From the IMG/VR virus record IMGVR_UViG_3300037010_000822, positions 1-41,480 of that record: DNA of 41,480 bases. One strand, 5' to 3'. The position numbers and the translations under genes were made by a program. The notes under the pieces are model-generated. The model saw only the letters and a list, made by a program, of their open reading frames with translations, was not told the origin of the DNA and ran no database searches. This document shows, piece by piece, positions 1 through 41,480 of the stretch (position 1 is its first letter; every line of letters starts with the position of its first letter). The stretch is from a virus.

Positions 1-1
1 G

Positions 2-250
2 TATAAATGGGTAGACGAAACGCTAGAAATAATTAGTATGCCGTTTCCGCAAACTACCCAAGATAGATGCCCACACTGTGGCTTTATGTTTCGCCGTCTG
101 ATAATGGTGAGGCGTAGCGACTTGGTACTTTTCGAGAAGTTGATGCAATCAGCGTACTCTGTGATTACGAGGCACGGAATCACGGAGAATCTTCCGGCAG
201 AAATTCGTACCGAGCTCATGATCGCGTTATCAAAGAAACAAAGCGCATGA
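2..250 (+). CDS. Hypothetical phage protein, 5' end cut off by the window (copy A)
   Basis: The reading frame is open from the first bases, so the true start lies outside the window; the second copy at 40398-40673 is complete and has 21 more residues at its N-terminus. A CxxC pair (CPHC) near the start of the visible part hints at metal binding, but no second pair is visible. I do not recognise the family. The first 127 bases are identical to 40424-40550; after that the copies differ by substitutions while keeping the frame, which indicates a real protein under constraint. It is followed at 285 by a gene that is also duplicated. Confidence 0.7.
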   Translation, partial: YKWVDETLEIISMPFPQTTQDRCPHCGFMFRRLIMVRRSDLVLFEKLMQSAYSVITRHGITENLPAEIRTELMIALSKKQSA

Positions 251-284
251 GTGAAATCACAGCATCCAATGATAGGGGAAAGAA

Positions 285-698
285 ATGGCGTTTGAAAGCA
301 TACCAGAAGACGAAGAACACGGATTACCGCGTGTCTGTGGCGGTAACATTAAGAAGCGCAACGGCAAGTTGGAGTGCGATTCATTGGACTGTGATTCATG
401 TGACTGTAGAATGAATTGTGATGACTTTAACTTTATAAGCGAACTTGTTAGCGCGTCCAGTAAAATACCGAATGAGAAGTTGAAAATGAGTGGGCAATGG
501 GACTGGTTGATCGGACGCAAGTTGAGTCTCGGCGAGGTGATTTATGTTTCCGACGATGCGGCGATCGTGCAGCGTGGCGATGATGAGATACATATATTGC
601 TGTGCGATCTTCTGAAAGATGATTATGAGGAGCACGACAGATTCGACCGCGATCTTAACGAAGCATGGAACACCGGCGATGGAATATACCGTCCGTAA
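285..698 (+). CDS. Hypothetical phage protein, cysteine-cluster (copy A)
   Basis: A 137-residue protein of unknown function. Residues about 18-45 hold a dense run of Cys and Asp (CDSLDCDSCDC then RMNCDD) that could bind a metal. The C-terminal half is acidic and soluble, with no membrane segment or signal peptide. A GGGGAAAG ribosome site precedes the ATG. A paralogue of the same length is at 40708-41121; differences are scattered substitutions and the reading frame is intact in both, so both copies appear coding. Confidence 0.75.
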   Translation: MAFESIPEDEEHGLPRVCGGNIKKRNGKLECDSLDCDSCDCRMNCDDFNFISELVSASSKIPNEKLKMSGQWDWLIGRKLSLGEVIYVSDDAAIVQRGDDEIHILLCDLLKDDYEEHDRFDRDLNEAWNTGDGIYRP

Positions 699-743
699 CT
701 ATTTCCACGTCCCGAAGTGCTGGGATTCTTGGAGCAAAATCTG

Positions 744-890
744 ATGAGTGATGATCAACTAATAGCGGAAGTGGCTAAACTCTGGATGGATAATGGAGGG
801 GATGCTGAAGGATTGGCATGGTGCTATGAGAAATTGCGAGATGCCATAATCGCCGAAACAGAAAAACGACAAACCCACGCTGGAGAATGA
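744..890 (+). CDS. Small hypothetical phage protein (48 aa)
   Basis: A short frame starting MSDDQLIAEV and ending just before the next ATG at 892, one base after its TGA. An upstream GGAGC is a plausible ribosome site. The composition is acidic and helical. It belongs to the segment missing from the second copy of this region, where the 137-residue gene leads directly into the zinc-ribbon gene. Function unknown. Confidence 0.55.
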   Translation: MSDDQLIAEVAKLWMDNGGDAEGLAWCYEKLRDAIIAETEKRQTHAGE

Positions 891-891
891 A

Positions 892-1203
892 ATGGATATA
901 CAACGACTACGTAACCTGACAACGGGACGGTTACATACCGAGGTGGAACACGTTTATGAGGATATTGCAATAATAGTTGGCGAGGGCGGTGTGATGACGC
1001 ACCAACTGCCGAATGCCCTCCGAGCAATCCTGCCGTACTTGCGCGAGAAGATTACGGGCGCAAGGTTTTGGGACGGGAAAAACGATCCCACGCACACCGG
1101 AGATATAGACGTTCCGACGATGGATGAGGAATCGCTAAAAGCGATGTGGAGGAGATACGCTGAAGAACAGGAGACAATGCGAAAAAGATATGCAGGAGAA
1201 TGA
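892..1203 (+). CDS. Hypothetical phage protein (103 aa)
   Basis: An intact frame with a TGGAGAATGAA ribosome site and a four-base ATGA overlap with the next gene (ATG 1200, TGA 1201-1203), the signature of translational coupling. The protein is soluble, with a central GEGGVMTHQLPNAL stretch that looks conserved in style, but I cannot name the family with confidence. It is absent from the second copy of this gene block at 40400-41480, so it is an accessory member of a modular cluster. Confidence 0.65.
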   Translation: MDIQRLRNLTTGRLHTEVEHVYEDIAIIVGEGGVMTHQLPNALRAILPYLREKITGARFWDGKNDPTHTGDIDVPTMDEESLKAMWRRYAEEQETMRKRYAGE

Positions 1204-1406
1204 AAGTGCTTAAGAAACTAATTTGCGCACTGTTTGGACATTGCTACGTGGTGCAACGGGTTTTCAGCCCGACAAGCCGAAAGGTTGGTTGTGCGCGCTG
1301 CGGCAAAGAGTGGGGAATGCATGACAGTGTGCGTGCGTTCGTTCCGTGGGACGGTGAGCTGGAGCAGTTGTACTGGGACATCGGACAATGGAGGGCGCTC
1401 AAATGA
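1200..1406 (+). CDS. Zinc-ribbon-like small phage protein (copy A)
   Basis: A 68-residue basic protein starting MKVLKKLICALFGH. A CARCGKEW motif near residue 37 resembles one half of a zinc ribbon, and Cys/His residues at the N-terminus (C9, H14, C15) could complete a site. Small prophage proteins with this FGH...CxxC layout are common, but no function is established that I can cite. It overlaps the upstream gene by ATGA and the downstream gene by ATGA. The second copy at 41118-41348 is nearly the same after residue 9 but has an unrelated N-terminus. Confidence 0.65.
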   Translation: MKVLKKLICALFGHCYVVQRVFSPTSRKVGCARCGKEWGMHDSVRAFVPWDGELEQLYWDIGQWRALK

Positions 1407-1708
1407 AGCTAATTAAAGATATATTGAATTACGATTTGTTGGAGTTTCTATTGCTAATAACATTGTCCTTACTTGCAGTTATTGTGATCACGAGCTTATT
1501 GACTGATGCCGATGATAATGAAAAATGGGAGACTTTCAAACGTACGCACTCATGCAAAGTAATAGTCCGTATAAGCGGCGACACGCAACTAGGAATCGGT
1601 TATGGAATAGCAGTGAACGGACAACAAATGGTAATCGTATTGACACCAAACACAACTCCAGACAAAACCGGATGGATTTGCGATGATGGTGTTACGTACT
1701 GGCGGTAA
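1403..1708 (+). CDS. Single-pass membrane phage protein with C-terminal soluble domain
   Basis: I chose ATG 1403 because it overlaps the upstream stop as ATGA, instead of the in-frame ATG at 1388. The 101-residue product has one hydrophobic segment at about residues 12-34 (LLEFLLLITLSLLAVIVI core) followed by a soluble domain with WETFKRTHSCKV and a C-terminal DGVTYWR. This C-terminal domain is a recurrent type among hypothetical phage proteins. It is predicted to sit in the inner membrane. Role unknown; the gene is absent from the second copy of the cluster. Confidence 0.65.
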   Translation: MKLIKDILNYDLLEFLLLITLSLLAVIVITSLLTDADDNEKWETFKRTHSCKVIVRISGDTQLGIGYGIAVNGQQMVIVLTPNTTPDKTGWICDDGVTYWR

Positions 1709-1744
1709 AAAACAAAAATAGCTAATTATCAGGAGCCAAGAACC

Positions 1745-1999
1745 ATGAAATTCAAGAAAAAACCAGTCGTGATCGAAGCAGAATGCTACGATGGTACTAA
1801 TGAAAGCATTAATCGAATCGTGAACATGGGAAGTACGCGAGTAATTAGAAATTGTCCCGAAGGGCTTTATATTGAAACCTTAGAAGGGGTGATGAAAGCA
1901 AACATCGGGGATTGGGTAATTCGTGGTGTCAAAGGAGAGTTGTATCCCTGCAAGCCAGATATTTTCGATGCGACGTATGAGCCGTACGCTGAAACTTAG
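1745..1999 (+). CDS. Conserved phage protein of the KKPVVIEA...GDWVIRGVKGE family (copy A)
   Basis: An 84-residue protein starting MKFKKKPVVIEA and carrying GDWVIRGVKGELYPCKPDIF near the C-terminus, a pattern seen in many phages of Gram-positive and Gram-negative bacteria. No biochemical function is established. It has a GGAG ribosome site. A second copy begins at 41372 but meets a stop codon after 31 codons. No membrane segment. Confidence 0.8.
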   Translation: MKFKKKPVVIEAECYDGTNESINRIVNMGSTRVIRNCPEGLYIETLEGVMKANIGDWVIRGVKGELYPCKPDIFDATYEPYAET

Positions 2000-2033
2000 A
2001 AGTAAATTGTCACAGTAATAATTACGAGTTAGC

Positions 2034-2051
2034 CTCCTGCTCACTCAGGAG
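2034..2051 (+). promoter_or_regulatory. Small hairpin in the leader of the Tad2-like gene
   Basis: CTCCTG and CAGGAG form a perfect six-base-pair stem around a six-base loop, 23 bases before the ATG at 2074 and upstream of the GAAAGGG ribosome site. There is no T-tract, so it is not a clear terminator. It might stabilise the mRNA 5' end. Functional significance is not shown by the sequence alone. Confidence 0.3.
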
Positions 2052-2073
2052 ACACAATAGAAAGGGAATTACC

Positions 2074-2355
2074 ATGAACTTTGGTGAAGCTATTGAGGAA
2101 CTCAAATCCGGCAAGAAAGTTTCTCGCGTCGGATGGAACGGAAAAGGCATGTGGATTATTCTTGTTCAAGGAACGCCGGATGCGAAACTACACAAAAACA
2201 CATCGTACCAAGATGCCCTGCAAACAGATCATTGTGAAATTCTGCCACATATTGATATGTGGACTGTTGACTCGAATGGGCGTCATGCGATGCAGCCAGG
2301 TTGGCTTGCCAGTCAGACAGATATGCTTTCAGAAGATTGGTGCATCATTGAGTAA
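2074..2355 (+). CDS. tad2: DUF2829 protein, Thoeris anti-defence Tad2 family
   Basis: A 93-residue protein whose start (MNFGEAIEELKSGKKV), GWNGKGMW motif and C-terminal GWLASQTDMLSEDW match the DUF2829 family. Members of that family named Tad2 bind the cyclic ADP-ribose-type signal made by the Thoeris ThsB TIR protein and so stop ThsA being activated. The length is normal and no core motif is missing. It has an AAAGGGAAT ribosome site and lies among small accessory genes, where counter-defence genes usually sit. The family call is strong; activity against a given Thoeris system is inference. Confidence 0.85.
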   Translation: MNFGEAIEELKSGKKVSRVGWNGKGMWIILVQGTPDAKLHKNTSYQDALQTDHCEILPHIDMWTVDSNGRHAMQPGWLASQTDMLSEDWCIIE

Positions 2356-2386
2356 CAATGTGAAAATAAGTAAAGGAGAAGATAGA

Positions 2387-2695
2387 ATGGATCAGAAAGT
2401 CAACACGACTACCCGCAGCAATCAAGATTGTCTTGTGCCGGAGGGACACTCATCAATAGCAACAGATGTAGTGGCATCAGCAAGACGTTTAGCGCAAAGA
2501 GCAAGACAAATTGCAGAATCGGCGAATGAAAAGTTGTATCCAGTAATGGCAACTGACACTCCACCGTTAGCGGATAAAGGACACATCCGTACAGACCATT
2601 ATCCTCCACTGTTTTTAGATATCCAAGATCAACTTGTCGATATAGATAACGCACTCGACTACATTGAGCATTCTCTGGAACGAGCAACACTTTAA
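2387..2695 (+). CDS. Hypothetical helical phage protein (102 aa)
   Basis: I chose ATG 2387, which follows an AAAGGAGA ribosome site and starts 31 bases after the Tad2-like stop; the same frame extends upstream through the Tad2 gene but without a ribosome site. The product starts MDQKVNTTTR and has two helical, charged stretches (SARRLAQRARQIAESANEKL and a C-terminal IDNALDYIEH), as in small coiled-coil phage proteins. No family recognised. Confidence 0.65.
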   Translation: MDQKVNTTTRSNQDCLVPEGHSSIATDVVASARRLAQRARQIAESANEKLYPVMATDTPPLADKGHIRTDHYPPLFLDIQDQLVDIDNALDYIEHSLERATL

Positions 2696-2708
2696 TCCTA
2701 TAACCCAT

Positions 2709-2733
2709 CCTAGAAAAATTGGAAAATTCTAGG
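2709..2733 (+). terminator. Possible weak terminator or mRNA hairpin
   Basis: CCTAGAA (2709-2715) pairs with TTCTAGG (2727-2733) around an 11-base A-rich loop, and pairing extends outward with mismatches. It is just downstream of the 2387-2695 stop. The following bases are GTTGGTTCATT, not a strong T-run, so termination would be weak. Its position between two plus-strand genes fits an end-of-transcript element. Confidence 0.35.
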
Positions 2734-2783
2734 GTTGGTTCATTAAATTGACTTGACCAAAAAGACTACGCAAGGAGAATGAA

Positions 2784-3080
2784 ATGAAATGGATAAAAGA
2801 TACTACTCCCAATTCAAACGGCGAAGCATTGTTTCTTGGGCCGTGGAATGTTGGAGATATTCATTATGACAGTTCCTGTTCCAAGGAAGACGTAATGAAA
2901 TATACTGCTACATGCAAACTGCCTGGGATCAAATGGCCTGGAAAATTCCAGACAGCAAAGGAAGCAAAAGTGGCGGTTGAGTATTCCGTCAATCATTGGC
3001 TTAGCCAGTTGCCGTCTGGGTGTTGGCTTATCAATTACGTGCCAAAATGCGAAGCGCCGCCCACCCGCACACCGGCATAA
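2784..3080 (+). CDS. Hypothetical phage protein, paralogue of the 39286 gene N-terminal domain
   Basis: A 98-residue protein with an AAGGAGAATG ribosome site. It shares FLGPW.VG at the start, a central CKLPG, and a WLSQLP ending with the first 75 residues of the 213-residue protein at 39286-39927, so both carry the same domain. After SQLP the tail (PKCEAPPTRTPA) reads through the 3' end of the converging DUF1353 gene, with a 46-base overlap. This suggests the ancestral 3' end was lost and the frame now stops by chance. Function unknown. Confidence 0.65.
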   Translation: MKWIKDTTPNSNGEALFLGPWNVGDIHYDSSCSKEDVMKYTATCKLPGIKWPGKFQTAKEAKVAVEYSVNHWLSQLPSGCWLINYVPKCEAPPTRTPA

Positions 3081-3409
3081 ATCAACCAGCGGCGCCACGC
3101 AGGAATGCCCGTAACGGCGCATGCTTCAAGCAACACCTTGTCGGCTAAATATCGCGGGAGCATCTTGGATTTATAGAGGTAATCATGAATCACAGCGGCC
3201 TCTCGCGTCACCTCGCCAACCAGGAAAAAGACAATCGGTAGCCTGGGGCAGCTTTCAAAGTCCGTGATCATCCCGGCTGGTGCTGTGATGGTTTGATGCG
3301 CTACATCGGATTGATACACCAGCGGCGCGTCGAGCCGCCATAACCCGCGATATTCGTTTGCCGCGTCATCTATCAACGACACATCTAATTCTGTGATGAA
3401 TTTGCTCAT
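3035..3409 (-). CDS. DUF1353 phage protein at the end of the lysis region
   Basis: A 124-residue protein starting MSKFITELDV, with AGMITDFESCPRLP in the first half and TREAAVIHDYLY in the middle, the diagnostic pattern of DUF1353 (PF07087). Members are common beside phage endolysin or tail genes; the HD pair in IHDYLY suggests a metal site, but no activity is established. Its ATG overlaps the stop of the upstream lipoprotein gene as ATGA (3406-3409), so it is translated as part of the late operon. It converges with and overlaps the plus-strand gene ending at 3080. Confidence 0.85.
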   Translation of the reverse strand: MSKFITELDVSLIDDAANEYRGLWRLDAPLVYQSDVAHQTITAPAGMITDFESCPRLPIVFFLVGEVTREAAVIHDYLYKSKMLPRYLADKVLLEACAVTGIPAWRRWLIYAGVRVGGASHFGT

Positions 3410-3876
3410 GGCGCGGGCGACTTTAATCCTTGCCCAGATGCCGGTGCCAGCAGTTTTTGAGCGCCAAGCACGCCACCAGCGCCGACAGCGGCAGCACCAA
3501 GCCCAGGCGAAGCAAGAGCAGCACCGGCGGCAGGAACAAGCGCAGGAAGTATTGGAGCGAGCGCAGCGGCTACAGCGGCTTTTGCAGCAGCATCAATCGC
3601 AGCTTGTGTTGCACCAGCAGAAATTGCCTGCCCCTCAAACGCCTTTGTTCCCGACTCCGCGACAGTCAGACTAATCACGCCATCGGCGTTACGGCTGGCA
3701 GCAATATTCAACGCCGCGTATTCCTTCCCGGATACACCGTGTATCTCGCAGCACGTCACGGCGCCAGTTTTTGCGTCCACGATCGGAACGGCGTCAAATT
3801 TGGATATCCCTGCATATTGCAGGCTGGCGCATCCTGACAATGATATGAGCACGGCGAGCAAGATATAGGTTTTCAT
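3406..3876 (-). CDS. Predicted lipoprotein of the lysis region
   Basis: A 156-residue protein with a lipoprotein signal peptide: MKTYILLAVLISLSGC, lipobox LSGC with the lipidated Cys at residue 16. The second half is very rich in Ala, Gly and Pro. Its position among holin-like and lytic genes would fit a spanin-type or superinfection-related outer-membrane lipoprotein, but it is longer than a classic Rz1 and I do not assign that role. The ATG overlaps the upstream gene's stop by four bases (3873-3876). Confidence 0.7.
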   Translation of the reverse strand: MKTYILLAVLISLSGCASLQYAGISKFDAVPIVDAKTGAVTCCEIHGVSGKEYAALNIAASRNADGVISLTVAESGTKAFEGQAISAGATQAAIDAAAKAAVAAALAPILPALVPAAGAALASPGLGAAAVGAGGVLGAQKLLAPASGQGLKSPAP

Positions 3877-4088
3877 GGATTCGGCTCCTTTGTCTGGTCG
3901 TTTTGTGGTGGAGGATTAGCTGAGAAGTTGGTCACGGCGTGAATACCGAACACGGCACCAAGCCCGATCTTGATCCATGTAATCAGATCGTCAACCGGCG
4001 CTTTGTAGGCAAGCACCAGAAACGCCCACAGGCCGAACATCAGTATTCCTCCGATGAGCTTTTGGTTATCGGTAATGAATTTTGTCAT
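3873..4088 (-). CDS. Putative holin, two membrane segments (71 aa)
   Basis: I chose ATG at 4088 (MTKFITDNQKLIGG) because it overlaps the upstream stop as ATGA; a longer in-frame extension has no support. Two hydrophobic segments at about residues 11-29 and 37-56, a short loop with charged residues, and a polar Pro/Asn/Gln-rich C-terminal tail give the size and topology of a small class II-type holin. It lies between the lytic genes and the lipoprotein gene. Holin function is inferred from topology and position, not a recognised family. Confidence 0.6.
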   Translation of the reverse strand: MTKFITDNQKLIGGILMFGLWAFLVLAYKAPVDDLITWIKIGLGAVFGIHAVTNFSANPPPQNDQTKEPNP

Positions 4089-4600
4089 GGCGATTCCTTG
4101 GCGCATGTTATAGGGCCGATGTAGGCGCGATAGGCTTCTATCCAATTCCTGGCGATGGCCTGCTGGGCCTTTTCGATGGTGATGGCTTTGGCGCATACCA
4201 GCGCGTGCAGTTTGTTCTCCAGCCGGTCTTTGTCCACGGCGTTACACTGGCCGCCGTATGGTTGAGGCCAAAGGTTGCGCACATCGTCAGCGCCTGCTAA
4301 TTCCCGACTGATAGCGTGGTCAATTTCACATCCACGAGGCGACAGCGCGCAATCTCCCTGATGCTGTGTCATATGATACTCGGCGTAAACGTGCGCTTTC
4401 ATTGCCGCGGTCACTGCCCTAGCGTCCTTGCCCCACTTGGTGTTACATACTTGGTCAAGCGTCATGTCGCGCGTCACGCCGGGGGTAAGCGCGGGGTCTG
4501 GCAGTGATCCGCCGAATGCGCCGGCAGAAAAGAAGGCAAACCAAAGCATGACGCCCGTCACCAGGAACAAGCCCCGCATCCTTTTGTCGTCGTTGTTCAA
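4085..4600 (-). CDS. HNH-type nuclease-like protein with N-terminal signal or anchor
   Basis: A 171-residue protein with a hydrophobic segment at about residues 10-30 followed by a mature part with CEIDHAISRELAGADD, NLWPQPYGG and KDRLENKLHALVC. The DH...LGG-like...N-LWPQ pattern is that of HNH endonuclease-like proteins found in Burkholderia-type phages and secreted nucleases. Several Cys (in VCNTKWG, DCALSPRGC, QCNAV) would fit disulphides in an exported protein. It sits between the putative endolysin and holin with four-base overlaps on both sides. A periplasmic nuclease role is inference. Confidence 0.7.
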   Translation of the reverse strand: MNNDDKRMRGLFLVTGVMLWFAFFSAGAFGGSLPDPALTPGVTRDMTLDQVCNTKWGKDARAVTAAMKAHVYAEYHMTQHQGDCALSPRGCEIDHAISRELAGADDVRNLWPQPYGGQCNAVDKDRLENKLHALVCAKAITIEKAQQAIARNWIEAYRAYIGPITCAKESP

Positions 4601-5004
4601 GCTAAATCCACCCCCGCCCGTATAATATCAGGCGAATATGGCACTCGCCCATTTTCGTGCCGGATAATTGCCGTCACCAATTTTTCGAGTGTATCCCTGT
4701 TGCTGACATTGATAATCTCATCAGGCTTTACTCCAACCTCTTGAGCTACGGCCATGATGTAGCCTTGCGTGTCGTTCTCACTTGGCGGGGCGAATCGTTT
4801 GATGAGCCCGGAAATAGTCTTGAGGTTGTGCTGGCGGTAATATGTCAGCAGCACGGTAGCCAATGCGCGGATGCCGTATTGCGGCGTCTGGAAGGAGACA
4901 AACCGCGCATCAGTCTGCTGTTCGCACATCCCGCGCCATTTTGTGGCGCTGTGTTCAATATTACCCGGATTGCAATTTGATTCGCCACGTGTCCGATCAA
5001 TCAT
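4597..5004 (-). CDS. Structural protein P5-like / putative peptidoglycan hydrolase
   Basis: A 135-residue protein starting with RGESNCNPGNIEH, then KWRGM, FVSFQTPQYGIRAL, RFAPPSENDTQGY and IIRHENG. This is the phage family often called structural protein P5 or virion protein, thought to act on cell-wall peptidoglycan. In the lysis region it is the best candidate for the endolysin. A strong GGGAGGAAAA ribosome site precedes ATG 5004. No signal peptide is visible, so release would rely on a holin. The enzymatic role is inferred. Confidence 0.75.
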   Translation of the reverse strand: MIDRTRGESNCNPGNIEHSATKWRGMCEQQTDARFVSFQTPQYGIRALATVLLTYYRQHNLKTISGLIKRFAPPSENDTQGYIMAVAQEVGVKPDEIINVSNRDTLEKLVTAIIRHENGRVPYSPDIIRAGVDLA

Positions 5005-5030
5005 TTGTTTTCCTCCCTGTTCGTCAATGG

Positions 5031-5090
5031 TAGCGTCCGTTAGCGTCCGTTAGCGGGCGCTATCCGGCACTACCCGGCACTACCCGGCGC
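5031..5090. repeat. Six tandem decamers in a late-operon intergenic gap
   Basis: Six consecutive ten-base units, all beginning TA: TAGCGTCCGT twice, TAGCGGGCGC, TATCCGGCAC, TACCCGGCAC and TACCCGGCGC. The array lies in the 178-base gap between the lytic gene (4597-5004) and the coiled-coil membrane gene (5183-5569), where no gene is visible. The exact ten-base period is about one helical turn, as in clustered binding sites, though simple slippage would also give it. Confidence 0.8.
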
Positions 5091-5182
5091 TCGGCGGCAG
5101 TGCGCAGCTGCAATCAAAACCTGCGCTTTCAGTAACTATTCAATGCCATAAGGATGGCGAACAGTCGATTTGTTTTTCCCTG

Positions 5183-5569
5183 TCACTTAAGCACCGTGAT
5201 TCCGAAGTGCGCCAATACAGCCCCAAAGACTGCCGCCATTACGTAGCTCACCAGCATCCAGTAGAACTTTCTCTTGTCTTCCCGAACTTGGCTGAGATCG
5301 CGCTCGGCGGCTTTTGCGGATCGCTCCAGTCGTTCTTTCTCGGCCTTCTCGATGTCCTTTTGCAGGGCTGTGATCCGGTTGTCGATACGCTCGATCTGCT
5401 CGAAGGCCCGTTTGAGCGCGGCCCGGTCTTCGGCCTGCTGGATCGTGGCTTCGGCCAATCGGCGCATGTCTGTAGCAAGCTCTTTGAGCGTGCTGCGTAT
5501 CTCGCGCGTTTGCTCCTCAAGCACGGTTAGTCTGGTTTCGTGGGCGTGTATGCTGTTGTCGATTGGCAT
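5183..5569 (-). CDS. Coiled-coil protein with C-terminal membrane anchor, XhlA/holin-accessory-like
   Basis: A 128-residue protein. Residues about 10-98 are a long charged helix with heptad-like spacing (LEEQTREIRSTLKEL onward), and the last 26 residues are hydrophobic (YWMLVSYVMAAVFGAVLAHF), a single C-terminal membrane segment. This topology matches hemolysin XhlA-type and other phage lysis accessory proteins. It is the first gene of the lysis region, after the tail-fibre genes. Family assignment is tentative; topology is clear. Confidence 0.65.
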   Translation of the reverse strand: MPIDNSIHAHETRLTVLEEQTREIRSTLKELATDMRRLAEATIQQAEDRAALKRAFEQIERIDNRITALQKDIEKAEKERLERSAKAAERDLSQVREDKRKFYWMLVSYVMAAVFGAVLAHFGITVLK

Positions 5570-5658
5570 GATTCAGAATGTATAGATTGAACAGGAGAAA
5601 GAAAGCAAAAGTCGAATCACTCCTTGTTATGGCGATCCGACTGCCTTTCGTGGCTGCG

Positions 5659-6219
5659 TTACCATGTGATTGCCTGGACTGCATCGACTGTGGTCGCTGC
5701 AAGAATAGCGGCTTTCTGTGTCTGCAAGTGCTGAAACGCCGCCGCTCCTTGTGTGCCCAAGGCCTGTGCAAGCCCTTGCATATCGGCGTATGTGAACGGC
5801 ACTTGCGTATTGTCTGCAGATACCCAATAGAAGCCAGACGGAACAGTCTGCGTGGCACTAAAAGCCAGCAGCATGCTTTGCAGGTTCGACACACTGCCCG
5901 GATCGGCTTGAAACGTCTTGGTCACGCCGCCCTTGCTGGTGTATGTCACAGGCTGCTGGATGGCTTGCTGATAGGCAGTGCGGAGTAAGGCGATATGAGC
6001 CGCTTGCGCTTGAGCGAATAGCTGCGCGGATGGGGGCGCAATGAGCGTGCCGCCACTCACAAAAGGCGTATTCAGCCGGTTATCCCATTGATCCTGTGTC
6101 AGGGTTAGCAGGTCAGCCTCGTTAGGTAGGCTTTGGTAGTCAAACTCATCGGTGTCATACCATCCAATAACAGGTTGCGGGGATGCTGATGTATGATCGA
6201 AATGTGCTAGTTTTGTCAT
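5659..6219 (-). CDS. DUF4376 tail-fibre-associated (assembly) protein
   Basis: A 186-residue protein starting MTKLAHFDHTSASPQPVIGWYDTDEF. The C-terminal two thirds, with QQAIQQPVTYTSKGG, TFQADPGSVSNLQ and FYWVSADNTQVPFTYADMQ, matches DUF4376, a domain usually next to phage tail-fibre genes and common in Burkholderia, Ralstonia and Xylella prophages. It follows the fibre gene directly, the usual place for a fibre assembly or tip protein. No membrane segment. Confidence 0.8.
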   Translation of the reverse strand: MTKLAHFDHTSASPQPVIGWYDTDEFDYQSLPNEADLLTLTQDQWDNRLNTPFVSGGTLIAPPSAQLFAQAQAAHIALLRTAYQQAIQQPVTYTSKGGVTKTFQADPGSVSNLQSMLLAFSATQTVPSGFYWVSADNTQVPFTYADMQGLAQALGTQGAAAFQHLQTQKAAILAATTVDAVQAITW

Positions 6220-6244
6220 TTTTCGTCCTTATTTGTCGTTAATT

Positions 6245-7882
6245 TTAATACCCAATCGCAATCCATGCGACAGACATACTTCCATTGTTCGCAACTATAG
6301 ATAGCTGTGAGTTATTCTGGCAATAACATTGTGCTGTGTAAACTGTTGCGCTGCCATTATTTGGGTTACACAGAGCAGCAAAAAAGCCATTAGGGAAAGC
6401 GACTGGAAGATTGAATGTGTAATATGTGCCGGCAGCGGCAACATAATATACTCCCCACTGAATAATCAGCCCAGATGGCAACTTCTGGTATCCATTGCCT
6501 GCTACTGAACTTAAAAATTGCCCTAAATTGACGGCTGCACTATTTTGCGTCGCTGCCGCAACAATTGTTTGGCCTAACGTGGCACAGCGCCAGTTAAGGC
6601 CGTCCCAGATCATGTCAATATAACTATTCATGTTACCAGCGGGGATCGTCCACGAATAAGAAGAGGTTTGATCCGGAAAGAGTAACGCTGGAGAGCCGCT
6701 TGATACATTAGTTTGAACTGTTACAGCGTATGCCCAGCCATACACGCGCACGCGTTGACCGTTAATTGTTCCACTATTGATTGTAAGTGTTTCCGCTGAC
6801 GTAATGTTAGGCAGAACGATCGTATTAAACGCAGATGGGGTAATGGTGCCGGTATCAGTTGGGGATAATATTTGTGTCCCTGCTTGGCCCCAATTCACTG
6901 CTTGGCCGCTCGCCGTTGCTGCTTTCACCGGCAGACTTCCACCGGTCGTTGCCACCAGTTCAAACGCTGTCGCCGCAGCATTCACGCGCAGAATCGCGCC
7001 GTAGCCTGCCGCCAATTCGCCGCCCTGCACGGCGGTTGCCGCAGGCCCATATATCGGGAGCGCCGCCAGCCCATTGATGGATAGCGTCGATGCGCCGGTG
7101 TTTGTGGCCTTGATGTTCTGGATCGATACGATCATGCTCGGCGTGTAGGCGCTGATCGCGGGTTGCAGGTTCATCGCGTAGTTATTTACGCTTCCTACGT
7201 CCCGAGCTGTAATAGATGACGTGGTTTGCATCATCGTCAGCAAGTTGCTGATGATCGGCGCGCTCGCCACGGGCGTGATATTGGAAGACGTCACCGAAGA
7301 TTGCCCATAAGCCACCGTAACCACAGCAAGCGCCGTGTAGCCAGCATCAACTGTTGGCGTAGTCTGCGTGCCAGTTGTCGCGGATGCACCTGCTTTAATC
7401 TGCACCACGCACAGCCCCCTGCGCTGTGTCGGCTGCGCGGCCCCGCTGTTGTTCTGTCCGCTCAGCGGCTGTGAAGGGTTCGCGGAGTTGAAATAAGGCA
7501 GAACAACAGAATTGGAGTCGCTGTCCTGATACGCCGCTTCGATCAGATAGTTGATTGAGTATCCGGACGTGGCAGGCGCTGGCGTGCTCAGCGTGATCGC
7601 CTGCATCAGCAGCCCCTGCTTGACGATGCTGTCAGCCGTGTCGGCAGGCAAGACGCCATAAGCGGTCGAGTCAACCGGCTGGAAGCTGTAAATCTGCCCC
7701 GATCCTACCTGAACGGCCAGAGACGCCGGGGACGTTGGCGCAACCGCCAGCCCTTCAATGATGGTGTTTGCGCCCAGCATGGCCTTGGCGAGCTTGCCAA
7801 GGCCGATCATGGTAGCGCGGCTAGCAAAGAGGAAGTCCGTGCTGCGGCCTTGCTCTTGCGTGTAAACGATGGGACGATCCAT
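6245..7882 (-). CDS. Tail fibre / receptor-binding protein
   Basis: I chose ATG 7882 (MDRPIVYTQEQGRS), which has a TGGAGCTACA ribosome site; an upstream ATG at 7912 lies inside a terminator-like hairpin. The 545-residue product is rich in Thr, Ser, Ala, Asn and Gly, with long beta-prone stretches, as in trimeric fibres. The N-terminal 150 residues look like a baseplate attachment domain and the C-terminus (GLIIQWGVYY, FPVAFPNGFF-like) resembles fibre tip domains. It is placed after the baseplate genes and before the DUF4376 gene. Host specificity probably lies in the last 100-150 residues. Confidence 0.8.
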   Translation of the reverse strand: MDRPIVYTQEQGRSTDFLFASRATMIGLGKLAKAMLGANTIIEGLAVAPTSPASLAVQVGSGQIYSFQPVDSTAYGVLPADTADSIVKQGLLMQAITLSTPAPATSGYSINYLIEAAYQDSDSNSVVLPYFNSANPSQPLSGQNNSGAAQPTQRRGLCVVQIKAGASATTGTQTTPTVDAGYTALAVVTVAYGQSSVTSSNITPVASAPIISNLLTMMQTTSSITARDVGSVNNYAMNLQPAISAYTPSMIVSIQNIKATNTGASTLSINGLAALPIYGPAATAVQGGELAAGYGAILRVNAAATAFELVATTGGSLPVKAATASGQAVNWGQAGTQILSPTDTGTITPSAFNTIVLPNITSAETLTINSGTINGQRVRVYGWAYAVTVQTNVSSGSPALLFPDQTSSYSWTIPAGNMNSYIDMIWDGLNWRCATLGQTIVAAATQNSAAVNLGQFLSSVAGNGYQKLPSGLIIQWGVYYVAAAGTYYTFNLPVAFPNGFFAALCNPNNGSATVYTAQCYCQNNSQLSIVANNGSMSVAWIAIGY

Positions 7883-7897
7883 TGTAGCTCCAGAAAT

Positions 7898-7920
7898 AAA
7901 AAAGCCGCCCAAAGGAGGCT
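7898..7920 (-). terminator. Intrinsic terminator-like hairpin before the tail-fibre gene
   Basis: On the minus strand AGCCTCC pairs with GGCGGCT with one central mismatch around a four-base loop, followed by six T. It lies 18 bases after the end of the 7938-8597 gene and just upstream of the fibre gene start, inside the late operon. It would lower fibre transcription unless transcripts are antiterminated. Confidence 0.6.
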
Positions 7921-7937
7921 AGTGGAAAATTGAAATG

Positions 7938-8597
7938 TTATGGCGTCACAGGCCCATCGGCAATGCGCATCCAGACAACAGTCCCGAGCGCCCGAGTGAT
8001 CTCAACTGCTGCGATGATTGCCGCATCCGTGGCGCTGGTTGGTGTGCCGTCGCTCCACGCGCCATAGGCGTCAAGGAATAAGCGCGCATCCCATTCTCCC
8101 AGATCAATCGTGCCACCTGTTGGCCGATAGGCCGTGACGAAAGATTGATAGGGCAGCGGATCGCCCCATTGGCCGACAGACGAATCCCAATAAAACAGGC
8201 CGTCCCACCCGCCGGAATCGGACGTGTTGCTCGGTTCGAAAATCGTTGGCGTGTGGCCTGTAATCACATTAAGCACGGCGCTCATATCGGCGCGGCGCGG
8301 GCCTTTGACAAACAAGTTTGCCATGATGCGCGTTCTGAACCCGCCATCCGTCTCTTTCGGCAAGCGAGGCAGAACGCCGACTCCAAAGAAATCCTGGCTT
8401 ACGATGTCCAAGAACGGGGCAGTTGCGGTTTGAATACGCGCCTGCATGGCGGCATAGGTGATCTGGTTGTAGATATTGGCTTGCGCCCACGCCGTGCCGG
8501 ATTGGATCGCCTGCACGTTGGTGGCATTGTCGCCAAACCAGCCGATTGGCAACCCCTGCTGCAAGCGCTGCAGCATGTCCTGAGAGTCGCCCGTCAT
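7938..8597 (-). CDS. Baseplate / tail protein in the gpI (Mu gp48-like) position
   Basis: A 219-residue protein starting MTGDSQDMLQRLQQGLP. It contains FLDIVSQDFFG, PRLPKETDGGFRTRI and PTGGTIDLGEWDARLFLDAYG. It lies directly after baseplate J and before the fibre, the slot of P2 gpI and Mu gp48, proteins that link the baseplate wedge to the fibre. Sequence similarity to those families is not obvious by eye, so the call rests on gene order and size. Confidence 0.65.
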   Translation of the reverse strand: MTGDSQDMLQRLQQGLPIGWFGDNATNVQAIQSGTAWAQANIYNQITYAAMQARIQTATAPFLDIVSQDFFGVGVLPRLPKETDGGFRTRIMANLFVKGPRRADMSAVLNVITGHTPTIFEPSNTSDSGGWDGLFYWDSSVGQWGDPLPYQSFVTAYRPTGGTIDLGEWDARLFLDAYGAWSDGTPTSATDAAIIAAVEITRALGTVVWMRIADGPVTP

Positions 8598-8598
8598 G

Positions 8599-9708
8599 TC
8601 AGTTTACCGTTATCACGCCGGGGACGATGACCGTCTGCGCGTTGCCGGCAATGTCTGTTGTTCCGCCATTGAGCAGGAGGCCAGTCGCGTCTGCCACGCC
8701 GGGGACGCCCCAGATGACTGCGTAGAGCTGCGAGTAGTTCAGTCCTGCGCCCAAGGCAGTCTGCGCGATGAAGTTTTGCATGGCAGTTTGAACCGATGGG
8801 GCGACTTGCGCATGGGTGTAGCCTGCCGCCGCCGTCACTGTGACGGAAACATTCGCCGCAAGCTGAGTTGCCGCATAGACGGCAAACGTGACGGACAAAG
8901 GCCGCACCGAATCGACCGCCGAATAGACGGCCTGCTGCGTCGTGGTGTTGTAGGGCGAGATGATGACGTAGAAAAAGCCATTCTGCGTTTGCCCTGCGAT
9001 GGTTTGATTCTCGACGATGGAGAACTGCACGCCGAGTTGCAGCGCCTCAATCGCCGCAGCAGCGGAAGCTTTGATGCCATCTCTCAGCCCGGCCAGGGTG
9101 AGCTGGAAGCGCTGCAACAGTGCGGCGTCACTCTCGGCGTCTTGGCCGTTTGTAAATGGTTGAGAATTCGTAACCGTATCGACACCAGGCAATGCCTGCG
9201 CAATCGTGGTGATCGTGTTCGCGTTGACGTTCCCTGCCGATCCAGGCGTGACGGCCTGCACGGTTGCATTCGCAGAAGCCGATCCAGATGGGATGACATA
9301 GGCGCTCAATGTCGAATTCCACGCCGATTGCGTAGCGTCCGCAATGACCGTGAATTGCTGCGTGCCGTCCGCTGTCTGTAGCAACGTTCCCACATGAATG
9401 ACGGCTTGCGCTGTCGCGGTATATCGGGAGAACGTCACGTTTCCTGTGGCGGCTATAGCTGGCTTGCGCGTCACGATGCCGAAATCGGCCATCCATGAAT
9501 CCAAATCCGCGCCCTGCGATGTGCTGGCCCGCGTTTCTGTCAGGACTTCTACGATCAGGCTTTGTAGCCACATAACCACGCCAGCATCGGCTTCGGCCAA
9601 GGCAAGCTCAGGGCTACCCAAATTAAACGGCAGACGGGACTGCGCTTGCGCCGCCGCCGCGATTTGTTGGACAACCTGCGCGAAAGTGAGAGTGTTCAGA
9701 TTAGCCAT
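8599..9708 (-). CDS. Baseplate J-like wedge protein
   Basis: A 369-residue protein with the baseplate J (PF04865) pattern: a helical N-terminus (FAQVVQQIAAAAQAQ), TRKPAIAATGNVTFSR, GTLLQTADGTQQF, the PGSAGNVNANTITTI core and GQDAESDAALLQRFQL. P2 gpJ and Mu gp47 are the relatives; six copies build the wedge ring around the hub. The length is normal. The start overlaps the gp25-like gene by eight bases, as expected in a coupled baseplate operon. Confidence 0.9.
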   Translation of the reverse strand: MANLNTLTFAQVVQQIAAAAQAQSRLPFNLGSPELALAEADAGVVMWLQSLIVEVLTETRASTSQGADLDSWMADFGIVTRKPAIAATGNVTFSRYTATAQAVIHVGTLLQTADGTQQFTVIADATQSAWNSTLSAYVIPSGSASANATVQAVTPGSAGNVNANTITTIAQALPGVDTVTNSQPFTNGQDAESDAALLQRFQLTLAGLRDGIKASAAAAIEALQLGVQFSIVENQTIAGQTQNGFFYVIISPYNTTTQQAVYSAVDSVRPLSVTFAVYAATQLAANVSVTVTAAAGYTHAQVAPSVQTAMQNFIAQTALGAGLNYSQLYAVIWGVPGVADATGLLLNGGTTDIAGNAQTVIVPGVITVN

Positions 9709-10078
9709 TGGCGATATTGAAGCTCAAAGTTTGCAACTGTCCGCTTGGGCGGTAGTTGTATTGGATGGTCACGCCCAGCAGGTTCGGCTGCGCTGTGTCG
9801 AAAATGATTTTTGGCAATGGATTCGTGCCAACATCTGGATCGCTGAGAATCTGCCCCCGGAATTTCGCCTTGAGTGTAGCAAGGACGGCGGGAGACAATG
9901 CTGCGCCAATATATTTACCGGCCCCGATACCATAGGCCGGATGCCATAGGTAGTCCTGCGCGCTGGTGAGCAACACTCGCAGCAGGCGCTGCGATACGCG
10001 GTCGACGCCGGTGGCTATCGCAACATCTCCATTGGGCGCAAGCTGAATGTCGTTTCCGTACCAGTGGGCGATGCTCAT
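9701..10078 (-). CDS. Baseplate wedge protein, gpW/gp25 (Mu gp46) family
   Basis: A 125-residue protein starting MSIAHWYGNDIQL, with GDVAIATGVDRVSQRLLRVL and YLWHPAYGIGAGKYIG, matching the lysozyme-like gp25/gpW baseplate family. The family has a lysozyme-like name but a structural role, linking wedges to the hub and starting sheath assembly. It overlaps the spike gene by four bases and gpJ by eight. Confidence 0.85.
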   Translation of the reverse strand: MSIAHWYGNDIQLAPNGDVAIATGVDRVSQRLLRVLLTSAQDYLWHPAYGIGAGKYIGAALSPAVLATLKAKFRGQILSDPDVGTNPLPKIIFDTAQPNLLGVTIQYNYRPSGQLQTLSFNIANG

Positions 10079-10689
10079 ACTGTTGTGCTCGGTGTAGATG
10101 TGTTTCCGCCACCGGCCTGCACGCCGCCGTGAGTGTGGCTGTCATAGGCGTTGCGCAGAGATGATATGGATCCATGCGTACCGTTCAGATCGCTGATGTT
10201 CTGGCTGGCCTGGATATTGCCGTTTGTCTGCACATTGCCGTTGATCGTAGTGTTCGCGTTGATGGTACACCCTCCGGGCGCGTTTAGCGTCATGGCGGCA
10301 TTGGCTGTCATCGTCACATTGCCGCCATTGTCAAAATGCAGGAGACTGCCGTTTTGGTGTTTAAGCAGCATTTCTCCGCTTGGGACGGGTACAGGCGGCT
10401 TGGCCGTCGAGAAAGCGAACAGCGCAGCAACAGGGACTTGAGGGCTTCCCTCCTGAAACAGGATCAGCACTTGCGCCCCGATTTCCGGCGCGAAGAATGC
10501 GCCCCAACTTGCGCCTACCCACGGCGAGAGTAGCGGCATGAAGCCAGTCTCCACGACTTCGGGTTCAATCGTCGCCTTGATAGCGTAGGTTCCGGGATCG
10601 TAGGCTGACACAGTACCCATGCGAGCCGTGAACGTCCCGGCGGCCTGAGCGCCCATGCGCTGCATCATTTGGTTGACAAGATGATTCAT
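10075..10689 (-). CDS. Central spike / baseplate assembly protein gpV (Mu gp45-like)
   Basis: A 204-residue protein with an OB-fold type N-terminus (FTARMGTVSAYDPGTYAIKA), GASWGAFFAPEIGAQVLILF, a repetitive beta-helix (NANTTINGNVQTNGNIQA) and a C-terminal SHTHGGVQAGGG. The HxH at the tip is the motif by which P2 gpV and Mu gp45 spikes bind an iron ion at their point. The trimer pierces the outer membrane. It lies between hub and wedge genes as expected. Confidence 0.9.
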   Translation of the reverse strand: MNHLVNQMMQRMGAQAAGTFTARMGTVSAYDPGTYAIKATIEPEVVETGFMPLLSPWVGASWGAFFAPEIGAQVLILFQEGSPQVPVAALFAFSTAKPPVPVPSGEMLLKHQNGSLLHFDNGGNVTMTANAAMTLNAPGGCTINANTTINGNVQTNGNIQASQNISDLNGTHGSISSLRNAYDSHTHGGVQAGGGNTSTPSTTV

Positions 10690-11804
10690 TATGCCAGTAC
10701 CGTCGAATTGGGCGAGTGGTTCTTCGCGTGAATACTCATGGCGAATCCGTTTTGCAAGTCCATTGTACGATGTACCTGGAACGGGTAAAAGGGCTGATCG
10801 AACACGCTGCCGGTTCCATTGATGCGCACGATCTGGCCTTTGCTGGGCGCAATGTCGCCCGGCATGTCGATCGTCACGCGCAGTTCCTGCTTGCTGATCT
10901 CGGCCAGCAGCGCATTCGCCTTGGCCTGCGCTTCCGCGACAGTCAGCCCTGGGAATGTGTAGCTGAATACCTGTGCATCGCCTCCGATTGTCTGGCTCAT
11001 GCCGGGGCGTTTACCCGCCAGCGCGGTTTTGACGTTCGGATGCGCCTTGGCTTGTACGTTAAAGCCCTTGGCCTGCTTCGCGTTCCATGATCGCACCTCC
11101 ACTACGATGCCCTTGGCAACAGTCAGATTTCTTGCGAACATCAGGCGCACCACGTCTGTTTGTGTCGGCTGGCCCGGAATTGGGGCCTGTACAATGTAGT
11201 CATTGCTCCCAGGCTGTCCACCGGGGCCGAAAACCAAGGTGTCCATCTGCACATAACACACCCATCCGAGTTGCTGCGCCAGATAAGTGAGCAAATCCCA
11301 CTGCGTTTCGTTAGTGGTCAGGTGGACATGATCCACGCTGTAGAAATGCCCGGCTTTTGTGTTCCCTGGTGTCGGCGTGATCTGCGCTTTCAGTCCGTTC
11401 TGCTGCGCCAATTGATCGGCAATCTGAGATGGCGTCAGGTTCTGCCACTTCTGCGGCGTTTTCTGATCAATGAAACGATGCGTCAAGTCGCGGCCTGAAA
11501 GGGTTATCGTATCAGCCAGCAGATCAATGGCGACTTGATCCACGTCTCCGTAAATCATCGGCGTGAGTTCATCGGATGTCCAGTTCTGCGGATCATCTGG
11601 GAAACCCGCCCTGACTTCGGCCTGCATGGAGGTGTACGCCGCCCACTGAGGCCATGCCTGCGCCATCGGATTGCTGCTGGCCGCAAGCACTATCTCGAAC
11701 TCATCAGCCAGGAACATAGGGTTTGTGGTAACGCTGCACGATACCGGGATAACCGGCTGTCCACCTAGCATGACGCACCAGCGCGGGGATCGTATTGCAC
11801 TCAT
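10689..11804 (-). CDS. Baseplate hub protein, gpD / Mu gp44-like
   Basis: A 371-residue protein with features of phage late control D/Mu gp44 hubs: an N-terminal beta domain with SCSVTTNPMFLADEFEIVLA, GDVDQVAIDLLADTITLSGRD in the T4 gp27-like core, TPSQIADQLAQQNGL and TYLAQQLGWVCYV. The trimer links the tail tube to the spike encoded next. Stop and start overlap at 10689. Length is usual for the family. Confidence 0.85.
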   Translation of the reverse strand: MSAIRSPRWCVMLGGQPVIPVSCSVTTNPMFLADEFEIVLAASSNPMAQAWPQWAAYTSMQAEVRAGFPDDPQNWTSDELTPMIYGDVDQVAIDLLADTITLSGRDLTHRFIDQKTPQKWQNLTPSQIADQLAQQNGLKAQITPTPGNTKAGHFYSVDHVHLTTNETQWDLLTYLAQQLGWVCYVQMDTLVFGPGGQPGSNDYIVQAPIPGQPTQTDVVRLMFARNLTVAKGIVVEVRSWNAKQAKGFNVQAKAHPNVKTALAGKRPGMSQTIGGDAQVFSYTFPGLTVAEAQAKANALLAEISKQELRVTIDMPGDIAPSKGQIVRINGTGSVFDQPFYPFQVHRTMDLQNGFAMSIHAKNHSPNSTVLA

Positions 11805-12826
11805 AGGCCACCGTTCGCCACGGCCGGAGACGGTATTTGCAACGTCATAGCCCCGGCAGGAAGATTCGGATCAGACAGTCCGTTGATCTTCGCAATCGAC
11901 GGCCATAGTGTCGCGTCACCGTACTGCTGGGCTGCGATGCTTTGCAGATTGCCGCCGTTGATCGCCAGCATCTTGGCCGATGCGCCAGGCAGACCGGCGG
12001 AAATGTTGGACTGCATGCGCCCCAGCACAGAATTTAGCGCATAGACGGGCTGCGCATTGGCAAAGCCCATGTTCGCCGTGGTGATCGACTGGATCGCCTG
12101 CGGTGTCGCGCCATTGAACGCGCCCGATGCCAGCCCCTGCATATCGGCCACAGCGTTATCGACGCTACCCATCAACTGCTGAACGCGAGTTTGCGCCTGC
12201 GAAAGCGGCTGCACAATTGCGGAGAGCGCTGATTGCGCCGTGGCCGTTGCCTGCTGAATGCAAGATGTCGCGGCGGCAATCGGGGCCGTGGCAGCCTCCA
12301 CCACGTTGTTGAGCGACTGCACAGCGCTTGACACCGAACCGAGAAGTCCTGTCAGTGTCGAATCGCCGATCAGATTACCCAGGCACGACGCGCTGGCCGT
12401 GTCATTGTTCAGCATGGCGAGCAGCGATTCCTGCGGGGCGGTTGTCTGCGCGCTGGTGGTGTCGCGCATCACTTCAATTGTGATCGAATAGCGAACATGC
12501 CACGGTTGCAGATAGTTCGCCGAAAAGCGCGAGATCACGCCGACATAGGCGAACTCATCCCATGTAAGTACCACAGCCGCGCCGCCCTGCCTTACAGTGT
12601 CCAGATACCGGGCGCGCTCGACGGCGGTTTGCCCGAACAGGATGCCGTCCCACGCGATAGTCGCGGGTTTTGCCCCCAGGGAATCAATCACGCGATCGCC
12701 ACCGATCAATTGGTGCACGGCCATTGCTTGCTCGCCACCCCACGCGACAGACTGCGGCAGCTCTACGTCCTCAAAGGTGATGCTGCTGCCATCATCGGCA
12801 GTCAGAATGAATGCGATATCGGCCAT
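11801..12826 (-). CDS. Baseplate/tail protein with gpU-like N-terminus and LysM-like C-terminus (Mu gp43 position)
   Basis: A 341-residue protein. Residues 1-125 (ITFEDVELPQSVAWGGEQA, TIAWDGILFG, ISRFSANYLQPWHVRYSITIEV) resemble tail-tip proteins of the gpU type. The middle is Ala/Ser/Gln-rich. The last 45 residues (NLQSIAAQQYGDATLWPSIA, LPAGAMTLQIP) form a LysM-like fold as in gpX/gp53-type tail proteins. The gene lies between tape measure and hub like Mu gp43. It probably caps the tube at the baseplate. Confidence 0.75.
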   Translation of the reverse strand: MADIAFILTADDGSSITFEDVELPQSVAWGGEQAMAVHQLIGGDRVIDSLGAKPATIAWDGILFGQTAVERARYLDTVRQGGAAVVLTWDEFAYVGVISRFSANYLQPWHVRYSITIEVMRDTTSAQTTAPQESLLAMLNNDTASASCLGNLIGDSTLTGLLGSVSSAVQSLNNVVEAATAPIAAATSCIQQATATAQSALSAIVQPLSQAQTRVQQLMGSVDNAVADMQGLASGAFNGATPQAIQSITTANMGFANAQPVYALNSVLGRMQSNISAGLPGASAKMLAINGGNLQSIAAQQYGDATLWPSIAKINGLSDPNLPAGAMTLQIPSPAVANGGL

Positions 12827-12827
12827 T

Positions 12828-14753
12828 TCAGCGCAGCGCCGATGTGAGAGACGGATTGTTCAAGCCAAGCCCCCACATGATCTGATTCGGGCCGGATGGC
12901 GGTTTAGCGGCAGCGGTTGCTTGCCAGTTTGTGACGGACTCTGCAACCTTTTTGCCGTCCAGATGGACATGTGTATGAATCTCATGCTGGCTTTTTTCTG
13001 GACTAGGCGGCAAATAACGTGACGCCGCCATAATATCAGAATCATCCAGCTGAACAACAGGCGCTATCTTTGGCGATATCGTCATCGCCCCGTGCATTGC
13101 TGTCTGCTGGGAAACACCACCCGCGATAACAGGCGATGTCTTTGCCGATCTCATCATTGACGCCATTGTCGATGCCAGGCCAGTCTTGGGCGCAAGATTA
13201 TTTGCCGCAACGTTTTCTGCGAAGCTGAGTGGCTTTTTCTGATTCTGATCGCCCGTCAGCCATTTATAAGCACCATAAACCGCCGCCCCTGCTGCAGCAA
13301 GGCCAGCAAGGACAAGCACCACTGGACCGATCGCCGTGGCAACGGCACCCGCGCCCGCGGCAAGCGCCGGGAACGCTATCGAAATAATGCCGAGCGAGGC
13401 GACGAAACTTGTAACTGTTCCGACTACAGCCAGCAATGCCCCGATCGCAGCAAAGAATCCGATAAATAGCTTTAGCGCGGTTGGATGAGCTTGAGCGGTG
13501 TTGACGATGGATTGGATGAACTCAACGATTTTAGGCAGCACGGTTAAGATCAATGGGACAAGCTGCAAGCCGACGACTGTTTTCAGCGCACTCATGCGGG
13601 CGTGAATCGCTTTTTCTTGCATGGAAGGCGACATCTTCATGATCTCGCTGTAATTGTTGATACCCTTAGTGTCTTCAATCAACTTGCGGTCGCGCTGGAA
13701 TTTCCAGTATTGCTCGGCCATCTGCACGCCCATAAATCCAGCGGTTCGATTCTGGAAAAGATAGCTGATCGCCTGAACCTGCGCTTGGCGGTCCGTGATC
13801 CCTGCCTTTTGTAGCGCTGGCATTAGGTAGGACTGTACCCAATCGACAGGGTTTGACATGAAATCACGCCATCCCTTGATCCCGCCAGGCTCAACACCGC
13901 GCATCATATGGCTCTTCGTCCAGACAACCTTGCTTGGATCGACGAGTCCGAGTTTTTGGAACATGCCGAGCGATTTCTGCGCCACTGTGCCTTGCACAAT
14001 AGCAGCATACATGGACATCAGCGGATTCCCTGGGCCGCCTGTAATGCCGCCCGATCCGCCGCGAGACTTCATTTCCTGGATCAGCGTCGGAAGATAAAAC
14101 TCGATGAATTCTTTGCTCCACCCCTGCGCTGCCGTGCGTCCATATTTGACGGCAGAGAGATAATCTGCGGACTGTACCTTTCCACCGGATGCGATGATGC
14201 CTTTCGTGATCGCATCGGCATAGCTGTTGAACATTTCCGGCGTCTTGGTTGCGCCGATCATTTCCAGCGTTTTCGCAATCTCATAGGACTGATCGCCTTT
14301 CAGCCCGGCATTGTTCAGCACGCCTTCCATCCTGAGCACGGTCGGCAAGTTTTTAATGGCGTCTGCGGTGTCGCCAAACACCATGCGCAGGTTCATAATT
14401 GTGTCCAGCGCCTCGGTCGGGCTGGACGTGGGCACAGATCGGCCAACCGCCCACGCGGCCTTTTCGGCTGAACGCATGTCGGAAGGCGTCAATCCCATCT
14501 GCTTCATGCGTGCGATGCGCTGCTGATACTGCATTGCGGCATCAATGGACGGCTTTATGGACGCCAGGATTCCGACACCGGCAGCAGTTGCGCCAAGGCC
14601 AAAACCGCCTAGCGCCTTGAATCGCGCCATCTTCGCCTGTAAGGTATCCACCTCACGCGAAACGGTGCGAAAATGCCCGGACATTGCCAACAGCCCGGCT
14701 GTCACACCGTCCAGCAAGGACAGTTTTATGCCGATCTTGTATGCCTCGAACAT
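12828..14753 (-). CDS. Tail tape measure protein
   Basis: I chose ATG 14753 (MFEAYKIGIKLSLLDGV) with an AGGAATCTCC ribosome site, giving 641 residues. It has a helical N-terminus (FRTVSREVDTLQAKMARFK), a middle with SADYLSAVKYGRTAAQGWSK, and a hydrophobic Ala/Gly/Val-rich region at about residues 420-500 typical of tape measures that insert into membrane during DNA ejection. Its length sets tail length. It lies between the tail completion gene and the baseplate genes. Its start codon is ten bases from that of a plus-strand gene. Confidence 0.85.
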   Translation of the reverse strand: MFEAYKIGIKLSLLDGVTAGLLAMSGHFRTVSREVDTLQAKMARFKALGGFGLGATAAGVGILASIKPSIDAAMQYQQRIARMKQMGLTPSDMRSAEKAAWAVGRSVPTSSPTEALDTIMNLRMVFGDTADAIKNLPTVLRMEGVLNNAGLKGDQSYEIAKTLEMIGATKTPEMFNSYADAITKGIIASGGKVQSADYLSAVKYGRTAAQGWSKEFIEFYLPTLIQEMKSRGGSGGITGGPGNPLMSMYAAIVQGTVAQKSLGMFQKLGLVDPSKVVWTKSHMMRGVEPGGIKGWRDFMSNPVDWVQSYLMPALQKAGITDRQAQVQAISYLFQNRTAGFMGVQMAEQYWKFQRDRKLIEDTKGINNYSEIMKMSPSMQEKAIHARMSALKTVVGLQLVPLILTVLPKIVEFIQSIVNTAQAHPTALKLFIGFFAAIGALLAVVGTVTSFVASLGIISIAFPALAAGAGAVATAIGPVVLVLAGLAAAGAAVYGAYKWLTGDQNQKKPLSFAENVAANNLAPKTGLASTMASMMRSAKTSPVIAGGVSQQTAMHGAMTISPKIAPVVQLDDSDIMAASRYLPPSPEKSQHEIHTHVHLDGKKVAESVTNWQATAAAKPPSGPNQIMWGLGLNNPSLTSALR

Positions 14754-14763
14754 GGAGATTCCT

Positions 14764-15006
14764 ATGAAAAATTGGCCGCTCCCCACGCAGGGGAATCAAC
14801 GTCCGTGGTGGCTGACGCCTTTGGGTTTGTTTGCAACGACTGCTGCCATCATCCTGCTGCCGATCATCCTGCTGCTGCTGGCGCTGACAGGGCTATTCGT
14901 TTGGGCGATGTGGAACAGCGGAGGCGTGGGCATGTTTATTGCCGCTTTCGTCGTTGTCGGGTTGGTGTTCATTCTTGCGGCAATTTGGGCGGCGATGCGG
15001 TCTTGA
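14764..15006 (+). CDS. Small two-segment membrane protein, antisense within the tail operon
   Basis: An 80-residue frame starting MKNWPLPTQG, with two long hydrophobic segments at about residues 22-47 and 54-77. GGAG at 14754-14757 is six bases before the ATG. It fills the 215-base gap between the tape measure start (14753) and the 3' end of the upstream tail gene (14969), where no minus-strand gene is seen, and overlaps that gene's end by 38 bases. It reads against the whole late operon, so it may be an independently expressed insert (moron) with holin-like topology. No plus-strand promoter is obvious. Confidence 0.5.
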   Translation: MKNWPLPTQGNQRPWWLTPLGLFATTAAIILLPIILLLLALTGLFVWAMWNSGGVGMFIAAFVVVGLVFILAAIWAAMRS

Positions 15007-15445
15007 TCGTGCCGCCCAGGAAGGCGATTTGCACGCTCTCGCCTACCAGTTTAAGCACGTCCTGCGTCTTGCGCGATGCCGCCAATCCAAGCACGGAACG
15101 CGGGGGGATCGTGCGCGTACCCAACTCCTGATAAACCATCACGTCACTGTCTGAACCAACCACAGCCTCAATGCCGTGGACTTCGCGCGAGATGGAATTG
15201 CGCAAGTCTCCCGTTCGCAGTAGCGGATCATTCGGGGTGAACCCTAGCCGCACGCGATCTAGCTTGGTAGCGTCCTTGAGTTCCGCCCATGGCTGAAACG
15301 GCCCCATGTCGGAGCGCTGATAAGTGCCGATCTCGGCTTTGGCCTCACTCTCGATCACAGCCGCCGCCGCATCAAGGGCGACGGATGCCGCCGCCGGGAT
15401 CGCCCGCGTTTCCAACATACGGGCAAACTGCTTGAGTTCCATCAT
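14969..15445 (-). CDS. Tail completion / HK97 gp10-like protein
   Basis: I chose ATG 15445 (MMELKQFARMLETR), which has a CGAGGACAAG ribosome site and overlaps the stop of the frameshifted chaperone product. The 158-residue protein has an alpha-rich N-terminus and a core with KIGT-like spacing, LRTGDLRNSISREV and VYQELGTRTIPPRSVLGLA; the ELGT...PPRS pattern recalls HK97 gp10-like and virion morphogenesis proteins, which finish the head-tail joint. It is in an unusual place, between chaperone and tape measure, so an alternative role in tail assembly is possible. Confidence 0.6.
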   Translation of the reverse strand: MMELKQFARMLETRAIPAAASVALDAAAAVIESEAKAEIGTYQRSDMGPFQPWAELKDATKLDRVRLGFTPNDPLLRTGDLRNSISREVHGIEAVVGSDSDVMVYQELGTRTIPPRSVLGLAASRKTQDVLKLVGESVQIAFLGGTIKTASPPKLPQE

Positions 15446-15950
15446 GGCTTGTCCTCGAAGCGCATCGTCTGGGTGTTGAACTTGTGTCCCTGAAACTCGC
15501 TGAAAATAACGCACATTGCGGCACGCTCCACGTCATCGAGGTTCATCGCAACGTCCCACGGCACTCCATTGTTCACCAGCCAGAGCGCTTCCTTGATGGC
15601 CGTGAAGCCTAGGGCTTTTTTATAGCCTCTCCGGCATCCTCTTGCCTGACAAAGTTCTGCTGGATTCCCTTAGCGAGCGCTTCCAAACCTTCTTCGTCCA
15701 ACTTCTGAATGGCCGCGTCCAATTCGCGCTGATTGGAGAAGTTCACCACCTCGCCATCAATGGACTGGAGATACAGCAGCGGCATAACCATTGATAGATA
15801 AGTTTGATTGCTCGAAGCGTCCGCCCCAAGCATGCGAACGAGCTGGTACTGCGCCAACACGTTAGGCTTCCTCAGCGTCAGAACGCGCCCACGCGCATCA
15901 GTCACTTGCACATCATCACTCTTTGTATGCACATCAACGACTTTAGCCAT
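15442..15950 (-). CDS. Tail assembly chaperone, long form by programmed -1 frameshift
   Basis: The short frame (15609-15950) reaches a slippery heptamer A_AAA_AAG at 15621-15615, correctly phased, three codons before its stop. A -1 slip re-reads base 15615 and continues as GCC CTA GGC to a TGA at 15444-15442. The added 57 residues contain FTAIKEALWLVNNGVPWDVA and FSEFQGHKFNTQTM, with no stop and a protein-like composition, and the stop overlaps the next gene's ATG. This is the usual arrangement of phage tail assembly chaperones (lambda G/GT, P2 E/E', Mu 41/42), whose long form binds the tape measure. Total about 169 residues. Confidence 0.85.
15609..15950 (-). CDS. Tail assembly chaperone, short form
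   Basis: A 113-residue protein starting MAKVVDVHTKSDDVQV. It has RVLTLRKPNVLAQYQLVRML and MVMPLLYLQSIDGEVV, the style of the tail assembly chaperone N-domain in contractile-tailed phages. It ends EDAGEAIKKP, with the slippery run in the last codons. The start shares one base with the stop of the tube gene (TAATG). Its place between tube and tape measure genes is diagnostic. Confidence 0.85.
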   Translation of the reverse strand: MAKVVDVHTKSDDVQVTDARGRVLTLRKPNVLAQYQLVRMLGADASSNQTYLSMVMPLLYLQSIDGEVVNFSNQRELDAAIQKLDEEGLEALAKGIQQNFVRQEDAGEAIKKP

Positions 15951-16384
15951 TAGGACACCTTCACGCGCTGTGACGCAACAACATCAACGGACTGGCCTAC
16001 CTTATCGTCGCCCTTCCATGTTCCCATTTTAGTCGGTACGATCTGCACGCCGGTGTAGTGGTAGGTGTTCACGCTGCCATCCACCTCGGATATGCTTTCA
16101 ACGATGGTTCCGCCAGGGATTGTCGAGCCGTTGGTGTAGAAAGCCGCCTCGAAAGCCGCATAAAAGTCATCAAGCTGCGAATTGTTGCGATCGAATTGCA
16201 GCGTGCCTTTCCACCCCTGCGGGAAAATCAAGTGCGTAGGCTTGCCATTTATCGGCACGATCACTTCTGTTTTTGTGACGGGCTCGAAAGACGCCTCGAT
16301 CAAATTTATGGTGGAGACTTTGCCGTTTGGCAGCGTCATTTGCAGGCTGTAATCCCTGCCTGTGTTGAATCCATTTAGTGGCAT
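15950..16384 (-). CDS. Tail tube protein
   Basis: I chose ATG 16384 (MPLNGFNTGRDYSLQ), with a CGGAGCG ribosome site; the longer frame runs into the terminator hairpins upstream. The 144-residue product has tube-like beta features: EASFEPVTKTEVIVPING, FPQGWKGTLQFDR and VNTYHYTGVQIVP. Length and its place directly after the sheath gene fit the tube of Mu-like (gpM) contractile tails. Stacked rings form the inner DNA channel. Confidence 0.85.
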   Translation of the reverse strand: MPLNGFNTGRDYSLQMTLPNGKVSTINLIEASFEPVTKTEVIVPINGKPTHLIFPQGWKGTLQFDRNNSQLDDFYAAFEAAFYTNGSTIPGGTIVESISEVDGSVNTYHYTGVQIVPTKMGTWKGDDKVGQSVDVVASQRVKVS

Positions 16385-16403
16385 TTTCGGCGCTCCGAAG
16401 ATG

Positions 16404-16426
16404 AAAAAAACCCGCACGCGGCGGGC
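16404..16426 (-). terminator. Intrinsic terminator, second of a tandem pair after the sheath gene
   Basis: On the minus strand GCCCGC pairs with GCGGGT around CGCGT and runs into seven T. It follows the first hairpin within a few bases, so the sheath gene is followed by two terminators before the tube gene. Confidence 0.7.
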
Positions 16427-16428
16427 AT

Positions 16429-16453
16429 AAAAAAGCCGCATCGAAGTGCGGCT
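16429..16453 (-). terminator. Intrinsic terminator, first of a tandem pair after the sheath gene
   Basis: On the minus strand AGCCGCA pairs perfectly with TGCGGCT around CTTCGA, followed by six T: a textbook Rho-independent terminator. It lies 22 bases after the sheath stop and would uncouple sheath and tube mRNA levels unless transcription is antiterminated. Confidence 0.8.
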
Positions 16454-16474
16454 GTGGTATCTGAAATGGCTTAA

Positions 16475-18019
16475 TTACTGCGGCGAGTTGGATGTAACCG
16501 TCACGCTGCCGCCGCCTTCCATGTTCACGACAAAGAAGCGGACGGTGTTAAGATATTTAACCTTCACATCGGCCTGCAGGTATCCAAGCGCCACTCGGGC
16601 GTTCGGGTTATTGTTGGCGTCTACCTGCACGCTGAACGCGCCTTGCGCCACGGGGTTGTTCGGGTCTCCAATCCACCCCTGTTGATATTGCGACAGCAGG
16701 AATCCGTCTAGTCCACCCTTGACTTGTTTGCGCAGATCAGCGGTTTGCGGCTGACCGACCACCGCGCCGAGGGACGATTGCGCAAGGCTGAACGCAAGGT
16801 AATTCGTCATCTTGGTGTAGGTGTCATCGTTCTGTGTCGGATTGCTGGCCGTGTTCAGTCCGGTGCGTGCCGAGAAATACGGGCCGCCGGGGGAGTTCGC
16901 CGCCAGCACGTCGAGACGGGATGTAAACACCTGCTGAATCTCTGCGCTGCTGTAGGGAATCTGCGTCTGGCTGCGCTGCGTGGCAATCATCGTCGCCAGC
17001 TGCTTGTTGAGGTTGCTGTAGGGCGGAATCAGCGAGGCGGACTGTGCTGCGCTCCATGTTGCCGGCGAGAGCATGCGCTGCACGCCGTTGAACGAATCGT
17101 AGAAATAGCCCCAATCGCCAACCAGCACCTTGATGCCGTAGCCGTCTACGCCAGACGATACCAAAGCGGCTGCGCTGGCGGTGATGCTGGTGCTTGGTGG
17201 GTTCGCGGCATGGGCATACGCGCCGATCTGTTCGGCAAACGCGAGCATGCCAGGCCAGTGCGTCGATGTTGTGTGATCCAGCAAAGTAAAGTTACTGGCA
17301 TTGGAGCCGCGCAGCGCATACATGCCGGTGCGCGTGGTGCCGTCCGATCCAAGCATGATCGTATCTGTCACGTTCGATGCGCCGTCCGTGCCGCCCGTCA
17401 GGGTGTAGGACGTGAGGTTTGGCGTACCAGTTCCAGCGCCTGCGGCGGCGTGAACATAGGCAGACGGGCCGCGAACGCCGTTCTGCCCGTTGTTGACTGC
17501 GTTTGCGGCGTTCACATACAGCGCGTTTCCGGAGCCGGTCAGATTGTCGAAGATTTCCGGGGTGTAGCCCGAGCGCTGAATAACCAGCTTGTAGCTGTTC
17601 GCGGCGGTGCCGGTGGAAAATTGCGCGGTGATCGTGTTGCCAACGATGCCGGAATATAGGGCGGATAGAGTCAGCGCAGCGACAGGCGTGGTTTCCGTGT
17701 CCATAATAGTCACGGTCGCGGCAACATCAGTGCCGTCCGTTACCCGAACCGCGGCAATCTGCGTCACGCCTTCGCCGAAGGCCAGCGTGCAGGCGGTTGC
17801 CAGATCATGCGATCGTACCGTCATGTTTCCCAGCGATTGCGCGGCATTCTGCGGAGAACCGATAACCATCGGCGCATTGACAGGCCCCCACGAGCTGACG
17901 CCGATCAGGCCGAGAATGCCGGTCGGAATGCCGTTGATAAGGATCGTGCGCGGCGGAACGATGTTGACGTAGAGATCGGGCGCTTGCGGCAGCGATTGGC
18001 CGAATTGATAAACTGGCAT
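16475..18019 (-). CDS. Tail sheath protein
   Basis: A 514-residue protein starting MPVYQFGQSLPQAPDLYVNI. PRTILINGIPTGILGLIGVSSWGPVN and GEGVTQIAAVRVTDG resemble contractile-tail sheath N-terminal domains of the Mu gpL type. The C-terminal domain (YLQADVKVKYLNTVRFFVVN) is the conserved sheath core that contacts the tube. The length is right. It is followed by two terminators and then the tube gene. Confidence 0.9.
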   Translation of the reverse strand: MPVYQFGQSLPQAPDLYVNIVPPRTILINGIPTGILGLIGVSSWGPVNAPMVIGSPQNAAQSLGNMTVRSHDLATACTLAFGEGVTQIAAVRVTDGTDVAATVTIMDTETTPVAALTLSALYSGIVGNTITAQFSTGTAANSYKLVIQRSGYTPEIFDNLTGSGNALYVNAANAVNNGQNGVRGPSAYVHAAAGAGTGTPNLTSYTLTGGTDGASNVTDTIMLGSDGTTRTGMYALRGSNASNFTLLDHTTSTHWPGMLAFAEQIGAYAHAANPPSTSITASAAALVSSGVDGYGIKVLVGDWGYFYDSFNGVQRMLSPATWSAAQSASLIPPYSNLNKQLATMIATQRSQTQIPYSSAEIQQVFTSRLDVLAANSPGGPYFSARTGLNTASNPTQNDDTYTKMTNYLAFSLAQSSLGAVVGQPQTADLRKQVKGGLDGFLLSQYQQGWIGDPNNPVAQGAFSVQVDANNNPNARVALGYLQADVKVKYLNTVRFFVVNMEGGGSVTVTSNSPQ

Positions 18020-18041
18020 GATGATATCCTTTGGTTGTAAA

Positions 18042-18845
18042 TCAGATCAGCGCGCCAGATGGGCTGCTGATGTTGACGGTAGGCAGCGTGACTGTAGTAG
18101 TCTGCTGCACGTTGGTTGTCGCAAACTCGACTTCATAGCGGAGGTGCCTTGTATATACAGCCACCTTCTGGATGTTGTCGTCGTCGATCGAACCTTGGAA
18201 CCGCAATTCTGCTGCGGTCGTATCCGGCATTTGCAAGCGATATGCCATGCGTAGCGCCGGATCAATCAGGGAGGCAATCTGCGCCCTCAGCGTGGGCGTG
18301 GGCGCCCAAACCGAGACTTGGAACACCTGCCGCTGCCTGCCGACTTCCTGCAGCACAGTCGCTGGCTGGGCGAACATCATGGATGGTGTTGCACCCTTCG
18401 GAAAAGTGATCGTGTTCGCGCTCGATTTCGCGCCAGGAATCATGGCGGCAATCGCCGTGCAGATTGACGTGAGCGTATCTGTAGATTGCACAGCGTAGCT
18501 GGCCTGCACGTTTCCCTGCTGCACGCTGACAGCCTGCGGCGTGGTGATCTTGCCGGTAATCGTGATCGTCATGCCGGATACGCTCGCCTGTAGCTGCGTC
18601 TCCACGATGTCAACTGTCTGCCATGTAGGCTGCATCTGCGTCACGGCGCGGCTGATGGCTGTGGCGAATACCGAGACTTGCGCAATCCCTGCCTGCATGT
18701 CGGCATCCAGCTGTTGCGGCTGAGGCCAGCCGGGGAAAATGCGTACATCTGAAGCCACTGCCGAGGGCTGGCCGGTTCCGTTCGGGTATAGCGTCTGCGC
18801 CACCGCGGATGCAATGGCGCTTTGTACGTCAGTTAAATCGGCCAT
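18042..18845 (-). CDS. Tail terminator / neck-type virion protein
   Basis: A 267-residue protein starting MADLTDVQSAIASAVAQTLYP, with VRIFPGWPQPQQLDADM, repeated Thr/Val/Gln-rich beta stretches and WAPTPTLRAQIASLIDPALR. No family is clear by eye. It lies between two joining genes and the sheath, the usual position of the tail terminator or a neck protein. A neck role is inferred from position only. The frame has no membrane segment. Confidence 0.6.
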   Translation of the reverse strand: MADLTDVQSAIASAVAQTLYPNGTGQPSAVASDVRIFPGWPQPQQLDADMQAGIAQVSVFATAISRAVTQMQPTWQTVDIVETQLQASVSGMTITITGKITTPQAVSVQQGNVQASYAVQSTDTLTSICTAIAAMIPGAKSSANTITFPKGATPSMMFAQPATVLQEVGRQRQVFQVSVWAPTPTLRAQIASLIDPALRMAYRLQMPDTTAAELRFQGSIDDDNIQKVAVYTRHLRYEVEFATTNVQQTTTVTLPTVNISSPSGALI

Positions 18846-18846
18846 G

Positions 18847-19506
18847 TCAGGATTCCAGTACTTCGACTAGCGCCTGCGTTCCCAGCAAGCCCGATGAAAC
18901 ACTCACCACCTGATAGCGCAATCCGTTTTCATCAGTAACGATGTCCCGATGCTGAACAAGCCCGTCCGGCAGGTAGAAATTGCAAGCGTAGAAGGCACGC
19001 AGCGATGCATCCCCCGGCAAGTCAGCTTGCGGCCTGCCGGTATCCTTTTTGATGTTCAAAACGCCAGGGATTCCCTGCGCATAAACCACCGGCGCGGGAG
19101 ATACAAGCGCGGAATAGGACTGCAAACCAGCCGCCGTGGTTTTTGGCTGGCGGGAAAACGTCAGCGTCTGCGTGCAGCGCAAAGCCAGTGGGATCATCAG
19201 CGCATCCAGGCCGACTACGCAATATGTATCTTGTCCCACCAGATAATCACCAACCTGCAACTGAGCTACGGGCGCGATGATCTGCCAGAAAAGCTGATTC
19301 TGCTGTGTTTGCGCGGCCCAAGAACCGGGCTTCATTCCGCCATTCAGGGTAAATGCGCATGGTATTTGCCCTAGCGCATACATAGGACTGATCGGGTTGC
19401 CGATAACCGCACCAGGCCTATATTGCGTGTGCATCGCCCCGACCGCGCTCGCGGCTTTTTGCATGCCGTAGGCGATCTTGGATTGCAGCAATGCGCCGTC
19501 CATCAC
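18847..19506 (-). CDS. Head-tail joining virion protein
   Basis: A 219-residue protein starting MMDGALLQSKIAYGMQKAASAVG. It contains LQVGDYLVGQDTYCVVGLDAL and a C-terminal ITDENGLRYQVVSVSSGLLG-like stretch with a beta-barrel feel typical of head-tail connectors. It overlaps the upstream neck gene by four bases and ends one base before the next gene. Specific family not recognised. Confidence 0.6.
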   Translation of the reverse strand: MMDGALLQSKIAYGMQKAASAVGAMHTQYRPGAVIGNPISPMYALGQIPCAFTLNGGMKPGSWAAQTQQNQLFWQIIAPVAQLQVGDYLVGQDTYCVVGLDALMIPLALRCTQTLTFSRQPKTTAAGLQSYSALVSPAPVVYAQGIPGVLNIKKDTGRPQADLPGDASLRAFYACNFYLPDGLVQHRDIVTDENGLRYQVVSVSSGLLGTQALVEVLES

Positions 19507-19901
19507 ACCACCATCTGAACGGTGTTGCCGCCGTCAAACTGTGGGCCGGGCGGAACGCCGAGAAACTCGCACAACCGGAGACGCCACGATGTGAACAAGC
19601 GTTCGCGATCGCGCTGCTCGTTGGCATTGTGTACCCACGGGCCTGCCGATGCTGTATCAAGGTTGGCTGACGCGCCCACGATGGCCGTTTCCAGCGTGGT
19701 GAGGTTTGCCAGATAGGTGTTCACCACCACCGCGCCCTCGTTCGCGCTCATATGCTGCAACCTGTATTCAAGCGCCAGGTACTGCCGCATGATCCACGGA
19801 TAAGGAAACACAACATTCCCATCACCTAGGGCCGGATATCCGCAGAAGCGCCGGATGTCCACCAGTTGCGCATCCGTGAAGGCGTATGGCATTAACGCCA
19901 T
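19503..19901 (-). CDS. Head completion / connector-like protein
   Basis: A 132-residue protein starting MALMPYAFTDAQLVDIRRFCGYPALG. The helical pattern YPWIMRQYLALEYRLQHM and a C-terminal RERLFTSWRLRLCEFLGVPPGPQF fit head-tail connector proteins of the gp6/gp15 class that attach under the portal. Its start shares base 19901 with the preceding gene's stop. Function is inferred from position and helical content. Confidence 0.6.
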   Translation of the reverse strand: MALMPYAFTDAQLVDIRRFCGYPALGDGNVVFPYPWIMRQYLALEYRLQHMSANEGAVVVNTYLANLTTLETAIVGASANLDTASAGPWVHNANEQRDRERLFTSWRLRLCEFLGVPPGPQFDGGNTVQMVV

Positions 19902-20170
19902 TACTCAGTCTCCAGCACACCCATGCGCGTCAGGAATGCGATCATTTCAGCATCTTCAACCGGATCAAGGCGCGTGCCAGCGGGTAGCCAGCGATGCACG
20001 CCGCCAGTGTCGATCCAACCAGCATTGCGCGGCAGGACAACCCCGGATTCCTTCAAGTCGTCTTCCGTGGTAGCGTCATTCGTGGTGGCGTCCAAGGCGT
20101 CCTTCGTTGTGTCCTCCGTGGCTTCATCCATAGCGTCCTCCGTGGTAGCGTCTTTACGTAGTCGCGCCAT
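19901..20170 (-). CDS. Small virion-cluster protein with Thr/Asp-rich repeat N-terminus
   Basis: An 89-residue protein. Residues about 8-38 are a low-complexity run of repeated TTED/EATED/DATT units, encoded by imperfect short DNA repeats at about 20068-20156. The C-terminal half (GWIDTGGVHRWLPAGTRLDPVEDAEMIAFL) is ordinary folded sequence. It sits between the major capsid and the connector gene. It could be a capsid accessory or joining protein. The acidic repeat may be a linker. Confidence 0.55.
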   Translation of the reverse strand: MARLRKDATTEDAMDEATEDTTKDALDATTNDATTEDDLKESGVVLPRNAGWIDTGGVHRWLPAGTRLDPVEDAEMIAFLTRMGVLETE

Positions 20171-20172
20171 GA

Positions 20173-21528
20173 TTACAGGCTCTCCACCAGCACGGCACGC
20201 TTGAATGCACTATTCGTTGCTGTCGGGATGGTGTTGGGGTTAGTCGTGATGTCGGATGGAACGGTGAACCCGCCGATGTAGGCCCATGACTGGGTGACTA
20301 CCTGTTTCAGAGCATCCAACGGCTCGCGGGTGACGTGCGCGATGCCGTCAACCACGGTAATCATGCCGTCATCGTCCGCTGCCTCGGCGGCGCGGTAAGC
20401 TTCGGGCGTGAAGACGCCTTCCACCAGCGTACCCTCGCCACACATGATGCCGTATTGCACGGTGTTGCCGCCGAATGTCGCGCTCGGGTTGATGTTCGTT
20501 TCGATCAGCTGGACGCCGAGCAACTCTGCAACCACGCCTTGCCGGTATTCTTGCGTCTTCGGCTCGCCGCGGAATAGTTGTTTGAAGTCTGGATCGTTGA
20601 ACAGGCCCACTACCTGCTTGGGAGAAGCGTAGAAGTGATACATGCCGGACGCATTGACAGGCTGCACGCCGTTGGAACTCAGTACGGCCTTAGATTGCAG
20701 CAACATTTGCATGGAGAGCTTTCCGCCGTTATACATGCTAGGAGTGATGCCCCAGACGCTGGATGCCGGGACGGTGTTGCTGGATGCGTCCATCGATCGC
20801 ATGACATACGGGGCCACGGCAGACACCACGGGGTTTTGCGCGGTGCCGTCTGCCACCGTGACGTTTGAGGCGAAAGTCAGAGTGCCGGAGACGCCGCCAG
20901 GGCTGACAGACAAATAGTTGCCGTCAGATGCCGCGCCAATAAGCGAATAGACGTTGGAGCCAACCACAACGTTGATCGGGTTCGCGGACGACACCGCCAC
21001 CACTTGTCCAGCACTGTTCCATGTGTATTGGAACCCGCGAATGTCATCCACAGCAACAACAGGCCCGGCAGCGCCAAGAGTCACGCGAACGAACGAGTTG
21101 CCGCCCATGTAGCCCGTGTACAAGATTTGTTGGGCAATGGTGTTGATGGATCGCACGGCTTGCTCGCCGAGCGTCATCGCATTGCGCAGGAACAGGCTAT
21201 CGATTGCCACGCGACTGGTGGCGACATTGAGCTGCATGTTGGCGGCGTATTGCGACACGCCCAGCGTAAATCGCTCCACGCCGAAGTTTTGCGGAGTCAG
21301 GCCGCTGGTGATATCGCTGTTTGCCGCAGGCGCGATCGGAGATGTAATCGCAGGCAACAGGCCGGTGCGGGTTTTTGAGATGGTTTCGCCGATTCCCGCA
21401 GGGAAATCAATCTGCTCGGCGATGGCGCGGAATCCGAGTTTGGCGCGAAGTGGAATCTCAAACGCGCGTTCGAGATAGCTCTGCTGGATGACGCTTTGCA
21501 GTGTGACGGGGAGGTTGTTGATAGCCAT
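20173..21528 (-). CDS. Major capsid protein (HK97 fold expected)
   Basis: A 451-residue protein starting MAINNLPVTLQSVIQQSYLE, with FRAIAEQIDFPAGIGETISK, FGVERFTLGVSQYAANMQLN and a C-terminal DDGMITVVDGIAHVTREPLD followed by VTQSWAYIGGFT. Size, location right after the scaffold gene and this composition fit the major head protein of myoviruses with PBSX-type terminases. No protease domain is visible, so the separate scaffold next door is used. Confidence 0.85.
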   Translation of the reverse strand: MAINNLPVTLQSVIQQSYLERAFEIPLRAKLGFRAIAEQIDFPAGIGETISKTRTGLLPAITSPIAPAANSDITSGLTPQNFGVERFTLGVSQYAANMQLNVATSRVAIDSLFLRNAMTLGEQAVRSINTIAQQILYTGYMGGNSFVRVTLGAAGPVVAVDDIRGFQYTWNSAGQVVAVSSANPINVVVGSNVYSLIGAASDGNYLSVSPGGVSGTLTFASNVTVADGTAQNPVVSAVAPYVMRSMDASSNTVPASSVWGITPSMYNGGKLSMQMLLQSKAVLSSNGVQPVNASGMYHFYASPKQVVGLFNDPDFKQLFRGEPKTQEYRQGVVAELLGVQLIETNINPSATFGGNTVQYGIMCGEGTLVEGVFTPEAYRAAEAADDDGMITVVDGIAHVTREPLDALKQVVTQSWAYIGGFTVPSDITTNPNTIPTATNSAFKRAVLVESL

Positions 21529-21612
21529 GATTCATTTCCTTTATGTCTGGATGATTTATGTCCCTTGGTGCCTGACCCCGATGGACTGCTGCCGGTTTCC
21601 CGGCCTATGAAG

Positions 21613-22143
21613 CTAAATGCGGATGCCGAATTTCGATCTCAAATCCGAGCGCAAATCGGCATCCGAAAGATCACGCGCGGTTTTTGTTTCTTGCTTGCCG
21701 ACTTTTGGTGGCTGTTGCGTGCTCGCCGTGGTTTGGGCGAACAGATAGGGCTTGGCTTTCTTGAGGGCCTCAATTGCGGCGTCTGCGCCTTCAATCTCGC
21801 CAGCATCGTTGAATTTCACGATGGACAAGTCAGCCAGCGCAAGTGCGTCAATATCGACAATCCCGGCTTTTATTGCATGGGCCTTCATTTCCGCCTTGAT
21901 GATGCGCTGCGCGGCTCGCTGCTCGGCTTCTTGGGCTTTTGCGATTGCCTCGTCTTGCGCTTTCTTTGCGGATTCTGCCGCTTCTTGGGCCTTGCGCTCC
22001 ATTTCCTGCGCTTTCAGCCGATATCCCGCGTTCTCATGCCGCAGTTCGCGCACATAATCCTTGGAAAAAGTCTCTGGTTCAGGCGCGGTTTTCGGCGCTG
22101 TTTTAGTCGGGTTGTTGTCAATATCTTCGTTGTTATCAGCCAT
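21613..22143 (-). CDS. Capsid scaffold protein
   Basis: I chose ATG 22143 (MADNNEDIDNNPTKTAP), with a strong GGAGGCCCAG ribosome site. The 176-residue protein has a disordered acidic N-terminus, a long coiled coil at about residues 25-85 (YRLKAQEMERKAQEAAESAKK) and a short basic C-terminus (LRSDLRSKFGIRI) that would bind the capsid protein. This is the layout of phage scaffolds. It lies between portal and major capsid genes. No protease motif seen. Confidence 0.8.
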   Translation of the reverse strand: MADNNEDIDNNPTKTAPKTAPEPETFSKDYVRELRHENAGYRLKAQEMERKAQEAAESAKKAQDEAIAKAQEAEQRAAQRIIKAEMKAHAIKAGIVDIDALALADLSIVKFNDAGEIEGADAAIEALKKAKPYLFAQTTASTQQPPKVGKQETKTARDLSDADLRSDLRSKFGIRI

Positions 22144-22154
22144 CTGGGCCTCCA

Positions 22155-22180
22155 AATTAAAAAGCCCGAATCAGTCGGGC
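22155..22180 (-). terminator. Intrinsic terminator between portal and scaffold genes
   Basis: On the minus strand GCCCGA pairs perfectly with TCGGGC around CTGAT, followed by TTTTTAATT. It lies 21 bases after the portal stop and before the scaffold gene, so portal transcripts would partly end here. Confidence 0.8.
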
Positions 22181-22200
22181 ATCCGAACGGCTTAGGGCCG

Positions 22201-23658
22201 TCACTCCACGATCTTTACTTGCTCTTGCGCATGCGCGTTGCGCTCGGCTTGCTCGGCTGTGATCCTCGCTAGTTCGGAAGGCACATCCTCCACGTCATAG
22301 ACGGGTGCGAGAGTCCCAACAGCGGTTTCCGCGCTCATCAGCCCTGCATCAGTCAGGGTTCGCAAAGTGTTTGCGTCACTGCTGCGATCCTGACTTGTGG
22401 GCGCATACCAAGGAGGCCATTTCAATGCGATTCTGCCCGGCGACATCCTAGGTATTGGCTGGCCATCGGAATCTACCAATGCCATCTTGCTGCTTGCGCG
22501 GACGATCATCTGCAGGAGCTTTTTGAGGCCGTACTCGCCGTAGCTGATACGCAGTTTGTCCGACAGCCAGATCAGCGCTTGGTTTAGCAATTCCATTGCG
22601 CGCCCGGATTGAGCCGCCGACAGTTTGTCCGCGTTTGCTCGATTGCCGTTGAGTTGTTCAAGGGTAAATTCGCGCAAGGTACGCACGTACTCCAGCACAG
22701 CAGCCGTAGCAGCGCCGTCAATCTCAACCAGCTTCGCATCGCCGTCCTTGCTCACGATGATTGCGTTGCTTGCGCTGCGTACCATTTGCTGGCCGGGATC
22801 GACTGCGGGTTCCTTGATCATCAGCAGCGGATCACTTGCGTACTTCAGGCCGCGCCCCGCTTGGCTGAGCATGTACTCTATTTCGATATTCGTTTCAATC
22901 GCTTCGTCGCCGAATGTCGGCGCGCCGTCGATGTCCTCGCCGCCGGGCAGGTTGCGAACCCAAACCATCGGGACGAATCCGAGGTTGTGCTGAATGGTGC
23001 GCTCGTTATCCTGCGTGAGATTATCTGGTAAGCCCGGCTTATCGCTGATCTTGACAGGCAAATACCAGATTTCGGCCTGATCCGTCCAATCCCGCGTCCA
23101 CCAATGCATTGCGTCAAGATCGCTTTCCTTGATCGTATAGCCCATGGCGCGAAGCGCGCGTCCGCGAATCTTGTACTGCTCGCGCACGGCCAGAAGATCA
23201 TCTGGCCGCATGGGGTTATATGTCGGCGTGAGGTATTCGGTTGTCAGCGCAGAAACATAAATGCGCCCTTCCAGGATACGCAGCCACAGACAGACTGATC
23301 CGACTGATCCTTTTTCCGCTGCGTCGATCATGACTTCATTGAGTCTCGCGTCGCGGATGATGTCGTTCAGCGTGTCGCGCGTAATCTCGTCGTCGTGTAC
23401 CGCTTCTGGAAAATGCCCCTCGCTGAACAGCATCGCAGTGGATTGCTGCACCACCAGCTTGCACAGGTTGTACCTCACAGAAGGCCGTCGATCGCGCAGC
23501 TTGATGTATTCGTTCGCGCCGTTCACCTCTTCATGAAAAGCATAGCGCAGAGTGTCGTATATCGTGCCAGCAAGTACGCGCTGCAACGACTGTATGCGAG
23601 ACGTCCGCTGCGGTAAATCTCGATCGCGTGCGTAGCTTTTTTGTAGCGTCTGCCACAT
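22201..23658 (-). CDS. Portal protein (SPP1 gp6-like)
   Basis: I chose ATG 23658 (MWQTLQKSYARDRD), which has a GAGGT ribosome site eight bases upstream; the longer frame would overlap the terminase. The 485-residue protein contains NLCKLVVQQSTAMLFSEGHFP, a middle with HNLGFVPMVWVRNLPGGED, and NRANADKLSAAQSGRAMELL, typical of SPP1/PBSX-type portals. Twelve subunits form the vertex through which DNA is packed. It follows the large terminase by seven bases. Confidence 0.85.
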   Translation of the reverse strand: MWQTLQKSYARDRDLPQRTSRIQSLQRVLAGTIYDTLRYAFHEEVNGANEYIKLRDRRPSVRYNLCKLVVQQSTAMLFSEGHFPEAVHDDEITRDTLNDIIRDARLNEVMIDAAEKGSVGSVCLWLRILEGRIYVSALTTEYLTPTYNPMRPDDLLAVREQYKIRGRALRAMGYTIKESDLDAMHWWTRDWTDQAEIWYLPVKISDKPGLPDNLTQDNERTIQHNLGFVPMVWVRNLPGGEDIDGAPTFGDEAIETNIEIEYMLSQAGRGLKYASDPLLMIKEPAVDPGQQMVRSASNAIIVSKDGDAKLVEIDGAATAAVLEYVRTLREFTLEQLNGNRANADKLSAAQSGRAMELLNQALIWLSDKLRISYGEYGLKKLLQMIVRASSKMALVDSDGQPIPRMSPGRIALKWPPWYAPTSQDRSSDANTLRTLTDAGLMSAETAVGTLAPVYDVEDVPSELARITAEQAERNAHAQEQVKIVE

Positions 23659-23665
23659 TATTTGT

Positions 23666-24877
23666 TTACCTCGCCATATATGGCAGCGTGACGGAGCGCG
23701 CAGTCGTGCGCTTGCGGATGATCGGCCCCAGCGCATACCGAACAGCATCCCAGCAATGATCGTTGCCGGGCATCAAGTCTGGCTTTACATCGCCAGATAG
23801 CCTATCGATTTTGTAGCTCCACAGCCGCGCTTCTTTTGCTGTGTGCTCACAGCGCGGGTGGATGACGATGCGCTCATAGCTGCGCAAATGCTCGATGCCG
23901 TCCTCCACGCTGCCAGGCCATTTATCGGATGGCCGCATGTATTGATATCCGTTGCGCTGCATGTAGCTGATCGTCTCGGGCCGCGCATTGTCTGCATAGC
24001 TCGCGTGCTCGCGTGCACCGGGGATAGCAGCGAACAGTCGCGGCAGGTTGTCGATCTCGATCCCGTGGCCGTAGGCCTCATGCTCGACGTAGAGTGTGCG
24101 GCCATGTATCCAGCAGCGCACCATCACAGACGGATCGACGGAAAAGCCCCAATCAATCCCGTAGTATGGGCCGTCCCATCCCGGTTGCGGCTCGAACGAC
24201 TCTACCGTATGACGTCCTCGCAGCACCAGTGCATCCGAGCGGGTGAGACATGCCCCCTCCCATACGTGATCGTACTGATCGGGACGGTAGCGCAAATCGT
24301 CCTGGCGCTCCCGATCCAGCTCGGGAGGGAACCACGGGTTGTCTCGCCAGTTGATTTGGACAATTTTAGCGCCTGCCGGCTGATTGATGACAAACCGCTG
24401 ACGCGTGGGCGAATCTTCGCGCTCGGGGTTCCACGTCAGCCAGATTTCCGATCCGGGTTCCCGGATCGTCGGTATCAGCACTCTCCATGATTCTTCACTG
24501 ACGGTTTCCGCTTCTTCTACCCAGCAGATACCGATCCCGGCCATCGACTTGATGGACTGGTAGTTGTGGCGCAATCCCTTAAATAAAAACTCTGTGCCGT
24601 TTTTGCCGCGTATGAAGCCCTCTCCATACTCATATGCGGCCTGCAACCACGGCTCACTATCAATGGCGCGTATTATTTCGGCTTGCGACGATTCTTTGAT
24701 AGAGTTTTGATATTCCCGGCAAGCCAGGATGCGGATCGGCTCAGACAATCCGCGGATCAGCAGCATTTTTGCAAAAGTGAAAGACTTACCACTGCCCCGG
24801 CCACCATATGCGCCGCGATACCGAGACTTACCTGCAAATACCGGAATCAGCTTGTTTGGTATCTGTACCGTTGCCAC
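23666..24877 (-). CDS. terL: Terminase large subunit (PBSX family)
   Basis: A 403-residue packaging motor. Walker A GGRGSGKS is at residues 25-32, Walker B with the catalytic acidic pair in GICWVEEAE at about 116-124, and the C-terminal RNase H-like nuclease has acidic residues in YYGIDWGF (D242), YADNARPE (D296) and NDHCWDAVR (D377). The PBSX-like family generally uses headful packaging, which agrees with a circularly permuted genome. Its start shares base 24877 with the small subunit stop. Confidence 0.93.
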   Translation of the reverse strand: MATVQIPNKLIPVFAGKSRYRGAYGGRGSGKSFTFAKMLLIRGLSEPIRILACREYQNSIKESSQAEIIRAIDSEPWLQAAYEYGEGFIRGKNGTEFLFKGLRHNYQSIKSMAGIGICWVEEAETVSEESWRVLIPTIREPGSEIWLTWNPEREDSPTRQRFVINQPAGAKIVQINWRDNPWFPPELDRERQDDLRYRPDQYDHVWEGACLTRSDALVLRGRHTVESFEPQPGWDGPYYGIDWGFSVDPSVMVRCWIHGRTLYVEHEAYGHGIEIDNLPRLFAAIPGAREHASYADNARPETISYMQRNGYQYMRPSDKWPGSVEDGIEHLRSYERIVIHPRCEHTAKEARLWSYKIDRLSGDVKPDLMPGNDHCWDAVRYALGPIIRKRTTARSVTLPYMAR

Positions 24878-25332
24878 TACGCGCCCTGGATGATTATCTG
24901 CGCCGGCGGGGTGTTTACCTGTATTGCAGTGTCAGGCGACTTTCCGGCCACTACCTCTTTTGCTTTGCTGATGGTATCGGCGCGTGCCCGGTAGTCGTTC
25001 TGGTTCTCGCAAGGATGGGACATGGCTTCCTGCACGTTCTTCAGCGCGGCCTTGTTGAGCCATTCCATGCGCTTAACGCGCTCGTCTACTATCTCATTGT
25101 GCACAGACAACGCCTGTTCCGTTAGCGTTCCCTTTGCCAGTCCAACCCGCACCGCGTCAACGATTAGCTGTTCCTTTTCCGTTCCCTTTGCCCATCCTTC
25201 CAAGCCTGAGCGTTTGCTTAACTGAGTTTTGCTGATTCCGGTTTTGTCAACAATTGCCGACAAGGAAAGTCCGGCCTCGAAATACTCTCGCGCTTTCGCC
25301 CATTGTTCAGGTGTTGTCTTAATGTTCGCCAT
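24877..25332 (-). CDS. terS: Terminase small subunit
   Basis: I chose ATG 25332 (MANIKTTPEQWAKA), with a GAGG ribosome site. The 151-residue protein has an N-terminal helix-turn-helix (YFEAGLSLSAIVDKTGISKTQ) that would bind the packaging site, a helical middle and a C-terminal tail with VNTPPAQIIIQ. It is directly upstream of the large subunit and overlaps the GIY-YIG gene by 14 bases. Confidence 0.8.
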   Translation of the reverse strand: MANIKTTPEQWAKAREYFEAGLSLSAIVDKTGISKTQLSKRSGLEGWAKGTEKEQLIVDAVRVGLAKGTLTEQALSVHNEIVDERVKRMEWLNKAALKNVQEAMSHPCENQNDYRARADTISKAKEVVAGKSPDTAIQVNTPPAQIIIQGA

Positions 25333-25795
25333 TAAGAACCTCATCAACGTAGTTCATCGCGTCATCAATATATTGCATGTCCACAGCATCAAGCTTGAAC
25401 CACTCGCCGCGAAGCCGCTTCTTGTGGAAAAATGAATGCAGCATCAATTCTACCGCCACTGGGTTCTCTACCTCATAACTGCGCAAGGCAAACAATAAAT
25501 ACGGGCACCCCGTCTGCATATCTAACAAGCGGCGCTCAATTGAGTTTGTCAGCCCGATCTTGTATACGCCATGGAATTCTTGCGCTGTAATGATGTAAAT
25601 GAAAGACGGCGATGGCGACACGGAAGAACCCCTATTAACCGGAAGCACGTCACGATCTACGCCCTTTGTGATCTTGGCTACTACGCCGTTACTCACCCCG
25701 CGTTTTTCGGCTATTTGACGCTGGCTTAATTGGCCTAATCGCCAGTCGATCAAAATATCCTCTACCAGTACTTGATCAAGTGGTTTGGCCGCCAT
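25319..25795 (-). CDS. HTH plus GIY-YIG (T5orf172-like) nuclease-like protein
   Basis: I chose ATG 25795 (MAAKPLDQVL); a TTG two codons upstream is possible. Residues about 20-45 (GQLSQRQIAEKRGVSNGVVAKI) form a helix-turn-helix like that of small terminases. Residues 65-135 hold FIYIIT...GVYKIGLTNSIERRL and ...GEWFKL, the GIY-YIG layout of the T5orf172/MUG113 type, with R87-R88 and a Glu in VAVELML as candidate catalytic residues. It is the first gene of the late operon. It could be a homing-type nuclease or assist packaging; neither is proven. Confidence 0.75.
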   Translation of the reverse strand: MAAKPLDQVLVEDILIDWRLGQLSQRQIAEKRGVSNGVVAKITKGVDRDVLPVNRGSSVSPSPSFIYIITAQEFHGVYKIGLTNSIERRLLDMQTGCPYLLFALRSYEVENPVAVELMLHSFFHKKRLRGEWFKLDAVDMQYIDDAMNYVDEVLNGEH

Positions 25796-25847
25796 CTTCA
25801 ACGTAGGCCACGAAAGTGGCTTGCTTAGTCTTTATGTCCATGTCAAT

Positions 25848-25872
25848 AAAAAAGCCGCCATGTTCGGCGGCT
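25848..25872 (-). terminator. Intrinsic terminator in the late-operon leader
   Basis: On the minus strand AGCCGCC pairs perfectly with GGCGGCT around GAACAT and is followed by TTTTTT. It lies between a candidate minus-strand promoter (25927-25955) and the first late gene at 25795. A terminator between a promoter and its genes implies antitermination control, as at lambda PR'-tR'. Confidence 0.75.
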
Positions 25873-25926
25873 ATATGTTCTATTTGGTGCGGATTCGAGA
25901 AACAAAACCGCACCCTATCAACAGTA

Positions 25927-25955
25927 CTTATACACCAGTTCCCGACTTCCAGCAA
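25927..25955 (-). promoter_or_regulatory. Candidate late promoter (minus strand)
   Basis: On the minus strand TTGCTG and TATAAG are separated by 17 bases, a good sigma-70 spacing. The start point would be near 25920. The transcript would pass through the terminator at 25848-25872 before the late genes. The 270-base gap 25802-26071 otherwise holds only the plus-strand promoter and no convincing gene. Confidence 0.5.
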
Positions 25956-25987
25956 CATAAACTAATAAAATATTTTCTGAAAAAGTG

Positions 25988-26015
25988 TTGCTTTTTCTTT
26001 TGATGTGTGTATAAT
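25988..26015 (+). promoter_or_regulatory. Sigma-70-type promoter for the plus-strand cassette
   Basis: TTGCTT (25988-25993) and a perfect TATAAT (26010-26015) are separated by 16 bases. The transcript would start near 26022, ahead of the ribosome site AAAGGAG at 26058 and ATG 26072. Confidence 0.65.
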
Positions 26016-26071
26016 GCAAGTCATGGGATGCAATAACGCAGCCCAGCAACCAACCAAAAGGAGTAGATATC

Positions 26072-26302
26072 ATGAAACTTGGAAAAATTACCGCAGATCA
26101 AATTTTGCGTGATCTTGAATTGGAGCAAGGAACGTGCACAAAAGCACTGATCCGCGATGTTGCTCGCGCAGCCGACGAAACGGGCCTAATTGGCCCGCAC
26201 GCAGCGATGGATTTTTACCCCGGAAATCCGAGGAAGCACACATACACGTACGCGCGACGCGTCCTATTGGACTTGGGGTGCGTGGAGAAAAAGTGGTATT
26301 AG
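26072..26302 (+). CDS. Hypothetical protein of the plus-strand cassette (76 aa)
   Basis: A 76-residue protein starting MKLGKITADQILRDLELEQG, with an AAAGGAG ribosome site. The middle (ALIRDVARAADETGLIGPH) and RKHTYTYARRVLLDLG are helical and basic, as in small nucleic-acid-binding proteins. No family recognised. It is the first gene after the promoter at 25988-26015 and is opposite in strand to the genes on both sides. Confidence 0.6.
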   Translation: MKLGKITADQILRDLELEQGTCTKALIRDVARAADETGLIGPHAAMDFYPGNPRKHTYTYARRVLLDLGCVEKKWY

Positions 26303-26307
26303 GACAA

Positions 26308-26347
26308 CCACGCCCAGGGCCTCACTTGCCCTGGGCGTGGCAAGTGA
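26308..26347 (+). promoter_or_regulatory. Two mutually exclusive RNA hairpins between cassette genes 1 and 2
   Basis: Hairpin 1: thirteen perfect base pairs, 26308-26320 with 26328-26340 (CCACGCCCAGGGC and its complement), loop of seven. Hairpin 2: nine perfect pairs, 26322-26330 (TCACTTGCC) with 26339-26347 (GGCAAGTGA), loop of eight, followed by CAATTTTACC. They share 26328-26330 and 26339-26340, so only one can form fully. Such overlap is typical of attenuators or a terminator with a competing structure; the T-tract is short. Confidence 0.6.
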
Positions 26348-26377
26348 CAATTTTACCCCAAACAAAGGAGAAAAAAC

Positions 26378-26746
26378 ATGAAAATTTTGAATCTGACACA
26401 ACACAGCGCCACCCCTGACCAAATCCTTGCAGGAGTAGTAGACCTGCCGGAATCCGATCGGGACAGCCTAAAAAGGCTGCTGACGTTCGAAACGCTGCCA
26501 ACGGCAGCGGAAATCGTCGAGCGCGCGAACGCCATCGCCGCAATGGAGGAAGGTGGCGAGTACCTCCATGCAATGATCGGAGGGGCGCCATACCTCATGG
26601 CACCCCTCGAAAGGGCCCTGCGTTCAGTTGGGGTTTACCCCGTCTACGCTTTCTCCACACGGGAAAGCGTGGAGCAGGCCGAACCGGATGGCACGGTGCG
26701 GAAGATCAACGTATTCAGGCACGCGGGGTTTGTCCCTGCGGTATAA
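26378..26746 (+). CDS. Conserved-looking hypothetical protein (122 aa), second gene of the plus-strand cassette
   Basis: A 122-residue protein with an AAAGGAGAAAAAAC ribosome site. It starts MKILNLTQHSATPDQ and has AMIGGAPYLMAPLERALRSVG, VYPVYAFSTRESVEQ and a C-terminal NVFRHAGFVPA. Alternating short beta strands and helices suggest an alpha/beta (Rossmann-like) fold. I have the impression of a widespread family but cannot name it. No membrane segment. It is framed by strong hairpins on both sides. Confidence 0.7.
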   Translation: MKILNLTQHSATPDQILAGVVDLPESDRDSLKRLLTFETLPTAAEIVERANAIAAMEEGGEYLHAMIGGAPYLMAPLERALRSVGVYPVYAFSTRESVEQAEPDGTVRKINVFRHAGFVPAV

Positions 26747-26754
26747 GCTATCCT

Positions 26755-26776
26755 TCCCCGCCATGAACGGCGGGGA
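26755..26776 (+). terminator. GC-rich hairpin after cassette gene 2
   Basis: CCCCGCC (26756-26762) pairs with GGCGGGG (26769-26775) around ATGAAC, with one extra T-A pair outside. It lacks a T-tract and is followed 17 bases later by a true terminator, so it may protect the mRNA 3' end. Confidence 0.5.
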
Positions 26777-26792
26777 TGACAATCAGGAATCA

Positions 26793-26813
26793 CCCCGGCA
26801 TAGCCGGGGTTTT
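26793..26813 (+). terminator. Intrinsic terminator after cassette gene 2
   Basis: CCCCGGC (26793-26799) pairs with GCCGGGG (26803-26809) around ATA, followed by TTTTAAT. It lies between the second and third cassette genes, 14 bases ahead of the ribosome site of the third. Confidence 0.65.
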
Positions 26814-26839
26814 AATGACAAAAAACAAAGGAGAAAAAC

Positions 26840-27028
26840 ATGGAAGAGCGGTGGGAAATCGTAGCTGCTCGCTATGATAGTGAGTACAACATATGCGTGA
26901 CTTACGAAAACACCCACAACGATGATCTGTGTTACGTGTGGTATTTTGCGCACGAAATCGCTCAGGCGCCTGCATTGGCCGTGAAACTCGCTGACAAGGA
27001 CGCGGAAGCGTATTCGACGGGGAATTAA
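26840..27028 (+). CDS. Small hypothetical protein, third gene of the plus-strand cassette (62 aa)
   Basis: A 62-residue acidic protein starting MEERWEIVAARYDSEYN, with an AAAGGAGAAAAAC ribosome site almost identical to that of the second gene, which suggests shared origin of the leaders. It has aromatic residues in CYVWYFAHEIAQAP. Family unknown. It lies after the terminator at 26793-26813, so it needs read-through or another promoter. Confidence 0.55.
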   Translation: MEERWEIVAARYDSEYNICVTYENTHNDDLCYVWYFAHEIAQAPALAVKLADKDAEAYSTGN

Positions 27029-27084
27029 ACCATCACACCCAGGGCATGGCGGAAATGGGAGTAGACAAGGCCGAAAGCAAAAGG

Positions 27085-27582
27085 CTAGTCAACAAATAGG
27101 TATTGCGGTTCCGCATCTATGATCCTTGCCACCGCACGCTCCAGCACAGCATCTAGAGCCCGGTATGCGCCGCGCCGCGTCTCAAGTGCTGTAGATTTCC
27201 GGCATTGCAATGCCCGGCGCAATTCTTCCACGCCGCGATTGCGCCCACAATAGGCGTTTATTACATCCTCGATGGCGCGGCGCGAGTGCACCCCTGTTGG
27301 GAGCGCCGCAACGACGATCGGCACAAGATACGCGCGAACATCCGCCGCGTCTGCTATGCCATACAGCGCTCTCAGCAGCGCCATGCTTGGTTTGTCTGTC
27401 GCTCTAGATGCCTGATCTATAATCATCGCTGCGTATGCGTGCCTGTCATGCGCCGTAAGCTCTCCGTGCGACATTCCGCCGCCGCCCATCATCGCAGCCG
27501 ATGCGGATGATGTTTTTATGATCGCTGTGGATTCCACGCGGAATGCCCATGCAAGCGCGTGCTCTACGCTCTTAAATTTCAT
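27085..27582 (-). CDS. Last early-operon gene; candidate late antiterminator (Q position)
   Basis: I chose ATG 27582 (MKFKSVEHALAWAF), which overlaps the upstream stop as ATGA. The 165-residue protein is helical, with a Gly/Met-rich loop (AMMGGGGMSHGEL), a core with AALPTGVHSRRAIEDVINAYCG and a C-terminal GVEELRRALQCRKSTALETRRGA-type segment that could be a helix-turn-helix. It is the last gene of the early minus-strand operon and lies upstream of the late promoter-terminator pair, the position of lambda Q. No family recognised; role inferred from position. Confidence 0.6.
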   Translation of the reverse strand: MKFKSVEHALAWAFRVESTAIIKTSSASAAMMGGGGMSHGELTAHDRHAYAAMIIDQASRATDKPSMALLRALYGIADAADVRAYLVPIVVAALPTGVHSRRAIEDVINAYCGRNRGVEELRRALQCRKSTALETRRGAYRALDAVLERAVARIIDAEPQYLFVD

Positions 27583-27764
27583 CGCAGCCCCTGTTTTTCC
27601 GCTTCCCGTTTTGCGTCTTCTGGCGAGTCGAAAGTTCTGATCATGATCCAATCCATTGTCGCGTGCTCGAATAGCGTGTATCTGTATTTCTCGCCAACCT
27701 TTGCCGCCGCAATACGGTATTTCCCGGATTCCCAAGCTGTCGGCCCGATGCGCGTCCACTTCAC
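27579..27764 (-). CDS. Small hypothetical phage protein (61 aa, GTG start)
   Basis: I chose GTG 27764 because it overlaps the stop of the upstream zinc-finger gene (GTGA); a GTG at 27827 would give a longer product in another gene's frame. The protein has GPTAWESGKYRIAAAKVGEKY and TFDSPEDAKREAEK, typical of small phage proteins with a beta-sheet and a C-terminal helix. It overlaps the following gene by ATGA. Function unknown. Confidence 0.6.
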   Translation of the reverse strand: MKWTRIGPTAWESGKYRIAAAKVGEKYRYTLFEHATMDWIMIRTFDSPEDAKREAEKQGLR

Positions 27765-27925
27765 GCCGTTCTGGCCTGATTTATTTCTTTCCTCCGCCGT
27801 CTTGCTATATCGGCGCAATCGGAGCACTTGTGCCCGCGGATGCTTCCTATCTTACCCCACCGAACAGGAACCCTTCCTTCTATCTGTTTTTCCTTTCGGC
27901 AATACCAGCAGAAAAACTTGTTCAT
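27761..27925 (-). CDS. Small zinc-finger-like protein (54 aa)
   Basis: A short frame starting MNKFFCWYCRKEKQIEG, with a second pair in HKCSDCADIARRRRKE. CxxC (about residues 6-9) and CxxC (about 35-38) make a four-cysteine zinc site, and the basic C-terminus (ARRRRKE) suits nucleic acid binding. The start overlaps the upstream stop (GCATGA) and the stop overlaps the next start. Such small CxxC proteins are common near phage Q genes. Confidence 0.65.
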   Translation of the reverse strand: MNKFFCWYCRKEKQIEGRVPVRWGKIGSIRGHKCSDCADIARRRRKEINQARTA

Positions 27926-28118
27926 GCAGCTTCCCGATAATGCTTCCTACACCGCGCAGGGTAGCTTTTCATCCCTTTGGCGCAGTACGCCCTGCCGAAC
28001 GCTTTACCGACATGGATACAGCCCTGCAGGTAGATGCTTCTTTGCGCTCATACGCAATCGCTGGATCGCCATAACACATCGATGGCAGCGCGTTGCTTTT
28101 TTTTCTTACGGTTTCCAT
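27922..28118 (-). pseudogene. Zinc-finger-like small gene interrupted by an apparent one-base deletion
   Basis: From ATG 28118 the frame reads METVRKKSNALPSMCYGDP then AYERKEASTC. From there the coding pattern jumps to the -1 frame, reading GCIHVGKAFGRAYCAKG then KSYPARCRKHYREAA up to a TGA that overlaps the next gene's ATG. Adding one base in the ACCTGCAGGGCTGT region near 28031-28021 joins the two into one product of about 65 residues with CxxC, C and C...H zinc ligands. There is no slippery heptamer, so a deletion or base-call error is more likely than programmed frameshifting. Confidence 0.5.
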
Positions 28119-28399
28119 TTGCATCCACTACATGCATGCCAAGGTGTCGTCTTACCGCCAGCTGAGTCGCACAATTTCCTGACATGGGCATTTCCTCCAG
28201 GCTTCCAATGCGGACATTCCTGCGTCTGGCGGAATTTGTACCACTTTCCATGAAACTCTTCGGAGTAAACGTTCCGCACGAATGCAGGGCGATTATAGCA
28301 GCTTGGGCGCTCAATTACTTCTGGCGCTTGGGTGCGCTGGAACCACATTTGCCGCACATCGCCTAAGTCGCTTTCGATTTTTGTTACCCCTTTTTCCAT
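28106..28399 (-). CDS. Hypothetical cysteine-containing phage protein (97 aa)
   Basis: A 97-residue protein starting MEKGVTKIESDLGDVRQMWF. The C-terminal third has ECPHWKPGG, KLCDSAGG and HACSGCKWKP, four Cys and several His that could bind zinc. It follows three copies of a GGGTAACAAAATGG element. It overlaps the start of the next small gene by 13 bases. Function unknown; the position is within the nin-like run of small genes. Confidence 0.65.
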   Translation of the reverse strand: MEKGVTKIESDLGDVRQMWFQRTQAPEVIERPSCYNRPAFVRNVYSEEFHGKWYKFRQTQECPHWKPGGNAHVRKLCDSAGGKTTPWHACSGCKWKP

Positions 28400-28432
28400 T
28401 TTGTTACCCTTCCATTTTGTTACCCATTTTCT
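28374..28432. repeat. Three near-direct repeats around a start codon
   Basis: On the minus strand the units ATGGGTAACAAA, ATGGAAGGGTAACAAA and ATGGAAAAAGGGGTAACAAA follow each other, spanning the end of the 28420 gene and the start of the 28399 gene. Each offers an ATG, but only the last opens a long frame. They probably arose by slippage. Confidence 0.6.
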
Positions 28433-28764
28433 GCCGCGTTATCACCAGCCGCTTTCGACGCGCTGAGCGCTGCAAGCGTGTCCCGTGCCATCGCGGCAAT
28501 GTTGCGCCCCTTGTCCAAATACATCAGTGTCAGTCGCCGTACAGCGATCAGTGCCTCCGCCTCTGACAGGCCTGCCAGGCCGCCGCAGTGCGCAATGTCT
28601 GCGATCTGCTTTAGCGTTTTCTTTTCAGCCTCCACGCCGGTTTCTCGACGCGTTCTCAGTTCGCGCAGCCATCGCGCAAGCTCCGCATGTTCATTGCCGC
28701 AGTCCGTACCGCGGCACTTGTAAGCCTGCTCGTCTGCGTGCGATATAGCTTCGTCAATTGTCAT
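28420..28764 (-). CDS. Hypothetical phage protein (114 aa) of the early operon
   Basis: A 114-residue protein starting MTIDEAISHADEQAYKCRG. The N-terminal pattern (DEAI.HA......C....C..EHAELARWLRELR) is frequent in phages of Proteobacteria. The second part is helical with EALIAVRRLTLMYLDKG. No function is established. It is soluble and ends in an Ala-rich tail that leads into the repeat region at 28432-28374. Confidence 0.7.
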   Translation of the reverse strand: MTIDEAISHADEQAYKCRGTDCGNEHAELARWLRELRTRRETGVEAEKKTLKQIADIAHCGGLAGLSEAEALIAVRRLTLMYLDKGRNIAAMARDTLAALSASKAAGDNAAENG

Positions 28765-28829
28765 CAGATTTTGCTCCGAGAAAACAAGGCCTTCAGGCAG
28801 GCGAGTATGTCAATACCATTTTCAGGTTC

Positions 28830-29072
28830 CTATTCTGCGTCAGAAGATGCAATCACGCCTTCTTTATCATGCACGAAAATACTTCCGTTTCCGTACTCTC
28901 GGGCATCACCAAACATCCCATATCCATCTGCGATACACTCCCAGAACGATCCATTCCATTCGCATTCAAATTCCATATCCTCGTCAACATCCGCGCCGCT
29001 CCTTGTCGCTGGCCAGCGGCCTGTTGCATGATCCTGGGTGATTAAAACACCTACTTTTATTCGTCCGCGCAT
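28830..29072 (-). CDS. Hypothetical phage protein (80 aa)
   Basis: An 80-residue acidic protein starting MRGRIKVGVLITQDHATGRW, with DMEFECEWNGSFWECIADGYG. It is aromatic-rich and probably a small beta protein. No family recognised. It lies between the tRNA-like remnant and the 114-residue gene on the same strand. Confidence 0.6.
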   Translation of the reverse strand: MRGRIKVGVLITQDHATGRWPATRSGADVDEDMEFECEWNGSFWECIADGYGMFGDAREYGNGSIFVHDKEGVIASSDAE

Positions 29073-29103
29073 TTTCTAATCCCTTTTTGCATGATAAATA
29101 TTA

Positions 29104-29180
29104 TGGTGGGCCGCGCAGGATTCGAACCTGCGTCCTCCAAATTATGGGCTGAGTGCTCTAACCGATTGATCTACTACTTC
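29104..29180 (-). pseudogene. Degenerate tRNA-like remnant (CAT anticodon position)
   Basis: On the minus strand the T arm is perfect (GCAGG, loop TTCGAAT, CCTGC), followed by acceptor half GCGGCCC, discriminator A and encoded CCA. The D-arm resembles a real one (ATCAATCGGTTAGAGC). The anticodon loop would read CCCATAA, with CAT in the anticodon but C in place of the invariant T33, the anticodon stem barely pairs, and the 5' acceptor half is replaced by GAAGTAG, the end of the neighbouring gene. It looks like the 3' part of a Met/Ile(CAT) tRNA left by recombination. Confidence 0.55.
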
Positions 29181-29442
29181 GTGCACGTATGGCTTCGGCT
29201 GCGCATTTCGCAAAATATGCTTTACCCGGCGGGGTTCTGTCGTTGTTGCTCTGTACTATTGCATCAAACATTGCTGCGCATTCCTCCCGTTCACTCGTCC
29301 TGAATGCTTTTGCAATGTCATTCACTCCTCCGGAAATATGCGACACGGAAAAATATCCCCAAATAATACGCACCAGTGCGCCGAACATCTCAACCTTTGG
29401 CCTAAACCTGAATGGCGGCGCTATCTCAAACATAATCACCAT
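29158..29442 (-). CDS. Hypothetical phage protein running into the tRNA-like remnant (94 aa)
   Basis: A 94-residue protein starting MVIMFEIAPPFRFRPKVEMF, with a GAGAGGATC ribosome site. The C-terminal half (FRTSEREECAAMFDAIVQSN, AKCAAEAIRAR) resembles the tail of common small phage proteins ending in CAEAIRAR. The last codons (SSRSIG and the TAG stop) lie inside the tRNA-like D arm, so the 3' end appears to have been fused to tRNA sequence. Confidence 0.6.
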   Translation of the reverse strand: MVIMFEIAPPFRFRPKVEMFGALVRIIWGYFSVSHISGGVNDIAKAFRTSEREECAAMFDAIVQSNNDRTPPGKAYFAKCAAEAIRARSSRSIG

Positions 29443-29485
29443 GTCACGATCCTCTCTCCGTAGTAAGAGCCATTGAATTCAGGAA

Positions 29486-29782
29486 TTAGGCGTCAACACC
29501 CCAATACCAAATGCACTCATGCGCAGGGGAAGTACATTTTCCACTCGGGCATCCCGAATCGTTTTGTGCCGCCATGTTACGCACATGACGCGCAATTTGC
29601 TTTAGCCTGTCATGAGCATGTTTGTCTGGCGCGTATTCAAGCTCAATCAACGTTGCTGCATCTTCAAGTGCGGCAGCAGCAACAGCTTGCCCAAACTTGG
29701 CAAGCTCAGGCCATCCAACTGCCGAAGGTTCGGCAGCACATGATTTGCAGAAAATCCGCTTCAATGCGGTATCATCAATCAT
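29486..29782 (-). CDS. Hypothetical phage protein with cysteines (98 aa)
   Basis: A 98-residue protein starting MIDDTALKRIFCKSCAAEPS. CKSC near the N-terminus and CPSGKCTSPAHEC near the C-terminus could bind a metal. The middle is helical (FGQAVAAAALEDAATLIELEY). It lies between the small arginine-rich gene and the 94-residue gene in the early operon. Family unknown. Confidence 0.65.
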   Translation of the reverse strand: MIDDTALKRIFCKSCAAEPSAVGWPELAKFGQAVAAAALEDAATLIELEYAPDKHAHDRLKQIARHVRNMAAQNDSGCPSGKCTSPAHECIWYWGVDA

Positions 29783-29787
29783 TGCAT

Positions 29788-29976
29788 TTACCTATTGTCG
29801 TTATTTTCCTTGGCGCAGTCTATCCGATCCCGCACCCAGCGAGCACCACCCAGGCGGTGCAACTTCTCACGCTGCGCTGCCGTCACACGCAGCGATAGCG
29901 TTACCGTTTCCTCGCCATGTTTTAAGGGCTTGCGGCCCTGCCCCAAGCCTGGGCCACCTCGTTTTTTTTCTGTCAT
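29788..29976 (-). CDS. Small basic protein, ribbon-helix-helix-like (62 aa)
   Basis: I chose ATG 29976 (MTEKKRGGPGLGQGRKPL). The N-terminus is Lys/Arg/Gly-rich, then EETVTLSLRVTAAQREKLHRLGG-like sequence gives one beta strand and two helices (RVTAAQREKL, ARWVRDRI), as in ribbon-helix-helix DNA-binding proteins. Small regulators of this kind are common in phages and plasmids. A repressor role is inference. Confidence 0.6.
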   Translation of the reverse strand: MTEKKRGGPGLGQGRKPLKHGEETVTLSLRVTAAQREKLHRLGGARWVRDRIDCAKENNDNR

Positions 29977-30028
29977 GCTTCGACACACTAATTATTATTC
30001 GATGTTGTTATAGTAGCACGAAAACAAT

Positions 30029-30574
30029 CTACGGGAAAGAACTTTTTAACTCTTTCGCCTTGCGCGTGTACTCCGCTTTGATGGCCTTGATTTCCTCGAT
30101 GGTGTATTTCTTGGGATCATGATTGCCTTCCAGCCATTCAACTCTAGCAATTCCAATTCGCTCAATCAGTCCACGCCTGTACTCGACAATATTTCCGCTG
30201 AGGTGATCGTTACATGGCGCACACTGCTTATGCACGTTCGACTCCTCGAACCTTAGCTCGGGGCATGCGCCTACACTTCGATAGTGTCCTGCGTGCCATT
30301 GTCCCTGATGATTCCTGCCGCATGAAATACAAGGCTTGTCGTGATCGCGCAGGCGAATGTAACGATTGAATGCGGCCTGGGCTTCTTTAAGCCAATCCGC
30401 GCGGCTTTTCATCTTCTGTTTTGCGGCGCTGTGTTCTTTGCGAATCTGCTTCGCTTTTGCGGTTTCTGCCGCTATAACGGCGCACTGTAAACCGCATACG
30501 GATTGCAATGGCCTAGACGGCTGGAATGGTGCGCGGCAGACTGAGCATTTTTTCTGCCTCAAATTTCGCCCCAT
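30029..30574 (-). CDS. ninG: NinG / Rap recombination protein
   Basis: A 181-residue protein matching lambda NinG (Rap), which nicks branched recombination intermediates in the Red pathway. The N-terminus has a zinc pair (CSVC, then CGLQC), then a basic helix (AKAKQIRKEHSAAKQKMKS), and the core has CISCGRNHQGQWHAGHYRSVG, VHKQCAPCNDHLSGN, the HNH-like zinc site of the family. It overlaps the RusA gene by 16 bases and lies with ninB and rusA, as in lambda's nin region. Confidence 0.92.
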   Translation of the reverse strand: MGRNLRQKKCSVCRAPFQPSRPLQSVCGLQCAVIAAETAKAKQIRKEHSAAKQKMKSRADWLKEAQAAFNRYIRLRDHDKPCISCGRNHQGQWHAGHYRSVGACPELRFEESNVHKQCAPCNDHLSGNIVEYRRGLIERIGIARVEWLEGNHDPKKYTIEEIKAIKAEYTRKAKELKSSFP

Positions 30575-31053
30575 AAAACCGTCAATCCACCATCCGGCAG
30601 CGGATCGCTAACCTCAGCAACCAACCTGACTACCTGCCTGTCGTTATGCCAGACAACACCTTTCAGCGCGTCGCAGACATCTTTTATTGTGTCGATGTCG
30701 ATTCTTGACTTGCTTGGTAGTCCGTCCCTTTTAGCCCTCGGGTGAATCCTGATGGTTAGCGACATCGGCTTGTCCGTAATCGTAGCACCTTCCTGTTTTG
30801 CTTTCGATGCTGCTTTGATCTTCCAATACCTTGATTCTGGTGACAGGCGATTTGTGCTAAACGGGTAAGGCAAACTCAAAGATTGCATTGCCGGTGTTTT
30901 TACCAGCTTCCTGAGCGTTTCAAGCTCGTCTATAACGGCATGGATCGCTAGGCCGATCTCGCGCTGGGATGGAAGCGCGATTTCTTCGCCCATCCTCCAC
31001 TTGTTGAAATTACGCAAAACTTCAAGAGAATCTTCGTTATTATGAATTTTCAT
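30559..31053 (-). CDS. rusA: RusA-like Holliday junction resolvase with an N-terminal extra domain
   Basis: I chose ATG 31053 (MKIHNNEDSLEVLR); the frame continues upstream over the neighbouring gene. Residues 1-50 (NFNKWRMGEEIALPSQREIG, VIDELETLRK) are a helical phage domain usually found as a separate protein. Residues about 60-164 are RusA-like: SLPYPFSTNRLSPES, then RIDIDTIKDVCDALKG and HNDRQVV, holding the Asp residues that bind Mg in RusA. The usual DN is DT here. RusA resolves four-way junctions. The fusion is noteworthy. Confidence 0.8.
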   Translation of the reverse strand: MKIHNNEDSLEVLRNFNKWRMGEEIALPSQREIGLAIHAVIDELETLRKLVKTPAMQSLSLPYPFSTNRLSPESRYWKIKAASKAKQEGATITDKPMSLTIRIHPRAKRDGLPSKSRIDIDTIKDVCDALKGVVWHNDRQVVRLVAEVSDPLPDGGLTVLWGEI

Positions 31054-31243
31054 TGATCTTGTGATCCCCACACCAATCGCTAGAAAACACTGCTGGATAC
31101 CCTGCCATGGTTGGTGCGTGTCGGCGGCAGCGCCCAAGAATTTCTTTCGGTTCTTCAATCTGTCGAGTCGCTTCTTTCGGCACAAACCACATGCATATCT
31201 TGCACTTCATTCCTTCGCTTCTGTGTTTCCATTTGTCATTCAT
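31040..31243 (-). CDS. Small conserved cysteine/histidine phage protein (67 aa)
   Basis: I chose ATG 31243 (MNDKWKHRSEGMKCKIC) with a GGAAC ribosome-like site; an upstream in-frame ATG at 31312 is possible. CKICMWFVPKE, then LGRCRRHAPT and DWCGDHK give CxxC...C..H...C..H, a likely zinc site. The pattern is common in phage early regions with no known function. It overlaps the RusA gene start by 14 bases. Confidence 0.7.
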   Translation of the reverse strand: MNDKWKHRSEGMKCKICMWFVPKEATRQIEEPKEILGRCRRHAPTMAGYPAVFSSDWCGDHKINENS

Positions 31244-31353
31244 TTTAGTTCCATCGTAGTTAGTGAAGCGTTCGTTGGGTTGACTTTCTTGCGAATTGCG
31301 AATATTATCCATATTGCACTTGGTGCCGACGCCAAAGGACTAAAACTTGGCAC

Positions 31354-31387
31354 GGCCTCGGATGGTATCCCCATACCTGCCGAGGCC
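31354..31387. terminator. Large hairpin at the 3' end of ninB
   Basis: GGCCTCGG (31354-31361) pairs with CCGAGGCC (31380-31387), and an inner GGTAT pairs with ATACC around a CCCC loop, with a 2x2 mismatch between the stems. On the plus strand it is followed by TTCTTATTTG; on the minus strand by GTGCCAAGTTTTAG. It lies four bases beyond the ninB stop, so it may be a terminator or attenuator for the early operon. Confidence 0.5.
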
Positions 31388-31390
31388 TTC

Positions 31391-31831
31391 TTATTTGTAG
31401 GTGCACCATTCAGGAGCCGTAAATCTCACCCCATGCTGTGCACCAAAAGCTACGCATAGTTCGATCATTGCTGACATTTCCTTGATGCTCATTTTGCTGG
31501 TTCTCACTCCGATGGACACAAATCCACCGTTAATACCAGGAACGACTCGCTGGGTTCTTAGCCCGGCGCTGATAACCTCTTTCCATTCGTCCGGCGATAG
31601 CTTTTGCCCGTACCAGTTAACTTGTCGTGACAAATCTGTAAGGTGCGCCCACATACATGAATTTGCCTCAAGGCTTCTGGTGCGCTTCTTCGGCGTCCAA
31701 GTCAATTCACCGGCCAGGCCATCATCCAGCGCTGCTGTAGCCGCATCCCATACTTTGCGGAACGCGGCGCTCGCCCACTCTGGCGCGGTTATTACCTCGC
31801 AAGCCGGATCGTGGATGATGGTTTCGTGCAT
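31391..31831 (-). CDS. ninB: NinB / Orf recombination mediator
   Basis: A 146-residue protein matching lambda NinB (Orf), which helps load recombinases onto SSB-coated DNA. It has RSLEANSCMWAHLTDLSRQV, WYGQKLSPDEWKEVISAGL, VPGINGGFVSIGVRTSKMSI and ELCVAFGAQHGVRF, the family's core. It lies in the same operon as rusA and ninG. The length is normal. Confidence 0.93.
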   Translation of the reverse strand: MHETIIHDPACEVITAPEWASAAFRKVWDAATAALDDGLAGELTWTPKKRTRSLEANSCMWAHLTDLSRQVNWYGQKLSPDEWKEVISAGLRTQRVVPGINGGFVSIGVRTSKMSIKEMSAMIELCVAFGAQHGVRFTAPEWCTYK

Positions 31832-31833
31832 GC

Positions 31834-32145
31834 TCAGTAAATGTCCCTTACTCTTGGCACTTTACGGAGGTTGTTAAATCCATCCGTTATCGAGCGCTTT
31901 TTATCGCGGCGATTTATGCCGTTACGGATTGTCTGGTAGTCATACCCTGCTACCTCGCAACACCACCTGAACGACCACGGCTCATCATCGTCGCAATTTA
32001 TCCACAAGGCGGCATCCGTCCACAGATTATGTTCTGTGCTGCGTTTCTTTGCATTGCTGAATTTCTCGTAATCTTCGATTGCCTGAACCAGAAGCTGGAT
32101 GACCAGGTTCACGTAGTTTTGTTGTTCATCGCCAGAGACTGCCAT
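31834..32145 (-). CDS. Hypothetical phage protein downstream of dnaB (103 aa)
   Basis: I chose ATG 32145 (MAVSGDEQQNYVNLV), with AAGGAGC upstream; ATG 32175 would add ten residues. ALWINCDDDEPWSFRWCCEVAGYD is a motif seen in small phage proteins beside replication and nin genes, and the C-terminus is basic (NRRDKKRSITDG). It probably binds nucleic acid or a replication protein. No characterised relative is known to me. Confidence 0.65.
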   Translation of the reverse strand: MAVSGDEQQNYVNLVIQLLVQAIEDYEKFSNAKKRSTEHNLWTDAALWINCDDDEPWSFRWCCEVAGYDYQTIRNGINRRDKKRSITDGFNNLRKVPRVRDIY

Positions 32146-32176
32146 TATGCTGCGCTCCTTATCCGCTAACACCATT

Positions 32177-33508
32177 TCATTGCCACGACAGGTTTTCAAA
32201 TCGCGTGTACTCGCCAAGAAAGGCCAATCTAACCTCACCCGTCGGGCCGTTGCGCTGCTTTCTAATCAACACCTCGGCAATCCCTTTGTCCTGCGTATCC
32301 GGGTTATATTGCTCTTCGCGGTAAATGAACATGATCGTGTCGGCGTCCTGCTCGATTGATCCTGACTCACGCAAATCTGACATTACTGGGCGCTTGTCTG
32401 ATCGCTTCTCGACATCCCGGCTCAACTGTGAAAGCGCCAGCATAGGCACGTTGAAATCCTTGGCGATAGACTTTAGTCCTCTTGTGATTCCGCTGATCTC
32501 CTGTGTCCTGTTCTCCCCAAGGCCGTTCATGAGTTGTAGGTAATCGACAATAATCAGGTCAAGCCCGTATTGACGTTTGATGCGTCTCAGAGAAGAACGC
32601 ATTTCCATAACCCCGATACTGCTGGTATCGTCGATGATAATTCTCTCTCCCGACTGAATCTTCCCAACCGTATCTGTCAGCCTTGTCCAATCATCATTGA
32701 TCAACTTTCCCGATCGGATTCGTTGGAATGGGATTTTCCCAATGCAGGCCAACATGCGATTCACCAGTTGAGCACGCGGCATTTCCAGCGAAAAAACCGC
32801 AACAGTCTTACCGTCCTTCATGGCAACATGCTCCGCGATGTTCATGGCAAAACTGGTCTTCCCCATACTCGGTCGCCCTGCGACGATGATCAGATCACCT
32901 GGTTGGAATCCGCTGGTCATTTCGTCCAAGTCATTAAAGCCAGAAGCAAGACCGCTGATTGATCCGTCCGAGTGGAATCGCTCGTCAATCCCGTTGATCA
33001 CCTCGGTCAGTACAGAATTGATCGGGACGGCCTCGTTTGCCTTGCGCCGTTCCCCGACTTCCATCACAGCGGCTTGTGCGCGCTCAATCTTCCCTTGGGT
33101 AGTTCCGTGATCTGCTACGGTTTCGATGATTTTGTTAGCCGCCGCAAGCAAACCACGCTCGATAGATTTTTCGTACACGATCTCGGCATAGCGCAGGATG
33201 TTTGCAGCGCTTGGCGTGTTCTGGATGATCCCGGCAATGTAGGCCAGCCCTCCAGCGCTTTCAAGTTTTCCAGCCGATTCGAGAGTCTCCGTCAGTGTCA
33301 GCAGATCAACAGGCTTGCCTTGCTCAAGCATGGCAAATATGGAGGCGTAAAGCAGGCGGTGGTCTCCGCTGTAGAAATCACCCGGATGCAGTAACCCGGA
33401 AATCTTGTCAACCGATGAGTTGTCCAGCAGAAGCGCGCCAATTACGCTTTGTTCTGCTTCGACGCTCCTAGGTGGAGCGTGTTTGCCCATGTCAAGCATG
33501 TTGCTCAT
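32177..33508 (-). CDS. dnaB: Replicative DNA helicase, DnaB family
   Basis: A 443-residue DnaB-type hexameric helicase. The N-terminal domain (SVEAEQSVIGALLLD, GDFYSGDHRLLY) is followed by the RecA-like motor with Walker A GRPSMGKTS at residues 211-219, Walker B in IIVDYLQLM (about 319-327), ALSQLSRDVEKR and DLRESGSIEQDADTIMF. Phages that code their own DnaB usually also code a loader; the O-like protein just upstream is the candidate. The start overlaps that gene's stop by ATGA (33505-33508). Confidence 0.95.
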   Translation of the reverse strand: MSNMLDMGKHAPPRSVEAEQSVIGALLLDNSSVDKISGLLHPGDFYSGDHRLLYASIFAMLEQGKPVDLLTLTETLESAGKLESAGGLAYIAGIIQNTPSAANILRYAEIVYEKSIERGLLAAANKIIETVADHGTTQGKIERAQAAVMEVGERRKANEAVPINSVLTEVINGIDERFHSDGSISGLASGFNDLDEMTSGFQPGDLIIVAGRPSMGKTSFAMNIAEHVAMKDGKTVAVFSLEMPRAQLVNRMLACIGKIPFQRIRSGKLINDDWTRLTDTVGKIQSGERIIIDDTSSIGVMEMRSSLRRIKRQYGLDLIIVDYLQLMNGLGENRTQEISGITRGLKSIAKDFNVPMLALSQLSRDVEKRSDKRPVMSDLRESGSIEQDADTIMFIYREEQYNPDTQDKGIAEVLIRKQRNGPTGEVRLAFLGEYTRFENLSWQ

Positions 33509-34338
33509 GCCGTTGCCTCCAGCACGTGCTTGTGATCATGGCAGTACCAGCGCCCATTCTTTCCCCTCACTCCCTGGTTCTCGCACCTCACACCGTTCTC
33601 TTCGTATCGACATCGGTGGTCGTGCAATGGCGTCACAGATGTTGGCAACGATGCAACTCTGGTTGAAATCTCGCGCCTTACCCAGTTGCGCCATGTCGCC
33701 TGCCAATCCGCCTTTCGCGCATCGGCACCGGCTTTGGCGTGCCAGTGATCCGCAAACTGTTCTGCAACGAATCGAACAGTCTCGGCGTTCCAGTCTTTCC
33801 GCTCATGTAGCGCCCATTCACCCCAAGCTTTCGGTAAAACCCAGTTTTCAGGTAGCCTTGTTCCGGTGGGTTTTTTGCTTGCCGGCTGAGCCGAAGGCGA
33901 AGCATCGTCTAGCTCTCTCTCTTCTTTATCTTTATCTTTATCTTTATCTGGAGTTTGTTCGCGTTCGCTTGCGTTCGCTTGCGTTCGCTTGCCTTCTTTT
34001 TGTGCTTCGCGCCACCTTTTTGCGCGTTCTGCCGAACCGTCTTCTCGATCAACCTGCCTTTTTGACCACCCGCTTACCATATCGCCATCCAGAACACGTC
34101 CTTGCATGGCAGCAATGATCGAGTCAATTTGTTCGGTGTCCATGTCGAGAGCGCTCGCTATATCTTCGTGACACATTCCATGTGTTCGTCCGCGTTCGGT
34201 TGCGTTCGATGCTGTTACAAGAATGTGGATGTATACAGCTATGACTGCCGAGATAGGCTGTTTCGAAACACGCGCTATCGTTCTCCACTTCGGATCGTTT
34301 GGCATGTCATGCCACAGGCGAAGCCACTGATTAGCCAC
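33505..34338 (-). CDS. Phage O/DnaT-like replication initiation protein
   Basis: A 277-residue protein starting MANQWLRLWHDMPNDPKWRT, a start shared by phage replication proteins. The N-terminal domain has a winged-helix layout (CHEDIASALDMDTEQIDSII, GRVLDGDMVSGWSKRQ). A charged linker follows (DKDKDKDKEERE), then a C-terminal WVLPKAWGEWALHERKDWNA domain and a Cys/His tail (HRCRYEENGVRCENQG, CHDHKH) that may bind zinc. It is directly upstream of dnaB, so it probably loads the helicase at the origin. Confidence 0.8.
   Translation of the reverse strand: MANQWLRLWHDMPNDPKWRTIARVSKQPISAVIAVYIHILVTASNATERGRTHGMCHEDIASALDMDTEQIDSIIAAMQGRVLDGDMVSGWSKRQVDREDGSAERAKRWREAQKEGKRTQANASEREQTPDKDKDKDKEERELDDASPSAQPASKKPTGTRLPENWVLPKAWGEWALHERKDWNAETVRFVAEQFADHWHAKAGADARKADWQATWRNWVRREISTRVASLPTSVTPLHDHRCRYEENGVRCENQGVRGKNGRWYCHDHKHVLEATA
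33925..33948. repeat. Hexamer microsatellite (TTTATC x4) in the O-like gene
   Basis: Four perfect TTTATC units. On the minus strand they encode the alternating Asp-Lys linker, so copy number changes keep the frame and would only change linker length. Confidence 0.85.
33961..33990. repeat. Iteron-like decamers, cluster 1 (GCGTTCGCTT x3)
   Basis: Three perfect tandem copies of GCGTTCGCTT inside the O-like replication gene. Ten bases is not a multiple of three, so the repeat is not kept by a protein repeat. Lambda places its origin iterons inside gene O in the same way. Confidence 0.7.
34182..34211. repeat. Iteron-like decamers, cluster 2
   Basis: Three tandem units GTGTTCGTCC, GCGTTCGGTT and GCGTTCGATG, about 190 bases from cluster 1 and sharing the GCGTTCG core. 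Both clusters are in the O-like gene. Confidence 0.55.
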
Positions 34339-34459
34339 GAATCGCCTCCTTGAGCATCGCGCAAAGTTTGTGAACCTCGCGCTTGTTGTTGTTTGAATCG
34401 GCCACGCGACGCGCCTGTTTCAGGGCTTTTCTGAACGGTTTTGCAAGTCTCGCTTTCAT
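34331..34459 (-). CDS. Very small basic protein (42 aa)
   Basis: I chose ATG 34459 (MKARLAKPFRKALKQARR), which has a perfect GGAGG ribosome site seven bases upstream. The product is strongly basic and helical (REVHKLCAMLKEAIRG). It overlaps the O-like gene start by eight bases. It may bind nucleic acid. No family known. Confidence 0.55.
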   Translation of the reverse strand: MKARLAKPFRKALKQARRVADSNNNKREVHKLCAMLKEAIRG

Positions 34460-34476
34460 TACGCCGCCTCCCATAC

Positions 34477-34749
34477 TCATGTAGCTTTTTTGTTGGTTCC
34501 GCGTTTTGTTCCGCGAAGATATGTCCACTTATCCGCCAAGTCCGGACGCAGCTCCTCGCACGTCACTGCGCCGTTTGTAATGCGCTCAATGTCAGGGCAG
34601 CGCGCGGCAGGGATAGGGCGGCTATGCTTGTTGGACTTCCACTGATGCACAGTGGGCGCGCTCACTCCGAGCGCATTCGCCATGGCACTTATTCCGCCGG
34701 CCATTTGGATGGCTATTTCAATTGGTAATTTTTTATGTGGTTTTTCCAT
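34477..34749 (-). CDS. YdaS/Cro-like helix-turn-helix regulator
   Basis: A 90-residue protein with a helix-turn-helix near residues 15-40 (IAIQMAGGISAMANALGVSA, TVHQWKS) and ARCPDIERITNGAVTCEELRPDL, the typical layout of YdaS/Cro-type phage regulators. It has its own promoter (34756-34784) with a dyad in the spacer, which it may bind. The ATG lies where the transcript is expected to begin, so the mRNA may be leaderless. Confidence 0.8.
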   Translation of the reverse strand: MEKPHKKLPIEIAIQMAGGISAMANALGVSAPTVHQWKSNKHSRPIPAARCPDIERITNGAVTCEELRPDLADKWTYLRGTKRGTNKKAT

Positions 34750-34755
34750 ACGTGA

Positions 34756-34784
34756 ATTATTAGGCGTAGCCTATATTTTGTCAA
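34756..34784 (-). promoter_or_regulatory. Strong promoter with operator-like dyad for the YdaS-like gene
   Basis: On the minus strand a perfect TTGACA (34779-34784) and AATAAT (34756-34761) are 17 bases apart. The spacer holds TAGGC-TAC-GCCTA, a perfect inverted repeat with a three-base centre. Transcription would start about seven bases after the -10 box, at the A of the ATG (34749). Confidence 0.75.
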
Positions 34785-34857
34785 TAGGGATTGCAAGGAC
34801 GGGGTTTCAAACAGGTTTCTCGTAGCAAAATCTGATGAATTGATTAACGGGTAACAT

Positions 34858-35280
34858 TTACTTCGCCACCCTCAAACGTGTTTTGTTATCAACGTAAGCC
34901 TTGATTTTCTCGATTGCGCGTCGAAGTGTTAAATCGGCTTTTTTTGGGGTAACCCATTTCCCGTTGAACCGAATTGTTCTGACAATCATGTTTGCAAAAT
35001 CAATATCATTGCCATCAGGCGTATAGTGATCTGCGATAATCGCGTATGAATAACGCCTCGGCGGGAAGTGTGTCGCGTCACAAAGCCGTTGTATCGCCAG
35101 CATCTGCCCATGTTGGACATCCGCGCCTCCATACTTTCCCTCCACCAGAACAAACAGCCTGTCCCCGAAGTCAAGAAATGCGTCTATGTCGGTTGGTGTG
35201 ATATTCCCCCACCGGAGTCCGCTCATATCGGCAACTTGGTTTTTAAGTTCTCGATTTTTAATTACGCCCCTATCAACCAT
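34858..35280 (-). CDS. PD-(D/E)xK nuclease-like phage protein
   Basis: I chose ATG 35280 (MVDRGVIKNRELKNQ), which overlaps the methyltransferase stop by eight bases. The 140-residue protein has TPTDIDAFLDFGDRLFVLVE and then GKYGG: D33, E47 and K49 fit the PD-(D/E)xK nuclease pattern. HGQMLAIQRLCDA further on is typical of a family of uncharacterised phage proteins. It could be an endonuclease acting with the adjacent methyltransferase, or an inactive relative. Confidence 0.65.
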   Translation of the reverse strand: MVDRGVIKNRELKNQVADMSGLRWGNITPTDIDAFLDFGDRLFVLVEGKYGGADVQHGQMLAIQRLCDATHFPPRRYSYAIIADHYTPDGNDIDFANMIVRTIRFNGKWVTPKKADLTLRRAIEKIKAYVDNKTRLRVAK

Positions 35281-36352
35281 TGACGAGAACCTTCCCTTCT
35301 GTCTCGAATGCCTCTTTGAATCCGGAGACATTCTTGCCCATGTAAATTATTGCCTGGCCCTGCAATGGAGCACCAGGATTGCCATCCGGGTCGAGAAACC
35401 TGATTCTGGATTTCGGAAAGCAAACGGCAGATGCCGCTGATAACATGCGCTGGAACCACTGCGTTTCCGTTGCGTTGTTCACCAGGATGCAAGCCTGATC
35501 TATCTCTCCCGATTCGTACTTGCTAGAAACCGCCTCCGCAAAGTCGGTGATGAGTGGTTGCGCATAAGGAGGATTCATCCATACTCGTCCGCGCCACTTC
35601 TGCTTCCTGCCGTCTTCTTCTGCCGTATATATCAATTCGGCTTTTACTGTTAGGTTTGCGATTTCTGATGTTGCTGGATCGGTATCAATTCCGCCCATGA
35701 CTGCGCGTGCCATACCAATGATACGTTGTGGCGTGTACCATTCGTTATTGCCGGAATTGTTGGCAACATGAGCGCGTACAACATCCTTTGCGACTGCCCT
35801 CATTTCTTCGACTGGAGCAGCTTCGACTATTTCCCTTTCTTCGTCTGGCAGGACTACTACCTGGGCGGCAAGATGCGCAGATATGTCGCCAGACTTCATT
35901 GCCGCGAATATCTCTGGCGATTCTTCTTTGACTTTTTCCGCGGTTGTAACAGACCTTGTTGATACGTTAAGCAGTGTTGCGGCTTCGGCTTGCGAGAGAG
36001 GGGTCAGCAAATTTGCGTACCCCACATGCTGATTTCCAACGAAATCGCCAAGCCTTATATTCGCCAACTCAGCGGCAATGGCACTCCGTTGTGTTGCGTC
36101 CAGGTGACGTCGTTTAAGGTTCATCGACACAACAAACCCACGCGGGTCTGATCCCATATACTCGCGGAAAACAGGCGTTACGCTCGTTTCCTGGCAGGCG
36201 AAGTACCGATGCCTGCCATCCAGCACTTTTCCTTCGTAGAGCCATATCGGCTCAAGCAAACCGTTGATTTTTATGTCTGTCTTGAGCGCCGCGAATTCTT
36301 CACCAGGCATACGCGGGAATATGTCTGCAAGCTCGTGTATTTGATAGTGCAT
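35273..36352 (-). CDS. ParB-like, HTH and DNA N6-adenine methyltransferase fusion
   Basis: I chose ATG 36352 (MHYQIHELADIFPRM), which shares one base with the upstream stop. The 359-residue protein has a ParB/Spo0J-like N-terminal domain with DGRHR at residues 45-49, a helix-turn-helix at about 119-141 (LSQAEAATLLNVSTRSV), and a phage Dam-type (PF05869) methyltransferase from about residue 200 with NEWYTPQRII, DTDPATS and NPPY at 260-263. NPPY is the catalytic motif. It probably methylates adenine at sites bound by the N-terminal part; specificity is unknown. Confidence 0.85.
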   Translation of the reverse strand: MHYQIHELADIFPRMPGEEFAALKTDIKINGLLEPIWLYEGKVLDGRHRYFACQETSVTPVFREYMGSDPRGFVVSMNLKRRHLDATQRSAIAAELANIRLGDFVGNQHVGYANLLTPLSQAEAATLLNVSTRSVTTAEKVKEESPEIFAAMKSGDISAHLAAQVVVLPDEEREIVEAAPVEEMRAVAKDVVRAHVANNSGNNEWYTPQRIIGMARAVMGGIDTDPATSEIANLTVKAELIYTAEEDGRKQKWRGRVWMNPPYAQPLITDFAEAVSSKYESGEIDQACILVNNATETQWFQRMLSAASAVCFPKSRIRFLDPDGNPGAPLQGQAIIYMGKNVSGFKEAFETEGKVLVNG

Positions 36353-36576
36353 CACTTGGATTTCCTGGCCTTCGCTAGGAAGATTTTTGGGAAATCCAAC
36401 TTTATACGGGCTGGGATGCCGCGCCTTTTCCAATTATTGACTCTCTGAGTGCCAATTTCCTTTGGGAAACCAAGCATGCGAGATACCTTTGTTGATCCGC
36501 CGAGGCGATCAATTGTTTCTGCGTCTTTCTTAATTTGTTCGGATATTTGCAATCCGAGGTTGGAAAGGCTGCTCAT
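36352..36576 (-). CDS. Cro-like helix-turn-helix regulator, first gene of the early operon
   Basis: A 74-residue protein with AETIDRLGGSTKVSRMLGF, RVNNWKRRGIPARIKLDFP, a pattern of small Cro-type phage repressors with the helix-turn-helix at about residues 22-50. It has a GAGGTGAG ribosome site. It is the first gene after the minus-strand promoter and next to a divergent promoter carrying a dyad, so it probably controls the early switch. No CI-like partner is seen. Confidence 0.75.
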   Translation of the reverse strand: MSSLSNLGLQISEQIKKDAETIDRLGGSTKVSRMLGFPKEIGTQRVNNWKRRGIPARIKLDFPKIFLAKARKSK

Positions 36577-36629
36577 TTCTCACCTCTGTTAGTGGTTTTT
36601 CTGCGTTATACGGAACTTCATAATTTCTA

Positions 36630-36658
36630 ATAATAAACCCCGCGTTTGTTAAAATCAA
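36630..36658 (-). promoter_or_regulatory. Candidate early promoter (PR-like, minus strand)
   Basis: On the minus strand TTGATT (36653-36658) and TATTAT (36630-36635) are 17 bases apart. The transcript would start near 36623 with a leader of about 47 bases before ATG 36576. Confidence 0.55.
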
Positions 36659-36670
36659 TATTGTTTTCCA

Positions 36671-36904
36671 ATGCGGGGTATTGACTTAAACATTAACATG
36701 GTGTTTAATTTATCCCATGCCGCAAACAAAGCGGCTACCGAACAAAGCGCACTACCGGAAATTAGCCAGATTATCGGCAACAGCCCACGGGTAGCCAGTC
36801 CGACAGGCGACAAAGCGCGAAAGGTTGCAAGGGTAACGGCTTTCCTCATAAGTCGTGACGATGCCGGAGAGACGGGGAACAAAGCAGTAAATCGGATTGT
36901 GTGA
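36671..36904 (+). CDS. Uncertain small protein (77 aa) over the divergent promoter
   Basis: The frame starts MRGIDLNINMVFNLSHAANK, then ALPEISQIIGNSPRVASPTG. It has no ribosome site at either ATG (36671, 36698), and the candidate plus-strand promoter lies inside its first 13 codons, so transcripts from it would lack the start. It may be part of an untranslated leader. A minus-strand frame also covers the region. I keep it at low confidence. Confidence 0.3.
   Translation: MRGIDLNINMVFNLSHAANKAATEQSALPEISQIIGNSPRVASPTGDKARKVARVTAFLISRDDAGETGNKAVNRIV
36681..36709 (+). promoter_or_regulatory. Candidate plus-strand promoter with operator-like dyad
   Basis: TTGACT (36681-36686) and TTTAAT (36704-36709) are 17 bases apart. 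A perfect seven-base inverted repeat, TTAAACA (36686-36692) and TGTTTAA (36702-36708), spans the spacer with a nine-base centre. A repressor bound here would block the promoter. The Cro-like protein encoded next door is the obvious candidate. Confidence 0.55.
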
Positions 36905-37111
36905 ATTCCGCCCAGCACCCCGCGAGACGGGCAGATGCGGGTAAAAAAGCACCGCAACGATGGCCGAAAGATTCGTGACAGCCCGGAGAGACGGGCTCCG
37001 ACAAACTAAAACCCAAGCCCAATGCCGGATAAGTGGGTGAAAACCCGGCAGCCGGTGGATTGGTTCTCCTACTCCGCCAAGGCCACCGGCAACTACAACA
37101 AAGGAGCAGAA
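36905..37111 (+). other. Long non-coding leader with repeated GAGACGGG hairpins
   Basis: No supported gene. GAGACGGG occurs at about 36870 (GAGAGACGGGG), 36923 (GCGAGACGGGC) and 36989 (GAGAGACGGGCTCC). The last two lie in hairpins: CCCGC...GCGGG, and AGCCCG-GAGAGA-CGGGCT. The region ends with the AAAGGAG ribosome site of the 37112 gene. It could be an RNA with cis-acting function; no known family is identified. Confidence 0.45.
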
Positions 37112-37360
37112 ATGAAACCCAATGAAAACAAATTGCGTTCCTGCCCGATTTGCGGGAACACGATAAAGCGGCGGCCGAGCGAGAGTTGGCCGAGTTATGC
37201 CAAAAAAACCGCGTGCTCGTTTAAGTGCGCGGCGCTCATCAGGAAGGCAAAGGAGCGCGAACGCAATGCCAAGGAGAGCGAACGCAACGCCAATGAGAGC
37301 GAGGCCGAGAACGCATTGCGCACTCTGGAAATAGCACTTAGAAATTGGAGAGTAGCATGA
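37112..37360 (+). CDS. Small zinc-finger-like protein with charged repeats (82 aa)
   Basis: I chose ATG 37112 (MKPNENKLRSCPICGNTIK) with a perfect AAAGGAG ribosome site. CPIC and a later ACSFKC give a CxxC...CxxxC pair like that at the start of NinG. The C-terminal half is a charged helix with two copies of a seven-residue unit (ERNAKES, ERNANES), encoded by a 21-base repeat at about 37260-37301. It overlaps the next gene by ATGA. Confidence 0.6.
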   Translation: MKPNENKLRSCPICGNTIKRRPSESWPSYAKKTACSFKCAALIRKAKERERNAKESERNANESEAENALRTLEIALRNWRVA

Positions 37361-37593
37361 AATTAAATTTGGATGATTGGCTGCTCGGCGCTGTTTTAGT
37401 GGCACTTATCTGCTCGGCGCTGGAGATTGTCTACTTGGTAGACAAATACGCATCTACCGCTGACGCTGCTGCTCGCGCAGTGCATCGCGCAGACGTAGCA
37501 GAACAAGCTCTTGTGGCCTGCCTGAACAAGCTCCCAATCGTTGGAGACGATAGAACGGTAACGTTCTGCGAACCGATAACCAGCAGTATGTGA
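37357..37593 (+). CDS. Small single-pass membrane protein (78 aa)
   Basis: I chose ATG 37357 (MKLNLDDWLLGAVLV), which has GGAG six bases upstream and overlaps the previous stop as ATGA. Residues about 8-30 are hydrophobic (WLLGAVLVALICSALEIVYLV), then a helical, soluble C-terminal part with ADVAEQALVACLNKL. It resembles small phage spanin-like or accessory membrane proteins in layout, but its place in a recombination operon gives no clear role. Confidence 0.55.
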   Translation: MKLNLDDWLLGAVLVALICSALEIVYLVDKYASTADAAARAVHRADVAEQALVACLNKLPIVGDDRTVTFCEPITSSM

Positions 37594-37601
37594 GGCGAAT
37601 C

Positions 37602-37781
37602 ATGGACGACCAAGAAGATCGGCGCGACGATAGCGCTTTAGCATGGTGGGAACAGATTGGAAAACATCAGATTGGAGAATGGGAAAATGGAAACAAAAGA
37701 ACAAACAAAACCGGAAGGGCTGGCGCTACTTCGCGCACCGTTCCCGCCGAATCAGATCAGCCGTCTGCCGAAGCCAACTAA
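37602..37781 (+). CDS. Small hydrophilic protein overlapping the annealing-protein gene
   Basis: The frame starts MDDQEDRRDDSALAWWEQIG and is 59 residues. It overlaps the start of the 37687 gene by 95 bases in another frame. The first 28 residues look protein-like, but the rest follows the other gene's sequence and is low-complexity (NGNKRTNKTGRAG). It is probably a short upstream protein or a coupling frame. Confidence 0.4.
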   Translation: MDDQEDRRDDSALAWWEQIGKHQIGEWENGNKRTNKTGRAGATSRTVPAESDQPSAEAN

Positions 37782-38397
37782 GGCACAGACTGATGAAGTA
37801 AGGGCTAATTTCAAGTCGGGAGTTAGATGTGAAATTTGTGGTGGGTGGCACCATCCGAAGGTGGTGCACCTGGACTACGTAGGACACGCGGCTCTGACAG
37901 ACCGTCTGCTCGACGCAGACCCATACTGGACGTGGGAGCCATTAGCAATTGGGAATGACGGGTTGCCCGTCATTGATAAAGATGGAGGGCTATGGATACG
38001 CCTCACAGTCTGCGGTGTGTCTCGTCTTGGATACGGAGACGCCCAAGGGAAGACAGGTGGTGACGCTATGAAGGAGCGTATTGGGGATGCACTTCGGAAC
38101 GCCGCAATGCGGTTTGGGGCCGCACTGGATTTGTGGCACAAGGGAGATTTACATGTCGCTACGGATGACGATGACGGGGATGTGGGCGCAAAGGCCCATA
38201 CCAAACGGGCTAATCCTGAAAACGAGCGAGCCGCGCTTGTAAAGAAACTCAACGCAGCAGCGCGGCGTGGTTCTGTCTCGCTACGGGACGCATGGGAAGC
38301 GCTGACTCCAGAGCAACGTCGAGAAATGGCAGACATGAAAGATGATCTGAAATCCGCCGCTGCCATGCAAGACGAATCTATCGCAACGCAAGCATAG
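37687..38397 (+). CDS. Rad52-like single-strand annealing protein
   Basis: I chose ATG 37687 (METKEQTKPEGLALLRAPF), with GGAGA nine bases upstream. The 236-residue protein has CEICGGWHH (C48, C51, H55, H56; possible zinc site), HLDYVGHAALTDRLLDADPYW, GLWIRLTVCGVSRLGYGDAQ and KERIGDALRNAAMRFGAALD: the core of Rad52/22-type phage recombinases. It anneals complementary single strands. It is followed by a Gp157 gene, a frequent neighbour of phage annealing proteins. The C-terminus is acidic and variable. Confidence 0.8.
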   Translation: METKEQTKPEGLALLRAPFPPNQISRLPKPTKAQTDEVRANFKSGVRCEICGGWHHPKVVHLDYVGHAALTDRLLDADPYWTWEPLAIGNDGLPVIDKDGGLWIRLTVCGVSRLGYGDAQGKTGGDAMKERIGDALRNAAMRFGAALDLWHKGDLHVATDDDDGDVGAKAHTKRANPENERAALVKKLNAAARRGSVSLRDAWEALTPEQRREMADMKDDLKSAAAMQDESIATQA

Positions 38398-38412
38398 GAA
38401 GGGGCTTTAATC

Positions 38413-38916
38413 ATGAGCATCACTCTGTACGACATAGCAGACAAATACACGCAGGCATTCTACGCGCTGGCCGATTCCGATATCGACAACGAAACAATTA
38501 ACGACACCCTAGAAGGACTCGAAGGAGAACTGGTGGAGAAGGGGAAAGCCGTCACCGCTTTCTGCCTCAACCTGGACGCCGAAATAGAGGCGATGAAATC
38601 GGCAGAAAAGCGCATTTCCGGCCGCCGCAAAGCAATGGAGAACAAGCGCGACAGGCTTAAGGAATACCTGAAACAGAACATGGCGCGTTGCGGAATTAGC
38701 GAGATAAAGGCAAACGATGGATCGTTTGTTGCGAGGCTGTATATAGGGCGCGATGAGTCTGTTGTGATTGACGACGAATCGGCGATCCCTGCGGATTACA
38801 AGCGAGAAATAGTTATTTACCAACCAGAAAAAGCGCTCATCAAGGATGCGATAAAGGATGGTTTTGCGGTTCCTGGCGCGCATATCGAGAAGAAAGACAG
38901 GCTGGAAATAAAATAA
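38413..38916 (+). CDS. Gp157 family protein
   Basis: A 167-residue protein starting MSITLYDIADKYTQAFYAL, with VEKGKAVTAFCLNLDAEIEA, EKRISGRRKAMENKRDRLKE, YLKQNMARCGISEIKANDG and PADYKREIVIYQPEKALIKD, matching siphovirus Gp157 (PF05565). The middle is a coiled coil. Gp157 proteins lie next to recombinases in many phages and have been linked to phage resistance in Streptococcus; the molecular role is unclear. Confidence 0.88.
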   Translation: MSITLYDIADKYTQAFYALADSDIDNETINDTLEGLEGELVEKGKAVTAFCLNLDAEIEAMKSAEKRISGRRKAMENKRDRLKEYLKQNMARCGISEIKANDGSFVARLYIGRDESVVIDDESAIPADYKREIVIYQPEKALIKDAIKDGFAVPGAHIEKKDRLEIK

Positions 38917-38918
38917 CC

Positions 38919-39170
38919 ATGTACCCAAGAGATAAAAGAGATAAATACGGCAGTTATAAGGTGACACACAAATGGATAGAAGCATGGAGCGGGCAAGCTC
39001 CGGGTTTTTCTCTGAACGAATCTCGTTCATATGAGGATGGAGTGAATCGCGTTTTCACGACCGATCTAGTCTATGTGTTAGATCATCCAGAAATTGCGTT
39101 TGCGCACGATGTTTTCATGAAAGCGCAAGGCGAGTTGGAATCGCTTTTCGATAAGAATAGGCATGAGTGA
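38919..39170 (+). CDS. Hypothetical protein (83 aa)
   Basis: An 83-residue protein starting MYPRDKRDKYGSYKVTHKWI. It starts two bases after the Gp157 stop and ends overlapping the start of a small frame at 39163. VTHKWIEAWSGQAPGFSL and a C-terminal helix (HDVFMKAQGELESLFDKN) are visible. No family recognised. Confidence 0.6.
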   Translation: MYPRDKRDKYGSYKVTHKWIEAWSGQAPGFSLNESRSYEDGVNRVFTTDLVYVLDHPEIAFAHDVFMKAQGELESLFDKNRHE

Positions 39171-39264
39171 GAGGGTGATTGTAATTGGGCACCACGGCCA
39201 CGCACAGGCCAAGGCTGCTCATCGCGTATTGCGTGGCAAGACACTGGAGACTAACGCGAAATAG
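39163..39264 (+). CDS. Very small basic protein (33 aa)
   Basis: The frame starts MSERVIVIGHHGHAQAKAAH, and the ATG overlaps the previous stop by eight bases (ATGAGTGA). It is rich in His and basic residues. No ribosome site is obvious other than coupling. Function unknown. Confidence 0.4.
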   Translation: MSERVIVIGHHGHAQAKAAHRVLRGKTLETNAK

Positions 39265-39285
39265 TCACCAATAAAGGAGAGTTAA

Positions 39286-39927
39286 ATGGAGTGGAGAAAA
39301 CACTTAAACAGCGAATTGCTTTTTCTTGGGCCGTGTGTTGTTGGCTGGATTAAACATGATGATGGCTCCAGTTCTAGAGCGGGCGAATTGGCGTACGTGA
39401 GCGCGTGCAAACTTCCCGGTGTTGCAGTATTTACTTATTCACCAACAGCCGATGAGGCTAAATCAGCAGTTGAGTCTGCTGTTAAGCTTTGGTTTAGTCA
39501 GTTGCCGAAACAAGAGGAGAACGCAAAAGATAACCTGCTGGACTCTGCCTATGAAGAGGATGGAGCGGTAGATGGAATCCTCGAATGTGTGGATGCTCAA
39601 CGTGTGGACGCTCATGGAAAATTTGTCATTTATGACATTATTGACAGGCGGGCGGTCAAGTGTGAGGTCAACGAATCTCAGCTACAACAGGCACTAGCCA
39701 ATTTACAGAAGAGAGTCGAAGTGATTGGAGCTGTTAGGTATCGCAAAGATGGGATGCCTGTCAGCATAAAAGCCTCTAAAATCATAAATTTTCCCGGAAA
39801 GTCTGAAATTCCAAGCCTAGCCCAGATGAGAGGTTTGCTCGCTGGTAATTGCGATGCCGATATAGACTCATCGGTTGAACTGGTGCGATCGGTGCTACGC
39901 GACTCTGTCAGGGAAATGGAGTTTTGA
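39286..39927 (+). CDS. Two-domain hypothetical phage protein (213 aa)
   Basis: A 213-residue protein with a perfect AAAGGAG ribosome site. Residues 1-75 (LLFLGPCVVGWIKHDDG, SACKLPGVA, LWFSQLPKQ) match the 98-residue protein at 2784-3080. The second domain (HGKFVIYDIIDRRAVKCEVN, RVEVIGAVRYRKDGMPVSIK, KIINFPGKSEIPSLAQMRGLL) has a pattern seen at the C-terminus of other hypothetical proteins, with no activity known to me. It is probably cytoplasmic. Confidence 0.7.
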   Translation: MEWRKHLNSELLFLGPCVVGWIKHDDGSSSRAGELAYVSACKLPGVAVFTYSPTADEAKSAVESAVKLWFSQLPKQEENAKDNLLDSAYEEDGAVDGILECVDAQRVDAHGKFVIYDIIDRRAVKCEVNESQLQQALANLQKRVEVIGAVRYRKDGMPVSIKASKIINFPGKSEIPSLAQMRGLLAGNCDADIDSSVELVRSVLRDSVREMEF

Positions 39928-39932
39928 TAAAT

Positions 39933-40355
39933 ATGCGATTAGCAAATTGTAATGAACATCCAGAAGCAAACGACAGATCATTATCGTGCTGGGCAATTCG
40001 GCACGATGACGGTCGGCGCGTGACACCCGATGAATTGATGGAAGAAATAAATCGGCTACGTATGCTTTGCAAATGGACACCAGTAACCGACATATTGCCT
40101 GAGAGCGGAAAGCCTGTGCTTGTGGCATGTGGTAAGAAAGTGCTGCGTGCCGCTTACGCAGCAAAGCATGCGCTTGACGAGGAAAATTGGGGATGGGGGA
40201 ATGATGAAGATGGAGTCGACTACGACGATACAACCGGCAAGACGTACTGGCCTGAAGGCTGGTATGAGTGGAATGAGTACGAAGAATGCCACTGGTGGCT
40301 AGATACTGCTCCTACTCACTGGATGCCGTTACCGGAGGTTCCGAATGAAAATTGA
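39933..40355 (+). CDS. DUF551 phage protein
   Basis: I chose ATG 39933 (MRLANCNEHPEANDR). The 140-residue product has CKWTPVTDILPESGKPVLVA and a C-terminal THWMPLPEVP, the start and end motifs of DUF551 (PF04448), a common phage/prophage domain of unknown function. Aromatic-rich residues fill the middle (GWYEWNEYEECHWWLD). It lies after the 213-residue gene. Confidence 0.8.
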   Translation: MRLANCNEHPEANDRSLSCWAIRHDDGRRVTPDELMEEINRLRMLCKWTPVTDILPESGKPVLVACGKKVLRAAYAAKHALDEENWGWGNDEDGVDYDDTTGKTYWPEGWYEWNEYEECHWWLDTAPTHWMPLPEVPNEN

Positions 40356-40437
40356 AGATAAAACAGAGTTTGCCGGAACACCGAATAGGAGGATTGAATG
40401 CACATTGAAGAAGACATGGACTGGTATAAATGGGTAG
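40345..40437 (+). CDS. Possible 30-residue overlapping peptide
   Basis: A frame starting MKIEDKTEFAGTPNRRIECT with a perfect GGAGG site six bases before the ATG. It overlaps the end of the DUF551 gene by 11 bases and the start of the next gene by 40. It may be a translated short peptide or a relic that couples the two genes. It is too short to judge further. Confidence 0.3.
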   Translation: MKIEDKTEFAGTPNRRIECTLKKTWTGING

Positions 40438-40673
40438 ACGAAACGCTAGAAATAATTAGTATGCCGTTTCCGCAAACTACCCAAGATAGATGCCCACACT
40501 GTGGCTTTATGTTTCGCCGTCTGATAATGGTGAGGCGTAGCGACTTGGTATTGTTCTATAAAATTATGCAATCTGCGGACTCTGTGATGACAAGGCACGG
40601 AATCACGGCGAATCTTCCGGCAGAAATTCGTACTGAGCTCCTGATCGCGTTATCAAAGAATCAAAGCGCATGA
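40398..40673 (+). CDS. Hypothetical phage protein, complete copy (copy B)
   Basis: A complete 91-residue version of the gene cut at the left end of the window, starting MHIEEDMDWYKWVDETLEI with a GGAGGATTGA ribosome site. CPHC near the middle is a possible metal pair. 40424-40550 is identical to 1-127, then the copies differ but stay in frame. Family unknown. Confidence 0.75.
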   Translation: MHIEEDMDWYKWVDETLEIISMPFPQTTQDRCPHCGFMFRRLIMVRRSDLVLFYKIMQSADSVMTRHGITANLPAEIRTELLIALSKNQSA

Positions 40674-40707
40674 GTGAAATCCCGGCATCCAATGATAGGA
40701 GAACGAA

Positions 40708-41121
40708 ATGGCGTTTGACGGAATACCAGAAGACGAAGAACCTAGTTTCATGCGTGCCTGTGGCGGAAACATTAAAAAGCGCAACGGCAAGTTGGAGTGT
40801 GATTCATTGGACTGTGATTCATGTGACTGTAGAATGAATTGTGATGACTGTCACTTTATAAGCACACTTGTTAGCGCGTCCAGTAAAATACCGAATGAGA
40901 AGTTGAAAATGAGTGGGCAATGGGACTGGTTGATCGGACGCAGGCTTAGCCTTGGAGAAGTGATTTATGTTTCCGACGAGGCGGCGATCGTACAGCGTGG
41001 CGATGATGAGATACATATCTTGCTGTGCGATCTTCTGAAAGATGATTATGAGGAGCACGACAGATTCGACCGCGATATGAACGAAGCATGGAACACCGGC
41101 GATGGTGTATACCGGCCATGA
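40708..41121 (+). CDS. Hypothetical phage protein, cysteine-cluster (copy B)
   Basis: A 137-residue paralogue of the 285-698 protein. Both have CDSLDCDSCDC and the same C-terminal half, differing by scattered residues (for example HFISTLV in place of NFISELV). In this copy the stop (TGA 41119-41121) overlaps the ATG of the zinc-ribbon gene, because the two genes found in between in copy A are missing. Confidence 0.75.
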   Translation: MAFDGIPEDEEPSFMRACGGNIKKRNGKLECDSLDCDSCDCRMNCDDCHFISTLVSASSKIPNEKLKMSGQWDWLIGRRLSLGEVIYVSDEAAIVQRGDDEIHILLCDLLKDDYEEHDRFDRDMNEAWNTGDGVYRP

Positions 41122-41348
41122 CATGCACAAGATTAAGATGGCGCGGTTTTAATGGGGTTATATGCGCGCAGTTTGGACATCGCTACGTGGTGCAACGGGT
41201 TTTCGGCCCGACAAACAGAAAGGTTGGTTGCACGCGCTGTGGCAAAGAGTGGGGAATGCATGACAGTGTGCGCGCATTCGTTCCGTGGGACGGTGAGCTG
41301 GAGCAGTTGTACCGGGACATTGGGCAATGGCCTGATGCTAAGATATAA
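41118..41348 (+). CDS. Zinc-ribbon-like small phage protein with new N-terminus (copy B)
   Basis: I chose ATG 41118, which overlaps the previous stop as ATGA. The 76-residue product starts MTCTRLRWRGFNGVICAQFGH and then follows the copy A protein with few changes (CTRCGKEW in place of CARCGKEW). The first 14 residues are unrelated to copy A, so the gene appears to be joined to a new 5' end by the deletion that removed the 48- and 103-residue genes. Confidence 0.6.
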   Translation: MTCTRLRWRGFNGVICAQFGHRYVVQRVFGPTNRKVGCTRCGKEWGMHDSVRAFVPWDGELEQLYRDIGQWPDAKI

Positions 41349-41371
41349 ACAACAAGGGAGAACTAAAAATC

Positions 41372-41480
41372 ATGAAATTCAGGAAAAAACCAGTCGAGAT
41401 CGAAGCGGAACACTACGACGGCACCATTGAAAGTGTTGAACGAATTATGGACATGGGGGGTACGTGAGAAATTAGAAACC
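41372..41480 (+). pseudogene. Second copy of the KKPVVIEA-family gene with an early stop, cut by the window end
   Basis: The frame reads MKFRKKPVEIEAEHYDGT and continues to GGT, then TGA at 41465-41467 where copy A has CGA. After the stop the frame still matches copy A (E-I-R-N for V-I-R-N). This single substitution truncates the product to 31 residues. It may be a real pseudogene or an error near a contig end. The remainder is outside the window. Confidence 0.6.

Follow-up and report, generated by a model that had tools for sequence, protein, structure and literature searches.

In phages lambda, 21 and 82 the Q position is filled by different proteins (PMC7171158). Q requires a Q-binding element (QBE) between the -35 and -10 elements, and a -10-like element in the initially transcribed region (PMC6606751). 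In the lambda genome (J02459), about 42 nt separate the Q stop codon from PR', and the -10-like AACGAT starts 6 nt past the -10. AlpA of Pseudomonas aeruginosa and GafZ of Caulobacter are processive antiterminators whose binding element likewise lies between -10 and -35 (PMC11150451).

The window analysed here is the whole of a linear IMG/VR virus record of 41,480 bases (IMGVR_UViG_3300037010_000822). Its gene content marks it as a tailed phage of the contractile type, and its minus strand carries genes for terminase, portal, major head protein, sheath, tape measure, baseplate and tail fibre. The early region, also on the minus strand, is lambdoid-like and encodes DnaB helicase, NinB, RusA-like and NinG proteins. 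At the junction where the early genes stop and the late genes start, a promoter lies directly 5' of the late operon, as in a Q-type switch. The region very probably works like a Q/PR' switch, a reading well supported by its sequence. The best reading of the whole, and a probable one, is a Q/PR'-type switch in which a 165-aa protein encoded by the last early gene takes the part of Q. The features on which this reading is based are listed in Table 1.

Table 1. Features at the early-late junction of the window and around it.
Feature	Position	Strand	Description
Late operon	2814-25347	minus	About 22 kb of same-strand genes downstream of promoter and terminator: large terminase, portal, major head protein, tail sheath, tape measure, baseplate, tail fibre, endolysin-like
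Small terminase-like gene	24877-25347	minus	Within the late operon
First gene past terminator	about 25319-25801	minus	Helix-turn-helix and T5orf172/MUG113 (GIY-YIG-like) domain
Intrinsic terminator (tR'-like)	25845-25872	minus	Predicted; stem 25853-25872 and T run
RNA hairpin GGTGCGG...CCGCACC	25886-25914	minus	Predicted; between pause region and terminator
Nearly invariant TGCGGTTTTGTTT	25900-25912	minus	Proposed pause region (roughly +16 to +20), from alignment
-10-like TAGGGT	25912-25917	minus	Proposed sigma-dependent pause element, initially transcribed region
-10 element TATAAG	25927-25932	minus	Conserved
Late promoter	25927-25955	minus	TTGCTG-N17-TATAAG
Spacer block C.GGAAC.GG.G	25933-25944	minus	Proposed Q-binding element, from conservation
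-35 element TTGCTG	25950-25955	minus	TTGCGA/TTGCGG in relatives
Divergent promoter of cassette	25988-26015	plus	Probable, from sequence and alignment; TTGCTT-N16-TATAAT
Three-gene cassette (76, 122, 62 aa)	26072-27028	plus	Absent or different in relatives
Cassette ORFs	26072-26302, 26378-26746, 26840-27028	plus	Convergent with the 165-aa gene, divergent from the late promoter
Candidate late antiterminator (Q-like), 165 aa	27085-27582	minus	Last gene of the early operon

Two further genes of this part of the genome deserve mention. The first gene past the terminator may be a mobile insertion, since it is absent from the same place in three relatives (L002, L006 and L018) and present in a rearranged version in a fourth (L012). 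A Cys-rich protein of 97 aa (28106-28399, minus strand) is conserved, together with the sequence downstream of it, in nearly all relatives that are long enough; its search gave no family match.

The ORF at 27085-27582 is a real gene under purifying selection, as it is present in 12 related loci in viral contigs (85-95% identical) with low dN/dS, namely 0.07-0.14 against the window and a median of 0.117 between pairs. All its relatives come from a few metagenomes. Among the 15 records of the virus group that were searched, the six without the gene are fragments recovered through other genes, so that its lack there is uninformative. The initial annotation had taken this ORF for the last early minus-strand gene, standing in the place of Q. 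Its position in the relatives bears this out: it lies directly before the late promoter in L011/L022, where 22-28 nt separate the two, depending on the stop codon taken, and in L004, where it stops 80 nt before the promoter. For the window itself the gene is indeed the last of the early genes, but three plus-strand ORFs, which had gone unmentioned, stand between it and the promoter.

Similar to the window, L006, L008, L009 and L012 have small plus-strand cassettes of variable content in this interval, and plus-strand genes of varying content between the 165-aa gene and the promoter were found in L002, L006, L009, L012 and others. The cassette promoter is largely conserved in the relatives that have a cassette. 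The interval is possibly a hot spot for accessory genes, and repeated insertion of small cassettes into an ancestral Q-promoter junction would be the simplest history. The 122-aa protein of the window's cassette resembles the CRISPR-associated Csx20 at its C-terminus (NCBIfam, E 1.5e-6, below the cut-off; PADLOC, E 5.7e-7), and has a 48% identical homologue in Rhodothermus phage RM378, near the genome end.

The absence of any visible family, already remarked on from the letters alone, was confirmed: hmmscan of Pfam, NCBIfam and PHROGs left the 165-aa protein without a family, and sequence searches of the PDB gave no match. Structure prediction and a search against Q families had been proposed as checks. 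The profiles of lambda Q, Q21 and Q82 (PF03589, PF06530 and PF06323) gave no sequence match to the protein. Equally, tblastn in phages and plasmids found no match, and genome_contigs held no relative. A profile of the candidate, run over every ORF from the NinG and terminase loci, recovered members of the same group alone, and it found nothing credible in 369 and 385 sampled genomes of two classes (754 genomes, searched with no positive control). The lone genome match there (E 0.0014) falls within a long frame whose appearance is not that of a Q. Two weak matches of the protein itself were also discarded: PF18187 (trypanosome RIF5 SNase) at the C-terminus (E 0.03 to 0.00017), which fails the curated cut-off, is biologically implausible and was judged a chance match, and PHROG 9306 (E 0.13), which is not significant. 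Comparison of the candidate with PHROG 304 by hhalign gave a non-significant result (probability 0.15%, E 0.39), with shallow alignments on both sides, and profiles of another group of Q-like proteins (L119, PHROG 3373) did not match the candidate. By the tests run, the protein falls outside every known Q protein family.

Structure prediction told little. The protein is predicted to be all-helical, with helices at residues 101-112, 116-127 and 132-156; the two models agree on helices near 101-112, 117-126 and 135-156, which might form a C-terminal helix-turn-helix at about residues 101-156. Both models are of low confidence (pLDDT 50 and 39), and a Foldseek search with the first of them found no fold match. 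The protein may have a new fold or be a Q21-like protein that has diverged strongly.

A Q-type switch could also employ another conserved early gene as its antiterminator, with the 165-aa protein serving in some other role. The Cys-rich product of 28106-28399 and the small product of 27579-27827 are candidates, and the stretches 27921-28399 and 27579-27763 are conserved along with the 165-aa gene in nearly all relatives extending far enough. We consider this rather unlikely, as the 165-aa gene is the last and the longest and lies directly before the promoter in L011/L022 and L004, its product is helical in the part that could hold a C-terminal helix-turn-helix (in low-confidence models), and related phages hold a Q-like protein of PHROG 304 at its place. 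Gene position and selection are read directly from the sequences. The best reading of the 165-aa protein is a putative new type of Q.

The late promoter had been placed at 25927-25955, and these coordinates are right. A simple consensus promoter scan did not call it, because its -35 element is too weak, and the promoter-like sites of the region were not above shuffles. Unconvincing from its consensus match alone, the promoter is settled by its conservation in relatives. For this comparison the window and eight relatives, making nine distinct lineages, were each anchored on their own late promoter. The common pattern is TTGCG..A...C.GGAAC.GG.GTATAAG.........TAG..TGCGGTTTTGTTT, each named position of which is kept in at least eight of the nine lineages; with its spacing, the layout of the nine reads TTGC(G/T).. 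- C.GGAAC.GG.G - TATAAG - N9 - TAG..TGCGGTTTTGTTT. Allowing three mismatches, the promoter part of the pattern occurs once in the window, with 0 occurrences expected. A scan of the collection also matched a 19-bp core in L020, L021, L027, L028 and L030, which have neither the -35 nor the initially transcribed region; four of them share one sequence, and all five were judged unrelated.

Conservation of the promoter, its spacer and the initially transcribed region is directly visible in the alignment. Per 10-bp block, pairwise identity averages 0.76-0.92 at the -35, the spacer, the -10 and the pause-region core, falling to 0.55 around the presumed start site. The spacer block reaches 0.84-0.87, compared with about 0.3 in the flanks, where blocks mostly have a near-random identity of 0.27-0.43; a single block 5' of the -35, at -20 to -11 relative to it, has 0.66 in this ungapped comparison. 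All nine lineages have a conserved element, the predicted binding site, between -35 and -10. A conserved spacer is unusual for an ordinary promoter, and Q-binding elements are located in the spacer. Within the initially transcribed region the alignment also contains a -10-like TAG..T at a constant spacing: it starts 9 nt past the -10 hexamer in every lineage, is TAGAGT in most relatives, and would be a pause element by prediction.

An intrinsic terminator before the late genes had been reported as well, and it stands. Its stem of 8 bp, GC-rich, runs from 25872 as AGCCGCCGAACATGGCGGCT-TTTTTATT and is followed by the T run. Three terminator-like sites were found on both strands, against 0.3 expected from shuffles of 25760-26120, and about 2% of random 150-nt windows hold a terminator equal to that of the window. 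Eight of the nine lineages have a terminator with a T run between promoter and late genes, at -8.5 to -15.5 kcal/mol and starting 38-59 nt past the -10, while 10% of random 150-nt windows hold one at -8 kcal/mol or better. The hairpins are built from at least four unrelated sequences (GCCGCC, AGCCCGC, AAGCCTGC and ACCCGCC types), and their recurrence in the same place is likewise a plain observation. Since the position is conserved while the sequence varies, the terminator is likely to be functional. In the ninth lineage, L013, the first 150 nt past the late promoter contain no terminator; there (1222-1360) the conserved promoter is followed by a different sequence and a ParB/methyltransferase-like gene.

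A QBE-like spacer, a -10-like element and then a terminator are what a Q-type switch predicts, and the Q/PR'-tR' architecture originally suggested is supported by the conservation of the spacer and of the pause-like region and by a terminator kept by its place. It is unlikely that the promoter is instead an ordinary one, controlled by an activator or repressor with the spacer block as operator, the hairpin acting as an attenuator in the leader or insulating against transcription from further upstream. The weak -35 (TTGCTG/TTGCGA) is like those of activated promoters, and the spacer could serve as an operator; nevertheless, little is conserved across all lineages 5' of the -35, the usual site of an activator, the initially transcribed region is conserved as much as the promoter, and terminators of independent sequence recur between the promoter and the late genes.

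The leader also has a GTGCGG/CCGCAC hairpin after the pause region in six of the nine lineages, which would suit antitermination by the RNA itself (put-like, as in HK022), a conserved 5' RNA and hairpin modifying the polymerase without a phage protein; this is very unlikely, as L009, L004 and L022 have either no such hairpin or an unconvincing one, the untranscribed promoter spacer is conserved too, and an Rfam search gave no family above the gathering threshold. The leader hairpin is weaker evidence than the terminators.

For the Q-type switch with the 165-aa protein as antiterminator, we infer the following course. RNA polymerase would initiate constitutively at the late promoter and pause at about 16-20 nt, through sigma re-binding the -10-like TAG[AG].T. 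In the antiterminator's absence, transcription would end at the hairpin (25853-25872) and leave a leader RNA of roughly 70 nt. The 165-aa protein, last product of the early operon, would bind the spacer block C.GGAAC.GG.G and be loaded onto the paused polymerase, which would then continue past the terminator and transcribe the head and tail genes, about 22 kb. All of these steps are predicted: the pause, the binding, the loading and the read-through, as is the choice of this protein over another early gene as Q.

Q is a role taken by proteins unrelated in sequence. In the present case the promoter, the candidate binding element, the pause element, the terminator and the protein are all defined by conservation alone, so that a short DNA fragment together with a single gene would suffice to test for a new Q family. 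Terminators that differ in sequence and not in place also offer a way to find such switches when the protein is unrecognisable. Tentatively, the 165-aa protein may be the first of a Q family that shares neither sequence nor, perhaps, fold with lambda Q, Q21, Q82, AlpA and GafZ and that has its own QBE, C.GGAAC.GG.G. If true, this would be another independent origin of processive antitermination of late genes.

Similar to lambda Q/PR'-tR' (PF03589), the locus has the order candidate Q gene, promoter, terminator and late genes, with a candidate QBE in the promoter spacer and a -10-like element in the initially transcribed region. That element is TAG[AG].T at 9 nt past the -10 here and AACGAT at 6 nt in lambda. 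Unlike in lambda, the proposed QBE is a different one, a plus-strand cassette lies between gene and promoter in the window, and the proteins have no similarity. Phage 21 Q (PF06530) is also a small helical protein, and a possible C-terminal helix-turn-helix is predicted for the 165-aa protein; like phage 21 PR', the locus has a candidate site in the promoter spacer and a putative pause element. In contrast to phage 21, the locus has no clear TGAGCA-like direct repeat, the fold is predicted here by low-confidence models, and the proteins do not match in sequence. With the Q82 family (PF06323) the candidate shares genomic position and proposed role, without a sequence match. AlpA and GafZ show that unrelated proteins can fill the role; they belong to cellular or gene-transfer-agent systems, unlike the phage window.

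A further comparison is offered by the phages with the next-closest terminases (61% identical), the L200 group, in which the protein at the corresponding place matches PHROG 304, annotated as 'anti-termination protein Q-like', with E 3.6e-7. In these phages (L200 and L283-L287), which have related terminases, it occupies the corresponding position before a terminator. After the PHROG 304 gene, L283 (3044-3200), L284 (2152-2320), L286 and L287 have AAATGGCCGCA repeats about 17 bp apart and then the terminator. These direct repeats, clearest in L284, L286 and L287 and absent in the window, are a candidate binding site of the PHROG 304 Q family. Because the L200 group carries a PHROG 304 protein at this site, the site is a Q position, filled by differing proteins in different phages.
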